64,000 nucleotides of DNA from an uncultured Thermoanaerobaculia bacterium (GTDB taxonomy: Bacteria; Acidobacteriota; Thermoanaerobaculia; Multivoradales; Multivoraceae): contig OX638294.1 of NCBI GenBank assembly GCA_951812325.1, forward strand, positions 3,086,001 through 3,150,000, given 5' to 3'. This document shows positions 1 through 64,000 of the stretch, piece by piece (the stretch's first letter is position 1; each line of letters starts with the position of its first letter). Under the pieces are notes generated by a model. It was not told where the DNA came from and ran no database searches. It saw only the letters and a program-made list of their open reading frames with translations. Position numbers and translations under genes: made by a program.

Positions 1-326
1 CGATCGGCTGGAGCCCGGGCCGGCTGTTCCGCCTGGTCATGATGGAGAGTGTCTGGCTGGCGGCGCTTGGTCTGGTCGGCGCGTTCCTGCTCACGCTCGG
101 GCCGTACCTCTACCTTTCGTCCACGGGGCTCGACCTGACCGCGGTCTACGGCGGCACGGTCGAAGTCGCCGGCGTGGGCCTCGATCCGGTGCTCAAGATC
201 GGCATCTTCCCGCGCAACGCGGTGATGATCGCCCTGTTCGCGGTCGTTGCCACACTGGCATCGGGCATCTATCCGGCCTGGCGCGCGGGGCGGGTGGAAC
301 CGGTCGAGACGATCAGGGTGGTGTGA
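1..326 (+). CDS. ABC transporter permease, FtsX/MacB family, C-terminal part
   Basis: The gene starts before the window; the readable frame opens at base 3 and stops with TGA at 324-326. The visible ~107 residues contain three hydrophobic stretches, including one at the very end (NAVMIALFAVVATLASGIYPAWRA) followed by RVEPVETIRVV. The closing pattern P-A-x-x-A-x-x-x-P-x-E-x-I-R is typical of FtsX-like permeases of the MacB/LolCE type. The ATP-binding partner begins one base after the stop, so the two form an operon. Such pairs move lipoproteins, peptides or small molecules out of the inner membrane; the substrate cannot be told from this fragment. Confidence 0.85.
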   Translation, partial: IGWSPGRLFRLVMMESVWLAALGLVGAFLLTLGPYLYLSSTGLDLTAVYGGTVEVAGVGLDPVLKIGIFPRNAVMIALFAVVATLASGIYPAWRAGRVEPVETIRVV

Positions 327-327
327 G

Positions 328-1020
328 GTGGCAGGCGATCCCATCATCTCCCTCACGGACGTGACCAGGGTCTACCGTCAGGGCAGCGTGGACATCCATG
401 CCCTGCGCGGGCTGACTCTGGAGATCGAGCCGGGCGAGTTCACTGCCGTCTGCGGCCCTTCCGGTTCCGGCAAGACAACCACCCTGAACCTGATCGGTGC
501 GCTCGATTCCGTGACCTCGGGCTCGATCGCGCTCGAGGGACGGGAGTTGGGCAATCTGAACAAGAAGGAGTTGAGCGCGCTTCGCCGCGACCGGATCGGC
601 TTCGTGTTCCAGGCCTACAACCTGATGCCGGTGCTCACGGCCTACGAGAACGCCGAGATGGTGCTCTGGGTCCAGGGCGTCGACGCGGCGACGCGGCGCG
701 AACGGGTGATGGACCTCCTCGATCAGGTAGGACTGAAGGGGTTGGAGGATCGCCGTCCGTCCGAACTGTCGGGCGGGCAGCAACAGCGGGTGGCGATCGC
801 CCGCGCGATTGCCAGCAATCCGGCCGTGGTGCTCGCCGACGAGCCGACGGCGAACGTGGACTCCGAAACCGCGGAGACCCTGCTCGGCCTGATGGAGACC
901 CTCAACCGGGACCAGGGCGTGACCTTCCTCTTCTCGACCCATGATCCGCAGGTGATGGAACGGGCGCGCCGGGTGGTGCGCCTCGTCGATGGCGGCGTCG
1001 CGAGCGACGAGCGCCGCTGA
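328..1020 (+). CDS. ABC transporter ATP-binding protein, LolD/MacB type
   Basis: A 230-residue ATPase that powers the permease encoded just upstream. I chose the GTG at 328, which follows the permease stop by one base; the open frame extends to 247, but that part only overlaps the permease. Walker A is GPSGSGKT, the Q-loop is in FVFQAYNLMP, the signature is LSGGQQQRVAIARA, Walker B is VVLADEP, and the switch His is in FSTHDPQV. The LMPVLTAYEN segment after the Q-loop is characteristic of LolD/MacB ATPases. All catalytic residues are present. Its end overlaps the next gene by 32 bp, suggesting coupled translation. Confidence 0.9.
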   Translation: MAGDPIISLTDVTRVYRQGSVDIHALRGLTLEIEPGEFTAVCGPSGSGKTTTLNLIGALDSVTSGSIALEGRELGNLNKKELSALRRDRIGFVFQAYNLMPVLTAYENAEMVLWVQGVDAATRRERVMDLLDQVGLKGLEDRRPSELSGGQQQRVAIARAIASNPAVVLADEPTANVDSETAETLLGLMETLNRDQGVTFLFSTHDPQVMERARRVVRLVDGGVASDERR

Positions 1021-2314
1021 GCGGCTGCCCCGGCCGGCCGGCGTGGTGGCCGGCGTGCTGCTCGCGGTACTGGCAACGGGCGCCGTCGAGCCGTCGGCCG
1101 CGCAGACCACGGTCGGCGGCGATGTGCGGCTCTTCGCCTTCCAGGTCCTGGAGGAGCTCGATGGCGATGACGGCAGCGACAACGATGGCGGCGAGGACGC
1201 TGCCGAAGGCGCCGTGCCCCGCGGCGCCGGCGGCGTGGAGCTCGGGATCCTGCGACTCAAGCTCGATTCCCGCTGGCGGACGGGATCGCAGGACCGGCTG
1301 CGCCTCGAGGTACACGGCGTGGCGCAGGCGGTCTCGCCGCCCGGCAGCGGTTCCCTGACCTCGGTGGCCACCGGCGCCACGCGGCGCTTCTTCGATCTGG
1401 AGTCCGACTCCTTCGGCGGCGGCGACGTGGCCGGCGCCACCGAGATCGACCGGCTCAATCTGCGCTGGGACCGGCCGGGCTTCCGGATGGTCGCGGGGCG
1501 TCAGGCGATCACCTGGGGCGTGAACTACTTCTGGCCCGTGCTCGACCTGTTCGCTCCGTTCGCGCCGCAGCGGATCGACCGTGCCTACAAGCCCGGCGTC
1601 GACGCGCTTCGGTTCACCGTGCCGGTGGGCGACTTCTCCGAGGTCGAGGTGATCGCGGCAAGCCAGGGGACGCGTACGCCGGACGACCTGAGCTTCGCCT
1701 CGCTGGGCCGTTTCCACAGCGAACTCGGCGAGGGCCCCTCGAGCGTCGACTTCGGCTACATGGTCGGCGGCTTTCACCGCGACTTCGTCCTCGGGGGCTT
1801 CTTCTCGGCCGATGTCTGCGGCACCGGGCTGCGTGGAGAAGTCTCCTGGACCAGTCCCGGCTGCGACCCGCGGAGCGGTCATCCGGTGTTCGGTTGCGGA
1901 GACTTCTGGCGTTCGACGGTCGGTGTCGACCGGCTGCTCACGCCGACCCTGACCCTGATCGCCGAGGCGAGCTGGAACGGTTTCGGGGCCGGCGACCCGG
2001 CGGATTACGCGCGGCTTGCCGATGCCGACCGTGTCCGGCGCGGCGAGGTGGTGTCTCTCGGACGACGCCATGCCGCTCTTTCGCTCGCGTGGCAGGCTCA
2101 TCCGCTGCTGACCGTGAGCGGCGCAGTCCTCTTCAACCGGGAGGATTCCTCGGCACTGTTCCAGCCCGGCATCACCTGGTCCGTGTCCGACCACGTGTCG
2201 ATAGGCGCGGGCCTGATCGGATCGACCGGGCGTGACCTTCGAGACGGGGCGCCGGCCAGTGAGTATGGCGCCGTGCCCGTGGTGGCCTGGTCTTCGCTGA
2301 CTGCCTGGTTCTAG
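989..2314 (+). CDS. Putative outer-membrane beta-barrel protein
   Basis: A 441-residue protein with a signal peptide: basic start, hydrophobic run around residues 18-33, and an Ala-x-Ala-like site near SAAQ at ~38. Alternating hydrophobic and polar residues through the body and a C-terminal Phe (SLTAWF) fit an outer-membrane barrel recognised by BamA. An acidic, low-complexity segment (DGDDGSDNDGGED) follows the signal. A central motif, GRQAITWGVNYFWP, recalls the DUF1302-like barrel group, but I am not certain of the family. It overlaps the ATPase gene by 32 bp, so it is probably the outer-membrane partner or the cargo of that ABC system. No exact function can be given. Confidence 0.6.
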   Translation: MAASRATSAAERLPRPAGVVAGVLLAVLATGAVEPSAAQTTVGGDVRLFAFQVLEELDGDDGSDNDGGEDAAEGAVPRGAGGVELGILRLKLDSRWRTGSQDRLRLEVHGVAQAVSPPGSGSLTSVATGATRRFFDLESDSFGGGDVAGATEIDRLNLRWDRPGFRMVAGRQAITWGVNYFWPVLDLFAPFAPQRIDRAYKPGVDALRFTVPVGDFSEVEVIAASQGTRTPDDLSFASLGRFHSELGEGPSSVDFGYMVGGFHRDFVLGGFFSADVCGTGLRGEVSWTSPGCDPRSGHPVFGCGDFWRSTVGVDRLLTPTLTLIAEASWNGFGAGDPADYARLADADRVRRGEVVSLGRRHAALSLAWQAHPLLTVSGAVLFNREDSSALFQPGITWSVSDHVSIGAGLIGSTGRDLRDGAPASEYGAVPVVAWSSLTAWF

Positions 2315-2393
2315 GGAGTTGTGCGGCAAGGACCGGGACGGCCTCGGACAGGGACCGGAAGCCACCCGGCAAAGGTACAGGTGCGCCGGCCTG

Positions 2394-2597
2394 CCATCCG
2401 TGCGCCCGATGACGTGCGTACGGACTGGTTCGCGGGTGGACGCGGGTCGCGCCACCCTGGGTTCCATCCGTGCGCCCGATGACGTGCGCACGGACTGGTT
2501 CACGGGTGGCGCGGGTCGCGCCACCCTGGGTTCCATCCGTGCGCCCGATGACGTGCGCACGGACTGGTTCACGGGTGGCGCGGAGCGCGCCACCCGG
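2394..2597 (+). repeat. Three tandem copies of a ~70 bp double-hairpin element
   Basis: Three direct repeats start near 2394, 2464 and 2533 (periods 70 and 69 bp). Each contains two inverted repeats. The first is a 9 bp stem, TCCGTGCGC / GCGCACGGA, around a 10-base loop. The second is an 8-9 bp stem, GGTGGCGCG / CGCGCCACC, around a 3-base loop. Copy 1 has changes that keep the first stem (a G-T pair) and put a bulge in the second; copy 3 changes only the second loop (GGT to GAG). No gene is credible here although frames stay open. It lies between the barrel gene and the pstS promoter and looks like a REP/BIME-type cluster. Confidence 0.75.
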
Positions 2598-2665
2598 GTT
2601 CTGGCCGGCTTCCCAGGGAAACACGGCGCGAGGCGGCAGCCTCGCTCCTTGGACGCTGGCGGTTC

Positions 2666-2698
2666 TTTACGGGTTGTTCACCAACCGTCCGCTACGCT
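2666..2698 (+). promoter_or_regulatory. Pho box and -10 of the pst operon
   Basis: Two half-sites, TTTAC at 2666 and TTCAC at 2677, lie exactly 11 bp apart, the spacing of PhoB-family direct repeats. A -10-like TACGCT lies at 2693-2698, 27 bp from the first half-site. The same layout recurs ahead of phoB and phoU. Activation under phosphate limitation is inferred. Confidence 0.65.
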
Positions 2699-2731
2699 CC
2701 GATCCGGCAGCAGACTGTTTGATTTCACGAG

Positions 2732-3622
2732 ATGAAGCACATGAAGACCTCAAGAGTCACTTCGGCCGGATCCTGTCTGGCGCTGGCCGTTCTGGTTGCC
2801 GCTTGCGGCGGCGGTTCCCGCAACCTGATCCAGAACAAGGGCTCCGACACCCTGGTCAATGTGGCCCAGGCGTGGGCCGAGAGCTACGCCTCCGTGGCGT
2901 CCGAGACCGTCGTCGCGGTGTCGGGCGGCGGGTCGGGGACCGGTATCGCGGCAATGATCAACGGCACGGTCGACATCGCGAACTCGAGCCGCAAGATGAA
3001 GGACTCCGAGATCGAGCTGGCGCGCGGAAACGGCAACGATCCGATCGAGTTCGTCGTCGGCTTCGACGCGCTGGCGGTGTACGTCCATCCCGACAACCCG
3101 CTCGACCAGGTTTCGCTGGAGCAGTTGGCCGAACTCTACGGTGAGGGCGGCGACGTTGACGCCTGGAGCCAGTTGGGCGTCGAGGTGCCCGGCTGCAGCA
3201 GTGACGAGATCGTCCGCGTCAGCCGCCAGAACAACTCCGGCACCTACGTCTACTTCCGCGAGGCGGTGCTGGGCGAGCGGCGCGACTTCAGGCTCGGTTC
3301 GCGCGACATGCACGGCTCGAAGGACGTGGTCGACCTGGTCGAGAACACGCCCTGTGCGATCGGCTACAGCGGCCTCGCCTACGCGACGGACCACGTGAAG
3401 ATGCCCTGCGTCAGGAAGGGCGAGGACGGCGACTGCGTGTCTCCCTCGGTCGAGACGGCGATTGACGGTTCCTATCCGATCGCGCGTCCGCTCTTCATGT
3501 ACACCGCGGGCGAGCCTCAGGGCGCCATTCGGGAGTACCTCGACTGGGTGTTGAGCGACGAGGGCCAGTGCATCGTCTATGAGAAGGGGTACGCGCCGCG
3601 GGGCGACGTGAACTGTTCGTGA
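2732..3622 (+). CDS. pstS: Phosphate ABC transporter, substrate-binding lipoprotein
   Basis: A 296-residue periplasmic phosphate-binding protein that delivers phosphate to PstCA. The N-terminus is a lipoprotein signal with lipobox LVAAC (Cys at ~residue 25), so the protein is probably membrane-anchored. PstS features are GSDTLVNVAQAW near the start, the Ser/Gly-rich phosphate loop SGGGSGTGI, and RQNNSGTYVYF further on. The ATG at 2732 was chosen; a second ATG at 2741 is possible, and neither has a strong ribosome-binding site. It is first in a five-gene operon and is preceded by a Pho box at 2666-2687. Confidence 0.93.
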   Translation: MKHMKTSRVTSAGSCLALAVLVAACGGGSRNLIQNKGSDTLVNVAQAWAESYASVASETVVAVSGGGSGTGIAAMINGTVDIANSSRKMKDSEIELARGNGNDPIEFVVGFDALAVYVHPDNPLDQVSLEQLAELYGEGGDVDAWSQLGVEVPGCSSDEIVRVSRQNNSGTYVYFREAVLGERRDFRLGSRDMHGSKDVVDLVENTPCAIGYSGLAYATDHVKMPCVRKGEDGDCVSPSVETAIDGSYPIARPLFMYTAGEPQGAIREYLDWVLSDEGQCIVYEKGYAPRGDVNCS

Positions 3623-3653
3623 CGCCTGCGGCCGCACTCTTCCGGCGGCTTGG

Positions 3654-4607
3654 GTGGCTGACATGACGCACGCCGCCGATCGGCGCGACCTCGCCTGGTG
3701 GATCGACCGGACGATGCAGGTGCTCGTCCTGGCGGGCGGCCTGTCGGCGATCGTCTTCATCGCCGGCATCTTCCTCTTCATCACGCGGGAGGGCGCCGGC
3801 TTCGTCTTTGACCGATTCGACTTCCGCGAGTTCTTCTTCTCGCCGCGTTGGACCCCGACCTCGAACCACAACCCCACCTACGGCGCCCTCGCCCTGATCG
3901 CGGGCACGGCCTCCGTGACCGGCCTCGCGATGGTCGTCTCGGTGCCCTTCTCACTCGGCGCCGCGATCTACATCGGCGAGTTCGCCACCGGCCGGGTGCG
4001 CGAGACGCTCAAGGTCCTGGTGGAGCTGTTGGCAGCGATTCCGTCCGTGGTCTGGGGGTTCATCGGACTCTCGATCATGAACCCGCTGATCATCCAGGTC
4101 TTCGACGTGCCGGTGGGTCTCAACGTCCTGAACTCGGGGATCATCCTGGGGTTGATGGCGGCGCCGATCATGACCACGATCGCCGAGGATGCACTCAAGG
4201 CGGTGCCTGACGGATACCGGGAGGCTGCCGAGGCGATGGGCGCGACGCGCTGGCAGGTCACCTTCAAGGTCGTGCTGCCCGCCGCTCGCAACGGTCTGGT
4301 CGCGGCCACGCTGCTCGGCGTGGGTCGCGGCTTCGGCGAGACGATGGCGGTGCTGATGGCCAGCGGCCACTCGGTCAACCTGCCGACCAGCCCCTTCGAC
4401 TCGGTGCGGGCGTTGACCGCGACGATCGCGGCCGAGCTGGGTGAGACGGCAGCCGGATCGGACCACTACCAGGCGTTGTTCACGCTCGGCATCTTCCTGT
4501 TCATCGTGACGTTTGCGATCAACCTGGCGGCGGACGTCTTCGTGCGCGGCGGCCGGCGCAAGTACCGCCGACGGGGCCGTCGCCCGGCCGCTTCGGCGAA
4601 CCCGTAG
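3654..4607 (+). CDS. pstC: Phosphate ABC transporter permease
   Basis: An inner-membrane permease of 317 residues that forms the phosphate channel with PstA. There is a hydrophobic segment at ~22-44 and five or more further membrane spans. The ATPase-coupling loop, EAAEAMGATRWQVTFKVVLP, is canonical for PstC/PstA. GTG at 3654 gives the full open frame; ATG at 3663 is an equally plausible start. It lies 31 bp after pstS and 18 bp before pstA. Confidence 0.92.
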   Translation: MADMTHAADRRDLAWWIDRTMQVLVLAGGLSAIVFIAGIFLFITREGAGFVFDRFDFREFFFSPRWTPTSNHNPTYGALALIAGTASVTGLAMVVSVPFSLGAAIYIGEFATGRVRETLKVLVELLAAIPSVVWGFIGLSIMNPLIIQVFDVPVGLNVLNSGIILGLMAAPIMTTIAEDALKAVPDGYREAAEAMGATRWQVTFKVVLPAARNGLVAATLLGVGRGFGETMAVLMASGHSVNLPTSPFDSVRALTATIAAELGETAAGSDHYQALFTLGIFLFIVTFAINLAADVFVRGGRRKYRRRGRRPAASANP

Positions 4608-4625
4608 GGACAGAGGGGGAAGCGC

Positions 4626-5495
4626 GTGTTCGAGGCCACCGAACGCAACCGACGGAACCGGAAGGTCGAAGGCCTGTTCCGGCTCCTCTTCCTGTGGATG
4701 ACCTGCATGCTCATCCTGCCGGTCGCCCTGATTCTCGGCGTGCTCATCGTCCGAGGCGGTCCAGCGATCTCCTGGGAGTTCCTGTTCACCCGGCCGATCG
4801 ACAACATGACCGCGGGCGGCATCCTGCCAGCCCTGGTCGGTACCGTGTGGCTGGTCGTCGTCGCCCTGATCGCCTCGGTGCCGGTCGGCGTGGCGGCCGC
4901 GCTCTACCTGAGCGAGTACGCGCCGGACAACCGCCTGACCCGGGCGATCAACCTGGCGATCATCAACCTGGCCGGCGTGCCGTCCATCGTTCACGCGCTG
5001 TTCGGCCTCGGCGCCTTTGTCATCTTCTTCCGTTTCGGCACCAGCATCCTGGCCGCGAGCCTGACGCTGGCGATCATGACGCTGCCGGTGGTGATCGTCG
5101 CCACCCGGGAGTCGCTCCAGACCGTGCCGCTGGCGTTCCGGGAAGCGTGCTGGAACATGGGCGCGACCCGCTGGCAGACGATCCGCAAGGTCGTGTTGCC
5201 GAACTCGGTCAGCGGCATCCTGACCGGCGTCATCCTCGAGGTCTCGCGCACGGCCGGCGAGACGGCGCCGATCATGTTTACCGGCGCGGCGGTCTTCATG
5301 CCCTTCCTGCCGCAGGGCGTGCTCGACCAGACGATGGCGATGTCGCTCCATCTGTTCGTCATTTCGACTCAGGTGCCGGACGTGCCGGAGCACATGCCCT
5401 TCGGCGTCGCACTGGTTCTGATCTCCCTGGTGCTGGCGATGAACGGGCTTTCGATCGCCTTCCGGGTCTATCTGCGGGGCCGCAAGAAGTGGTGA
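4626..5495 (+). CDS. pstA: Phosphate ABC transporter permease
   Basis: The second permease of the phosphate importer, 289 residues, GTG start preceded by a GGGGA-like site. It has about six membrane segments and the coupling loop EACWNMGATRWQTIRKVVLP, followed by the ETAPIMFTGAA stretch common in PstA. Its TGA overlaps the GTG of the first PstB-like gene by four bases (GTGA), so translation is coupled. Confidence 0.92.
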   Translation: MFEATERNRRNRKVEGLFRLLFLWMTCMLILPVALILGVLIVRGGPAISWEFLFTRPIDNMTAGGILPALVGTVWLVVVALIASVPVGVAAALYLSEYAPDNRLTRAINLAIINLAGVPSIVHALFGLGAFVIFFRFGTSILAASLTLAIMTLPVVIVATRESLQTVPLAFREACWNMGATRWQTIRKVVLPNSVSGILTGVILEVSRTAGETAPIMFTGAAVFMPFLPQGVLDQTMAMSLHLFVISTQVPDVPEHMPFGVALVLISLVLAMNGLSIAFRVYLRGRKKW

Positions 5496-6277
5496 GCACG
5501 GCCGCGCCGCCGAGCGCCGACTCCGACTGCGCGATCGACGTGGTCGATCTGGCGATCCGCTACCACGGACAGTTGGCGCTCTCCGGGGTCACGCTGAAGG
5601 TTCCGGCGCACGACATCTTCGGCGTCATCGGACCGGCGAACAGCGGCAAGACGTCCTTCCTGCGCGCCGTCAACCGGATGGACCTGATGACGGCCGGCAT
5701 GGAGGTTTCGGGGAGCGTTCGGGTCGAGGGTCGGGACGTTCGCAGTTGGCGCAATCCGTATGCCCTGCGGCAGCGCATCGGCGTCGTGTTCCCGCTGCCG
5801 GTGGGTCTGCCGATGACGATCTACGAGAACGTCGCGCTGTCGTCGCGGCTGCGAGGCACCCGGAACAAGGCCGACCTGGACGTGATCGTGGAACGCTGTC
5901 TCCGGCGGGCCGCGCTCTGGGACGAGGTGAAGGACCGGCTCGATTCCCTGGGCAGCCTTCTGTCGGGCGGGCAGCAGCAGCGCCTGACGATCGCCCGCGC
6001 CCTGTCCCAGGATCCGTCGATCCTGCTGCTCGACGAATTCTCGATCGCGGTCGATCCGGTAACCACGATGCGGATCGAGGAAGTGCTCTCGGAACTCAAG
6101 TCCGAGATGACGATTGTGCTGGTCACGAATCTCGTGCAGCAGGCGCGGCGGCTGGCCTCGCAGACCGCCTTCTTCCTGACCGGCGAGCTGGTCGAGGTGA
6201 CGGAGACGGAGGCGATGTTCGAGGGCGCCGCTCAGGACCCGCGGACCACCGCCTACGTCGAAGGGAAGTTCGGATGA
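5492..6277 (+). CDS. PstB-like ATPase 1, lacking the Q-loop Gln and switch His
   Basis: A 261-residue ATPase of the phosphate importer. The GTG at 5492 overlaps the pstA stop. Walker A GPANSGKT (47-54), signature LSGGQ (157-161) and Walker B LLLDE (178-182) are intact. The Q-loop Gln is Pro101 (VVFPLPVG, where PstB normally reads VFQRPNP), and the switch His is Asn213 (LVTNLVQQ instead of VTHN). The usual DEP is DEF. This subunit should bind ATP but is expected to hydrolyse poorly at its own site, while supplying a good signature to a partner. The partner is very probably the next gene, whose losses are complementary. Confidence 0.85.
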   Translation: MSTAAPPSADSDCAIDVVDLAIRYHGQLALSGVTLKVPAHDIFGVIGPANSGKTSFLRAVNRMDLMTAGMEVSGSVRVEGRDVRSWRNPYALRQRIGVVFPLPVGLPMTIYENVALSSRLRGTRNKADLDVIVERCLRRAALWDEVKDRLDSLGSLLSGGQQQRLTIARALSQDPSILLLDEFSIAVDPVTTMRIEEVLSELKSEMTIVLVTNLVQQARRLASQTAFFLTGELVEVTETEAMFEGAAQDPRTTAYVEGKFG

Positions 6278-7107
6278 TTTCCAGCGGCGGTTCGGTACCG
6301 GCCACTCAGGCGACCGAAGCGGCGTTTGCGGCCGCCGATTCGCCGGCGGCCATCCTGATCGAGAAGCTGAGCCTCTGGTATGGCGACTTCCAGGCCTTGT
6401 TCGACGTCGACCTGCGGGTGCGGGCCGGTGCGATCACGTCCCTGATCGGCCCTTCGGGTTGCGGCAAGACGACGCTGCTGCGGTCGGTCAACCGGATCAA
6501 CGAGCGTCTCGGCTACGTGCGCACGACCGGCAGCATCCGGCTCTGGGGACTCAATGTGCTCGACTCGACGGTCGAACTGGCTCAGCTTCGCAAGCAGGTG
6601 GGCATGGTCTTCCAGCGCCCGAACCCGCTACCCCTGTCGGTTCGGGACAATGTCCTGTTCGGGACCCGGGTTCACCGCCCGAACGAACGCCAGCCGACGA
6701 GAGGCGAGTCCGACCGGATCGTCGAGAAGGCACTGCGCGAGGTGCTCCTCTGGGACGAGCTGAAGGACTCGCTCGACCGCCGCGGCACGGAGCTCTCGCT
6801 CGAGCAGCAGCAGAAGCTATGTATCGCCCGGCTGCTGCCGGTCAAGCCGAAGCTGTTGCTGATGGACGAACCCTGCTCGGCGCTCGACCCGGCCGGTACG
6901 GAGGCTGTCGAGGAGCTGATCTGGAAGCTGCGCGGCGACTACACGATCCTGATCGTCACCCACAACATGGCTCAGGCACGCCGGGCGAGCGAAGAGTGCG
7001 TCTTCATGCTGCTCGGCGAGATGATCGAGCACAGCGACACGGCATCGATGTTCCTCAACCCGGCGAACAGGAAGACGGCGGACTACATCGAGGGCCGCTA
7101 CGGGTAG
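6274..7107 (+). CDS. pstB: PstB-like ATPase 2, degenerate signature motif
   Basis: A 277-residue ATPase whose ATG overlaps the stop of ATPase 1 (ATGA). Walker A GPSGCGKT (59-66), Q-loop VFQRPNPLP (Gln114), Walker B LLLMDEP (Glu199) and switch His230 (VTHNMAQA) are all intact. The signature, normally LSGGQQQ, is LSLEQQQ (174-180). In a head-to-tail dimer with ATPase 1, its Walker motifs would face the intact LSGGQ of that protein, giving one working and one degenerate ATP site. A ~26-residue hydrophilic extension precedes the domain. The gene closes the pst operon. Confidence 0.88.
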   Translation: MISSGGSVPATQATEAAFAAADSPAAILIEKLSLWYGDFQALFDVDLRVRAGAITSLIGPSGCGKTTLLRSVNRINERLGYVRTTGSIRLWGLNVLDSTVELAQLRKQVGMVFQRPNPLPLSVRDNVLFGTRVHRPNERQPTRGESDRIVEKALREVLLWDELKDSLDRRGTELSLEQQQKLCIARLLPVKPKLLLMDEPCSALDPAGTEAVEELIWKLRGDYTILIVTHNMAQARRASEECVFMLLGEMIEHSDTASMFLNPANRKTADYIEGRYG

Positions 7108-7207
7108 GACGTCGTCGGCTCGCTGTCTAGCCGCATCGAGGCGGTCCGTGTTTCTCCTTGGACAGACTGCCGAGCCGTCGCATGGTTTGGCGTCGCCATG
7201 TCATGAT

Positions 7208-7236
7208 GTCGTCATATTTCCCGGAAGAATGACGAC
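7208..7236 (+). promoter_or_regulatory. Inverted repeat before the AAA ATPase gene
   Basis: GTCGTCAT at 7208-7215 and ATGACGAC at 7229-7236 are perfect inverted repeats around 13 bases. A second small palindrome, CGTTG/CAACG, overlaps the GTG start at 7240. The site could be an operator or a leader hairpin; nothing confirms either. Confidence 0.35.
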
Positions 7237-7239
7237 GTT

Positions 7240-8043
7240 GTGTACAACGAACCCTATCCGCGGTTGGGCCGGCTGCCACGCCAGAGCTTCTTCCTGCTCG
7301 GTGTCCGCGGGGTCGGCAAGAGCACCTGGGCGCGCCGCAGTCTCTCCGACGCTCATTGGATCGACCTGCTCGACGAGGCGCGGTATCAGGACTACCTGGT
7401 CGACCCATCCTTGTTTGCCGCAGAGCTGCGATCGATCGCGCCCGGAGACCGGGTGGTGGTCGACGAGATCCAGCGGCTGCCGAATCTCCTGAACGAAGTC
7501 CATCGGTTCATCGAGGAGCGCGGGCTTCGCTTCGCGCTGCTGGGATCGAGCGCCCGCAAGTTGAAGGCGGCGGGAGTCAACCTCCTGGCCGGGCGCGCCT
7601 TGCGCCGGATGATGCATCCGTTGACGCCGGAGGAACTTGGCGCCGACTTCGACCTGGAGACGGCGCTTCGCTCGGGGACGATTCCGCTCGTGTGGATGGC
7701 GGAGGACCGTCGGGCGGCGCTCGAAAGCTACGTGCAGCTCTATCTGCGCGAAGAGATCCGCGCGGAGGCGCTGGTCAGGAACCTGGCCGGCTTCGCTCGT
7801 TTTCTGCCGGTTGCCGCCCTCTGCCACGGCGCCGCCGTGAACGTCTCGGGACTGGCGCGTGATTGCGGCGTCTCCCGAACGACGGTGCAGGGCTACCTGG
7901 AGATCCTGGAGGACACCCTGCTCGCGTATCGGCTGCCGGCGTTCGAAGCGAAACTGCGCGTGCGGGAGCGACGGCGCCCCAAGCTCTACTGGATCGACGC
8001 CGGACTGGACCGGATCATCCGGCTTGTGGCGACTCCGAGGTGA
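7240..8043 (+). pseudogene. AAA ATPase of the AAA_14/DUF4143 type, 3' end displaced
   Basis: The 267 readable residues start at GTG 7240. Walker A is GVRGVGKS (~20-27), Walker B is DRVVVDEIQ, and sensor-like LLGSSARKLK follows, as in the AAA_14 family. The GRALRRMMHPLTPEEL segment and the helix-turn-helix-like VSGLARDCGVSRTTVQGYLEIL are typical of AAA_14/DUF4143 proteins. The frame stops shortly after LYWIDAGLDRII, where family members continue for ~120 residues to a PD-(D/E)XK-like EVDF...IEVK end. That end is found ~1.4 kb downstream at 9435-9707, with an unrelated gene between. The gene is therefore interrupted; whether the truncated ATPase still works is unknown. Confidence 0.75.
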
Positions 8044-8133
8044 AGGAGTGTCTAGGCCAAGTGGTCCTTGTGCCGGGGGGCGATCCCAACAAGGCCGACG
8101 ATTACCAATGTCAAGGCCAGGAGATTTGAGAAG

Positions 8134-9255
8134 ATGGCGATGCAGCAGAGCTTCACGGGCAGCCTCCGCGTGGAAAGGTCTCGGCTGGCGCGCGTCTTCT
8201 TCGGGGGGGCCTTGTTCCTGGCCGCCCTGCCGGTTGTGGCGGGACATCCCGCGCACTTCGGCGAACGCCACGCCGAGTGGGGCTACGACTGGGTGGCAGC
8301 GTCACAAGTGCTGAGAGGCGACGGATCCGCAAGACAAGGGTTTGGAGTTGATGTGGAGCGCCACCTCGCGTGGCAGTTGCAGCACGGCGCCGCAGACCAC
8401 GGCCTGGACGACGGTCTTCCTTCTCAGGATCAGGAATTCTGCTCGCCGCGGTTTCCGTTGTTCACGAGTCCCGCCCCCTACGAGTCGAACCGATTCGGGT
8501 CCACCCTGCTGCTGTCCGAGGTTGCAGTCATCGCCACGATCGACGAAGGGATACCCGGTTTCGACCGTGAGGGAAACCCGGTCATGCTGTTCTCCCTGTC
8601 GCACGGCGTGCCTTTGCACGGGACTTCGCCGATTCCCGCGTACGTGTTGGCGCCGGTAGACCGGTTCGTCTTTCGGGGCCACGTCTTCTGTCGTTCGGTC
8701 GGGCCCCGATTCTGGAAGCGGAGTGCTCCTCCGGAGGCCGGGGATCGGATCGTCGTGATAGGTCCGTGGACCCTTGGGGGCGCCGTCAGACTCGGCTTCG
8801 TCCTGACAGCAGCCCTGGCGCAGATCGACGGTGACGAGGAACGGTTGGAATGGCCCTTCGGGTGGCGCCATCCCGACAACCCTGGAACCATGTCGGAGTT
8901 GCGGAGCCGTGTCGACGAGGCGGTGTCCGGCGGCCTGTTTGAATTGACGCGGTCTCTGGTGACGCAGGAATGGGGGTCGGCCGAGCGCAGGGCTTTCGGA
9001 GAGGCATGGGAGAAGCACAATCGCGGCGGCTGTCGAGTGGTCAAGGCGGAACACAGAAGCGGTTTCGGTGTTGTTCCGGTGGCAAAGATCTGCTCGCGCA
9101 CGAACATCCGGAGGCCACGACCGGAAGCCGATGAACCGCCTGTAGCTGCGGAAGACGGAGGCAGACAGGACGGAGAGTCGGCGCAGGACGGGGAAGCGGA
9201 GGCTGCTGACAAGGGTCCGGGGTCAGCCGACTCGGCATCCCCGCCGCCCGCGTGA
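8134..9255 (+). CDS. Secreted protein of unknown function inside the split ATPase gene
   Basis: A 373-residue protein from ATG 8134, with AGGAG 11 bases upstream. A signal peptide is visible (basic RVERSRLAR, hydrophobic to ~residue 36, AGH). Body segments such as STLLLSEVAVIATIDEG, YVLAPVDRFVFRGHVFC and AGDRIVVIG recall beta-rich secreted proteins of Acidobacteria-like genomes, but I do not recognise a named family. Four cysteines are spaced along the mature part. The last ~50 residues are acidic, Gly/Ala/Glu-rich and probably disordered. It lies in the 1.4 kb insert that separates the two parts of the DUF4143-type gene, and a strong hairpin follows it. It is either cargo of the insertion or a passenger. 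Confidence 0.6.
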   Translation: MAMQQSFTGSLRVERSRLARVFFGGALFLAALPVVAGHPAHFGERHAEWGYDWVAASQVLRGDGSARQGFGVDVERHLAWQLQHGAADHGLDDGLPSQDQEFCSPRFPLFTSPAPYESNRFGSTLLLSEVAVIATIDEGIPGFDREGNPVMLFSLSHGVPLHGTSPIPAYVLAPVDRFVFRGHVFCRSVGPRFWKRSAPPEAGDRIVVIGPWTLGGAVRLGFVLTAALAQIDGDEERLEWPFGWRHPDNPGTMSELRSRVDEAVSGGLFELTRSLVTQEWGSAERRAFGEAWEKHNRGGCRVVKAEHRSGFGVVPVAKICSRTNIRRPRPEADEPPVAAEDGGRQDGESAQDGEAEAADKGPGSADSASPPPA

Positions 9256-9293
9256 TCAGGCAGGCTCGCCCAGGTCGGCCCGCAGACGACGCG

Positions 9294-9340
9294 CCGGCCC
9301 CGGGGGCCTCGTCGCTACGCTCCTCAACCCCCGGGGCCGG
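9294..9340 (+). terminator. Large perfect hairpin downstream of the secreted-protein gene
   Basis: A 13 bp perfect stem (9294-9306 with 9328-9340, core GGCCCCGGGGG / CCCCCGGGGCC) encloses a 21-base loop. It starts 38 bp after the stop at 9255. There is no U-tract, so it may be a Rho-independent-like pause, a transcript stabiliser or a repeat element rather than a classical terminator. Confidence 0.5.
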
Positions 9341-9434
9341 AAACTCCGAGCCGCCGCCAAGTCTCTGCTCTCGTCTTGCCATCGATCCTCCTCGCCAACG
9401 TGTGCCCTCCACTATTCAACGGCACGGCCCCTGT

Positions 9435-9707
9435 GTCACGTACGTTGGCAGAGAGGGGACGGAGGTGGACTTCCTCCTGCGCCGAGGCGGAGATCTGCTG
9501 GCGATCGAAGTGAAGCCACAGGGCAGGTACCACACCGGTCTGCTCCGCGGCTTGCGGGCGGTGGCCCAACTGAGCGGGATGACCCGAAGGATCCTCCTCT
9601 ACGGACTCTACGGAGGCAGAGGCTCGTTCCGGACCGAGGACGGAATCGACGTCTGGACGTTCGACCGGATGCACCGAAGTCTTGCCGAGGACGGGCTCTG
9701 GCCGTAA
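9435..9707 (+). pseudogene. Detached C-terminal part of the DUF4143-type ATPase
   Basis: From about residue V-T-Y-V-G the frame reads GTEVDFLLRRGGDLLAIEVK, then LRGLRAVAQLSGMTRRILLYG and RTEDGIDVWTFDRM, ending at 9707. This is the C-terminal signature of DUF4143 proteins; the ExD...ExK spacing matches a PD-(D/E)XK fold. No start codon or ribosome-binding site suits this fragment. Its missing N-terminal part is the ORF ending at 8043, in the same orientation. Roughly 35-40 residues of the family's middle region appear lost as well. Confidence 0.7.
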
Positions 9708-9869
9708 GCGGCGCCCGCGCAGGCCGACGGGCTCAGGCCGGGTCGCCGGGCGGGCGCAGCCTGAAGTCCAGGGAAGCGTTGCGGGCGGGCGGAAGGGAAG
9801 CGAGCACCTTGGGCTCTATGGCATCATCGGCGGCTGTTCCGGTACACCGACGGGAAGCGGAGGCGCTTG

Positions 9870-11081
9870 ATGGGCAGGTACGGTCTGACGGACGAGGTGG
9901 TTGAACTCCGCGAGCAGATGCGCGCGTTCATCGACGGCGAGGTGATTCCGGCCGAGCCGGACCTGGAGTCGGAGTCGGGAGAGGACCGCACGCGCGGCCG
10001 GCTGGCCGAGCTCAAGGCGCTGGCCAAGCAGCGGGGCCTGTGGGCCTTGGGGCATCCCGCGGAGATCGGCGGGGGCGGGCTCCCGCTCATGCCCTTCGTC
10101 TACCTGAACGAGATCATCGGCCGCTCGCACTACGGCCAGGTCGCCGTGGGCTCGGCGTCGATGCAGGACTCGATCATGCTCCACCTCTACGCCAGTGACG
10201 AACAGAGGGAGCGGTGGCTCAAGCCCCTGGTGGCGGGCGACATCTATCCGTCCGTCGGGTTGACCGAGCCGGAGGTCGCCGGCTCCGACCCGACCCTGAT
10301 GCAGACCCGGGCGGTGCTCGACGGCGACGACTGGGTGATCAACGGTCACAAGTGGTTCACCAGCGGCGCCAGCCGGGCGGCGTTCACGACCTGCTTCGCG
10401 TTGACCGAGCCGGAGGCCCAGGGCCACCGCAAGTTCTCTTCGATCATCGTGCCGACGGACACGCCGGGCTACGAGATCGTGCGCGCGGTGCCGACGATGG
10501 GCACGACGGCCGGCCAGCACTGCGAGGTCCGCTACAACGATGTCCGGGTGCCCAGGGACAACCTGCTCGGCGGCCGCGGCGAAGGGTTCGTCATCGCCCA
10601 GAAGCGGCTGGGGCCGGGCCGCATCTTCCACTGCATGAGGTGGCTGGGGCAGGCCCAGCGGGCCTTCGAGCTGATGTGCGACCGCGCCAAGTCGCGCTGG
10701 GCGCACGGTTCCTACCTCTCGGAGAAGGGCGAGATCCAGCGCTACATCGCCGAGTCGGCGGCGGAGATCCAGGCCGCCCGGCTGATGACCCTGGACGCCG
10801 CCGAGGCGATGGACCGTGGCGACCGCGCCCGGGTCGAGATCTCGCTGATCAAGTTCTGGGGCGCGCGGATGCTCCACAACGTGATCGATCGGGCGATCCA
10901 GGTTCACGGCGCGCTCGGCGTGACCGGCGATACGCCGCTCGAGAAGATGTACCGCGAGGCGCGCTACGCGCGGCTCTACGACGGCCCGGACGAGGTTCAC
11001 CGCATGGTCGTCGCGCGGCGCATCCTGCGCGATCCGCAGGGCCGGGTGCCTTGGGGCACGCTGGGCGGTGGCGAGAACTAA
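9870..11081 (+). CDS. Acyl-CoA dehydrogenase family protein
   Basis: A 403-residue FAD enzyme that introduces an alpha-beta double bond into acyl-CoA. I chose ATG 9870, with GGAGG at ~9859; an in-frame TTG lies directly before it. Family features in order: an N-terminal helical domain; the flavin/substrate region SVGLTEPEVAGSDPT and INGHKWFTSGAS; the beta domain; and a C-terminal helical domain with QVHGALGVTGDTPLEKMYREARYARLYDGPDEVHR. The last segment resembles the ACAD10/11 and mycobacterial FadE group. Substrate length cannot be told. It sits alone between the split ATPase and a ceramidase-like gene, without other beta-oxidation genes. Confidence 0.88.
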   Translation: MGRYGLTDEVVELREQMRAFIDGEVIPAEPDLESESGEDRTRGRLAELKALAKQRGLWALGHPAEIGGGGLPLMPFVYLNEIIGRSHYGQVAVGSASMQDSIMLHLYASDEQRERWLKPLVAGDIYPSVGLTEPEVAGSDPTLMQTRAVLDGDDWVINGHKWFTSGASRAAFTTCFALTEPEAQGHRKFSSIIVPTDTPGYEIVRAVPTMGTTAGQHCEVRYNDVRVPRDNLLGGRGEGFVIAQKRLGPGRIFHCMRWLGQAQRAFELMCDRAKSRWAHGSYLSEKGEIQRYIAESAAEIQAARLMTLDAAEAMDRGDRARVEISLIKFWGARMLHNVIDRAIQVHGALGVTGDTPLEKMYREARYARLYDGPDEVHRMVVARRILRDPQGRVPWGTLGGGEN

Positions 11082-12564
11082 GGGCTTGTGCCGCGGAGAC
11101 CGGGTGCGCCGGCGTCCCCGCCGGCTGTGGCGCGGGTCTTCTGACCCGCATCGAGGAAGACGTGCCGCGAAGTGGCGACTTGCCGCGGCGCCTGGCCTTC
11201 CGGGGTCGCGGTCGGTTCTCGCAGTGGTCGTCATCGTCCTCGGAGCCTTGGCGCTGACTTCATCGCCGACCACCGCCCAGTTGCGGGCCGGCGCCGCCAC
11301 GGTCGAGATCACGCCGCCGGCCGGCGCCCTGCTCTACGGCTACGGCGCCCGCGGCACGAACCGGTCGGAGGGCGTTCACGATCCGCTCTACGCCCGGGCG
11401 CTCGTCCTCGAAGCGGGCGGTGAGACGGCCGCGCTCGTGACGCTTGATCTCGGTTCGATCCGCAAGGAGAACACCCTGCCCGTGCGGCAGGCGGTCCGCG
11501 ACGCCGCCGGCTTCGACCACGTGCTGCTGAACGCTTCCCACACCCACTCCGCGCCGCTGTTCGAGGCGGACTTCCCGAACGCGGAGAGTCCGTGGATCGG
11601 GGAACTGGAGCGCAAGATCGCCGGCGTCGTCCTCAAGGCCCATGCCGCTCTCCGACCTGCCCGCGTCGCGGTGGGCTGGGGCCGGGCGAGCGAGGGGCAC
11701 AACCGGCGCCGGGTGCTCCCGGACGGCAGCGTCGAGATGTTCTGGCGCAACCGCGAGCGGCTGCCGACCGCGCCGCTCGACGAGGCTGTCGGCGTGCTGG
11801 CGGTCGACGGCGCGGACGGCAAAGCGATCGTCACGGTCGTCAACTTCGCCGTTCACCCGGTCATTCTGGGGCCCGAGAACATGCTCGTCTCGGCCGACTA
11901 TCCGGGCGCGATGGCCGCTCTGGTCGCGGAGAGGGGAGGCGGCGTGCCGATGTTCCTGCAGGGCGCCGCAGGCGACATCAACCCGTTCTGGGACAAGACG
12001 CCGCCCGCGGAAGGCGCTTTCGAGCAGGTACGGATGGCGGGAGAGCGGCTGGGGCAGGAGGTCCTCCGCGTTCGCGCCGATCTGGCCGCGGCGGAGGCCT
12101 TCCACGATCCGGCCAGCCTGTCCGTGAAGCGCCACCTGGTGACGCTCGACCCGCGCTGGGACCTCGACTCTCCGGTGGTCGAGGAGGGCTTCCGGCGCCA
12201 CGGGCTCGAGGCGTCCCTTCAGAGGTACAGAGCGCGCTTCCCGCGCGAACGGGAGGCCGAGGTGAACACTCTGGTTCTTGGCGACCGCGGCGAAGGCCAG
12301 TTCGCCCTCGCCACGTTCCCCGGCGAGTTCTTCGTCGAGCACCAGCTCCGCCTGCGGGCCGCGACTCCGGTATCCCACGTCTTCTTTGCCGGCTACACCA
12401 ACGGCGAACTCGCCTACTTCCCGACCATCGCCGCGGCGGCGCAGGGCGGCTACGGCGGCAGGGAAGCTACGATTGTCGAGGTCGGCGCTGGCGAGAAGCT
12501 GGTCGATCTGGCCGCGGTTTCGATTCTCGAGCAGGCCGGTTGGCTGCGCGACGCGCCGCCCTGA
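11068..12564 (+). CDS. Neutral/alkaline ceramidase N-terminal domain-like secreted protein
   Basis: The frame is open from GTG 11068 (498 residues). The true start is uncertain: 11068 overlaps the dehydrogenase by 14 bp, GTG 11104 is in frame, and 11108-11149 is a hairpin repeat that need not be coding. A hydrophobic signal-like stretch (VVVIVLGALALTSSPTTAQ) begins near 11224. The mature part has the neutral-ceramidase-type motifs ITPPAGALLYGYG, LLNASHTHSAPL (metal-binding His pair), VNFAVHPVILG, SADYPGAM and MFLQGAAGDINP. Such proteins hydrolyse an amide bond in ceramides or related substrates. The usual C-terminal Ig-like domain is absent. An S9 peptidase follows 45 bp downstream. Confidence 0.8.
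   Translation: MARTKGLCRGDRVRRRPRRLWRGSSDPHRGRRAAKWRLAAAPGLPGSRSVLAVVVIVLGALALTSSPTTAQLRAGAATVEITPPAGALLYGYGARGTNRSEGVHDPLYARALVLEAGGETAALVTLDLGSIRKENTLPVRQAVRDAAGFDHVLLNASHTHSAPLFEADFPNAESPWIGELERKIAGVVLKAHAALRPARVAVGWGRASEGHNRRRVLPDGSVEMFWRNRERLPTAPLDEAVGVLAVDGADGKAIVTVVNFAVHPVILGPENMLVSADYPGAMAALVAERGGGVPMFLQGAAGDINPFWDKTPPAEGAFEQVRMAGERLGQEVLRVRADLAAAEAFHDPASLSVKRHLVTLDPRWDLDSPVVEEGFRRHGLEASLQRYRARFPREREAEVNTLVLGDRGEGQFALATFPGEFFVEHQLRLRAATPVSHVFFAGYTNGELAYFPTIAAAAQGGYGGREATIVEVGAGEKLVDLAAVSILEQAGWLRDAPP
11108..11149 (+). repeat. Double-hairpin repeat element
   Basis: Two adjacent perfect hairpins are present: GCCGGCG-TCCC-CGCCGGC (11108-11125) and GCGGGTC-TTCT-GACCCGC (11132-11149). The join contains TGTGGCGCGGGTC, close to the second hairpin of the triplicated element at 2394-2597. 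It lies just after the acyl-CoA dehydrogenase stop and overlaps the open 5' frame of the ceramidase-like gene, which makes the upstream starts of that gene doubtful. Confidence 0.55.
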
Positions 12565-12608
12565 GCCGCCGGCTCTTCCAACACATCCGCCCCCCGAGGA
12601 GACTCGAT

Positions 12609-14576
<1,968 letters not shown>

Positions 14577-14633
14577 GGGGAGCGGGGTTCTGCGGGCTGC
14601 CCCGTTCCTCCTCCGTTCGACAGTGGCGCATGG

Positions 14634-14654
14634 ATGCGCATACAGTATGCGCAT
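14634..14654 (+). promoter_or_regulatory. Perfect palindrome over the ccdA start (operator)
   Basis: ATGCGCATA-CAG-TATGCGCAT is a 9 bp perfect inverted repeat with a 3-base centre. It overlaps the candidate ATG starts at 14647 and 14653. Its position fits the autoregulatory operator bound by CcdA-type antitoxin complexes. Confidence 0.6.
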
Positions 14655-14916
14655 GACGTTGGCCGGCAAGAGCTTCGGGCTATATGACGAGTCGGCTCGG
14701 AAGCGGCCGGCGAACCTCTCCATCAATAGCGATCTACTGGCAAAGGCTCGGGCCTTGGGTGTCAACCTGTCCGGAGCACTTGAGGAAGCGCTGGTCGACC
14801 GGCTGGCTCGGCAACGGAGACGGGACTGGATCGAATCCAATCGGACAGCGATCCGGTCCTACAACCAACGGGTCGAGGCCGAGGGAGTGTTCGGGGATCG
14901 GATGCGGCGCTTCTGA
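14647..14916 (+). CDS. ccdA: CcdA-like antitoxin
   Basis: An 89-residue protein from ATG 14647; ATG 14653 is also possible, and in-frame codons reach 14623. The N-terminal half (KRPANLSINSDLLAKARALG) is the ribbon-helix-helix DNA-binding part typical of type II CcdA antitoxins. The second half, with WIESNRTAIRSYNQRVE and GVF...RRF, matches the toxin-wrapping tail. No Shine-Dalgarno precedes the start; a palindrome covers it, so the mRNA may be leaderless. The stop overlaps the toxin ATG by one base (TGATG). Confidence 0.85.
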   Translation: MRMTLAGKSFGLYDESARKRPANLSINSDLLAKARALGVNLSGALEEALVDRLARQRRRDWIESNRTAIRSYNQRVEAEGVFGDRMRRF

Positions 14917-15230
14917 TGGCCCAGTTCGATCTCTACACGAATCCGAGCAAGGAAACGAGCGGTGCCGTTCCCTTTCTGCTCGACCTCCAGTCCGACCTGC
15001 TCGATCCCTTGGCAACGAGAGTTGTCGCGCCGCTCTTCCGGGCGGAGTCGGCGGGGCCTCCCGCGAGGACGCTGATGCCTCGCTTCGAGATCGACGGGCG
15101 GGAAGTCGTCATGTCCACCCCGGAGCTGGCGGGAGTGTCGCGCGGCCAACTCGGTTCGCGAGTCGGGTCTTTAGCCGACCGTCGCGACGACATCATCGCG
15201 GCCCTGGACATGCTCTTCACGGGCATCTAG
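14916..15230 (+). CDS. ccdB: CcdB-like gyrase-poison toxin
   Basis: A 104-residue protein that starts inside the antitoxin stop. CcdB features are AQFDLYTNP at the start, PFLLDLQSDLLD, TRVVAPL, and LMPRFEIDGREVVMSTPELAGV in the centre. In plasmid F CcdB the last residues W-G-I are needed for gyrase poisoning. Here the end is LFTGI, so the Gly-Ile is kept and the Trp is Thr. Activity against gyrase is therefore likely but not certain. The pair sits in the accessory stretch between a peptidase gene and the Pho-controlled genes. Confidence 0.85.
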   Translation: MAQFDLYTNPSKETSGAVPFLLDLQSDLLDPLATRVVAPLFRAESAGPPARTLMPRFEIDGREVVMSTPELAGVSRGQLGSRVGSLADRRDDIIAALDMLFTGI

Positions 15231-15235
15231 AAGGG

Positions 15236-15257
15236 AGCGCAGCGGTAGCGCTGCGCT
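15236..15257 (+). terminator. Stem-loop after ccdB
   Basis: AGCGCAGCG-GTAG-CGCTGCGCT is a perfect 9 bp stem with a tetraloop, starting 5 bp after the toxin stop. It has no U-tract. Confidence 0.5.
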
Positions 15258-15361
15258 GACGGGCACGAAACGGGCCGCGCGCTGGATATGCCCGCGTCGC
15301 CATCCGGCTGCCGCTGCAGACTGGCTGGCGCCTGACGAATCTCGCTCTTCATCGCGGGATC

Positions 15362-15428
15362 TTCACGGTTTGGTGACCCTTCTTTTCACCGTCTCTTGAC
15401 GGCTTTCGCGGCGTCTCTTCACAACAGA
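15362..15428 (+). promoter_or_regulatory. Array of Pho-box half-sites
   Basis: Half-sites occur at 15362 (TTCAC), 15373 (GTGAC), 15385 (TTCAC), 15396 (TTGAC) and 15418 (TTCAC). The intervals are 11, 12, 11 and 22 bp, so all lie on roughly the same helical face. An AAGAAT at 15433 could serve as -10. This is the densest such array in the window. Confidence 0.6.
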
Positions 15429-15436
15429 GCCGAAGA

Positions 15437-15465
15437 ATCCTCCTCCAGAACCACTGGAGGAGGAT
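15437..15465 (+). promoter_or_regulatory. Hairpin that buries the Shine-Dalgarno of the beta-helix gene
   Basis: ATCCTCCTCCAG (15437-15448) pairs perfectly with CTGGAGGAGGAT (15454-15465) around the loop AACCA. The second arm is the ribosome-binding site GGAGGAGG, which lies a few bases before the TTG start at 15469. A 12 bp stem should strongly block initiation unless it is melted or bound. Confidence 0.65.
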
Positions 15466-15468
15466 CAC

Positions 15469-16557
15469 TTGATTCTGCATCGGCTTGTCTCGTCTGCCTG
15501 CCGGAACGCCCCGTTCCGGGCGGGTTTCCTGTTGACGGCGGCTTCGGCTCTGCCGGTCGCGGCCTTCTTTCCGCCGGTTGAACCGGGCATCCCGAATCGC
15601 CCGGCCATCCTGCTGGAAACCAACTTCTACGTCTTCACCTCCGCGCTCGAGCTGACCGGCGGCCTCGTGATCAGTGGCAACGCTCCCTGCAACGTCTGTC
15701 CCCGCGAGGGCGAGGGCGACTCGGGTCTGTTTGGCGGCAGCAACGCGGCGGATTCGAGCGGTCGGCTCTCGTACGTGCGGGTCGAGTTCGCCGGCATCCG
15801 GTTCACCGATGAGAACGAGCTGAACGGCATCGCCCTGCAGGGCGTCGGCAGCGGCACGCAGATCGACCACGTTCAGGTCCACCACAACGCGGACGACGGC
15901 ATCGAGTTCTTCGGCGGCACGGTGGACGCGAAGTACGTGCTGATCACCGACTCCCAGGACGGCAGCATCGACTGGACGTTCGGCTGGCGGGGCCGGATGC
16001 AGCACGCGGTCGTTCTGCAGCGTTTCGACGACCACGACAAGGGGATCGAGGCGGACAACGAGAAGTCGAACAACAACCTCGAGCCGCGCTCCCATCCGAC
16101 GATCTACAACCTGACCATCTCGATGTGGCGCGACTCGGGCGATCCGGGGATTCTGCTGCGTCGCGGCACGGCGATCACGTTGCGCAACGCGATCGTCATG
16201 AACGCCAAGGACTACGCGGTGGACATCGACGGCGCGGTGACCGCGAGCCTGGTGGGGAACCTGCTGACGATCGACGACAGCATCTTCTTCAACAACCGGG
16301 ACGGCTTCGCCAACGTCGATCTTGAGGCGACGAACATCCTGGCCTCCAATCCGCTGCTTCCCAACTCGCGGAGCCGCGTGCAGCCGGACCTGGCGCCCCT
16401 GCCGGGTTCGCCGGCCCGCTCGGGCGGCGCGCCGATACCCGCGGCCGCCGCCGCCTCCTCGGGAGACGGCTTTTTCGATGCCGTGACCCACATCGGCGGC
16501 GTCTCGCCGGAAGACCCGTGGGTCGACGACGGCTGGACCACCTTCTCGGACAACTAA
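15469..16557 (+). CDS. Secreted beta-helix-like protein paired with a TonB receptor
   Basis: A 362-residue protein with TTG start at 15469, placed by an excellent GGAGGAGG. A signal peptide covers about residues 1-30. The body has repeated short beta strands with Asn/Asp turns (SYVRVEFAGIRF, GTQIDHVQVHHNADDGIEFFGG, YVLITDSQDGSIDW, ITLRNAIVMNAKDYAVDIDG), as in right-handed beta-helix proteins. CNVCP gives a possible disulfide. The C-terminus is Pro/Ala-rich and then FDAVTHIGGVSPEDPW. The next gene, 41 bp on, is a TonB-dependent receptor, and Pho boxes precede the gene. A role in capturing or releasing a phosphorus compound at the surface is inferred. I do not know a characterised relative. Confidence 0.65.
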   Translation: MILHRLVSSACRNAPFRAGFLLTAASALPVAAFFPPVEPGIPNRPAILLETNFYVFTSALELTGGLVISGNAPCNVCPREGEGDSGLFGGSNAADSSGRLSYVRVEFAGIRFTDENELNGIALQGVGSGTQIDHVQVHHNADDGIEFFGGTVDAKYVLITDSQDGSIDWTFGWRGRMQHAVVLQRFDDHDKGIEADNEKSNNNLEPRSHPTIYNLTISMWRDSGDPGILLRRGTAITLRNAIVMNAKDYAVDIDGAVTASLVGNLLTIDDSIFFNNRDGFANVDLEATNILASNPLLPNSRSRVQPDLAPLPGSPARSGGAPIPAAAAASSGDGFFDAVTHIGGVSPEDPWVDDGWTTFSDN

Positions 16558-16598
16558 GCGCAATGAACTTCACAGAGCACACAGGAGCAGGTTTCACC

Positions 16599-18997
16599 AT
16601 GCACAACACAGGCGCCCGCGGCGACGCGGGATCCACCACGCGACGGCTCATCGACGTAGCGGTCGCGATACTCGCGGTCTGTTTCCTTGCCGCCGGCGCG
16701 GCGGTCGCCGAGGACGGCGCCGCCACCGGCATGATCCTCGATGGCCGCAGCGGCGCGCCGGTGCGCGGCGCCACGGTTGCGGTCGAGGGCGGCCTGGCGT
16801 CCGCAACGACGTCGGTCGACGGCGCGTTCCAACTGGCGTTGCCGGCCGGCACGCATTCGGTCGTCGTGTCGGCGGAGGGCTACGAATCCCGGCGCATTCT
16901 CGATGTCGTGGTCGAGGCGGACGGTGTGGCGCGGTTCAGCGCGGTGCTCATGCCGGCCGGCCAGGGCGCCGGCCAGGAAGTCGCGCTGGCGGACACGATC
17001 ACGGTCGAGGCGGCGGCGGTCGATGCTTCGGCCTCGGCTCTTCTGGCCGAACGCAAGGCGTCGGCCGAGATCATCGACAACATCGGCTCGGAGGAGATCT
17101 CGAAGAACAGTGGTTCCGACGCCGCCGACGCCCTGCGCCGGGTGACCGGCATCTCGCTTCAGGACAGCAAGTTCGCCTATGTCCGCGGTCTCGGCGACCG
17201 CTACGGCAACACGACCCTGGACGGCTCGCGCATCCCCTCGACGGAGTTCGAGCGCAAGGTCGTGCCGCTTGACCTGTTCGACGCCGACCTGCTGGACAAC
17301 ATCACGGTCAGGAAGTCGTACTCGCCGGAACAGCCGGGCGACTTCGCCGCCGGGGCGATTGAACTCGTGACCCGGAGCTTCCCGGCGCGCCAGGTGCTCT
17401 CCGTCGGCCTCTCGAGCGGTCACAACTCCCAGACCACCGGCGACCCGCTTCTCCAGGACCCGATGGGCCTCAGTTCCTCCGGCGCCGGTGGCCAGCCGCT
17501 GCCGGCCGACTTCCCGGATCGGGCGGTCGTGCGCCAGAGCCGTTTCCTGGGCATCGGCTTCGGCAGCGCCGATCTCGAACAGTTGGGCGAACGGATCGCC
17601 GGCCGCTGGACTCCGACCGACAGCGACGACGCCCCGCTCGGCCGCGGCGGGAAGATCGCCTACGGCAACACCTTCGGCGGCTTCGGGGTCATGGTGGCCG
17701 GAAACTGGGACAACAGTTTCGAGTCCCGCGCCGAGCAGCGAACGTTCTACTCGGTCGGCCAGGGCGGCGCGATCGTGCCGCTGCACGCTTACGACTTCGA
17801 CTACGGCGTGGAGCAGGTGAAGAGTTCCTGGATGGGCAACTTCTCGCTCCGGGCGGGCGATGGCGGCCACATCGAGATCCGGTCGCTGCAGACGAACCTC
17901 AGCATGTCCGAGGCGCGCTTCCAGGAGGGGTTCTTCTCGGACATCAACAACGACATCGAGGATCACCGGCTCCAGCATGAGGACCAGAAGGTGTTCAACC
18001 TGCAGATCGGCGGCGACCACTACGTCTCGGGCGTCGGCTCGAACGGCAGCACCTTGACCTGGCGCGGCTCGTCCTCGACCGCCCGAACGCACGAGGATCT
18101 GCGCCAGACGATCTACGAACTGTTCGAGGACGGCTTCCGCCTGACGAACAACGGGCAGAGCGGCTTCATGTACTTCAACGACCTCGAGGACGAGATCGAC
18201 GACTACCGCGCCGATTGGGAGACGTTCTTCGCCCGCGGCGACCGCTTCGGCAGTTTCAAGGTCGGCGTGCGCCGCTGGACCAACGACCGGGCCTTCGGCG
18301 GCCGGCGTCTCCGGATGTTCCCCAGGAACACGGAGGGCATCGATCTCACCGGCACGCCGGAGCAGATCTACTCGCCAGCGAACATCGACTTCTTCGGCTT
18401 CCAGTTGACCGAAGTGACGAACGCGACGGACAGCTACGGCGCTGACTGGGGCGTCGACGCGGCGTACGCGCAGGTCGACTACGGCTGGCGGGACTGGAGG
18501 ATCGTCGGCGGTCTGCGGCTGGAGGAGTCGGACCAGAACGTCCGCACGATCGACCGGACCGCCCTCGGCGGCGCCGAGACGCCGAGGACTGGACGGCCAT
18601 CTTCAACTACACGTTCATCGACTCCGAAATCCGGATCGACGCGGGCGCCACGGTGCTGACGAATCCCGTCCGGCCGTTGACCGGTCAGCCGGAGAACCTG
18701 GTCAATCTCGGGCTCGAGTGGGCGCCGGACAGCTACGACACCACGCTTCGCGTCCTCTACAGCATGGTGGACGACAAGATCCACCTGGGCGGCGTGTTCG
18801 GGCTGCCCGACGTGATCGAGGAGGCGCGGAGCAGCGTGGACCTCGTGTGGCGCCAGGGCATCGTCGGCGGCCTGGACCTCAAGCTGGCCGTCGTCAACGC
18901 CCTGGACGAAGAGCGCAACTGGCGCCAGGGCAAGGAGACGTTCCGCCTCTACGATCCGGGCATAGGCATCAGCGTCGGATTGGGGTACTCGTTCTAG
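16599..18997 (+). pseudogene. TonB-dependent receptor, internally deleted and frameshifted
   Basis: The start ATG 16599 follows AGGAG; ATG 16563 and GTG 16518 are alternatives without a site. In order: signal peptide (~1-43), a carboxypeptidase-regulatory-like domain (~45-120), then the plug with EEISKNSGSDAADALRRVTG and YVRGLGDRYGNTTLDGSRIP, as in the large RGLG(D/E)RY receptor group. Barrel strands follow in this frame to about 18578. The reading frame is then lost and the barrel continues in another frame: AEDWTAIFNYTFIDSEIRI from ~18581 to GIGISVGLGYSF at 18997. Relatives have a long barrel segment at this point, so a deletion is likely. GCCGAG is repeated at 18573 and 18581 at the junction. 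Fresh decay or an assembly error is possible. Confidence 0.75.
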
Positions 18998-19016
18998 CTG
19001 CTGGCGGTGCGGCGCC

Positions 19017-20171
19017 TTAGAAGTCGAAGTGCAGCAACAAGCCGAAATGCTCGACCGATCCGGCGCCGTCCGGGTCGGTCGAAACGTAGTTCGCCAGCAT
19101 GCGAAGGTTGCTGCGGAGGTACCAGTTGAGGGCCAGGGAGAGACTCTGCTGGCTGCCGCCGGGAACGGAACCGCTGCTGAGATCGATGTGGTCCCAGCGC
19201 GCGGCGAGTTCCCACGCGCCCCTGCCTTCGGGCACGGGAGTTGTCGGCCTCAGCCGGGTGAACGAGCGGCCACTGCGACTGTAGGGCTTCCTCTCGCCGG
19301 TGAAAAACCAGCCCGCTTCGACGTACCGGGCGTCGAAACGGGCGCTCCGGCCCTCCGGGGAACCAGCCGGCAGGAGGTCGACCTGGGCCGACAGCAGCTC
19401 GCCCTGCAGCCACAAGGAACTCCGCGCGAACAGAAACTCGACGCCCAGCAGGCGCATGCCGTCGGCCGGCAGCCACCCGGTGTCGACCTGGCGAGGCGCC
19501 AGCCGGACGCCGGCGCGGCCGCGCAGACGGACCGCGTCGGCGGTGGGCTGGCGGTGCGAGACGGCCACACCGAGGTGGAGCAGCGGATCGCTTCCTTCGT
19601 CTCCGTCCCGGGCGAGACCGGTGAGGCGGCCGGTCAGGCTCCAGTCCGAACCGGGCCGCATGTCGTAGCCGTCGCTGTCGCGGAAGGCGCCGACGGCCCA
19701 GGCGACGCGGTCGCCGGGAAGCCGGTCGTGAACCATGAAGCCGAGGTTGCGGCCCGGCGCCAGGGCGGTGACCGCCGCAGGGCGAGCGACGAAGGCGTGG
19801 TAGTTTGAGGATTGCTGGATCGAAAGGCTGAAGGGCTCCTTGAAGTGCCCGGCGCGGAAGGTGGCCGCGCCGTCGTTAGGCGTTGCCTCGACGAAGACAT
19901 CCGTGGGCACGATGTCGCCGCTCGCGATGTCGTGCTCGATCTTGAACGTGAACCGGTCGAGAAACTCGCCGTTCAGCACCAGGCGGACTCGTCGCCAGTC
20001 GACGCCGTCTTCGAACCCGAACCGTTCTTCCAGAGCCGGGTCGGGCGACGAGGCGCTGGCCTCGACGTGGACTCGCCCGCCGACGGAGATGTCGAAGGCG
20101 CCTTCTTCGGCCTGCATCGTCGTGGCCACGCTGACCAGAAACAGCGCGGCAAGAGTCGGGGAACGGGACAT
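19017..20171 (-). CDS. OprP/OprO-type phosphate-selective porin
   Basis: A 384-residue outer-membrane porin. ATG 20171 was chosen because GAGGAG lies five bases before it; an in-frame GTG is at 20177. A signal peptide ends near MQAEE. The family motifs are WRRVRLVLNGEFLDRFTFKIEHDIASG, FRAGHFKEPFSLSIQQSSNY and NLGFMVHD, and the last residue is Phe (LLLHFDF). These match the porin O/P family. It is convergent with the TonB receptor (19 bp apart) and divergent from phoB. A Pho box on its own strand (20261-20282) supports a role in phosphate or polyphosphate uptake. Confidence 0.88.
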   Translation of the reverse strand: MSRSPTLAALFLVSVATTMQAEEGAFDISVGGRVHVEASASSPDPALEERFGFEDGVDWRRVRLVLNGEFLDRFTFKIEHDIASGDIVPTDVFVEATPNDGAATFRAGHFKEPFSLSIQQSSNYHAFVARPAAVTALAPGRNLGFMVHDRLPGDRVAWAVGAFRDSDGYDMRPGSDWSLTGRLTGLARDGDEGSDPLLHLGVAVSHRQPTADAVRLRGRAGVRLAPRQVDTGWLPADGMRLLGVEFLFARSSLWLQGELLSAQVDLLPAGSPEGRSARFDARYVEAGWFFTGERKPYSRSGRSFTRLRPTTPVPEGRGAWELAARWDHIDLSSGSVPGGSQQSLSLALNWYLRSNLRMLANYVSTDPDGAGSVEHFGLLLHFDF

Positions 20172-20260
20172 TCGCACTCCTCGCCGGGTCGGTATGGGTC
20201 TTCGGTGGTCTGGCCGGGAGCAGCCGGCCCGGCGGCCGCTCGCGCCGTTACGTTTCTAGG

Positions 20261-20282
20261 AAGGCGTGAAGGGACGGTGAAG
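20261..20282 (-). promoter_or_regulatory. Pho box of the porin gene
   Basis: On the minus strand CTTCACCGTCC is followed directly by CTTCACGCCTT, two half-sites exactly 11 bp apart. TAGAAA at 20258-20253 may be the -10. It lies ~90 bp before the porin ATG. Confidence 0.65.
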
Positions 20283-20339
20283 ATCTCGAAGATGGCGGGG
20301 GTTCGAGAAGCCGATTTCAGGCCGCGTTCGGGGTTCGGC

Positions 20340-20372
20340 TTTATCGCCCGTTCACGAAAGTCCGGCTAGCCT
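20340..20372 (+). promoter_or_regulatory. Pho box and -10 of phoBR
   Basis: TTTAT at 20340 and TTCAC at 20351 are 11 bp apart, with TAGCCT 27 bp from the first half-site (20367-20372). The arrangement is the same as at pstS. It suggests that PhoB controls its own gene. Confidence 0.5.
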
Positions 20373-20410
20373 TGGGTCGGGTCCACCGTGTTGAAGGTTC
20401 CGGACGTCCA

Positions 20411-21115
20411 ATGAACGCCGCGAAGGTCGTCGTCATCGAGGACGAACCCGACATCCTCGAGCTGATCGAGTACAACCTCCGGCGGGAGGGCTTCGAGGTC
20501 GTGACCGCCGCCAACGGCCGAGCGGGTCTTTCCGTCATCGGTCGCGAAAAGCCGGACCTCGTGCTGCTCGACCTGTTGCTGCCCGGCCTGGACGGTCTGG
20601 ATGTCTGCCGGCGCCTTCGCGCTGTGGAATCGACGCGCGACCTGCCGGTGATCATGGTCACGGCTCGCGGCGAGGAGAGCGACGTCGTTCTGGGTCTGGG
20701 CGTCGGCGCCGACGACTACATCCACAAGCCCTTCAGCCCTCGCGAACTGATCGCCCGTGTCCGGGCGGTCCTGCGCCGGGGGCCGATGCGCGAAAGCGAT
20801 CCGGATCAAAGAGTCGTCCGCGGGCCGCTCGTCGTCGACCCGGTCAGGCACCGGGTCGCGGTCGACGGCCGGCGGCTGGAGTTCACGCCCACCGAGTTCC
20901 GCCTCGTGCACTTCCTGGCTTCGCATCCGGGCCGCGTCTTCACCCGTGGCCAACTCCTGGATCGGGCGATCGGCGATCGGGCAATCGTCATCGACCGGAA
21001 CATCGACGTTCATGTCCGCGCCGTGCGCAAGAAACTCGGATCGCACCGCGACCTGATCGAGACGGTGCGCGGCATCGGCTACAGCTTCCGCGAAGACGAG
21101 GGCCGGGACGTGTAG
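20411..21115 (+). CDS. phoB: Response regulator, OmpR/PhoB type
   Basis: A 234-residue regulator; ATG 20411 was chosen because the receiver domain starts right after it (AKVVVIEDEPDILEL). Asp11 and Asp54 (LVLLDLLLPG) form the acidic pocket, and the Lys is in YIHKPFSPREL. The winged-helix output domain (~130-230) has FTPTEFRLVHFLASHPGRVFTR, RNIDVHVRAVRKKLG and IETVRGIGYSF. Together with the downstream kinase, the pst operon and phoU it is confidently PhoB. It should bind the 11 bp-spaced TTCAC repeats found at five places in this window. Confidence 0.93.
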   Translation: MNAAKVVVIEDEPDILELIEYNLRREGFEVVTAANGRAGLSVIGREKPDLVLLDLLLPGLDGLDVCRRLRAVESTRDLPVIMVTARGEESDVVLGLGVGADDYIHKPFSPRELIARVRAVLRRGPMRESDPDQRVVRGPLVVDPVRHRVAVDGRRLEFTPTEFRLVHFLASHPGRVFTRGQLLDRAIGDRAIVIDRNIDVHVRAVRKKLGSHRDLIETVRGIGYSFREDEGRDV

Positions 21116-21164
21116 GTTGTGGATACCCGGCTCGGCCGGATTCCCGGCCGTCTCAGGGGTTCCC

Positions 21165-22547
21165 ATGATTGGCTCACCTCTCTTCTGGCGTCTCTTTCTG
21201 GGCGGAGTCGCGCTGCTGGCTTCGGGTCTGTTGCTGGGCGGCGCGGGCGCCTCAGGCCGGACGGGCGCGGTCCTGGTCGGGGCGGTGGCGCTTCTGGCCG
21301 CGGCCGGCGCCGGTCTCGCCGCCGGCCGGTTGGCGGGGCGGGCGCGAAGCCTGCTGGCCAGAGCCGCGGCGCTGGGCTCCCCCGGGCCGCCTCGGCGGGC
21401 CGGCCGCGGTGACGAGTTGGCCCGCCTCGAGGCTTGTCTCGAGGAGAACGAAGCGCGTTTCGTGGAACAGGTCGAACAGCTCAGGGCGGAGCGCAATCAG
21501 TTGACGGCGGTGTTGGGCGGCATGGTCGAGGGTGTGGTGGCGATCGACCTCGACCGGCACGTGCTGCACCTGAACGCGGTGGCCGCGAAGTGGTTCAGAC
21601 ACCCGGCGCCGGAGTCGGCGGTCGGACGTCCGATCTACGAACTGTCGCGCCAGCCGGAGATCTCGGGCGCTCTGATCGAGGCGATGGAGAAGCGGAGGCA
21701 GGTGAGTCGCACGTTCGACCTGGCCCGCTTTGCCGGCCAGGTCGACGGCCCCAACAGGTTCGAGCTGAACGCGTCGCCCCTGCTCTCGTCCCGCCGGGAC
21801 GACGAAGTCGTCGAAGGGGCGGTGGCCGTGATCCACGACATCACGGAGTTGGAGCGGCTGGAGAGCGTGCGGCGGGACTTCGTGTCGAATGTCTCGCACG
21901 AGCTGAAGACGCCGCTTACCGCGATTCACGGCTACGTGGAGACCCTGCTGGAGGCCGATCCGATCGACGGTCCGACCCGTGGCCGCTTCCTGCGCAAGAT
22001 CCGCCGGCAGAGCAACCGTCTGGGCGCGCTGGTTTCCGATCTGCTCACGCTGTCGCGCATCGAGTCCTCGGCAGCGGAGCCGCCGGAGAAGATCGTCGAT
22101 CTGCGGGCGCCGGCGGGTGAGGTGCTGAATCTGCTGAGGGCCTCGGGCGAGGAGCGCGGCCTGAAACTGATCGCCGACTTCCCCCAGACCCCGGTTCGGG
22201 TCCTCGGTGAGGACGAGGCAATCCGGCAGGCGTTGTCCAATCTCGTCGACAACGCGTTGAAGTACTCATCGGCGGGCGGCCTTGTGATGGTGCGCCTGCA
22301 GGCCGGGAACGGCAGGGCGGTTCTCGAAGTCGAAGATCAGGGACCCGGCATCGCCGGCGAACATCTGGAGCGAATCTTCGAGCGCTTCTACCGTGTCGAC
22401 CGTGCCCGCTCGAGAGAACTCGGCGGCACCGGCCTGGGCCTGGCGATCGTCAAGAACGTCGCCATGCGACACGGCGGAGGGGTGGAGGTGGAGAGCGAAT
22501 GGGGACGGGGCTCGACATTCCGCTTCTGGTTGCCGACCGCGGGTTGA
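21165..22547 (+). CDS. phoR: Sensor histidine kinase of the Pho system
   Basis: A 460-residue membrane kinase. ATG 21165 was chosen, with AGGGG upstream; an in-frame TTG is at 21117. Two close hydrophobic segments (~8-30 and ~35-55) with almost no periplasmic loop are as in PhoR, which senses through PstSCAB and PhoU. A HAMP-like linker and a PAS domain (LTAVLGGMVEGVVAIDLD) follow. The H-box is SNVSHELKTPLTAIHGY, the N-box NLVDNALKYSS, the G1 box DQGPGIAGEHLERIFERFYR and the G2 box GGTGLGLAIVKNV. All catalytic motifs are intact. It lies 49 bp after phoB. Confidence 0.9.
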   Translation: MIGSPLFWRLFLGGVALLASGLLLGGAGASGRTGAVLVGAVALLAAAGAGLAAGRLAGRARSLLARAAALGSPGPPRRAGRGDELARLEACLEENEARFVEQVEQLRAERNQLTAVLGGMVEGVVAIDLDRHVLHLNAVAAKWFRHPAPESAVGRPIYELSRQPEISGALIEAMEKRRQVSRTFDLARFAGQVDGPNRFELNASPLLSSRRDDEVVEGAVAVIHDITELERLESVRRDFVSNVSHELKTPLTAIHGYVETLLEADPIDGPTRGRFLRKIRRQSNRLGALVSDLLTLSRIESSAAEPPEKIVDLRAPAGEVLNLLRASGEERGLKLIADFPQTPVRVLGEDEAIRQALSNLVDNALKYSSAGGLVMVRLQAGNGRAVLEVEDQGPGIAGEHLERIFERFYRVDRARSRELGGTGLGLAIVKNVAMRHGGGVEVESEWGRGSTFRFWLPTAG

Positions 22548-22554
22548 GCCGCGC

Positions 22555-22586
22555 TTCACGCGCGCTTCACACGGCTGCGCTACATT
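22555..22586 (+). promoter_or_regulatory. Pho box and -10 of phoU
   Basis: TTCAC at 22555 and at 22566 are 11 bp apart in near-identical repeats (CGCTTCACGCG, CGCTTCACACG). TACATT lies 26 bp from the first half-site. The box starts 7 bp after the phoR stop, so phoU has its own controlled promoter. Confidence 0.65.
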
Positions 22587-22617
22587 TGCTGCCGGCGACG
22601 AAGTGGGGATTTCGGTC

Positions 22618-23274
22618 TTGAGGATTCATCTGCAGCGCGACCTCGATCAGGTGACGCAGTCACTCCTGGAAGTGGCGGCCATGGTCGAGGACATGATCGC
22701 CAAGTCGCTTCGGGCGCTCCGGGAACGGAGAGTCGACCTTGCTCACGAGGTCCAGCGCCAGGATCGCGTGATCGACGCCCGCGAGATCGAGGTTGAAGAG
22801 GAGTGCCTCAAGATCCTCGCCCTGCATTCTCCGGTGGCCGCGGATCTGAGAATGGTCGTGACCTACCTGAAGGTGAACAACGATCTCGAACGGGCCGGCG
22901 ATCTGGCCCGCAACCTCGCCGAGCGCGCCGAGAGTCTCGCCGTGGCGGAGCCAGTCGAGATTCCCGAGGAGATCTGGATCATGGCCGAACGCATCCCGAA
23001 GATGCTGAGAGCGGCCCTGGACGCGGTCGTGGAAGGCGACACGGAACTCGCCCGCTCCGTCATCGCGGACGACGAGCTCGTCGACGGCAGCCACGAAGCG
23101 ATGTACGGCGTGGTACGAAGGATGATCGACGAGGATCCCGGGTTGACGTCGGCCAGCATCCAGTTCCTGTCGATCTCCCGCTATCTCGAGCGCATGGCGG
23201 ACCTGGCGACCAACGTGGCCGAGGATGTCGTCTTCCTGGTCGACGGCGAAGTCGTGCGACACCAGGCGCCGTAG
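22618..23274 (+). CDS. phoU: Phosphate signalling protein PhoU
   Basis: A 218-residue, all-helical cytoplasmic protein with two PhoU repeats. The start is TTG 22618 after GTGGGG; the frame is open further up, but that part overlaps phoR and the promoter. The metal-binding motifs are conserved: DLRMVVTYLKVNNDLERAGDLA in the first repeat and IQFLSISRYLERMADLATNVAED in the second. PhoU links the state of PstSCAB to PhoR and prevents runaway phosphate uptake. It is the last gene of the Pho cluster. Confidence 0.93.
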   Translation: MRIHLQRDLDQVTQSLLEVAAMVEDMIAKSLRALRERRVDLAHEVQRQDRVIDAREIEVEEECLKILALHSPVAADLRMVVTYLKVNNDLERAGDLARNLAERAESLAVAEPVEIPEEIWIMAERIPKMLRAALDAVVEGDTELARSVIADDELVDGSHEAMYGVVRRMIDEDPGLTSASIQFLSISRYLERMADLATNVAEDVVFLVDGEVVRHQAP

Positions 23275-23397
23275 CGCTCTTGTGCCGACCGCGAATCGGG
23301 AACGCGCGCGGATGTTGCGGAGTCCGGGACCTGCCCGGCAGGGACACCCCCGATCGGCCACGCGTGCGGGTTGTTGCCGCGGATGTTGCCGAGGGGG

Positions 23398-23426
23398 TTT
23401 ACGACAGCGGTAGAAGCGGCTAGACT
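23398..23426 (+). promoter_or_regulatory. Candidate promoter for tRNA-Thr/tuf
   Basis: TTTACG (23398-23403) and TAGACT (23421-23426) are separated by 17 bp, ~140 bp before tRNA-Thr. The rest of the 294 bp between phoU and the tRNA shows no gene. Confidence 0.45.
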
Positions 23427-23568
23427 CCGCCCCTTCCCCGCCATGCACCGCGGAGCGCGGCTCCGAGGGGCAGGGTCCCGTTGCGTGTCGAGGGTTGCCT
23501 TGGAGGGGAGATAGGGGTGTCCCGGAGCACGGTTCAGAGACTTGAAGATGGGGAATCCTGAGACGGCT

Positions 23569-23643
23569 GCCCACGTGGCTCAGGGGTAGAGCACTTCCTT
23601 GGTAAGGAAGGGGTCACCGGTTCAAATCCGGTCGTGGGCTCCA
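23569..23643 (+). tRNA. tRNA-Thr (anticodon GGT)
   Basis: The acceptor stem GCCCACG pairs with CGTGGGC. The anticodon arm is CTTCC-TTGGTAA-GGAAG, with GGT in the loop, and the T-arm is ACCGG-TTCAAAT-CCGGT. The CCA end is encoded (23641-23643). It lies 66 bp before tuf, as in many tRNA-tuf operons. Confidence 0.95.
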
Positions 23644-23709
23644 GACTGGCATCGAGACAGCAGGTACACGGATAGTCGAGCCGCTAGAGCGGGAGAGGCA
23701 ACGAGCGTC

Positions 23710-24903
23710 ATGGCGAAGGAGAAGTTCGAGCGTACGAAGCCGCACGTGAACGTGGGGACGATCGGTCATGTGGACCACGGCAAGACGACGTTGACGGCCG
23801 CGATCACGAGCATTCTGGCGAAGGCCGGGGGCGCGGAGTACGTGCCGTTCGACGAGATCGACAAGGCACCGGAGGAGCGTGAGCGCGGGATCACGATCGC
23901 GACGGCTCACGTGGAGTACGAGACGGTTCCTCGTCACTACGCGCATGTGGACTGTCCCGGTCACGCGGACTACGTGAAGAACATGATCACGGGTGCGGCT
24001 CAGATGGACGGTGCGATCCTGGTGGTGTCTGCGGCGGACGGTCCGATGCCTCAGACGCGAGAGCACGTGTTGTTGGCTCGCCAGGTTGGCGTGCCGTACA
24101 TCGTGGTGTTCATGAACAAGTGCGACATGGTGGACGACGAGGAGCTTCTGGACCTGGTGGAGATGGAGCTTCAGGACCTGTTGAGCTCGTTCGAGTTTCC
24201 GGGAGACGAGATTCCGATCATTCGCGGTTCCGCTTTGAAGGCTTTGGAGAGCGGGGATCCGGAGAGTGAGTGGGGTTCGAAGATCGTGGAGCTTCTGGAT
24301 GCGGTGGACTCCTACGTGCCGACGCCGGAGCGTGCGGTGGACCGGGACTTCCTGATGCCGATCGAGGACATTTTCACGATTTCCGGTCGTGGCACGGTGG
24401 TGACGGGTCGCGTGGAGCGTGGTCGGGTGCAGGTGGGGGAGACGGTGGAGATCGTGGGCATTCGCGAGACGAAGTCGACGGTGGTGACGGGCGTGGAGAT
24501 GTTTCGGAAGCTTCTGGACTCCGGTGAGGCGGGCGACAACATCGGCGTGTTGCTTCGCGGGACGAAGAAGGACGAGGTGGAGCGCGGTCAGGTTCTGGCG
24601 AAGCCGAAGTCGATCACTCCTCACACGAAGTTCAAGGGTGAGGTGTACGTGCTGGACAAGGACGAGGGCGGTCGTCACACGCCGTTCTTCGACGGTTACC
24701 GTCCGCAGTTCTACTTCCGGACGACGGACGTGACGGGTGTGGCGAACCTGCCTGCGGGCACGGAGATGGTGATGCCGGGCGACAACGTGGCGTTGGACGT
24801 GGAGCTGATCGCTCCGATCGCGATGGAGAAGGGCGTGCGCTTCGCGATCCGCGAGGGCGGACGCACGGTCGGCGCCGGCACCGTCACCGACATCGTCGAG
24901 TAG
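23710..24903 (+). CDS. tuf: Elongation factor Tu, copy 1
   Basis: A 397-residue GTPase that delivers aminoacyl-tRNA to the ribosome. It has GHVDHGKT (G1), DCPGHADY (G3) and NKCD (G4), then the beta-barrel domains 2 and 3. ATG 23710 is the normal EF-Tu start ([20 protein letters not shown]). Codon use differs from the surrounding genes, with many T- and G-ending codons (GGT, CGT, ACG, GTG). A second copy at 40672 is almost identical; the only protein difference I found is residue 191, Lys here and Gly there. Confidence 0.98.
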
Positions 24904-24934
24904 GAGTCGGATTCGTGACCGCGCTCGAGGACTC

Positions 24935-25010
24935 AGGCCAGTAGCTCAATTGGTAGAGCATCGGTCTCCAAAACCGAAGGTTGGGGGTTCGAGACCCTCC
25001 TGGCCTGCCA
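24935..25010 (+). tRNA. tRNA-Trp (anticodon CCA)
   Basis: The acceptor stem AGGCCAG pairs with CTGGCCT. The anticodon arm is TCGGT-CTCCAAA-ACCGA with anticodon CCA, and the T-arm contains GGTTCGAGACC. CCA is encoded at 25008-25010. It lies between tuf and secE; rpmG, often next to it, is absent. Confidence 0.95.
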
Positions 25011-25040
25011 GACGTCTTGGGGCGATTCCGGAGGATGGAA

Positions 25041-25241
25041 ATGGCGGCGACAGGCAAGCTGGGTGTGTTCCTGGGAGAGGTGCGTGCCGAGATGAAGAAA
25101 GTCACTTTCCCCTCGCGGGAGGAGGTCGTGGGCACCACGGGCGTCGTGCTGATCACCAGCGTCATCTTCGCCATCTTCCTGTGGATGGCCGACGTCGTGA
25201 TCCAGCGTCTCTACACCGGGCTCAACGGCTTTTTCCAGTGA
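25041..25241 (+). CDS. secE: Preprotein translocase subunit SecE
   Basis: A 66-residue protein of the SecYEG channel, single-span type. The start ATG 25041 lies six bases after GGAGG; ATG 25035 falls too close to the site. EVRAEMKKVTFPSREEVV is the conserved amphipathic helix, followed by one membrane span (TTGVVLITSVIFAIFLWMADVV). It precedes nusG by 34 bp, the usual order. Confidence 0.93.
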   Translation: MAATGKLGVFLGEVRAEMKKVTFPSREEVVGTTGVVLITSVIFAIFLWMADVVIQRLYTGLNGFFQ

Positions 25242-25275
25242 GATCGGAGACCGGAGCGAGAACAGGGAGCACCCG

Positions 25276-25908
25276 ATGAGCGAGGTCGAAACGGCAGCCA
25301 TGGGCAGCGTCGATGCCGGGGCGGACGATGGCGAGGAAGTCTGCGCGCCGCCGCGGCAGTGGTATATCGTCCATACCTACTCGGGCTATGAGGAGAGGGT
25401 CCGGGAGACACTGCGGCAGCGCGCCGAGGCGCACGGTCTGCGCGATGCGTTCGGCGAGGTGCGGATTCCGACCGAGACGATCGTCGAACTCAAGGGCGGC
25501 AAGAAGCGGGAGACGCAACGCAAGTTCTTCCCCGGCTACATCCTGGTGGAGGTCGCGTGCGAGCAGCGCGGCGACGGGCGGCTCAAGATCTCCGACGAAG
25601 CCTGGCATGTGGTCAAGAACACGCCGAAGGTGACCGGCTTCGTCGGCACCGGCAGGGAACCGACACCCCTTGATCAGCGCGAGGTCGACGCGATCATCGA
25701 GAAGGTGGTCACGGCCAAGGAGAAGCCGAAGCCGAAGTACCTGTTCGAGAAGGGCGAGCTGGTCAAGATCGTGGATGGGCCCTTCAACAATTTCACCGGC
25801 ACCGTGGAAGAGATCAATCTGGACCGGAGCACGTTGAAGGTGATGGTCACGATCTTCGGCCGCCAGACGCCGGTCGAACTCGAGTTCCTCCAGGTCCAGA
25901 AGACCTGA
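25276..25908 (+). CDS. nusG: Transcription termination/antitermination factor NusG
   Basis: A 210-residue factor that binds RNA polymerase and couples it to Rho or the ribosome. The N-terminal NGN domain begins at WYIVHTYSGYEERV and contains FFPGYILVE. The C-terminal KOW domain has FEKGELVKIVDGPFNNFTG. A ~30-residue acidic extension precedes the domain. Confidence 0.96.
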   Translation: MSEVETAAMGSVDAGADDGEEVCAPPRQWYIVHTYSGYEERVRETLRQRAEAHGLRDAFGEVRIPTETIVELKGGKKRETQRKFFPGYILVEVACEQRGDGRLKISDEAWHVVKNTPKVTGFVGTGREPTPLDQREVDAIIEKVVTAKEKPKPKYLFEKGELVKIVDGPFNNFTGTVEEINLDRSTLKVMVTIFGRQTPVELEFLQVQKT

Positions 25909-25970
25909 GGGCGCATGGGTGGAGTGGATGAACGGCGGGGCCGGTCCGGTTGAAAGCAGGTGAGGGAGCG

Positions 25971-26420
25971 ATGGCAGCGATGGCGAAGAAGAGGACGGGA
26001 AAGAGAGTGGTCGGGCAGATCAAGTTGCAGATCCCCGGCGGCGCGGCAACGCCCGCGCCTCCGGTCGGTCCCGCCCTTGGTCAGGCGGGCCTGAACATCA
26101 TGGACTTCTGCAAGGCGTTCAACGCGAGGACGGCGGGCGATGGAGGGTTGATCATCCCGGTCGTGATCACGGTCTACGCGGACCGCACGTACACGTTCAT
26201 CACCAAGACGCCGCCGGCCGCGGTGTTGCTCCTCAAGGCGGCGTCTCTGGACAAGGGATCGCCCGAGCCGAACCGGGACAAGGTCGGCAGGGTGACCCGC
26301 GCCCAGCTCGAGGAGATTGCCCGAACGAAGATGCCCGACCTGAACGCGGTCGACCTGGACGGCGCCTGCAGGATCATCGCCGGCACGGCCCGGTCGATGG
26401 GGCTGGAAATCGACGCCTGA
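25971..26420 (+). CDS. rplK: 50S ribosomal protein L11
   Basis: A 149-residue protein of the GTPase-associated centre. ATG 25971 follows GGGAG; ATG 25980 and an upstream start at 25950 are less likely. [20 protein letters not shown] is the Pro-rich N-terminal motif, and [14 protein letters not shown] is in the linker region. It starts the L11-L1-L10-L7/L12 run. Confidence 0.96.
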
Positions 26421-26476
26421 CCGGCGTCGGGGCGGCCCGGGAAACGGCAGAGGAACACTCGGCAAGGAGAACGCGC

Positions 26477-27181
26477 GTGGCGCAGGCAGGCAGGAAGTAC
26501 AGGGAGGCGAAGGCGGCGGTGGAAGACCGTCCGTACGGGCTCGGCGAGGCTCTCGAGCAGGTCAGGAAGGGCAGCTTCGCGAGCTTCGACGAGACGGTGG
26601 AGATCGCCATTCGCCTGGGTGTGAACCCGAGGCATGCGGATCAGATGGTGCGCGGCACCGTCGTGCTGCCGCACGGCACCGGGCGAACGGTCCGGGTGCT
26701 GGTGTTCGCTTCGGGCGAGAAACTTCAGGAAGCCGAGGCTGCCGGCGCTGACGAGGTCGGCGGCGAGGAGCTGGCGGCGCGGATTCAGGGCGGCTGGCTG
26801 GACTTCGACGCCGTCGTGGCCACTCCGGACATGATGCGTGTCGTGGGGCGGTTGGGCCGGGTTCTGGGCCCCCGCGGCCTGATGCCCAACCCGAAGACCG
26901 GGACGGTCACCGTCGACGTGGCGAAGGCCATCGGGGACATCAAGGCGGGCAAGGTCAACTTCAGGGTGGACAAGGCCGGAGTTGTCCATGCGCCCCTCGG
27001 CAAGGTCTCTTTCGACACGGCGCGATTGAAGGAGAATGCAGCGGTTCTGCTGGCCGAGATCGTCCGCGCGCGGCCCAGCGCGGCCAAGGGTACCTACGTC
27101 CGCTCGGTGAACCTGACCTCGACGATGGGGCCGGGTGTCCGGGTCGACCCGGCGGAAGCTGCTGCGGCGGAAGCGTCCTAG
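26477..27181 (+). CDS. rplA: 50S ribosomal protein L1
   Basis: A 234-residue protein of the L1 stalk with a GTG start. Typical L1 segments are [46 protein letters not shown] and [20 protein letters not shown]. In many bacteria L1 also represses its own operon. It lies 56 bp after rplK and 25 bp before rplJ. Confidence 0.97.
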
Positions 27182-27206
27182 ACCGAGACTGTCTGGAGGA
27201 GTCGGA

Positions 27207-27734
27207 ATGGCACTGACACGGGAGACGAAGGCCGAGTTGCTGGCCAGATACCAGGGCGACATGGCTGATGTGTCGCATGCGTTTCTGGTCGGATTCTCCG
27301 GCATCACCGTGGGGCAGGTCGACGATCTGCGCCGGCGGGTGCGCACGGCCGGCGGCAGCTATTCGGTGGTCAAGAACCGGATCGCCAGGCTCGCTTTCGA
27401 AGACAGCAGCCTCGGCGCTCTCTCGGATCACCTGGTCGGACCGACAGCGATCGCGTACAGTGACGACGATCCGGTCGGTCTGGCCAGGACGTTGACCGAG
27501 TTCGCCAGGGACGTGCCGGTGATCGAGTTCAAGGCCGGCCTGGTGGACGGCCAGACGATCTCGGCGGATGCGATTCAGGAGATCGCGAGCATGCCGGGCC
27601 GGGAGGCGCTGGTGGCGAAGCTTCTGTTTCTCCTCCAGTCGCCGATCGCGCGGTTCGTACGGGGTCTGGGCGACGTGACGCCGCAGTTCCTGCGCACACT
27701 GAACGAGATTGCGAGCGAGAAGGAAGAGGGCTGA
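27207..27734 (+). CDS. rplJ: 50S ribosomal protein L10
   Basis: A 175-residue protein that anchors L7/L12 dimers to the ribosome. ATG 27207 follows GGAGG. The N-terminal domain has FLVGFSGITVGQVDDLRRRV and SVVKNRIARLA, and the C-terminal helix carries the L7/L12 sites. Only 25 bp separate it from rplA, so the classical long rplJ leader is absent here. Confidence 0.96.
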   Translation: MALTRETKAELLARYQGDMADVSHAFLVGFSGITVGQVDDLRRRVRTAGGSYSVVKNRIARLAFEDSSLGALSDHLVGPTAIAYSDDDPVGLARTLTEFARDVPVIEFKAGLVDGQTISADAIQEIASMPGREALVAKLLFLLQSPIARFVRGLGDVTPQFLRTLNEIASEKEEG

Positions 27735-27808
27735 CGGCAGCCCTCGTCATCGATGTTTGGACCGCGGCGCCGGACCGGCGCCGCTGAACAGGAAGGGGAT
27801 CCAGGGAA

Positions 27809-28189
27809 ATGGCAGTAGCAGCAGCGGATCTGATCAAGCAGATCGACGAGATGACGGTCCTCGAGCTGAATACGCTGGTCAAGGAGCTCGAAGAGCACTA
27901 CGGTGTATCAGCGGCGGCGGCCGCCGTTCCGGTGGCCGCGGCCGCCGGCGGCGGCGAGGCCGAAGAGGCCGAGGAACAGACGGAGTTCGACGTGCAGCTG
28001 ACCTCGTTCGGCGACAAGAAGATCGCCGTGATCAAGGTCGTGCGCCAGGTCACGAGCCTCGGTTTGAGGGAGGCCAAGGAGCTGGTCGAATCGGCGCCGG
28101 TCGCCGTCAAGGAGGGTGTCGCGAAGGAGGAGGCCGACGAGGTCAAGTCGAAGATCGAGGAGGCCGGCGGTCAGGCCGAGGTCAAATAG
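27809..28189 (+). CDS. rplL: 50S ribosomal protein L7/L12
   Basis: A 126-residue stalk protein that recruits translation GTPases. It has the N-terminal dimerisation helices ([20 protein letters not shown]), an Ala/Gly/Glu hinge (~35-55) and the C-terminal domain with [20 protein letters not shown] and [20 protein letters not shown] lies upstream. Confidence 0.97.
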
Positions 28190-28223
28190 CCATTCCGGCT
28201 GGCGATCACGTCCCTGGTCGGCG

Positions 28224-28368
28224 TAGAATCACGTCGGCCAACCTTGACCCGGCACTCGGCGCCGGGGGTGGCACTCGTGTGGTTGCCCGTCGCCGCAGCT
28301 CTACCGTTCCCTGTCCGCTCGCCGAGCGAGGCGGACCGATTGCGGGGGCACTTGCGCTCCTTGCCCCC
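28224..28368 (+). promoter_or_regulatory. rplL-rpoB spacer: -10-like site and two hairpins
   Basis: The 244 bp between rplL and rpoB hold TAGAAT at 28224-28229, without a convincing -35. A hairpin at 28313-28336 pairs GTCCGCTCGC with GCGA(G)GCGGAC. Another at 28344-28368 pairs GGGGGCA with TGCCCCC. They may form an attenuator or a processing site that adjusts rpoB relative to the ribosomal genes, as in other bacteria. This is inference. Confidence 0.4.
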
Positions 28369-28433
28369 TCAGCTACAGCACAAGCCTTGCCCGCGCCTCT
28401 GCCCAGAGGACCTGAAGTAGGAGACATCAAAGC

Positions 28434-32729
<4,296 letters not shown>

Positions 32730-32742
32730 GGGAGGTCGCCTG

Positions 32743-36936
<4,194 letters not shown>

Positions 36937-37412
36937 GGCGCCGGGAGCTCGGCGTTCTTCGCTTCGTGCTTCTCGCCCTTCAGGCGACGTCGCCGCTCGT
37001 CTCTGTTCGGGCGCAGGCGCAGGGAACCGATGACCGCGTTCGGGCCGCGAAGGTCGTGGCGGAGGCTGGCGAAGAATCGGCGAAGACCGGGACGCTTGCC
37101 CCGGCTCGCGGCTTTCTGCTAAGGTTCCCGACCTTGTGCGGTTCGCGCCGAGCGGGCCGAGAGACAGTCAAACACCAGTCTGCGAGCCAGGCCCTGAACC
37201 GGGAACTCACCCGGTGCCGGGTGCAGTGCAAGACGCTGTGCGCGGTTAGCTGGGCCCGGTCGCTCCGGTTTCGGGTTCGCCCGATTGGCCGGTTCCTTGT
37301 GCCGCTTTCGTGAGCCGATCGTTCGGCGATGGCGCCCGTTGCGGCACGACTTGCACCGAAGACCCCCCTCCCGGCAAACGAAGCAGAAAAGTTCGCTCTA
37401 GCAGGAGTACCG
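36937..37412 (+). other. 476 bp gene-free leader before rpsL
   Basis: No ORF here has a credible start or a recognisable product. A promoter is proposed at 37096-37125, which would leave a ~280-base leader. A small hairpin, CACCCG-GTGC-CGGGTG, lies at 37208-37223. The 5' half may terminate rpoBC transcripts, but no clear terminator was seen. Confidence 0.5.
37096..37125 (+). promoter_or_regulatory. Candidate promoter of the str operon
   Basis: TTGCCC (37096-37101) and TAAGGT (37120-37125) are separated by 18 bp, upstream of rpsL. Confidence 0.4.
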
Positions 37413-37787
37413 ATGCCCACCATCCGCCAGCTGGTCCGCAAGGGCCGTCAGCGCCAGGTCGTGAAGACCAAGAGCCCGGCGCTTCAGGCTTCGCCGCAGA
37501 GGCGCGGCGTGTGCGTGCGCGTGTACACGCAGACGCCGAAGAAGCCGAATTCGGCCCTGCGCAAGGTGGCCCGGGTTCGGCTGACGAACGGCATCGAGGT
37601 CACGACCTACATCCCCGGTGTCGGGCACAACCTCCAGGAGCACTCGATCGTGCTCATCCGGGGAGGCCGGGTGAAGGATCTGCCGGGTGTCCGGTACCAC
37701 GTGATTCGCGGCACGCTGGACGCCGTCGGTGTCGACGAACGTCGTCGCGGGCGCTCCAAGTACGGCGCCAAGCGTCCCAAGAGCTGA
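37413..37787 (+). CDS. rpsL: 30S ribosomal protein S12
   Basis: A 124-residue decoding-centre protein. ATG 37413 follows AGCAGGAG; the open frame before it has no site. Conserved segments are [32 protein letters not shown] (the Lys tied to streptomycin response is KKPNS) and [17 protein letters not shown]. It is first in the str operon. Confidence 0.97.
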
Positions 37788-37805
37788 GCCGAAGGAACCT
37801 GGACC

Positions 37806-38279
37806 ATGCCTCGACGCCGCGAAGTACCGAAGCGCCACATCCTGCCCGACCCGCTGTATCACTCGCAGTTGGTCAGCAAGTTCGTCAACGTCCTGATGAA
37901 GGACGGCAAGAAGTCTGTCGCCGAACGCATCCTCTACGACGCTCTGAACACGATCAAGGAGCGCACCGGCGAGGAGGATCCGGTGGCCGTCTTCCAGAAG
38001 GCGATCGACAACGTGAAGCCGGCGGTGGAGGTCAAGTCGAGGCGCGTGGGCGGATCGACCTACCAGGTTCCGATCGAAGTGCGGCCGGCGCGCAAGCTGG
38101 CCCTGGCCATGCGGTGGCTGATTCTGGCGGCGAAGGGCCGCAGCGAAAAGACGATGAGACTGCGGTTGGCCGGCGAGTTGCTCGACGCGGCCGAGAACCG
38201 TGGAGTGGCGATCAAGAGGAAAGAGGACACCCACAGGATGGCAGAAGCGAACAGGGCCTTTTCCCACTACCGCTGGTAG
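37806..38279 (+). CDS. rpsG: 30S ribosomal protein S7
   Basis: A 157-residue protein that starts assembly of the 30S head. It has [18 protein letters not shown] at the start, [20 protein letters not shown], and the C-terminal [19 protein letters not shown]. It lies 18 bp after rpsL. Confidence 0.97.
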
Positions 38280-38461
38280 CGGGCGATTCCGGCGCCGCCC
38301 CCGGCGGCGGCGGCATCGTTCCCAGCCGGTTGTCCACGGCCCGTCCATGCGTCTTCCGCTCTGCCATGTGGAGCGGCCCGTGCCGCGCCCATACCCCGTC
38401 GCCTGCCCGCCGATCTCCCAGACCACGACCGCCTCGCGAACCCGATATCACTCATTGCGTC

Positions 38462-40534
38462 ATGTCCAGAAACGTCCCACTCGAGAAGACCCGGAACATC
38501 GGGATCATGGCCCACATCGATGCGGGGAAGACGACCACGACCGAGCGCATCCTCTACTACACCGGCGTGAACTACAAGATCGGCGAAGTGCACGAAGGCA
38601 CCGCGACGATGGACTGGATGGAACAGGAGCAGGAACGCGGCATCACGATCACGTCGGCTGCCACGAGCTGTACCTGGAAGGACCACCGGATCAACATCAT
38701 CGACACGCCCGGACACGTGGACTTCACGGCCGAGGTCGAGCGTTCGCTGCGCATCCTCGATGGCGCCGTGGCCGTGTTCGACGCCGTGGCCGGGGTCGAG
38801 CCGCAGAGCGAGACCGTGTGGCGGCAGGCGGATCGGTACCGCGTGCCCCGCATCGCGCTGGTCAACAAGATGGACCGTGTGGGCGCCGACTTCGAACGGT
38901 GCGTGCGGATGATGCGCGATCGGCTCGGCGCGTCGCCGGTCGTGCTCCAGTTGCCCCTCGGGCGCGAGGACGCGTTTGCGGGCGTGATCGACCTGATCGA
39001 GATGTCGGCCTGTGTCTACGACGACGAGAGTCTGGGGGCGCAGTTCCGGGCCACGGACATTCCGGAGGAGTACGCGGGCCTGGCCCTGGCGGCTCGGGAG
39101 GAGATGGTCGAGGCGGTCGCCGAGACGGACGATGAGCTCCTGGAGAAGTACCTCACGGGCGCCGAGGTCACGAACGACGAACTGCGCGCGGCCCTGCGTC
39201 GGGCGACGGTGGCCAACAATCTGCAGCCTGTGTTCTGCGGTTCGGCCTTCCGCAACAAGGGCGTTCAGCCGCTGCTCGACGCGGTGCTCGAGTACCTGCC
39301 GTCGCCGCTGGACGTGCCGCCGATCGAAGGCCTGGTGGACGGCGAAGAGGTGGCGGTGCGCGAGCCGTCGGACGACGCGCCGTTCAGTGCCCTCGTGTTC
39401 AAGATCATGACCGACCCGTTCGTCGGTCAGCTGGCCTACATGCGCGTGTACTCGGGCCGGGTCGAGACCGGGCAGTCGGTCCTGAACACGAAGCGCGGCG
39501 GCAAGGCGCGCATCGGCAGGCTGCTCAAGATGCACGCCAACAAGCGGGAGGAGATCAAGCGCGTGTGGTGCGGCGACATCGCGGCGGTCGTGGGTCTCAA
39601 GAACGTGACCACGGGTGACACGATCTGCGACCCGCGCGCCGCAATCGTCCTCGAGTCGATGGATTTCCCGGAACCTGTTCTCTCCGTCTCGATCGAACCG
39701 AAGACGAAGGCGGATCAGGAGAAGCTGGGGCTGGCGTTGGAGAAGCTGATGCGTGAGGACCCGACGTTCAGGGTCCACACGGATCCGGATACGGCCCAGA
39801 CCCTGATCTCGGGGATGGGCGAGCTCCACCTGGACATCATCACGGACCGCCTGGTGCGGGAGTTCAAGGTCGGCGCCAACGTGGGCCGGCCGCAGGTCGC
39901 CTACCGGGAGACGATCACCACCGAGGCCTCGGGCGAAGGGCGCTTCGTTCGCCAGTCCGGAGGCCGCGGACAGTACGGCCATTGCCTGGTGCGCGTGCGT
40001 CCCGTGGAGGACGAGGGCCTGGAGTTCGAGGACGCAACCAGGGGTGGCGTGATCCCCAGGGAGTTCATCAGGTCGATCGAGCGGGGCATCGCGGAGGCCC
40101 TCGAATCGGGCCCGCTGGCGGGCTATCCGGTCACCGGCATCGGGGTTGAGCTATACGACGGCAGCGCGCACGATGTGGACTCCTCCGAGGTTGCGTTCAA
40201 GATCGCCGGCTCGATGGCCTGGCGGGACGCGGCCCGGGATGCCGAGCCGGTGCTGCTGGAGCCGGTCATGGCGGTCGAGGTGGTCACGCCCGAGGAGTAC
40301 CTGGGCGACGTGATGGGCGACATCAGTTCCCGTCGCGGCAAGGTGCAGGGCATGGAGATGCGCAACAACGCGCAGGTCATCTCCGCCCGCGTGCCGCTGG
40401 CGGAGATGTTCGGCTACGCCACCGATCTGCGCTCGGCGACCCAGGGCCGGGCAACGTACACGATGCAGTTCGAGTCCTACGAACCGGCGCCGAGTAGTGT
40501 GAGCGAGGAGGTCGTGGCGAAGGCCACAGGCTGA
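38462..40534 (+). CDS. fusA: Elongation factor G
   Basis: A 690-residue translocation GTPase. ATG 38462 begins the EF-G start [21 protein letters not shown]1 is AHIDAGKT, G2 lies in QERGITI, G3 is DTPGHVDF and G4 is NKMDR; domains II to V follow, with [10 protein letters not shown] in domain IV. It lies 182 bp after rpsG, a longer gap than in most str operons. A divergent EF-G paralogue is at 58056-60152. Confidence 0.97.
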
Positions 40535-40599
40535 GTGCCCCCAAAGGGGCTCAGGCCGCCAACCGTTTCTGCAACGATCCTTCCTGCGCCGCAACCCTC

Positions 40600-40625
40600 T
40601 CATCAACCGTTTTCATCAACCGTTC
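40600..40625 (+). repeat. Two 13 bp tandem repeats upstream of tuf copy 2
   Basis: TCATCAACCGTTT and TCATCAACCGTTC are adjacent, with a related CCAACCGTTTC at ~40559. They lie in the 137 bp between fusA and tuf, which has unusually low GC for this genome. They could be a binding site or part of the leader. Confidence 0.5.
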
Positions 40626-40671
40626 CAGACAAGACAACCAGGCATCAGCCCGAGATAGCAGGAGCACCTCA

Positions 40672-41865
40672 ATGGCGAAGGAGAAGTTCGAGCGTACGAA
40701 GCCGCACGTGAACGTGGGGACGATCGGTCATGTGGACCACGGCAAGACGACGTTGACGGCCGCGATCACGAGCATTCTGGCGAAGGCAGGGGGCGCGGAG
40801 TACGTGCCGTTCGACGAGATCGACAAGGCGCCGGAGGAGCGTGAGCGCGGGATCACGATCGCGACGGCTCACGTGGAGTACGAGACGGTTCCTCGTCACT
40901 ACGCGCATGTGGACTGTCCCGGTCACGCGGACTACGTGAAGAACATGATCACGGGTGCGGCTCAGATGGACGGTGCGATCCTGGTGGTGTCTGCGGCGGA
41001 CGGTCCGATGCCTCAGACGCGAGAGCACGTGTTGTTGGCTCGCCAGGTTGGCGTGCCGTACATCGTGGTGTTCATGAACAAGTGCGACATGGTGGACGAC
41101 GAGGAGCTTCTGGACCTGGTGGAGATGGAGCTTCAGGACCTGTTGAGCTCGTTCGAGTTTCCGGGAGACGAGATTCCGATCATTCGCGGTTCGGCCTTGA
41201 AGGCTTTGGAGAGCGGGGATCCGGAGAGTGAGTGGGGTTCGGGGATCGTGGAGCTTCTGGATGCGGTGGACTCCTACGTGCCGACGCCGGAGCGTGCGGT
41301 GGACCGGGACTTCCTGATGCCGATCGAGGACATTTTCACGATTTCCGGTCGTGGCACGGTGGTGACGGGTCGCGTGGAGCGTGGTCGGGTGCAGGTGGGG
41401 GAGACGGTGGAGATCGTGGGCATTCGCGAGACGAAGTCGACGGTGGTGACGGGCGTGGAGATGTTTCGGAAGCTTCTGGACTCCGGTGAGGCGGGCGACA
41501 ACATCGGCGTGTTGCTTCGCGGGACGAAGAAGGACGAGGTGGAGCGCGGTCAGGTTCTGGCGAAGCCGAAGTCGATCACTCCTCACACGAAGTTCAAGGG
41601 TGAGGTGTACGTGCTGGACAAGGACGAGGGTGGTCGTCACACGCCGTTCTTCGACGGTTACCGTCCGCAGTTCTACTTCCGGACGACGGACGTGACGGGT
41701 GTGGCGAACCTGCCTGCGGGCACGGAGATGGTGATGCCGGGCGACAACGTGGCGTTGGACGTGGAGCTGATCGCTCCGATCGCGATGGAGAAGGGCGTGC
41801 GCTTCGCGATCCGCGAGGGCGGACGCACGGTCGGCGCCGGCACCGTCACCGACATCGTCGAGTAG
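40672..41865 (+). CDS. tuf: Elongation factor Tu, copy 2
   Basis: A 397-residue EF-Tu in the str operon position (after fusA, before rpsJ). The reading matches copy 1 (23710-24903) apart from a few scattered bases, and only residue 191 differs (Gly; Lys in copy 1). A strong AGCAGGAG precedes the ATG. Near-identity over 1.19 kb with unrelated flanks indicates gene conversion between the two copies. Confidence 0.98.
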
Positions 41866-41914
41866 AAGGGTTCGCGGCGCGGTACGCATTCGAGGAAGGT
41901 TGGAATCAGGCAGA

Positions 41915-42232
41915 ATGGTGAACGAGAAGATCCGTATCCGGCTCAAGGCCTTCGACTACCGCGTCCTGGACACGTCGACGCACGAGATCGTCGACACCGC
42001 GCGGCGGAGCGGCGCGCGCGTCGTCGGGCCCATTCCGTTGCCGACCCACATTGCCCGCTACACGGTGAATCGTTCTCCGCATGTGGACAAGAAGTCGCGG
42101 GAGCAGTTCGAGATCCGCACCCACAAGCGGTTGCTGGACATCTTCGAACCGACCAGTCAGACCGTCGACGCGCTGATGAAGCTTGAGCTTCCAGCCGGCG
42201 TCGATGTCGAGATCAAGGCGTTCGGCAGTTGA
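41915..42232 (+). CDS. rpsJ: 30S ribosomal protein S10
   Basis: A 105-residue protein that also serves as NusE in antitermination. ATG 41915 was chosen ([19 protein letters not shown]); a GTG-type extension to 41900 is unlikely. Conserved segments are [20 protein letters not shown] and [15 protein letters not shown]. It opens the S10 operon 49 bp after tuf. Confidence 0.97.
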
Positions 42233-42261
42233 GCCGGCTCCAGCAACGGGGGAACAACGCG

Positions 42262-42906
42262 GTGAGCGAAAGCAAGGGTCGCGCGAAAGGCTTGCTCGGG
42301 CGCAAGATCGGCATGACGCAGATCTACGCCGAGGACGGCGCGGCGGTGCCGGTGACGGTCCTGGAGGTCGGCCCGTGCCGGGTCGTGCAACGAAAGACGG
42401 CGGCAACCGACGGCTACGAGGCGGTGCAGATCGGCCTGGTCGAGAAGCGGCCGCCGAGAACCGTGACCGAGGCGCGCCGGGGCCATTTCAGGAAGGCCGG
42501 TGTCGAGGTGATGCGTCACCTGGCGGAGGTGCGGGTCGAATCCGCGGACGAGTCGCAGCCGGGCGACGAGATCGGCGTGTCGATCTTCGACGTCGGCGCC
42601 CGTGTCGACGTGATCGGCGCCGGCAAGGGGAAGGGGTTCCAGGGCGTCATGCGCCGCCACGGTTTCGGCGGCGGTCGAGCCACCCACGGCTCGATGTTCC
42701 ATCGCGCTCCGGGTTCGGTCGGGCAGTCTGCGAGTCCCTCGCGTGTCTTCCCGGGCATGAGGTTCCCGGGCCGGATGGGCGGCAAGCGGGTGACGACCAA
42801 GAAGCTGAAGGTGGTCAAGGTCGATGAGGAGAACCGCCTTCTCTACCTGCGTGGAGCGGTTCCCGGCGGCCGCAACGGTCTGGTCATGGTTCGGAGTTCG
42901 TACTGA
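42262..42906 (+). CDS. rplC: 50S ribosomal protein L3
   Basis: A 214-residue protein near the peptidyl-transferase centre. GTG 42262 was chosen with GGGGG upstream; TTG 42229 overlaps rpsJ. It has GLLGRKIGMTQIYAEDG, GAGKGKGFQGVMRRHGFGGG and the loop MRFPGRMGGKRVT. The TGA overlaps the ATG of rplD by one base. Confidence 0.96.
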   Translation: MSESKGRAKGLLGRKIGMTQIYAEDGAAVPVTVLEVGPCRVVQRKTAATDGYEAVQIGLVEKRPPRTVTEARRGHFRKAGVEVMRHLAEVRVESADESQPGDEIGVSIFDVGARVDVIGAGKGKGFQGVMRRHGFGGGRATHGSMFHRAPGSVGQSASPSRVFPGMRFPGRMGGKRVTTKKLKVVKVDEENRLLYLRGAVPGGRNGLVMVRSSY

Positions 42907-43553
42907 TGCCCAAGGTCGCGATCAGGAGCCTCGCCAACGAGGAAGTCGGCAGCCTGGAGCTGCCGGAAGAGGTCTTCACGTACCCGTACAACGAGCACCT
43001 GATCCACTTGGCGGTGGTGTCGGTCCGGGCCGCGCAGCGGGCAGGTACGCACAGCGTCAAGGGCAGGCATCAGGTGCGCGGCGGCGGGGCAAAGCCGCAT
43101 CGGCAGAAGGGCACCGGTCGAGCTCGTGCCGGCAGCATCCGCTCGCCGCTGCGCCGCGGCGGCGGCGTCGTTCATGGCCCCCGGACACGCAGTCATCGCA
43201 ACAAGCTGTCGCGCAACGAGAAGCGCAATGCGCTCAAGTCGGCGCTCTCGCGCAAACTGGCGGAAGAGCGGATCATGGTCGTCGACTCGCTTGATCTCGA
43301 CAGCCACAAGACCGGCGCCTTTGCCGCGTGCCTGCAGGGCCTGGGGCTCGACGGCAAGACGCTGATCGTCGATGACCACGGCAACCGCAACCTGATCCTG
43401 GCTTCGCGCAACCACCCGAAGCTCAAGGCGGTCGACGCCTTGGGCGTGAATGTCTACGATGTCGTCGACCGGGGCCATGTGCTGTTCAGCGAGGCGGCGA
43501 TCGCACGCTTGACCGCCGTGCTGCAGAGGCAGCGGAACCGGAGGGCCTCATGA
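42906..43553 (+). CDS. rplD: 50S ribosomal protein L4
   Basis: A 215-residue protein that lines the exit tunnel. The extended loop (KGRHQVRGGGAKPHRQKGTG, SIRSPLRRGGGVVHGP) is conserved, followed by the Rossmann-like C-terminal part. In some bacteria L4 represses the S10 operon. It overlaps both neighbours by 1-4 bases. Confidence 0.96.
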   Translation: MPKVAIRSLANEEVGSLELPEEVFTYPYNEHLIHLAVVSVRAAQRAGTHSVKGRHQVRGGGAKPHRQKGTGRARAGSIRSPLRRGGGVVHGPRTRSHRNKLSRNEKRNALKSALSRKLAEERIMVVDSLDLDSHKTGAFAACLQGLGLDGKTLIVDDHGNRNLILASRNHPKLKAVDALGVNVYDVVDRGHVLFSEAAIARLTAVLQRQRNRRAS

Positions 43554-43837
43554 GAGTGCAGGACATCCTCCGGCGCCCGCTTCTCACCGAGAAGTCGACC
43601 GAGCTCCGTGACGAACGGAACATCATCGCCTTCGTCGTCGACTCGCGTGCCAACAAGATCGAGGTGCGGCGCGCGGTCGAGGCCCAGTTCCAGGGCGTCA
43701 AGGTGGCGGAAGTCCGGATCGTGAAGATGCATGGCAAGGTCCGCCGGCAGGGCCGCTTCGTCGGTCGGCTCCCCGATTGGAAGAAGGCATACGTACGGCT
43801 GGCCGAGGGCCAGATCGACCTCTTCGACAACGTGTAG
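43550..43837 (+). CDS. rplW: 50S ribosomal protein L23
   Basis: A 95-residue protein at the tunnel exit, where trigger factor and SRP dock. It has [19 protein letters not shown] and [20 protein letters not shown]. The ATG overlaps the rplD stop (ATGA). Confidence 0.95.
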
Positions 43838-43853
43838 CGAGAGCCAAAGAGAA

Positions 43854-44684
43854 ATGGCGATCAAGAAACTCAAACCCACCAATCCGGCCAGCCGCTTCCA
43901 GGAGTACGCTCGCAGGGACGAGGTGACGACGCAGAAGCCGCACAAGGCCCTCGTCGAGGGGAAGAAGCGGATCAGCGGCCGCAACAACAAGGGCAGGCAG
44001 ACGATCTGGTTCCGGGGCGGCGGCCACAAGCGCCGCTACCGGCGCATCGACTTCCGGCGCGACAAGATCGGTGTGCCCGCGAAGGTGGCGACGATCGAGT
44101 ACGACCCGAACCGCAGTGCGCTGATCTCCCTGCTGCACTACGCTGACGGCGAGAAGCGCTACATCCTCCATCCCCAGGGCTTGAAGGTGGGCGCCGTGGT
44201 GCAGTCGGGCGAGGGCTCGGAGATCGATGTGGGCAACTGCCTGCCGATCCGGTTCATCCCCCTCGGCACCGTGATCCACAACATCGAACTGAAGATCGGC
44301 GGCGGCGGACAGATGGTGCGCAGCGCCGGAACGGGCGCCCGGTTGATGGCCAAGGAGGGCGTCTACGCCCAGATCCGTCTTCCCTCGGGGGAAGTTCGCC
44401 GGGTTCACATCGACTGTTCCGCCACGATCGGGCAGGTCAGCAACTCGGAGCACTCGAACATCGCGCTCGGGAAGGCAGGCCGCAACCGCTGGCGGGGCCG
44501 ACGTCCGCACAATCGCGGCGTGTCGATGAATCCGGTCGACCACCCCATGGGCGGCGGCGAGGGCAAGGCCTCCGGCGGCCGGCATCCAACCACCCCGTGG
44601 GGCAAACCGACCAAGGGTTACAAGACGCGGAGAAACAAGCGGACGAGCGGCATGATCCTGCGGCGGCGGGGCCGCCGCAAGTAG
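43854..44684 (+). CDS. rplB: 50S ribosomal protein L2
   Basis: A 276-residue protein required for subunit joining and peptidyl-transferase activity. It begins [16 protein letters not shown] and has [20 protein letters not shown] and the C-terminal [20 protein letters not shown]. The active-site loop reads [17 protein letters not shown]; many bacteria have DHPHGGGEG, so the second His (the position of E. coli His229) is Met here. I believe some other phyla share this change. Confidence 0.97.
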
Positions 44685-44717
44685 GGCCGGAAAGAGCATA
44701 AGGAGCAGGGGCCACGA

Positions 44718-45005
44718 ATGGGACGTTCACTCAAGAAGGGTTTCTTCATCGACAACCACCTCTACGACAAGGTGACCGCGATGAATGCGAGCCACGACCG
44801 GCGGGTCATCAAGACCTGGTCGCGCCGATCCACGATCATTCCGGACATGGTGGGTCACACGATTGCCGTGCACAACGGCATGAAGTTCATTCCGGTCTTC
44901 ATCAGCGAGAACATGGTCGGCCACAAGCTCGGTGAGTTCGCTCAGACCCGGACGTTCCGCGGACATGCCGGCGGCAGGAGGGAGCGCCGGGCGCGTCCCC
45001 GGTAG
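44718..45005 (+). CDS. rpsS: 30S ribosomal protein S19
   Basis: A 95-residue protein of the 30S head. It has [59 protein letters not shown] and [25 protein letters not shown] precedes the ATG. Confidence 0.97.
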
Positions 45006-45028
45006 CTGGAGAGGAAGAGAAGAGAACG

Positions 45029-45388
45029 ATGGAAGCAATCGCCCGACTCAGATACCTGCAGGCGTCGCCGCAGAAGGTGCGTCTGGTCGCGGACCTGATC
45101 CGCGGCCGGGACGTCGAGGAAGCGTCGACGCTGCTGCAGTTGAGCCCCAAGGCAGCCGCCCGGCCGATCTCCAAGCTGCTGCGCTCCGCGGTGGCGAACG
45201 CCGAGAACCGCGCCGGGAACCAGCAGAGGGGGATCGACGTGGGGCAGCTCTACGTCAAGGAGATCTTCGTGGACGGCGGGCCGACGCTGAAGCGTCTCCG
45301 GCCGCAGCCGATGGGCCGTGCTTTCCGCATTCTCAAGCGCCAGAGCCACATCACGATCAAGCTCGATTCTCGCGGTCAATCGGCATAG
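45029..45388 (+). CDS. rplV: 50S ribosomal protein L22
   Basis: A 119-residue tunnel protein. It has [20 protein letters not shown] at the start and the hairpin-loop region [20 protein letters not shown], where macrolide-response changes map in other bacteria. It lies 23 bp after rpsS. Confidence 0.96.
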
Positions 45389-45404
45389 GGACACAGGAGC
45401 GCTC

Positions 45405-46055
<651 letters not shown>

Positions 46056-46098
46056 GCAGGCGCCGGGACGCCTGGAGAGTTGGAGGGAGTAACGAACG

Positions 46099-46518
46099 AT
46101 GTTGATGCCGAAGAAGGTCAAGTTCCGCAAGCATCACCGCGGCCGTCGCCGCGGTCTGGCCAAGGGCGGCAACGTCGTGGCGTTTGGCGAGTACGGGTTG
46201 CAGGCGCAGGAAGCCGGCTGGGTCACGGCCCGTCAGATCGAAGCGGCCCGGATCGCGATCACGCGCCACATCAAGCGAACGGGCAAGGTCTGGATCCGGG
46301 TCTTTCCGGACAAGCCGATCACGAAGAAGCCTCTGGAAACGCGGATGGGCAAGGGCAAGGGCAACCCGGAGGAGTGGGTTGCGGTGGTGCGGCCGGCCCG
46401 CATCCTCTACGAACTCGAAGGGGTGTCGCCGGAGTTGGCGAAGGCGGCGATGAGGTTGGCTTCCCACAAGCTCGGCATCAAGACCCGCTTCGTCGTGCGC
46501 CACGGCGGACAGGTGTGA
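46099..46518 (+). CDS. rplP: 50S ribosomal protein L16
   Basis: A 139-residue protein near the A site. It has [39 protein letters not shown] and [23 protein letters not shown] 46105 is an alternative start with a slightly better-spaced GGAGGG. Confidence 0.97.
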
Positions 46519-46531
46519 GGGTGGCAGGACG

Positions 46532-46729
46532 ATGAAGGCAAGCGAAATCAGGGAGCTGACCTCAGGCGAACTGCGGCAGAAGGAGGAGGAACTGGCTGAT
46601 CAGCTGTTCGCCCTGCGGTTGCAGAAGTCGATTGGTCAACTGGAGAAGCCGAGCAGGATCAGAAAGGCCCGGGTCGATCTGGCGCGGGTTCTCACCGTCA
46701 GGCGCGAGAGAGCGACAGGAACGACATGA
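46532..46729 (+). CDS. rpmC: 50S ribosomal protein L29
   Basis: A 65-residue helical protein at the tunnel exit. It has MKASEIRELTSGELRQKEEE, LADQLFALRLQKSIGQLEKP and RIRKARVDLARVLTV. The stop overlaps the rpsQ ATG (ATGA). Confidence 0.95.
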   Translation: MKASEIRELTSGELRQKEEELADQLFALRLQKSIGQLEKPSRIRKARVDLARVLTVRRERATGTT

Positions 46730-47001
46730 GCGTGGATCAGCAACAGACGCGCGGCCGCCGTCAGGTCCGGGTGGGCCAGGTGGTCAGCGCGAAGATGGAC
46801 AAGACGGTCATCGTGGCGGTCGAGAAGACAGTCATGCACCGGCTCTACCACCGCCTGATGAAGAAGTCTTCGCGGTTCGTGGCGCATGACGAATCGAATG
46901 ACTGCCGGGAGGGGGACGTTGTTTCCCTCGTCTCGACCCGGCCGATGTCCCGCAGCAAGCGCTGGCGCGTACAGCGGATCGTCAAGCGTGCGGAAGGGTA
47001 G
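46726..47001 (+). CDS. rpsQ: 30S ribosomal protein S17
   Basis: A 91-residue OB-fold protein. It has RRQVRVGQVVSAKMDKTVIV, YHRLMKKSSRFVAHDESNDC and VVSLVSTRPMSRSKRWRV. It overlaps rpmC by four bases. Confidence 0.95.
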   Translation: MSVDQQQTRGRRQVRVGQVVSAKMDKTVIVAVEKTVMHRLYHRLMKKSSRFVAHDESNDCREGDVVSLVSTRPMSRSKRWRVQRIVKRAEG

Positions 47002-47013
47002 AGGGGCGCCGAG

Positions 47014-47382
47014 ATGATCCAGATGGGAACGGTGCTCGACGTCGCCGACAACTCGGGGGCCAAGAGAATTGCCTGCATTCAACTGCGGGGCGGTTCCACC
47101 GGGCAGTACGGCGTGCTGGGCGACGTGATCACCGCCTCGGTCAAGGAGGCGGCGCCCGAGGGCACGGTCAAGAAGGGCCAGGTGGTGCGCGCGGTGATCG
47201 TGCGGACTCGCAAGGAACGGCGCCGGCGTGACGGGAGCTACATCCGCTTCGACAACAACGCTGCGGTGCTGATCAACGATGCGCGCGAGCCCATCGGGAC
47301 GCGGGTGTTCGGCCCGGTTGCCCGCGAGCTGCGCGAGCGGCGCTTCATGCGCATCGTGTCGCTGGCGCCGGAGGTGATCTGA
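47014..47382 (+). CDS. rplN: 50S ribosomal protein L14
   Basis: A 122-residue protein at the subunit interface. It has [40 protein letters not shown] and [19 protein letters not shown]. One base separates it from rplX. Confidence 0.97.
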
Positions 47383-47383
47383 C

Positions 47384-47722
47384 ATGCCCAAATCCGGCGG
47401 ACACAAGGTGAAGATCAAGAAGGGCGACGAGGTGCTGGTCATCGCGGGCCGGAGCCGCGGCGTCCGCAGCAAGGTGCTGCGGGTGCTTCCTGCCGAGAAC
47501 CGCGCCATCGTCGAGCGCGTGAATCTGGTCAAGAAGCACGAGCGGCCGAACCCGCAGCGTCAGGTTCAGGGCGGCATCCTGGAGCGGGAGTCGCCCATCC
47601 ACCTCTCGAATCTCAAGGTGATCTGCCCGGACACCGACAAGCCGACGCGGGTCGGCAGGCGGCGTCTCGAAGACGGCAAGTCGTCGCGCTACGCCAAGGT
47701 CAGCGGCGCGGTGTTGAGCTGA
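47384..47722 (+). CDS. rplX: 50S ribosomal protein L24
   Basis: A 112-residue assembly-initiator protein. The KOW motif is [20 protein letters not shown]. The middle has [20 protein letters not shown], and the end has [20 protein letters not shown]. Confidence 0.95.
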
Positions 47723-47741
47723 ACGCAGTGGACCTGAAGGA

Positions 47742-48290
47742 ATGACCATGGTTCCCCGATTGAAGACTCTGTACCAGGAGGAGGTCGTCGCCTCGCTCCA
47801 GCAGGAGTTCGGCATCTCCAACCCGATGGCGGTGCCGCGGCTGGAGAAGATCGTCCTCAACATGGGTATCGGTGAAGCGATCCAGAACATCAAGATCCTG
47901 GAGAACGCCGTGCCCGAGCTGGCCCTGATCGCGGGTCAGCAGCCGGTCATCACCCGCGCGCGCAAGTCGATCGCCGCGTTCAAGTTGCGTGAGGGCATGC
48001 CGATTGGTTGCCGGGTCACCCTGCGACGCAACCGGATGTGGCACTTCCTCGATCGCCTGGTCACCGTCGCGCTGCCGCGAGTGCGCGATTTCCGAGGCAT
48101 CTCGGATCGGAGCTTCGATGGACGCGGCAGCTACACCCTGGGTATCCGGGACCACCTGATCTTCCCCGAGGTCGACTACTCGAAGACCGACGGCTCCAAG
48201 GGCATCAACGTCACCCTCGTCACGTCGGCGGATTCCGATGCGCATGCTCTGCACCTGCTGCGCGGTCTCGGCATGCCGTTCGTGGCCTGA
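47742..48290 (+). CDS. rplE: 50S ribosomal protein L5
   Basis: A 182-residue protein that binds 5S rRNA. It has [40 protein letters not shown] and [23 protein letters not shown] 47742 is used; ATG 47748 is in frame. The next gene is rpsH, 56 bp on; rpsN, which usually lies between them, is absent. Confidence 0.96.
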
Positions 48291-48346
48291 GTTCGGGCCC
48301 ACACGACTTCTGCTGAGTTTCCAATGATTGGCCAAGGATTGTCACG

Positions 48347-48745
48347 ATGACCATGACCGACCCCATTGCGGATCTGTTGACCACGATTCGCAACGCCCTG
48401 ATCGTCAAGCACGATCAGACCGAGGCGCCGGCTTCGAAGCAGAAGATCGCGCTCTGCCGCGTGCTGCGGGAACAGGGCTACATCAGCCACTACGAGGTCT
48501 ACGACTCGCCGCCGGGCAGGACGCTTCGCATCTTCCTTGCCTACGACGGCGAGGGCGTGCCGACAATCACCAGGGTGCGGAAGGTCAGCAAGCCGGGGCG
48601 CAGGGTGTATCGTCGCGCCGACGATCTGAAGCCGGTTCTCAACGGCCTCGGCGTCGCGATCCTGTCGACGTCGAAGGGGCTGCTCACGGATGCGCAGGCC
48701 CGGCGCCGGCGCGTGGGCGGTGAAGTCCTCTGTGAAGTGTACTGA
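48347..48745 (+). CDS. rpsH: 30S ribosomal protein S8
   Basis: A 132-residue protein of the 30S platform and, in E. coli, the repressor of the spc operon. It has MTDPIADLLTTIRNALIVKH, ITRVRKVSKPGRRVYRRADD and the C-terminal GVAILSTSKGLLTDAQARRR with VGGEVLCEVY. Confidence 0.96.
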   Translation: MTMTDPIADLLTTIRNALIVKHDQTEAPASKQKIALCRVLREQGYISHYEVYDSPPGRTLRIFLAYDGEGVPTITRVRKVSKPGRRVYRRADDLKPVLNGLGVAILSTSKGLLTDAQARRRRVGGEVLCEVY

Positions 48746-48766
48746 CCAGGTGCGAGGTGTATTGAG

Positions 48767-49306
48767 ATGTCACGCATAGGCAGGGCGCCGATTCAGCTGC
48801 CCGACGAGGCGAAGGTGGCGGTGGGCGATACCGTGACCGTCGAGGGCCCCAGGGGCGCTCTGGAGCTGCCGCTTCCGCAGGGCATCGGGATCCGGGTGGA
48901 GGACGGTGTCGTCACGCTTCACCGTTCCGGTTCGAGCGGCCCGGAACGGGCTCTGCACGGATTGGCTCGCGCGCTGGTCGCGAACGCCGTGGTGGGTGTC
49001 ACCGAGGGCTTCCGGCGGGAGTTGGAGATCGTCGGCGTTGGCTACCGGGGAGAGGTCAAGGGGCGCGAAATCCATCTGGCGCTCGGATACTCCCACCCGG
49101 TGATCTACCCGATTCCGGATGGGATCGAGGTGTCGATCGACGACCGGGCGAACCGGATCGCCGTTTCCGGTATCGACAAGCAGCAGGTGGGGCAGGTAGC
49201 GGCGGATCTCCGCAGCCTGCGCAAGCCGGATGCGTACAAGGGCAAGGGCATTCGTTACCGCGACGAGGTCATCCGGCTCAAGGTCGGCAAGGCGGCGGCG
49301 GTCTAA
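48767..49306 (+). CDS. rplF: 50S ribosomal protein L6
   Basis: A 179-residue protein near the factor-binding site. It has [37 protein letters not shown], and the C-terminal [20 protein letters not shown] with [16 protein letters not shown]. Confidence 0.96.
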
Positions 49307-49349
49307 GCCGGTTCAGTGCGAAGTCAGGGAAAACAGGGACATCGAGGCA

Positions 49350-49736
49350 ATGAGCGATCTGCGCAGAAAGAGAACACTGGATCGGAGCCGGCGGCGGCGC
49401 CGCGCGCGCTACCGCGTCCGGAAGAAGCTTCGGGGCTCGCAGGAGAGGCCGCGTCTGGCGGTCCACAAGAGTCGCCGCCACATCTACGCCCAGTTGATCG
49501 ACGATCGGGCGGGGCACACGCTGGCATTCGCGAGTTCTCTGGAGCCGGAAGTCTGCGGGGAGTTGGAAGGCTCGACCGGAAGTTGCAGCGCGGCGCAGGC
49601 GGTGGGCGAGGCGCTTGCGGTGCGTGCCAGGGAGCGCGGGGTGCAGGCGGTGATCTTCGACCGCGGCGGTTTCCTCTACCACGGCCGAATCCGGGCGCTC
49701 GCGGACAGCGCGCGCGCCGGAGGCCTCCAGTTCTGA
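49350..49736 (+). CDS. rplR: 50S ribosomal protein L18
   Basis: A 128-residue 5S rRNA-binding protein. ATG 49350 was chosen. It has a very Arg-rich start ([20 protein letters not shown]), [20 protein letters not shown] and the C-terminal [20 protein letters not shown]. It lies 43 bp after rplF. Confidence 0.96.
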
Positions 49737-49763
49737 TGCAGCACGGACGCGAAGGAGTGAACA

Positions 49764-50327
49764 GTGGCTAGGGACATCGACCTCGACAGCGAGTTCTTCG
49801 AGCAGGTCGTCGACATCAACCGGGTGACGAAGGTCGTCAAGGGCGGCAAGAACTTCTCCTTCACCGCCCTGGTCGTGATCGGCGATGGCCGCGGCCGCGT
49901 CGGCTATGGCTCAGGCAAGGCGAAGGAGGTTCCGTCCGCGATTCGCAAGGGGATTCAGATCGCCAAGCGCAACCTGGTACGGGTGCCTCTGGCTGGAACG
50001 ACGATCCCGCACGAGACGGTGGGCGTGTTCGGCGCCGGTCGCGTGATGTTGAAGCCGGCTTCCGAAGGGACCGGGGTCATTGCCGGCGGTGCGGTGCGGG
50101 CAGTGGTCGAGGGCGCCGGCATTCAGGACATTCTGACCAAGTCCCTCGGGACGACGAATCCGCAGAATGTGGTCAAGGCGACCTTCGCCGGGCTCATGTC
50201 GCTGCGGAGCGAGGAACAGGTCCGTACCTTGCGTGGTCTGGACTCGCTGGACGGCGCTTCGGTGCACGGAGAGCAGGGAGGAGCAGGTAGTGGCTGGCAG
50301 GACGATACGGATACAGCAGGTGCGTAG
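49764..50327 (+). CDS. rpsE: 30S ribosomal protein S5
   Basis: A 187-residue fidelity and helicase-site protein with GTG start. It has [40 protein letters not shown] and [20 protein letters not shown]. About 20 residues at the C-terminus ([19 protein letters not shown]) go beyond the usual length and overlap the start of rpmD by 38 bp. Confidence 0.95.
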
Positions 50328-50487
50328 CGCGATCGGCAGGCCGAGACCGCAGCGCGAGGTACTGCGCGGTCTGGGCTTGAGGCGCATTCGCCACATCGTC
50401 GAGCGGGAGGACTCCCGGTCGGTGCGCGGCATGGTGCGGAAGATTCCCCACCTGGTCCGGATTGTGGGGGACTCCGAGGAGGACTGA
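50290..50487 (+). CDS. rpmD: 50S ribosomal protein L30
   Basis: A 65-residue protein. GTG 50290 was chosen, with GGAGGAG upstream, inside the end of rpsE. It has [40 protein letters not shown] and [15 protein letters not shown], the typical L30 pattern. The stop lies one base before the rplO ATG. Confidence 0.93.
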
Positions 50488-50488
50488 C

Positions 50489-50932
50489 ATGAAACTGCAC
50501 GAATTGAAACCGGCGCCGGGAAGCCGCCGCGCGCGCAAGCGGGTCGGCCGTGGACCGGGCTCGGGCACGGGCAAGACCGCCGGACGAGGCCACAAGGGAC
50601 AGCGCTCGCGTGCGGGCTTCTCCCGCCGAGCCGGCTTCGAGGGCGGCCAGATGCCGCTCGTACGGCGTGTCCCCAAGCGCGGATTCACCAACATCTTCCG
50701 GACCGAGTACACGGTGATCAACGTCGGCGACCTGAACGGTCTCGGCGATGTGGTCGACGTCGACCTTCTCGTTTCCCATGGCCGTGTGCGGCGGGGAATG
50801 AAGCTGAAGGTGCTCGGGGTGGGCGATGCACCGGCCGGGTTGACCGTTCGGGCGCACCGCTTCAGCGCGTCAGCGCGCGCCAAGATCGAGGCCGCCGGCG
50901 GCGCCTGCGAAGAGATCGCCCGAGGGAGCTGA
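50489..50932 (+). CDS. rplO: 50S ribosomal protein L15
   Basis: A 147-residue late-assembly protein. ATG 50489 follows GAGGAGG. It has [40 protein letters not shown] and [20 protein letters not shown]. It precedes secY by three bases. Confidence 0.96.
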
Positions 50933-50935
50933 TAC

Positions 50936-52321
50936 GTGGGCGTCGAGAGTTTTCGCAACGTCTTCGCGATTCCGGATCTCCGGAAGCGGGTGCTGTTCAT
51001 GTTCGGCCTGCTGGCCGTCTACCGCATCGGCTGCATCATTCCGACGCCGGGGATCGACCCCCTGGCCCTGCTCGAGTTCATGGATCAGATGCGGGGCACC
51101 GTGCTGGGGTTCGTCAACACGTTCACGGGCGGCAGCCTGGGCCGGGTGGCGATCTTCGCTCTCGGCATCATGCCCTACATTTCGGCGTCCATCATCCTGC
51201 AGTTGCTGACTGTCGTCTGGCCCTACCTCGAGAAGCTCTCGAAGGAAGGCGAGATGGGTCGGCGGAAGATCACGCAGTACACGCGGTACGGAACGGTGAT
51301 CATCTCGATCATTCAGGGCACGAGCATCGCCTTCTTCCTGGAGAACCTGACCTCGCCCGGAGGCGCGCCCCTGGTCTTCAACCCGGGCCTCGGATTCAAG
51401 TTCATGACCGTGCTCTCCCTGACCACGGGCTGCGCGTTCGTCATGTGGCTGGGCGAGCAGATCAGCGAACGAGGCATCGGCAACGGCATCTCCCTGATCA
51501 TCTTCGCCGGCATCGTGGTGGGTCTGCCGGGCGCCGTCCTGACGCTGTTCGGCCAATTGCAGAGCGGCACGATGTCGCTGCTCAAGATCCTCCTCCTGTC
51601 GGTCTTCATGCTCGTGGTCGTCGCCTTCATCGTCTACATGGAGAGGGCGCAGCGGCGCATTCCGGTGCAGTACGCGAAGCGGATCGTCGGCCGCCGCCAA
51701 TACGGCGGTCAGAGCACCTACCTGCCCCTGCGGGTGAACACCGGCGGCGTGATCCCGGTCATCTTCGCGAGTTCCGTGGTCACCGTGCCGGCCACGGTGG
51801 CGAGCATGGTCCAGTATGAACCGGTCCAGCGGATCGCCACCGCGCTGCAGTGGGGCCAGCCGATCTACTACCTGCTCTACGTGGCGGCGATCATCTTCTT
51901 CTCGTACTTCTACGTCTCGATCATCTTCAACCCGAACGACCTGGCCGAGAACATGCGCAAGTACGGCGGGTTCATTCCCGGCATCCGATCCGGCAGACGC
52001 ACCTCGGAGTACATCGACAAGGTCCTGACCCGGTTGACCCTGGTCGGTTCGCTCTACCTGGCGGGCGTTTCGGTGTTGCCGGAGTTCCTGATCGCCGGCT
52101 TCAAGGTCGGGGGACTTCCCTTCATCGGCGCTTCCCTGGACCGTCTGGCGCCGCTCTGGCTGACCGAGGGCCTGGGAATCAACTTCTACTTCGGCGGCAC
52201 GTCGCTCCTGATCGTCGTCAGCGTGGCGATGGACACGCTGCAACAGATCGAGAGCCAGCTCGTGATGCGCAACTACGAGGGCTTCATGAAACGGGGCCGG
52301 ATCCGGGGCCGCCGTGGGTGA
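50936..52321 (+). CDS. secY: Preprotein translocase subunit SecY
   Basis: A 461-residue channel protein with about ten membrane segments and a GTG start. The N-terminal segment (FRNVFAIPDLRKRVLFMFGL, AVYRIGCIIPTPGID) is canonical. GIMPYISASIILQLLTVVWP forms the second span region, ISERGIGNGISLIIFAGIV lies mid-protein, and the end is RNYEGFMKRGRIRGRRG. It overlaps adk by eight bases. Confidence 0.97.
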   Translation: MGVESFRNVFAIPDLRKRVLFMFGLLAVYRIGCIIPTPGIDPLALLEFMDQMRGTVLGFVNTFTGGSLGRVAIFALGIMPYISASIILQLLTVVWPYLEKLSKEGEMGRRKITQYTRYGTVIISIIQGTSIAFFLENLTSPGGAPLVFNPGLGFKFMTVLSLTTGCAFVMWLGEQISERGIGNGISLIIFAGIVVGLPGAVLTLFGQLQSGTMSLLKILLLSVFMLVVVAFIVYMERAQRRIPVQYAKRIVGRRQYGGQSTYLPLRVNTGGVIPVIFASSVVTVPATVASMVQYEPVQRIATALQWGQPIYYLLYVAAIIFFSYFYVSIIFNPNDLAENMRKYGGFIPGIRSGRRTSEYIDKVLTRLTLVGSLYLAGVSVLPEFLIAGFKVGGLPFIGASLDRLAPLWLTEGLGINFYFGGTSLLIVVSVAMDTLQQIESQLVMRNYEGFMKRGRIRGRRG

Positions 52322-52886
52322 TTCCCTTCGCATCGTACTCCTCGGAGCGCCCGGCTGCGGCAAGGGCACCCAGGCCGAGCGCCTTTCGGGGGGGCTCGGT
52401 GTGCCGGCCATCTCGACCGGTGAGATGTTGCGTGCCGCGGTGGCCGAGGGCAGCGGGTTGGGCCGGCGCGTCGAGGGCGTCATGGCTTCGGGCGCCCTGG
52501 TCGACGACGCTCTGATGGCCGAAGTGGTTCGCGACCGGCTGCGCCAGACCGACGCGGAGCCTGGGTTCCTGCTCGACGGCTATCCGCGTACCGCGCCGCA
52601 GGCCGAGACACTCGACGAGATACTCGACGGCCACCCGCTGGACCACGTGGTGACGATCGATGTCCCGGACGAGGTGCTGGTCCAGCGCATTGTCCTGCGT
52701 GGCCGCGGCGCGGATGACCGGGAGGACATCGTGCGCGAACGGTTGCAGGTCTACGCCGCCCGGACCGAGCCGCTGATCGGTCACTACGAACGCCTCGGAC
52801 TGCTGCGCCGGGTCGACGGCAACGTCGCCATTGAACAGGTGACGACCGCGATCGAGTCGGCGCTGGCGAAGGAGGGAGCCGCCTGA
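52314..52886 (+). CDS. adk: Adenylate kinase, short-LID type
   Basis: A 190-residue enzyme that interconverts 2 ADP with ATP plus AMP. The start GTG 52314 lies inside the end of secY. The P-loop is GAPGCGKGTQ, the AMP site includes STGEMLRAAV and FLLDGYPRTAPQAE, and the LID is short (GRGADDREDIVRERLQVYAA), without the zinc-type Cys set. It is in the usual spc-operon place; no map gene follows it. Confidence 0.95.
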   Translation: MGDSLRIVLLGAPGCGKGTQAERLSGGLGVPAISTGEMLRAAVAEGSGLGRRVEGVMASGALVDDALMAEVVRDRLRQTDAEPGFLLDGYPRTAPQAETLDEILDGHPLDHVVTIDVPDEVLVQRIVLRGRGADDREDIVRERLQVYAARTEPLIGHYERLGLLRRVDGNVAIEQVTTAIESALAKEGAA

Positions 52887-53121
52887 TGGTGACTCTCGGG
52901 ACCGGGGAGCAACCCGACCTGATGCACCGCGCCAACGGCGATCGTCAACGCCGGAAGCCGGGCCGTGATGATGGATGGGAGCGGTTGGACGGCGGGAACG
53001 AAGGATGGATCGTTGTCGGCTCACTTCGAACACGCGGTTCCGGTGATGGAGGCCGGAGCACGCGTGCGGGGTTTGGCGGCATGAACCGAAGAGGAAGCAA
53101 GAGGACGAAGGGAACCTGTGC

Positions 53122-53343
53122 GTGAAGAAGGAAGAGGCGATCGAAGTCGAGGCACTCGTGGTGGAAACCCTGCCGAACGCGGTGTTCAAGGTGGAGCTTG
53201 ACAACAAGCACCAGGCCCTGGCCCACATCTCGGGTAAGATGCGCAAGCACTTCATCCGGATTCTCCCGGGGGACCGGGTCCTGGTTGAACTCTCGCCCTA
53301 TGATCCCGGCCGCGGACGGATCGTGTACAGGTTGCGGACCTGA
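53122..53343 (+). CDS. infA: Translation initiation factor IF-1
   Basis: A 73-residue OB-fold factor that blocks the A site during initiation. The start GTG 53122 follows GGGAA. It has [37 protein letters not shown] and [16 protein letters not shown]. About 235 bp of apparently empty sequence precede it. Confidence 0.96.
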
Positions 53344-53373
53344 CCGCTGGTTTCGAATCGAAGGAAGTCCATC

Positions 53374-53487
53374 ATGAAGGTGAGAGCGTCAGTGAAGAGA
53401 ATGTGCGTGAAGTGCAAGGTGGTCCGGCGTCGCGGGGTGATCCGCGTCATCTGTGAGAACCCCAAGCACAAGCAACGGCAGGGCTGA
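53374..53487 (+). CDS. rpmJ: 50S ribosomal protein L36
   Basis: A 37-residue zinc-ribbon protein, [20 protein letters not shown] then [17 protein letters not shown]. The metal ligands Cys11, Cys14, Cys27 and His32 are present, so this is the zinc-binding (C+) form. AAGGAAG precedes the ATG. It lies between infA and rpsM as usual. Confidence 0.96.
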
Positions 53488-53505
53488 GGACGGGAGAGAG
53501 CTGGA

Positions 53506-53886
53506 ATGGCGAGAATCGCAGGGATCGATCTACCGCAGAACAAGCAGGTCGGCATCGGCCTCACCTACATCTACGGCATCGGCCGCTCACGGGCGCTGGC
53601 GTTGCTGGATCAGGCGGGTGTCGGGGCGGAGGTCAAGGTCAGGGATCTGACCGAGGACGAGACCGGGCGTATTCGCCGGGTCGTTCAGGAGGCGGGGTCG
53701 GTCGAGGGCGACCTGCGCAAGGAAGTGACCCAGAGCATCAAGCGTCTGATGGAGATTGGCAGTTACCGTGGTGTCAGGCACCGCAAGGGCCTGCCTGTTC
53801 GTGGCCAGCGCACGCATACCAACGCGCGTACCCGCAAGGGACCGCGGCGGGCGACCGTGGCCGGCAAGAAGAAGGTCGGGAAGTAG
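53506..53886 (+). CDS. rpsM: 30S ribosomal protein S13
   Basis: A 126-residue head protein that contacts tRNA and L5. It has [58 protein letters not shown] and a basic tail [20 protein letters not shown]. Confidence 0.97.
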
Positions 53887-53906
53887 GCGAGGAGAGGGTT
53901 ACCTGG

Positions 53907-54284
53907 ATGGCGAAGGCAAGAAAAAAGGAAAAGCGGATCGTGCCCCACGCTGTGGCGCACGTCAATGCGACCTTCAACAACACACTGGTCTGCATCAGCG
54001 ATCCGGACGGCAACGTTCTGACCTGGTCGTCGTCGGGCCGAAACGGTTTCAAGGGGTCCCGCAAGGGCACGCCGTTCGCGGCTCAGGTGGCCGCACAGGC
54101 GGTCGGCTATCAGGCCAAGGATCTTGGCGTACGGTCGGTCGACGTGCTGGTCAAGGGGCCTGGGGGCGGTCGCGAATCGGCCGTCAGGGCTCTTCAGGCC
54201 ACCGGCATCAGCATTCGATCCATCCGCGACGTGACCCCGATTCCGCACAACGGTTGCCGTCCCCGCAAGCGGCGTCGGGTCTGA
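53907..54284 (+). CDS. rpsK: 30S ribosomal protein S11
   Basis: A 125-residue platform protein. It has [39 protein letters not shown] and the C-terminal [17 protein letters not shown]. rpoA follows after 78 bp; rpsD, normally between them, is absent. Confidence 0.97.
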
Positions 54285-54362
54285 CCCGGCGTTTTGGCGG
54301 CGGACCGTACCCGGGAATCACGTTTTCAACCTGGAACGCAATCGAGATAAGTAGGAGTGAGC

Positions 54363-55349
54363 ATGCTCTGGAAGGGATTTCAACGTCCTAAGCGGATCGA
54401 GATCGATACCGAGACACTGACCGACACCTATGGCAGGTTCATGGCCCAGCCGTTCGAGCGGGGCTTCGGGGCCACCGTGGGCAACGCACTGCGTCGCAGC
54501 CTCCTGTCGGCCATCGAGGGCGCCGCGATTACCGCGGTGCGGATCGAGGGCGCTCTGCACGAGTTCTCCTCTCTCGAAGGAGTGGTCGAGGACACGACGG
54601 ACATCATTCTGAACCTGAAACAGGTGCCGCTGCGCTCCTCCGACGGCACGACGCGCGTGATCACGCTGGATGTGTCGGGGCCGCGCGAGGTGACGGCTGC
54701 CGACTTCAACGGCGATTCGAGCGTCGAGATTCGCGACCTGAACAGCAAGGTGGCGACTCTGAACGAACGGGGCCGGCTCCGGCTCGAGGCGCAGGTCAAG
54801 AACGGGCGCGGCTACGTCGGCGCCGACCGCAACCTCGACGAGTCGATGGGAATCGGATGGATTCCGCTCGACTCGGTCCACAGTCCGGTGAAGCGGGTGA
54901 ACTACCGCGTGGAGGCGGCCCGCCTCGGCCGGACCACGGACTACGAGCGACTGATCGTGGAGGTCTGGACGGACGGAACGGTGACGCCGGACGAGGGTAT
55001 TTCCCGTGCCGGCGCCTTGTTGCGCGATCACCTGGCGATCTTCATCGACGCCGAGGAAAGCCTGGTCGTCGAGGCGGTGGCCGAGGAGGAAGCCGATGGG
55101 AACGACATCGGCGTCCTGCTCCAAAAGGAGATCGACGATCTGGAGTTGAGCGTGCGTTCCGCGAACTGCCTGAGGAACGCGAACATCAATTCAGTGGGCG
55201 ACCTCGTCGCGCGGAGCGAGAAGGAGATGCTGGAGACGAAGAACCTCGGCCGCAAGTCCCTCGAAGAGATCCGGAACGTTTTGGAGGAGATGGGACTGTC
55301 CTTCGGCATGGAGGTTCCGCAGGACGCGAAGACCGGCGTCCAGGCCTGA
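54363..55349 (+). CDS. rpoA: RNA polymerase alpha subunit
   Basis: A 328-residue subunit. ATG 54363 was chosen because GTAGGAG lies five bases before it; GTG 54357 is in frame. The N-terminal domain has FMAQPFERGFGATVGNALRR and SLLSAIEGAAITAVRIEG. The C-terminal domain (from ~250) has LELSVRSANCLRNANINSVG and LGRKSLEEIRNVLEEMGLSF, the part that contacts activators. Confidence 0.97.
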   Translation: MLWKGFQRPKRIEIDTETLTDTYGRFMAQPFERGFGATVGNALRRSLLSAIEGAAITAVRIEGALHEFSSLEGVVEDTTDIILNLKQVPLRSSDGTTRVITLDVSGPREVTAADFNGDSSVEIRDLNSKVATLNERGRLRLEAQVKNGRGYVGADRNLDESMGIGWIPLDSVHSPVKRVNYRVEAARLGRTTDYERLIVEVWTDGTVTPDEGISRAGALLRDHLAIFIDAEESLVVEAVAEEEADGNDIGVLLQKEIDDLELSVRSANCLRNANINSVGDLVARSEKEMLETKNLGRKSLEEIRNVLEEMGLSFGMEVPQDAKTGVQA

Positions 55350-55390
55350 CGGCTGCTGAACCCTTCGAGCTTCCCCGGGAAGGAACGAAC

Positions 55391-55753
55391 ATGCGTCACA
55401 GAGTTGGCTACAAGAAACTGGGCCGGACCACGGCCCACCGGCGGGCAATGTTCCGCAACATGCTCGCCTCGCTGGTCGATCACGGCCGGATCCGGACCAC
55501 CCTCGCCAAGGCCAAGGCCCTGCGCCCGGTCGCGGAGAAGCTCATCACCCGCAGCCGCGAGGACAGCGTCCACGCCCGGCGCCTGGTCCGCCGCTGGCTT
55601 CCCAACCGCGACCACGTCAAGAAACTCTTCGACGAAATCGCCCCCCGCTACGCCGACCGCCCCGGCGGCTACCTCCGGATCACGAAGCTCGGCCCCCGCC
55701 GCGGCGACGCCGCCGAACGCGCCGTGATCGAGTTCGTCGACACCGACGAGTAG
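55391..55753 (+). CDS. rplQ: 50S ribosomal protein L17
   Basis: A 120-residue protein that ends the alpha operon. It has MRHRVGYKKLGRTTAHRRAM, FRNMLASLVDHGRIRTTLAK and GGYLRITKLGPRRGDAAERA. The last third has a very C-rich third codon position compared with the rest. Confidence 0.96.
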   Translation: MRHRVGYKKLGRTTAHRRAMFRNMLASLVDHGRIRTTLAKAKALRPVAEKLITRSREDSVHARRLVRRWLPNRDHVKKLFDEIAPRYADRPGGYLRITKLGPRRGDAAERAVIEFVDTDE

Positions 55754-56144
55754 CAGCTGCGGCGCTCCGGACGCTCCGGGCGGTTGGTGCGTGGCGTGGT
55801 TCCACAACCATCGGTCGATGGTAGCAACGGTGTGAGCTTGACCTGGTCTGCGGGCACTTCCTTCCTGGAGGAGGAGGAACTCGCGACGCCACGATCAGGA
55901 GCCTGGTACGGACCGGAGGACCACCGGCAGTCCGGAACGTGGCGCCTGCGACGGCTCACCTGCCCGCGACGAGGTCCCGCGAGGTAGCCGCCCCCTGTCG
56001 CCTTCGACTGGGACTGGTTGGCGCCGGGATCCGGTCGTGCTGCCGTCGCTCCGGCAGCGCTCAGACACCCGTCCAGCAAGGCCCGAAGACGGGGCGTATC
56101 GGGCCGCCCTCGATTCGGGGAACGAGGGCGACCGGGGAGCAACC

Positions 56145-56170
56145 CATGTGGCGCGAGCCCGCGCCACATG
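56145..56170 (+). repeat. 11 bp perfect hairpin related to the 2394 repeats
   Basis: CATGTGGCGCG-AGCC-CGCGCCACATG is a perfect 11 bp stem with a tetraloop. It shares the TGGCGCG core with the second hairpin of the element at 2394-2597 and with the element at 11108-11149. Confidence 0.55.
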
Positions 56171-56231
56171 CGATCCGCTCCACTCCGGGCCCGGAGGTCT
56201 TCACGCGACTCGGACAGGTACCTCGGTCATG

Positions 56232-56260
56232 TTGCGTCCAGTCGCTTCCTGTGTCATAGT
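56232..56260 (+). promoter_or_regulatory. Candidate promoter
   Basis: TTGCGT (56232-56237) and CATAGT (56255-56260) are spaced by 17 bp, ~80 bp before the small secreted ORF. Confidence 0.35.
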
Positions 56261-56341
56261 ACGCCAGTTTGACGGATACCCGCACCGAACTTCCACTCGC
56301 GACCACGTTCGCGGGTGATTTGCCCACAGGAGGCGAACCCC

Positions 56342-56554
56342 TTGCAGCCAGTCCGGCGCACCTGCCCGTCTCTTCGTCAACTTGGCACGGTCGCAGCCAT
56401 GCTCCTGGCAACGGTCCTGGCGGTTGCGCACCCGGCGGCGGCCATCACCTACATCCTGCCCAGCGACGGGTCGATGGTCGATCGGACCGGGACGATCGTC
56501 TTTGGCCGGGTGCTCTTTGCCGGAGCCGCACCTGACGGCCTGCCTCTGCCATGA
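56342..56554 (+). pseudogene. Short secreted ORF, probably truncated
   Basis: TTG 56342 follows AGGAGG by eight bases and opens 70 residues: a basic start (VRRTCPSLRQ), a signal peptide (VAAMLLATVLAVAHPAAA) and then ITYILPSDGSMVDRTGTIVF before a stop at 56554. The mature part of only ~35 residues reads like the first strands of a larger secreted protein. It is probably a remnant whose 3' part was lost where the next gene now lies. No function can be assigned. Confidence 0.45.
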
Positions 56555-56605
56555 TAATCACATTCAATCACCATGATTGCCATGGTGTGGGAAGGAAAAA
56601 CGTCC

Positions 56606-57877
56606 ATGTTCAAGTTGTTTGTCGGCGCAACGATCGCTTTCACGATGTTCGCCAGTCCGGTCGCTGCACAGTCGCGTCAGCAGGAGGTGGCGGATTCGGC
56701 TGCCTTGTGGGCCGACGAAGGATCGCCTTTGCCGAGCGTTCGCGATGCTCTGCGTTCAGGCGGCAGTGGTCCGGAGTTGGTCGTGATTCCGGCTGGCAGC
56801 GTTTCGACGGACGGCCCTTGTACGCCGACGTCCGACGTGCTTCAGTTCGACGGCGACTACAGCGTTCGCATGTGCTACATCACCGGCGAAGGCGAGACGG
56901 GACAGGCACAGGCGGGTGTATGGGCTTCCAGTCAATCCGGGATTCTCTGGTTCTTCAGCCGGGAGAACGCGGAAGTTCTGGTCAAGGTGCTGGACGGTTG
57001 CGAGTACAACGGGCACCGATGGGTCTTCGTGGCGCCGGTGACGGACCTCGGCTTCGAACTTCGGGTCACCGGGCCGGACGGCGACACCTGGACTCATACA
57101 AACGAGGCGGGCACGACAGCGCCAACCAGGAGCGATACGAGCGCCTTCAGATGTAGTGGCGCCGTCGGCGGTGGTCCGGAGTCGGCCGTGATTCCGGCAG
57201 GCAGTTTTCAGATGGGCTGTGTATCGGACAGCGTGTTGTGTGACGACGACGAGTTTCCGGTGCATACGGTGACGATTCCGGCGCCTCTTGCGGTGGGGAA
57301 GTACGAGGTGACGTTTTCGGAGTGGGATGCATGCGTGGAGGCTGGCGGTTGCCGTCATGTTCCGGATGATTGGGGTTGGGGTCGCGGCAATCGTCCTGTG
57401 ATGAGCGTGAGTTGGGAGGACACGCAGGAGTACGTTGCGTGGCTTTCGGCGGAGACCGGGTTCGAGTACCGGCTGTTGAGCGAGTCGGAGTGGGAGTACG
57501 CTGCGCGGGCAGGCACGCGCACGACGTACAGTTGGGGCAATGAGATTGGTGATAACCGTGCGAACTGTGCTGGTTGCGGGAGCCCTTACGACGACAGGAC
57601 GGCGCCTGTGGGCTCGTTTGCTGCAAACGCCTTCGGCTTGCACGACATGCATGGCAACGTACGGGAGTGGGTTGAGGACTGCTGGAACGGGAGCTACGTT
57701 GGCGCGCCGTCCGACGGCAGCGCCTGGCTGCGCGGTGAGTGTTCCGTTCGCGTCCTTCGGGGCGGTTCCTGGTTCTGGGGACCGGGGTTCTCCCGCGCCG
57801 CGAACCGCACCAATTTCCCGTCCAGGGACCAGAACATCATCAGCGGCTTCCGCGTTGCCCGGACACTCACGCCGTGA
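56606..57877 (+). CDS. Secreted SUMF1/FGE-like domain protein
   Basis: A 423-residue protein from ATG 56606 (AAGGAAA upstream) with signal peptide FVGATIAFTMFASPVAAQ. Residues ~60-175 form a domain with GILWFFSRENAEVLVKVLDG, RWVFVAPVTDLGFELRVTGP and TAPTRSDTSAF, a unit I associate with secreted proteins of Acidobacteria. Residues ~190-423 are a formylglycine-generating-enzyme-like fold: VIPAGSFQMGC, EFPVHTVTIPAPLAVGKYEV, RLLSESEWEYAARAGT, LHDMHGNVREWVEDCW and RVLRGGSWFWGPGFSRAANR. The two Cys that generate formylglycine in true enzymes are absent near that last motif, so it is probably a binding or scaffold protein. GPE-x-x-VIPAGS occurs twice, before and after the first domain. Confidence 0.75.
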   Translation: MFKLFVGATIAFTMFASPVAAQSRQQEVADSAALWADEGSPLPSVRDALRSGGSGPELVVIPAGSVSTDGPCTPTSDVLQFDGDYSVRMCYITGEGETGQAQAGVWASSQSGILWFFSRENAEVLVKVLDGCEYNGHRWVFVAPVTDLGFELRVTGPDGDTWTHTNEAGTTAPTRSDTSAFRCSGAVGGGPESAVIPAGSFQMGCVSDSVLCDDDEFPVHTVTIPAPLAVGKYEVTFSEWDACVEAGGCRHVPDDWGWGRGNRPVMSVSWEDTQEYVAWLSAETGFEYRLLSESEWEYAARAGTRTTYSWGNEIGDNRANCAGCGSPYDDRTAPVGSFAANAFGLHDMHGNVREWVEDCWNGSYVGAPSDGSAWLRGECSVRVLRGGSWFWGPGFSRAANRTNFPSRDQNIISGFRVARTLTP

Positions 57878-58055
57878 GTCTTTGCCTCTTTGCCTCTCTT
57901 GGGGGTTCCAAGGGCGCCGGCCCCCTTTGATCCGGCGCGCCGGCAGGAGTCGCTTGGGCTGTTGGCCTGGACGTCTTCAGCCGGGAGGCTCTCGGAATCG
58001 AGTAAGGGCGTCCGGTTAGGGGATTCCTCGATTCCGCGCCGCGAACTTCGGCCTG

Positions 58056-60152
58056 CTAGCTCTCTTCGTCCGCCCGCTTCGCTTCGGCGATGATCTTCTC
58101 CTGGATCTGGCGGGGGACTTCTTCGTAGTGGGAGAAGGTCATCGTGAAGCTGGAGCGGCCCTGGGTCATGGAGCGCAGGGCGGGGGCGTAGGTCAGCATC
58201 TCGGCCATGGGGACGGTGGCCTTGACGATCTGGGCGCTGCCCTTGGCTTCCACGCCCTGGGGGCGGCCGCGTCGTGAGGACAGGTCGCTCATGATGTCGC
58301 CCATGAAGTCCTCGGTCGTGCTGATGTCCACCTGCATCACCGGTTCGAGCAGGGTGGGGGCTGCCCTGGCCAGCGCGTCCTTGAAAGCGAGGGAGCCGGC
58401 GACCTTGAAGGCCATTTCGGACGAGTCGACGTCGTGGTACTTGCCGTCCTGGAGGCGGACCCGGAAGTTGCCGACCGGGTAGCCGGCGAGGTAGCCGCGC
58501 GCGGCTGCCTCGAGCAGGCCCTTCTCGACAGCCGGGCGGTAGTTCTGGGGAATCGAACCGCCGAAGATCTCGTCGACGAATTCGTAGTCCTCCGCAGTCG
58601 CGACGGGTTCGATCGTGATCGTGCAGTCGGCGAACTGGCCGCGGCCGCCGCTCTGCTTCTTGTGCCGACCGTGACCGACCGCCGGCCTCCTGATCGCTTC
58701 GCGGTAGGGCACCTTGGGCGGGTGGAGGATGACCTCGACTTTGGAGCGCGCCTTGAGCTTCGAGACCGCGATCTCGACATGGAGCTGACCGGCGCCCGAG
58801 AGGAGGAACTCGCCGGTCTGCGGGTCGCGGCCCGCCCGCAGGCTCGGATCTTCCTCGACCAGCCGGAGCACCGCCTCGCCGATCTTCTCCTCGTCTCCCT
58901 TCGTCTTCGGCTCGATCGCGAACGAGATCGCGGCGACCGGAGGGTTGGGGAAGCCGAGGTGCAGTGGCCGTTCGCGGCTCGTGATCGAGTCGCCGGTGAC
59001 GCTGCTCTTGAGCTTTGCGACGCCGCCGAGGTCGCCTTCGAGGAGTTGGGGCACGTCCTGCCCGACCTTGCCCTGCATGTGCATCAGATGGCCGACACGC
59101 TCGGCTTCCTCGCGCCGGGCGTTCCAGTAGCTGGTATCGGAGGTCATGCGGCCCGAGGCCACGCGGAGCAGGGAGACGCGGCCGGTGAAGGGGTCGTTCA
59201 GGGTCTTGAAGACGATCGCGCTGACAGGGGCGCCGTCCCCCCGCTCGAGTGCGACGGATTCTCCGCCGAGGTCGGAAGCCGGCATGGCTGGCGCGCCCAC
59301 CGGCGACGGCAACAACCTGACCACCGCGTCGAGCAGGGCCGAGTTGGCGATGCCGTGACCGGCTGAGGACATCGTGACCGGGAACAGCTTCCGGTTCCTG
59401 ATCGCGTTCTTGAGCCCTCCGACCAGCTGCTCCTGATCCAGGTCGCCTTGATCGAAGTAGGCCTCCATCAGTTCGTCGTCGCTCTCCGCGACGGCTTCCG
59501 TGAGCTTGCCCCGCCAGTCGTCGATCCGGGCTTCCAGTTCGGCCGGCGGCGCCGATGCCCGGGCGCGCCCGGCGCCGTCCCGGTCGTAGACGTACGCCTT
59601 GCCGCTGAGCAGGTCCACCACTCCGGTGAAGGTCTTGCCGTCGCCGATCGGAATCTGGACCGGCAGGGCCATGCGGTCGAAGTTCTTCTGCAGTTCGGCG
59701 ATACAACCCTCGAAGTCGATGTTGTCCCGGTCCATCTTGGTCAGGTGGAGCATGACCGGCTGGTCCATGTCCGCCGCGATCTCCCAGACCTTCTCCGCCA
59801 TGACCTGCGTCGGCGAGGCCGCGTTCAGGCACAGCAGCGCGGCATCGGCCGCCCGCATGCCCGAGGCGGCTTCGTGAACGAAGATGCCTGAGCCCGGGCA
59901 GTCGATCAGGTTGATCTTGTGCTCGCCGGCGGTGTCGGACCACGGCGTGTAGCAGACGGCGAGGCCGATGGAGATGCCGCGACGGGTCTCCTCCTCGTCG
60001 AAGTCGGTGACGGTGTTGCCATCCTCGACCCGATTCTGCCTGTTGAAGACGCCGCCGGTGTAGAGCAGGCCGGCAAGCAGAGTCGTCTTGCCGGTGTCGT
60101 TGTGTCCAACGACGGCGAGGTTGCGAATCAGTTCTGAACTTTCGAGTTGCAT
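58056..60152 (-). CDS. EF-G-like translation GTPase (EF-G2 type)
   Basis: A 698-residue paralogue of EF-G. ATG 60152 was chosen because EF-G alignment begins there (LIRNLAVVGHNDTGKTTLLA); a GTG at 60203 is possible. G1 is GHNDTGKT, G3 is DCPG (Thr to Cys compared with DTPG) and G4 is TKMDRD (Asn to Thr compared with NKMD). Domains II-V are complete, with KQSGGRGQFADC in domain IV and SHYEEVPRQIQEKIIAE at the end. Such paralogues occur in many bacteria and act in recycling, stress or unknown steps. It is convergent with the SUMF1-like gene and precedes two M16 genes on its strand. Confidence 0.9.
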   Translation of the reverse strand: MQLESSELIRNLAVVGHNDTGKTTLLAGLLYTGGVFNRQNRVEDGNTVTDFDEEETRRGISIGLAVCYTPWSDTAGEHKINLIDCPGSGIFVHEAASGMRAADAALLCLNAASPTQVMAEKVWEIAADMDQPVMLHLTKMDRDNIDFEGCIAELQKNFDRMALPVQIPIGDGKTFTGVVDLLSGKAYVYDRDGAGRARASAPPAELEARIDDWRGKLTEAVAESDDELMEAYFDQGDLDQEQLVGGLKNAIRNRKLFPVTMSSAGHGIANSALLDAVVRLLPSPVGAPAMPASDLGGESVALERGDGAPVSAIVFKTLNDPFTGRVSLLRVASGRMTSDTSYWNARREEAERVGHLMHMQGKVGQDVPQLLEGDLGGVAKLKSSVTGDSITSRERPLHLGFPNPPVAAISFAIEPKTKGDEEKIGEAVLRLVEEDPSLRAGRDPQTGEFLLSGAGQLHVEIAVSKLKARSKVEVILHPPKVPYREAIRRPAVGHGRHKKQSGGRGQFADCTITIEPVATAEDYEFVDEIFGGSIPQNYRPAVEKGLLEAAARGYLAGYPVGNFRVRLQDGKYHDVDSSEMAFKVAGSLAFKDALARAAPTLLEPVMQVDISTTEDFMGDIMSDLSSRRGRPQGVEAKGSAQIVKATVPMAEMLTYAPALRSMTQGRSSFTMTFSHYEEVPRQIQEKIIAEAKRADEES

Positions 60153-60232
60153 CGGACCGGAGAAGATACCACGCGGCCCAACCCTCCACGCCCTGAGCTC
60201 CACACCCTGCCAACCGGGTGGAGAAGGACACG

Positions 60233-61624
60233 CTAGCGCTGGCCGGCGGGCTGGATCTCGATCGTTCCCAGGTCCTCGAGTTGCGGTGCGAGTTCGGCTG
60301 CCGGCCCGACCGCGGTCACGGTGAGCCGGTCCGGGAACAGATGGCGCCGACAGACCTCGTGGACGTCTTCTCTGGTCGTGGCGCGGATCCGTTCGGGCCA
60401 GCGTTGGTACTCGTCGTGGTCCAGATCGAAGGTGGCGAGCGCGTGCAGCCGGGAGGCGAGGTTCCGGATCGTCTGCAGGGTGTAGGGGAATACGCCGACC
60501 AGGTAGTTGCGGGCGTCGTCGAGTTCCCTTTTGCTCGGCGGCTCACCGCGCAGACGCTTGAGCTCGCCGATGATCTCCCTGCAGGCGGCGCCGGTTGCTT
60601 CGTTGGTCACCGCCGTCGAGACGACGAACGGGCCGGGACCCCGGCGGGAGCTGAAACTGCTGGAGACGCCGTAGGTGTAGCCGTGCCGCTCTCTCAGGCT
60701 GAGGTTCAGGCGGCTGATGAACTTGCCGCCGAGGATCGAGTTCGCCACCTGAATCGGGACCCGGTCGGGATGGCGGCGCGCTATCCCGGCATGGCCCAGG
60801 CGCAACTGCGTCTGCCTGGCGTCGGGCCGGTCCACGATCACGACGCGGCGGCCGGGGGTCGCCGGGCTCGCCGGTTCGAGGGCGGCCGGTTCGTCGTCGA
60901 AGCGCCTGCCGTGGGCTCGGAGCCGGCGTTCGATCTTCTCCTCGATCGCCTTCCGCACCCGGCCGGCCCCGAGGCCTCCGACTGCAATCAGGTGGCAGGA
61001 ACGGGCGGCGAGGGCGCTTTCGTGAAACGCTGCGATCTCGCTTCGGGTGATCGCCCGGGTGGTCTCGCGATCGCCGATCGTTGCGTTGCCGTAGGGAGTC
61101 TCGCCATAGACGGCGCGCGCGAAGGCGGCCCGGGCCAGACTGCCGGGGTCGCTGCGGCGCCGGTCGATCTCGGCCAGCCGGCGCCGGCGGGCACGATCGA
61201 TTTCCTCTGGCCCGAACGTCGGTTGCAGCGCCGCTTCCGCCACCAGTTCCAGGCCCGCCGCGACATCCTCCGAGCGGATCGTCGTGCCGACTCGCGCCCT
61301 TTCCCACGAGCAGGAAGACGAGATGCCGGTCCCCAGGTCTTCTGCTGCGGCGGCGAACTGGAGCGCCGTGCGCCTCCTGGTGCCCTTGCTGCGCAATCCG
61401 GCCGTGAACGAGGCGAGGCCCGCCAGGCCCGGAGCGTCGAGTTCACTGCCGCCGGGCATGAGCAGGGTGACGGTGACCAGGCTGCGGTCGGGGACGTCGA
61501 TGGTCCACAGACGGACGCCGGACCCGAGGCGCTCGTGCTCGAATGGAGGGAACGCGCAGGACCGGCTCGGCGCCGGCGCGGGAGGCCGGCTGCGGTCCAG
61601 CGCGGCGAAGGCTGCGGTGTTCAT
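60233..61624 (-). CDS. M16 peptidase-like subunit without the zinc motif
   Basis: A 463-residue M16 (insulinase/MPP) family protein. Where active members have HxxEH, it reads GLAGLASFTAGLRSKGT, so there is no zinc site. The C-terminal domain has the substrate-binding Arg/Tyr region (NLSLRERHGYTYGVSSSFSS). This matches the non-catalytic partner in M16B heterodimers. Its ATG overlaps the stop of the active partner by four bases (61621-61624), so the two are made together. Confidence 0.88.
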   Translation of the reverse strand: MNTAAFAALDRSRPPAPAPSRSCAFPPFEHERLGSGVRLWTIDVPDRSLVTVTLLMPGGSELDAPGLAGLASFTAGLRSKGTRRRTALQFAAAAEDLGTGISSSCSWERARVGTTIRSEDVAAGLELVAEAALQPTFGPEEIDRARRRRLAEIDRRRSDPGSLARAAFARAVYGETPYGNATIGDRETTRAITRSEIAAFHESALAARSCHLIAVGGLGAGRVRKAIEEKIERRLRAHGRRFDDEPAALEPASPATPGRRVVIVDRPDARQTQLRLGHAGIARRHPDRVPIQVANSILGGKFISRLNLSLRERHGYTYGVSSSFSSRRGPGPFVVSTAVTNEATGAACREIIGELKRLRGEPPSKRELDDARNYLVGVFPYTLQTIRNLASRLHALATFDLDHDEYQRWPERIRATTREDVHEVCRRHLFPDRLTVTAVGPAAELAPQLEDLGTIEIQPAGQR

Positions 61625-62913
61625 TCCCTGGGCGTCACAACGACGGCCGCGCGGCGTTGCTCGCCGAGAGCGCGCTCGGCTAGGCTGCGAATCTGCTCTG
61701 CATCAACCCGGAGCAGCCGATCCGGTTCGCTCCAGGCGAGAGCGGGATCGTCGAGGTAGGTCGCCGCGGCGGACAGCCGGTCCGCGCACAGAGCCAGGTC
61801 CTGTTCGCTGTCGCGATAGTCGAGCAGCAGAATCCGCCGTGCCCGCTCGAGTTCGGACTCGGTCGGACCCTGCGCGCGAATCGCTTCGATGTGTTCGAGG
61901 ACAGCCTGCTCGACCGCCTCGGCATTTCCCGGCGGATCGGGCTCGCGGCTCTGACAGGTGGCGACGACCGCGAACATGGCGCAGATCTCCGTCGGCAGGA
62001 TCATCGCGGATACGGACTGCGCGATCTGGCGTTCGTAGACCAGGTCGCGGTGGAGCCGGCTCATCATCCCGGACGAGAGAATCGTCGCCAGCATCGCGCC
62101 GGCGTGCCAGTCGTCGCTGCCGTAGCCGTCCAGACACCAGGCGGAGTAGGAGCGAGGCAGTTCGATCGTGTCCTCGAGCACTTGCCGCGCCGTCCCGTGG
62201 GGGCCGATTTCCGCTGCCGGCTCGACAGGCGGCGCCTGCGGAAGCGGTGCGGCCGGGATGTCTTCGAAGTAGCGCCTGACCTGATCCAGGGCGCGGGCGC
62301 CATCGATGTCGCCCGCCAGGGTCAGGACCGCGTTGTTCGGCCGGTACCAGGCGCGGAAGAAGTCCCGCACTCCGTCGAGGGTCGCTGCCTCGAGGTCCTC
62401 CATGTAGCCGATCACCGGCCAGGCGTACGGATGGCTGCTGCCGTCGCTCTGGCGGTAGAGGAGTTCGCCGAGGCGCTCGATGGCGAATCCGTAGGGCTGA
62501 TTGTCGACGCGCTGCAGACGCTCGTTCATCACCACGGAGAGCTGGTTCTCGAACTTCTCCCGGGTCAGGGCCTCGAGCAGGAAACCGAGACGGTCCGATT
62601 CCAGCCACAGGCCGAGTTCGAGATGGTTGGAGGGCAGAGTTTCGTAGTAGTTCGTGCGGTCGTACCAGGTCGAGCCGTTGGCGACGCCGCCGACGCTCTG
62701 GATGTGCTCGAAGTGTCCGTTCCCGGAGACGTGCGCGGAGCCCTGGAACAGCATGTGTTCGAACAGGTGGGCCAGTCCGGTGCTGCCGGTGACCTCGTTC
62801 TTCGAGCCGACGTGGTACCAGACGTTCACGGCGGCCAGCGGCAGGCGCCGGTCTTCGTGCAGCACGACGCGCAGACCATTGGCGAGTTCGTGCTGCTCCA
62901 GATGACGGGACAT
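61621..62913 (-). CDS. M16 zinc peptidase, catalytic subunit
   Basis: A 430-residue zinc peptidase. The inverted zinc motif is HLFEH (His49, Glu52, His53), with the third ligand in VVMNERLQRVDNQPYG. The start is ATG 62913. No signal peptide is seen, so it may act in the cytoplasm. It cleaves small peptides or leader sequences with the inactive partner encoded next. Its promoter region is shared with lexA. Confidence 0.92.
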   Translation of the reverse strand: MSRHLEQHELANGLRVVLHEDRRLPLAAVNVWYHVGSKNEVTGSTGLAHLFEHMLFQGSAHVSGNGHFEHIQSVGGVANGSTWYDRTNYYETLPSNHLELGLWLESDRLGFLLEALTREKFENQLSVVMNERLQRVDNQPYGFAIERLGELLYRQSDGSSHPYAWPVIGYMEDLEAATLDGVRDFFRAWYRPNNAVLTLAGDIDGARALDQVRRYFEDIPAAPLPQAPPVEPAAEIGPHGTARQVLEDTIELPRSYSAWCLDGYGSDDWHAGAMLATILSSGMMSRLHRDLVYERQIAQSVSAMILPTEICAMFAVVATCQSREPDPPGNAEAVEQAVLEHIEAIRAQGPTESELERARRILLLDYRDSEQDLALCADRLSAAATYLDDPALAWSEPDRLLRVDAEQIRSLAERALGEQRRAAVVVTPRE

Positions 62914-62995
62914 CGGTCGGGTAGTGTATGCGGCGCTGCGGCGCGGACAACCGACGCTTGCCTTACGCTCGATTTCCGTCTAGCATCGTCGGTTG
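62914..62995. promoter_or_regulatory. Divergent M16/lexA promoter region with flanking inverted repeat
   Basis: For lexA, TTGCCT (62958-62963) and TAGCAT (62981-62986) are 17 bp apart, and the ATG at 62996 is ~10 bp after the -10, so the mRNA may be leaderless. For the M16 genes on the minus strand, TTGTCC and TACACT are 16 bp apart, with the ATG about nine bases after. CAACCGACG (62948-62956) and CGTCGGTTG (62987-62995) form a perfect 9 bp inverted repeat that frames the lexA promoter. Confidence 0.5.
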
Positions 62996-63619
62996 ATGGA
63001 TGACTTCCTGACCGAACGACAGAAGCAGGTTCTCGACTTCGTGTGCGAGTTCGTTTCCGCTCGGGGCGTGGCGCCCACTCATCTGGAAATCCGGCGCCGC
63101 TTCGGTTACCGCTCCTACGGCACCGTCCACAAGCACCTGAAGCTGCTGCGGCAGAAGGGCTACCTTCGGGGCGGGTGGAATCAGAAGCGCGGAATCGAGC
63201 TGACCGACAAGACGCTCGGTTCCCGCCGCCTGGCGCCTCCCGCCGTGCCCTTTCACGGCCGGATCGCGGCCGGGCGGCCGATCGAGGCGGTGGCCGGCGT
63301 CGACGACCTGTCGGTGCCTGAGCATCTCCTTGCAGGCGGCGCAGCCGACCGGCACTACGTCCTTCAGGTGGAAGGCGACTCGATGGTGGACGACGGCATC
63401 TGTGACGGCGACATCGTGGTCATCGCCAGAAGGGAAGATGCCCATGCGGGCGAGATGATCGTGGCTCTCGTCGAGGACGAGGCGACTCTGAAGCGGTACT
63501 ACCCTGAAGGCGCGAAGGTTCGGCTGCAGCCCGCGAACCGGGAAATGGAGCCCATCTACGTGCCCGCCGACCGGCTGCGCGTTCAGGGCGTCGTCGTCGG
63601 CCTGATGCGTCGCTATTGA
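62996..63619 (+). CDS. lexA: SOS repressor LexA
   Basis: A 207-residue repressor and self-cleaving protease. ATG 62996 was chosen (TTG 62993 is in frame). The N-terminal winged helix has LTERQKQVLDFVCEFV and TVHKHLKLLRQKGYL. The cleavage site is Ala92-Gly93 in FHGRIAAGRPIEA, and the catalytic pair is Ser129 (VEGDSMVDDG) and Lys166 (EATLKRYY). RecA-stimulated cleavage lifts repression of DNA-repair genes. The recognition helix (GYRSYGTVHKHL) differs from E. coli LexA, so its operator is likely different. Confidence 0.95.
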   Translation: MDDFLTERQKQVLDFVCEFVSARGVAPTHLEIRRRFGYRSYGTVHKHLKLLRQKGYLRGGWNQKRGIELTDKTLGSRRLAPPAVPFHGRIAAGRPIEAVAGVDDLSVPEHLLAGGAADRHYVLQVEGDSMVDDGICDGDIVVIARREDAHAGEMIVALVEDEATLKRYYPEGAKVRLQPANREMEPIYVPADRLRVQGVVVGLMRRY

Positions 63620-63649
63620 GATCGCGCGGGCCGCGGCGGGACTCCCGCG

Positions 63650-64000
63650 TCAACTGCCGCCGGCGGTGAGCGTGCGCCTGGAGCCGTCCCGGGGCACGCC
63701 GTAGTACGACAGCAGGCCCTCGACGATGGCCTCGGCGACCCGCTGCCGGTAGACGCGCGTCTTGATCAGCCGGCGGTCCTGCTCGTTGCCCAGGTTGCAG
63801 ACCTCAAGCAGGATCTTGGCCGGTACCCGGTTGAAGCGCAGCTGTGCCGGCACGTAGGCGCGGCGCCCGCGGACGATCCGGTCACGGATCGGACCGTTGT
63901 GATGGATCGCCAGGTCGGAGCTTCTGAAGCTGGCGAGCATGTGCTCGGCGAGGTCGCGGGACAGGCCCTTGCTGGTGGTCCGTTCGTTCCTCGTGAAGGA
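63650..64000 (-). CDS. N-acetylmuramoyl-L-alanine amidase-like protein, C-terminal part
   Basis: The gene runs off the end of the window; ~116 C-terminal residues are visible, ending at 63650. SSDLAIHHNGPIRDRIV, RVPAKILLEVCNLGNEQDRR and YRQRVAEAIVEGLLSYYG match the end of Amidase_3 enzymes, including the Glu of the LLEVCN motif that completes the zinc active site. It would cleave peptidoglycan stem peptides from the glycan. It is convergent with lexA. Confidence 0.7.
   Translation of the reverse strand, partial: SFTRNERTTSKGLSRDLAEHMLASFRSSDLAIHHNGPIRDRIVRGRRAYVPAQLRFNRVPAKILLEVCNLGNEQDRRLIKTRVYRQRVAEAIVEGLLSYYGVPRDGSRRTLTAGGS

Follow-up and report, generated by a model that had tools for sequence, protein, structure and literature searches.

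The window, a stretch of 64,000 nt from contig OX638294.1 of an uncultured Thermoanaerobaculia bacterium (GCA_951812325.1; genome G000 below, 4.63 Mb), carries near its start a gene without Pfam match, a repeat cluster and pstS (Table 1). The cluster was reported by TRF as a single array at 2394-2601 (period 69, 3.0 copies, 95% matches), which holds three tandem units of 68-70 nt with two hairpins in each. The whole feature is somewhat longer, about 2381-2609, since the units are enclosed by two outer arms (2385-2391 and 2603-2609), and the stretch inserted within them measures 207 nt (2393-2599). Elsewhere in the window, at 28458-28510, the hexanucleotide AACGGC is repeated 8.8 times with 100% matches.

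Table 1. Features of the window around the array, and a second core copy in it. R1, covariance model of the core.
Feature	Position	Strand	Description
Upstream gene	989..2314	+	441 aa, without Pfam match; stop 70 nt before the outer arm
5' outer arm	2381..2392	+	REP head GTGC 2381-2384, arm GCCGGCC 2385-2391, first loop base T 2392; pairs with 2603-2609
Core unit 1	2393..2462	+	70 nt; P2 2398-2423, P3 ~2435-2457, this second stem with one extra A
Core unit 2	2463..2531	+	69 nt; P2 2468-2493, P3 2504-2526; core-model match G000:C1:3088462-3088531
Core unit 3	2532..2599	+	68 nt; P2 2537-2562, P3 2573-2595, loop GAG
REP loop remainder and 3' outer arm	2600..2609	+	TCT 2600-2602; GGCCGGC 2603-2609
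pstS, phosphate-binding protein	2732..3622	+	TIGR02136 221 bits; PF12849
Second core copy, decayed	56141..56200	-	R1 match 40.4 bits, E 1.1e-7

The two hairpins differ within each unit, P2 being formed by CCGTGCGC...GCGCACGG and P3 by GGGTGGCGCG...CGCGCCACCC. With up to 3 mismatches, the P3 pattern GGGTGGCGCG-NNN-CGCGCCACCC occurs three times in the window, once per unit, versus 0.06 expected from shuffles. The P2 pattern matches units 1, 2 and 3 with 1, 0 and 0 mismatches, and alone it is not rarer than chance in the window (5 occurrences at 3 mismatches versus 3.15 expected). Three double-hairpin units of about 70 bp had been described in the original prediction, made from these letters alone, and the TRF array with its one P3 match per unit bears this out. 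Both kinds of difference described there are also present, the stem-keeping C-to-T change in unit 1 (GCGTACGG) and the loop change from GGT to GAG in unit 3.

The RNA fold of positions 2376-2618 has -164.8 kcal/mol (z -7.2) and is better than those of 200 out of 200 shuffles; the outer arms are paired and the units additionally pair with each other. For covariation, the 260 model hits were filtered for distinct copies of almost full length that lie clear of the locus ends, which left 184. From the 117 REP-arm-like copies among them, 66 diverse ones gave the 47 of alignment A1 (19 without clear arms were omitted), while alignment A2 contains 46 of 49 diverse cores from all shells, i.e. all kinds of outer module (three omitted). 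Standard pairs fill 93.5% of the P1/P2/P3 cells in the diverse REP-shelled copies of A1 and 90.8% of the cells in A2, and 17 of 29 and 12 of 22 pairs, respectively, are altered on both sides. Such both-side changes occupy 53 cells in the 47 copies of A1, compared with 9.8 +/- 2.8 in 500 shuffles (none reaching 53) and 6-19 in slid controls, and 39 cells in A2, compared with 8.5 +/- 2.6 shuffled and 5-21 in slid versions, the named structure being favoured over the latter because it was taken from the consensus. RNAalifold alone recovered the stems of A1 only in part (15 pairs, three of them outside the named structure), and therefore the count on the named structure was used. Covariation thus supports the three stems, and the conservation implied by the proposed selection on structure is upheld. 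As all copies share ancestry and were retrieved through their similarity, these counts speak for a kept palindrome and do not by themselves point to an RNA function. Both-side changes outnumber one-side changes (53 to 16 in A1, 39 to 31 in A2), an excess that could hint at correction of DNA palindromes, too weakly for a claim.

When used as a query, the 69-nt unit, hereafter the core, hit numerous other sites in G000. With R1, built from 46 copies, we obtained at least 150 matches in G000 (E up to 1e-3), and at least 70 in each of G000, G016 and G009. Within the order, all 21 genomes of the genus matched and none of 51 genomes from other genera (27 genera; three belong to the same family); in a phylum sample of 199 genomes the 8 matching ones all belong to this genus, with 0 of the 191 others, the filters of both searches losing weak matches. 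The unit is thus not unique to pstS, and the case of a repeat confined to this place and absent from relatives, which the original prediction had left open, is excluded. The exact core pattern was found in at least 87 stretches of named genomes and in none from viral contigs; the titles among the matches listed include MAGs of Holophagales, Thermoanaerobaculia, Acidobacteria, Vicinamibacteraceae (Plut_88883) and Candidatus Multivorans thiocomprendens. We take these MAGs, and the genus, which is known here from MAGs alone, to be sponge or coral associates. The core family is very probably a small mobile DNA carried in many copies by one genus, for the most part nested in another short repeat and occasionally within a gene whose reading frame stays open.

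In 800 kb, 44 core matches were located, 36 in predicted gaps, 6 in predicted genes and 2 partly overlapping genes. Counting tandem units singly, the 36 lie in 25 tandem, 7 convergent and 4 divergent gaps, not far from the background of 186, 56 and 65 predicted gaps of at least 70 nt, gene calls being those of a home-made codon-usage caller. These positions bear on another reading, in which the core would be a structured cis-acting RNA or a small RNA family. The strong covariation in both A1 and A2 fits it, but cores lie in every gap type and also antisense inside genes, matches per genome vary from 8 to at least 150, and the Rfam search of the window at gathering score, made for a known RNA family, returned only two tRNAs; we regard this reading as scarcely credible.

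Arrays occur elsewhere too, with 6 and 3 cores in G016 and with 3, 3 and 2 in G000. The longest one has six tandem cores in a single REP shell (L316 3221-3633, G016:C8). Adjacent units of this array have a change in common, which suggests that arrays grow by tandem duplication.

Rules based on the flanks assigned REP-type arms to 103 of the 184 distinct copies and a second shell, MITE B, to 31, several of the 26 copies classed as 'other' being MITE B variants. The REP is also found without core, as a perfect 7-bp pair of arms (mostly GCCGGCG, GCCGGCC, GCGGGTC or GCGGACC) closing a 4-nt loop. Over all loci, the REP head is followed by such a short-loop hairpin in 126 cases, of which 103 have the loop TTCT, TCCC, TTCC, CTCT or TCCT (mostly one of the first three), and a further 77 have 60-89 nt between the arms, not each confirmed as a core. 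In 400-kb pieces, short-loop and 60-89-nt hairpins number 5 and 4 in G000, and 5 and 7 in G016.

A RAYT gene (PF01797) was detected in 12 of the 21 genomes of the genus, one representative scoring 79.4 bits against NF047646, the REP-associated tyrosine transposase (cut-off 80). Around ten loci, taken from 13 RAYT matches, the 13-mer REP head has 31 matches in 29 kb, or 10.6 per 10 kb, versus densities of 0.31, 0.35 and 0.25 in the three sets used for comparison, and in several of these flanks in relatives REPs are inverted on both sides of the rayt gene. The outer hairpin around the array is thus best described as the REP of a RAYT-type transposase present in relatives. The comparison with REP/BIME clusters made in the original prediction therefore holds for the outer hairpin, enriched at RAYT-type genes in relatives, and fails for the rest, as a Y1 transposase was not detected in G000 and the repeats form a second module, which non-REP shells carry too.

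The whole element could instead be a REPIN or BIME moved by the RAYT of the genus, the core being merely a long REP loop. The distribution of RAYT, the REP density at the ten loci and the inverted REPs beside them agree with this, but the core is present in only 1 of the 10 RAYT loci (L247) and is found in MITE B and D shells too. It is not composed of two inverted REPs either, as P2 and P3 differ and keep the same order in the aligned copies. G000 and its close relative G016, without PF01797 match in one HMM search, contain at least 70 cores each, as does the RAYT-bearing G009, which argues against RAYT as the current mover there. This makes the REPIN/BIME origin quite improbable. Across these three genomes, compared without statistics, a tie between core abundance and RAYT was rejected.

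The MITE B shell has ends of 18-19 bp that match those of a 1491-bp element of the same genome, encoding a 465-aa IS1182-like transposase (PF05598 67.8 bits; NF033551 175 bits, cut-off 270). This element (L200 30-1520, G000:C1:1734672-1736162), with CTAT flanks on both sides, is likely an autonomous IS1182-type element. The 20-base end pattern of MITE B occurs 110 times in G000 with up to 3 mismatches and the reversed pattern 5 times; several of these ends lack a listed partner close by within 3 mismatches. MITE B is 158 bp long without core and 227 bp with it, a difference of 69, and the remainder aligns throughout. Of 28 distinct elements between 158 and 261 bp long, only 2 plainly lack the core (L184 and L201; L192 has another interior); the set is enriched for cores, since many loci were chosen for holding one. 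CTAG-like sequences predominate among the 4-bp flanks of these elements, and the two flanks are identical in only 7 of the 28. When 400 kb each of G000 and G016 were compared, the partner allele of several MITE B copies proved empty, and in two cases the duplication was exact (CTAG and CCAG). G016 has a 227-bp MITE B with core between two permease genes after pstS (flanks ACAG and CTAG), and the corresponding site in G000, at about 4613 of the window behind the first pst permease gene, is empty. The decayed core copy at 56141-56200 has MITE-B-like flanks, as judged by eye.

A third shell, D, is a CTAG-flanked element seen with and without core. Shell C, roughly GGGTCCCAGCGG..G-core-CGCGCTTTCT with approximate ends, was noted at L031, L036, L041, L051, L053, L054, L066 and L104.

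Some cores have no shell and lie inside genes, where about 69 nt correspond to 23 codons. In gyrA of G000 (NF004043, 1193 bits), the core is in frame in the linker of the C-terminal domain (L207 801-868, G000:C1:2720801-2720868) and absent from the 20 other genomes of the genus, which have 14-31 nt there and neighbouring sequences only 77-86% alike. The gyrA stretch is the single full-length match among those listed for G000; 49 nt identical to part of this query are found elsewhere in the chromosome (G000:C1:2948002-2948050). The purH gene of G016 has an in-frame core (L077 2742-2809) where G009 has 11 nt instead of 78, between flanks 97-98% identical in which about 10 adjoining bases differ too. 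None of 20 other genomes has a core in this linker, and a REP-like in-frame stretch is found at the same linker in L288, L289, L290 and perhaps L300. Another in-frame core lies in a periplasmic binding-protein gene (L087, PF01497), and a weaker match of 26 bits is in frame after domain III of dnaX in G000 (L207 16479-16536, G000:C1:2736479-2736536).

Judged by these contexts, the core is a separate module, as the same sequence is found in the loops of REP, of an IS1182-type MITE and of D, and sometimes shell-free in genes. Taking all together, the feature beside pstS is very probably a composite, non-autonomous mobile repeat of variable copy number, with a REP hairpin outside and, inside it, a two-hairpin core of 67-70 nt that follows the first base of the REP loop (typically T^YCY) and stands here three times in tandem. 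On this reading, cores would enter loops through an insertion favouring hairpin tips, and arrays would grow afterwards by tandem duplication. The element would live for the most part as a genomic parasite, tolerated in intergenic stretches and in protein linkers.

The junctions, read by eye, place the core after a T of the loop in three shells, REP (GGCCT^TCTGG and GGCGT^CCCCGCC), MITE B (CATCGT^TGCTCC) and D (GCGAGT^TCTTAGG), the insert having the ends GYCATCC...CGGGT (GCCATCC...CGGGA in D). Terminal inverted repeats were not found at the core ends by eye, and these ends are compatible with a duplication of 0 or 1-3 nt. Elements derived from IS200/IS605 have two subterminal hairpins, no TIR and a fixed left target. 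The core has two hairpins, no TIR and a junction after T; there is no Y1 match in G000 and no autonomous copy in 800 kb, where a partner with P2 and P3 apart was searched for and only truncated or diverged copies were found. Neither an enzyme for the core nor a transposition event was found in the analysis.

We tentatively suggest, as a possibility well short of a probable one, that the core of 69 nt is mobile in its own right and enters gene linkers as well as the tips of other mobile hairpins (MITE loops, the REP loop at T^YCY) by a recombination that recognises hairpins. If true, one inner module would be common to several unrelated carrier families and would supply in-frame peptide inserts to essential proteins.

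The opposite direction has to be weighed, since at one site gain of the core and its precise loss look alike. Core-bearing shells could be ancestral and the core-less ones precise deletions, the core not being separately mobile. Palindromes that lie between short repeats are known to be lost by deletion, and the plainly core-less MITE B copies are few (2 of 28 in the core-enriched set). But one core in unrelated shells requires at least one entry per shell, the core is also present in genes without any shell, and the junction falls after a loop T in three shells, which makes ancestral filling rather unlikely.

The pstS site allows the different states to be compared at one place. We examined the pstS upstream regions of 20 species by means of the core model plus a scan for REP and D, leaving out G032 (49-nt match only). 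The core is present in 5 species, a core-less shell in 4 and neither in 9, while 2 have another upstream gene. G000 has three cores in a REP and G016, whose pstS is 99.6% identical, one core; in G006 and G031 a single core lies within an oppositely directed REP, and in G007 a single core lies within a D element. D without core is found in G001 and G017, and core-less REPs in G011 (two) and G018, so the same carrier was seen there both with and without core. Neither core nor REP nor D was found between stop codon and pstS in G009, G008, G015, G010, G003, G004, G005, G002 and G014. G013 and G012 have a different gene upstream; G013, counted under this class, has a weak core match before pstS (23 bits, E 0.0016). 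As many species lack the element there, a pst locus of this genus can do without it. In all 20 upstream regions a block TTTAC..GTTCAC can be recognised ahead of pstS, with up to 5 substitutions.

According to the original prediction the cluster could stop or process transcripts at this place, and it might be retained because it terminates transcription locally, or serves as an RNA-processing site, in the interval that separates pstS from the upstream gene. Its position, with a stop codon 70 nt upstream and pstS about 120 nt downstream, the very stable fold (z -7.2) and the intact block before pstS are in agreement with such a task. Against it, the search for an intrinsic terminator gave 0 terminator-like sites (a stem followed by a T run) in 2200-2800, 9 of the 20 species have no element there and 4 only a shell without core. 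The unit is moreover scattered over many unrelated sites (150 or more matches in G000, in gap types close to the predicted background), and at least three copies in the genus are in frame inside genes. The role is not supported for this site, and conservation for that purpose is very improbable. As a mobile repeat, the element would add a very stable structure behind the upstream gene, any regulatory task being only conjectural.

Among known systems, the closest in architecture is BOX of Streptococcus pneumoniae and S. suis, with boxA-boxB(n)-boxC, a stable fold and an inner number that varies among strains (PMC3049150, partial text). Here too outer modules enclose from none to several tandem inner modules, 0, 1, 2, 3 and 6 cores having been found within shells. 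In S. suis the same boxB is used within two outer families, A/C and E/F, which gives a precedent for the sharing of inner modules, and both gene disruption and formation of expressed ORFs by BOX are reported (PMC3049150, partial text). The likeness is one of architecture. The core family is GC-rich, its outer part is a RAYT-associated REP or an IS1182-type MITE, and the core also stands alone in genes.

With REP/RAYT systems the element shares a short head followed by a perfect GC-rich palindrome with a short loop, enriched at RAYT-type genes of relatives and inverted around several of them; it differs in its head, CTGGGTGC instead of the GT(A/G)G of the REPs described (PMC2817692, partial text). 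It differs also in that G000 has no detectable RAYT and that the loop carries a second module. IS elements are known to insert in REP sequences (PMC1525189, partial text), so that REP hairpins would in both cases be targets of another mobile element, but the core has about 69 nt and no transposase gene. The likeness to IS1182-type MITEs, through the 18-19 bp ends shared with the 1491-bp element and the CTAG-like flanks, is restricted by the array of the window being outside a MITE B shell and by the transposase scoring below the NCBIfam IS1182 cut-off. Like the RPE of Rickettsia, the core is a palindromic element in frame inside unrelated genes (gyrA, purH and the binding-protein gene); unlike RPE, of about 150 bp, it measures about 69 nt, 36 of 44 sampled matches are in predicted gaps, and it belongs to another phylum (PMC10969869, partial text).

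By this analogy, the composite repeat would work like pneumococcal BOX, with in-frame insertions like those of Rickettsia RPE in addition. No publication title naming such a repeat family in these bacteria was found in the literature searched, many subscription papers being outside it; as far as this literature goes, the genus is new, and so are the allele series and the use of both REP and IS1182-type carriers by a single core.

The behaviour of BOX in streptococci and the in-frame palindromic inserts of Rickettsia would thus meet in one repeat family in a genus of Acidobacteriota (PMC3049150 and PMC10969869, partial texts), where a single site shows empty, core-less and filled alleles across 20 species. 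The spread of an inner module between unrelated carriers becomes testable by comparison alone, and so does the question of how frequently genes such as gyrA take up a mobile hairpin as additional coding sequence.
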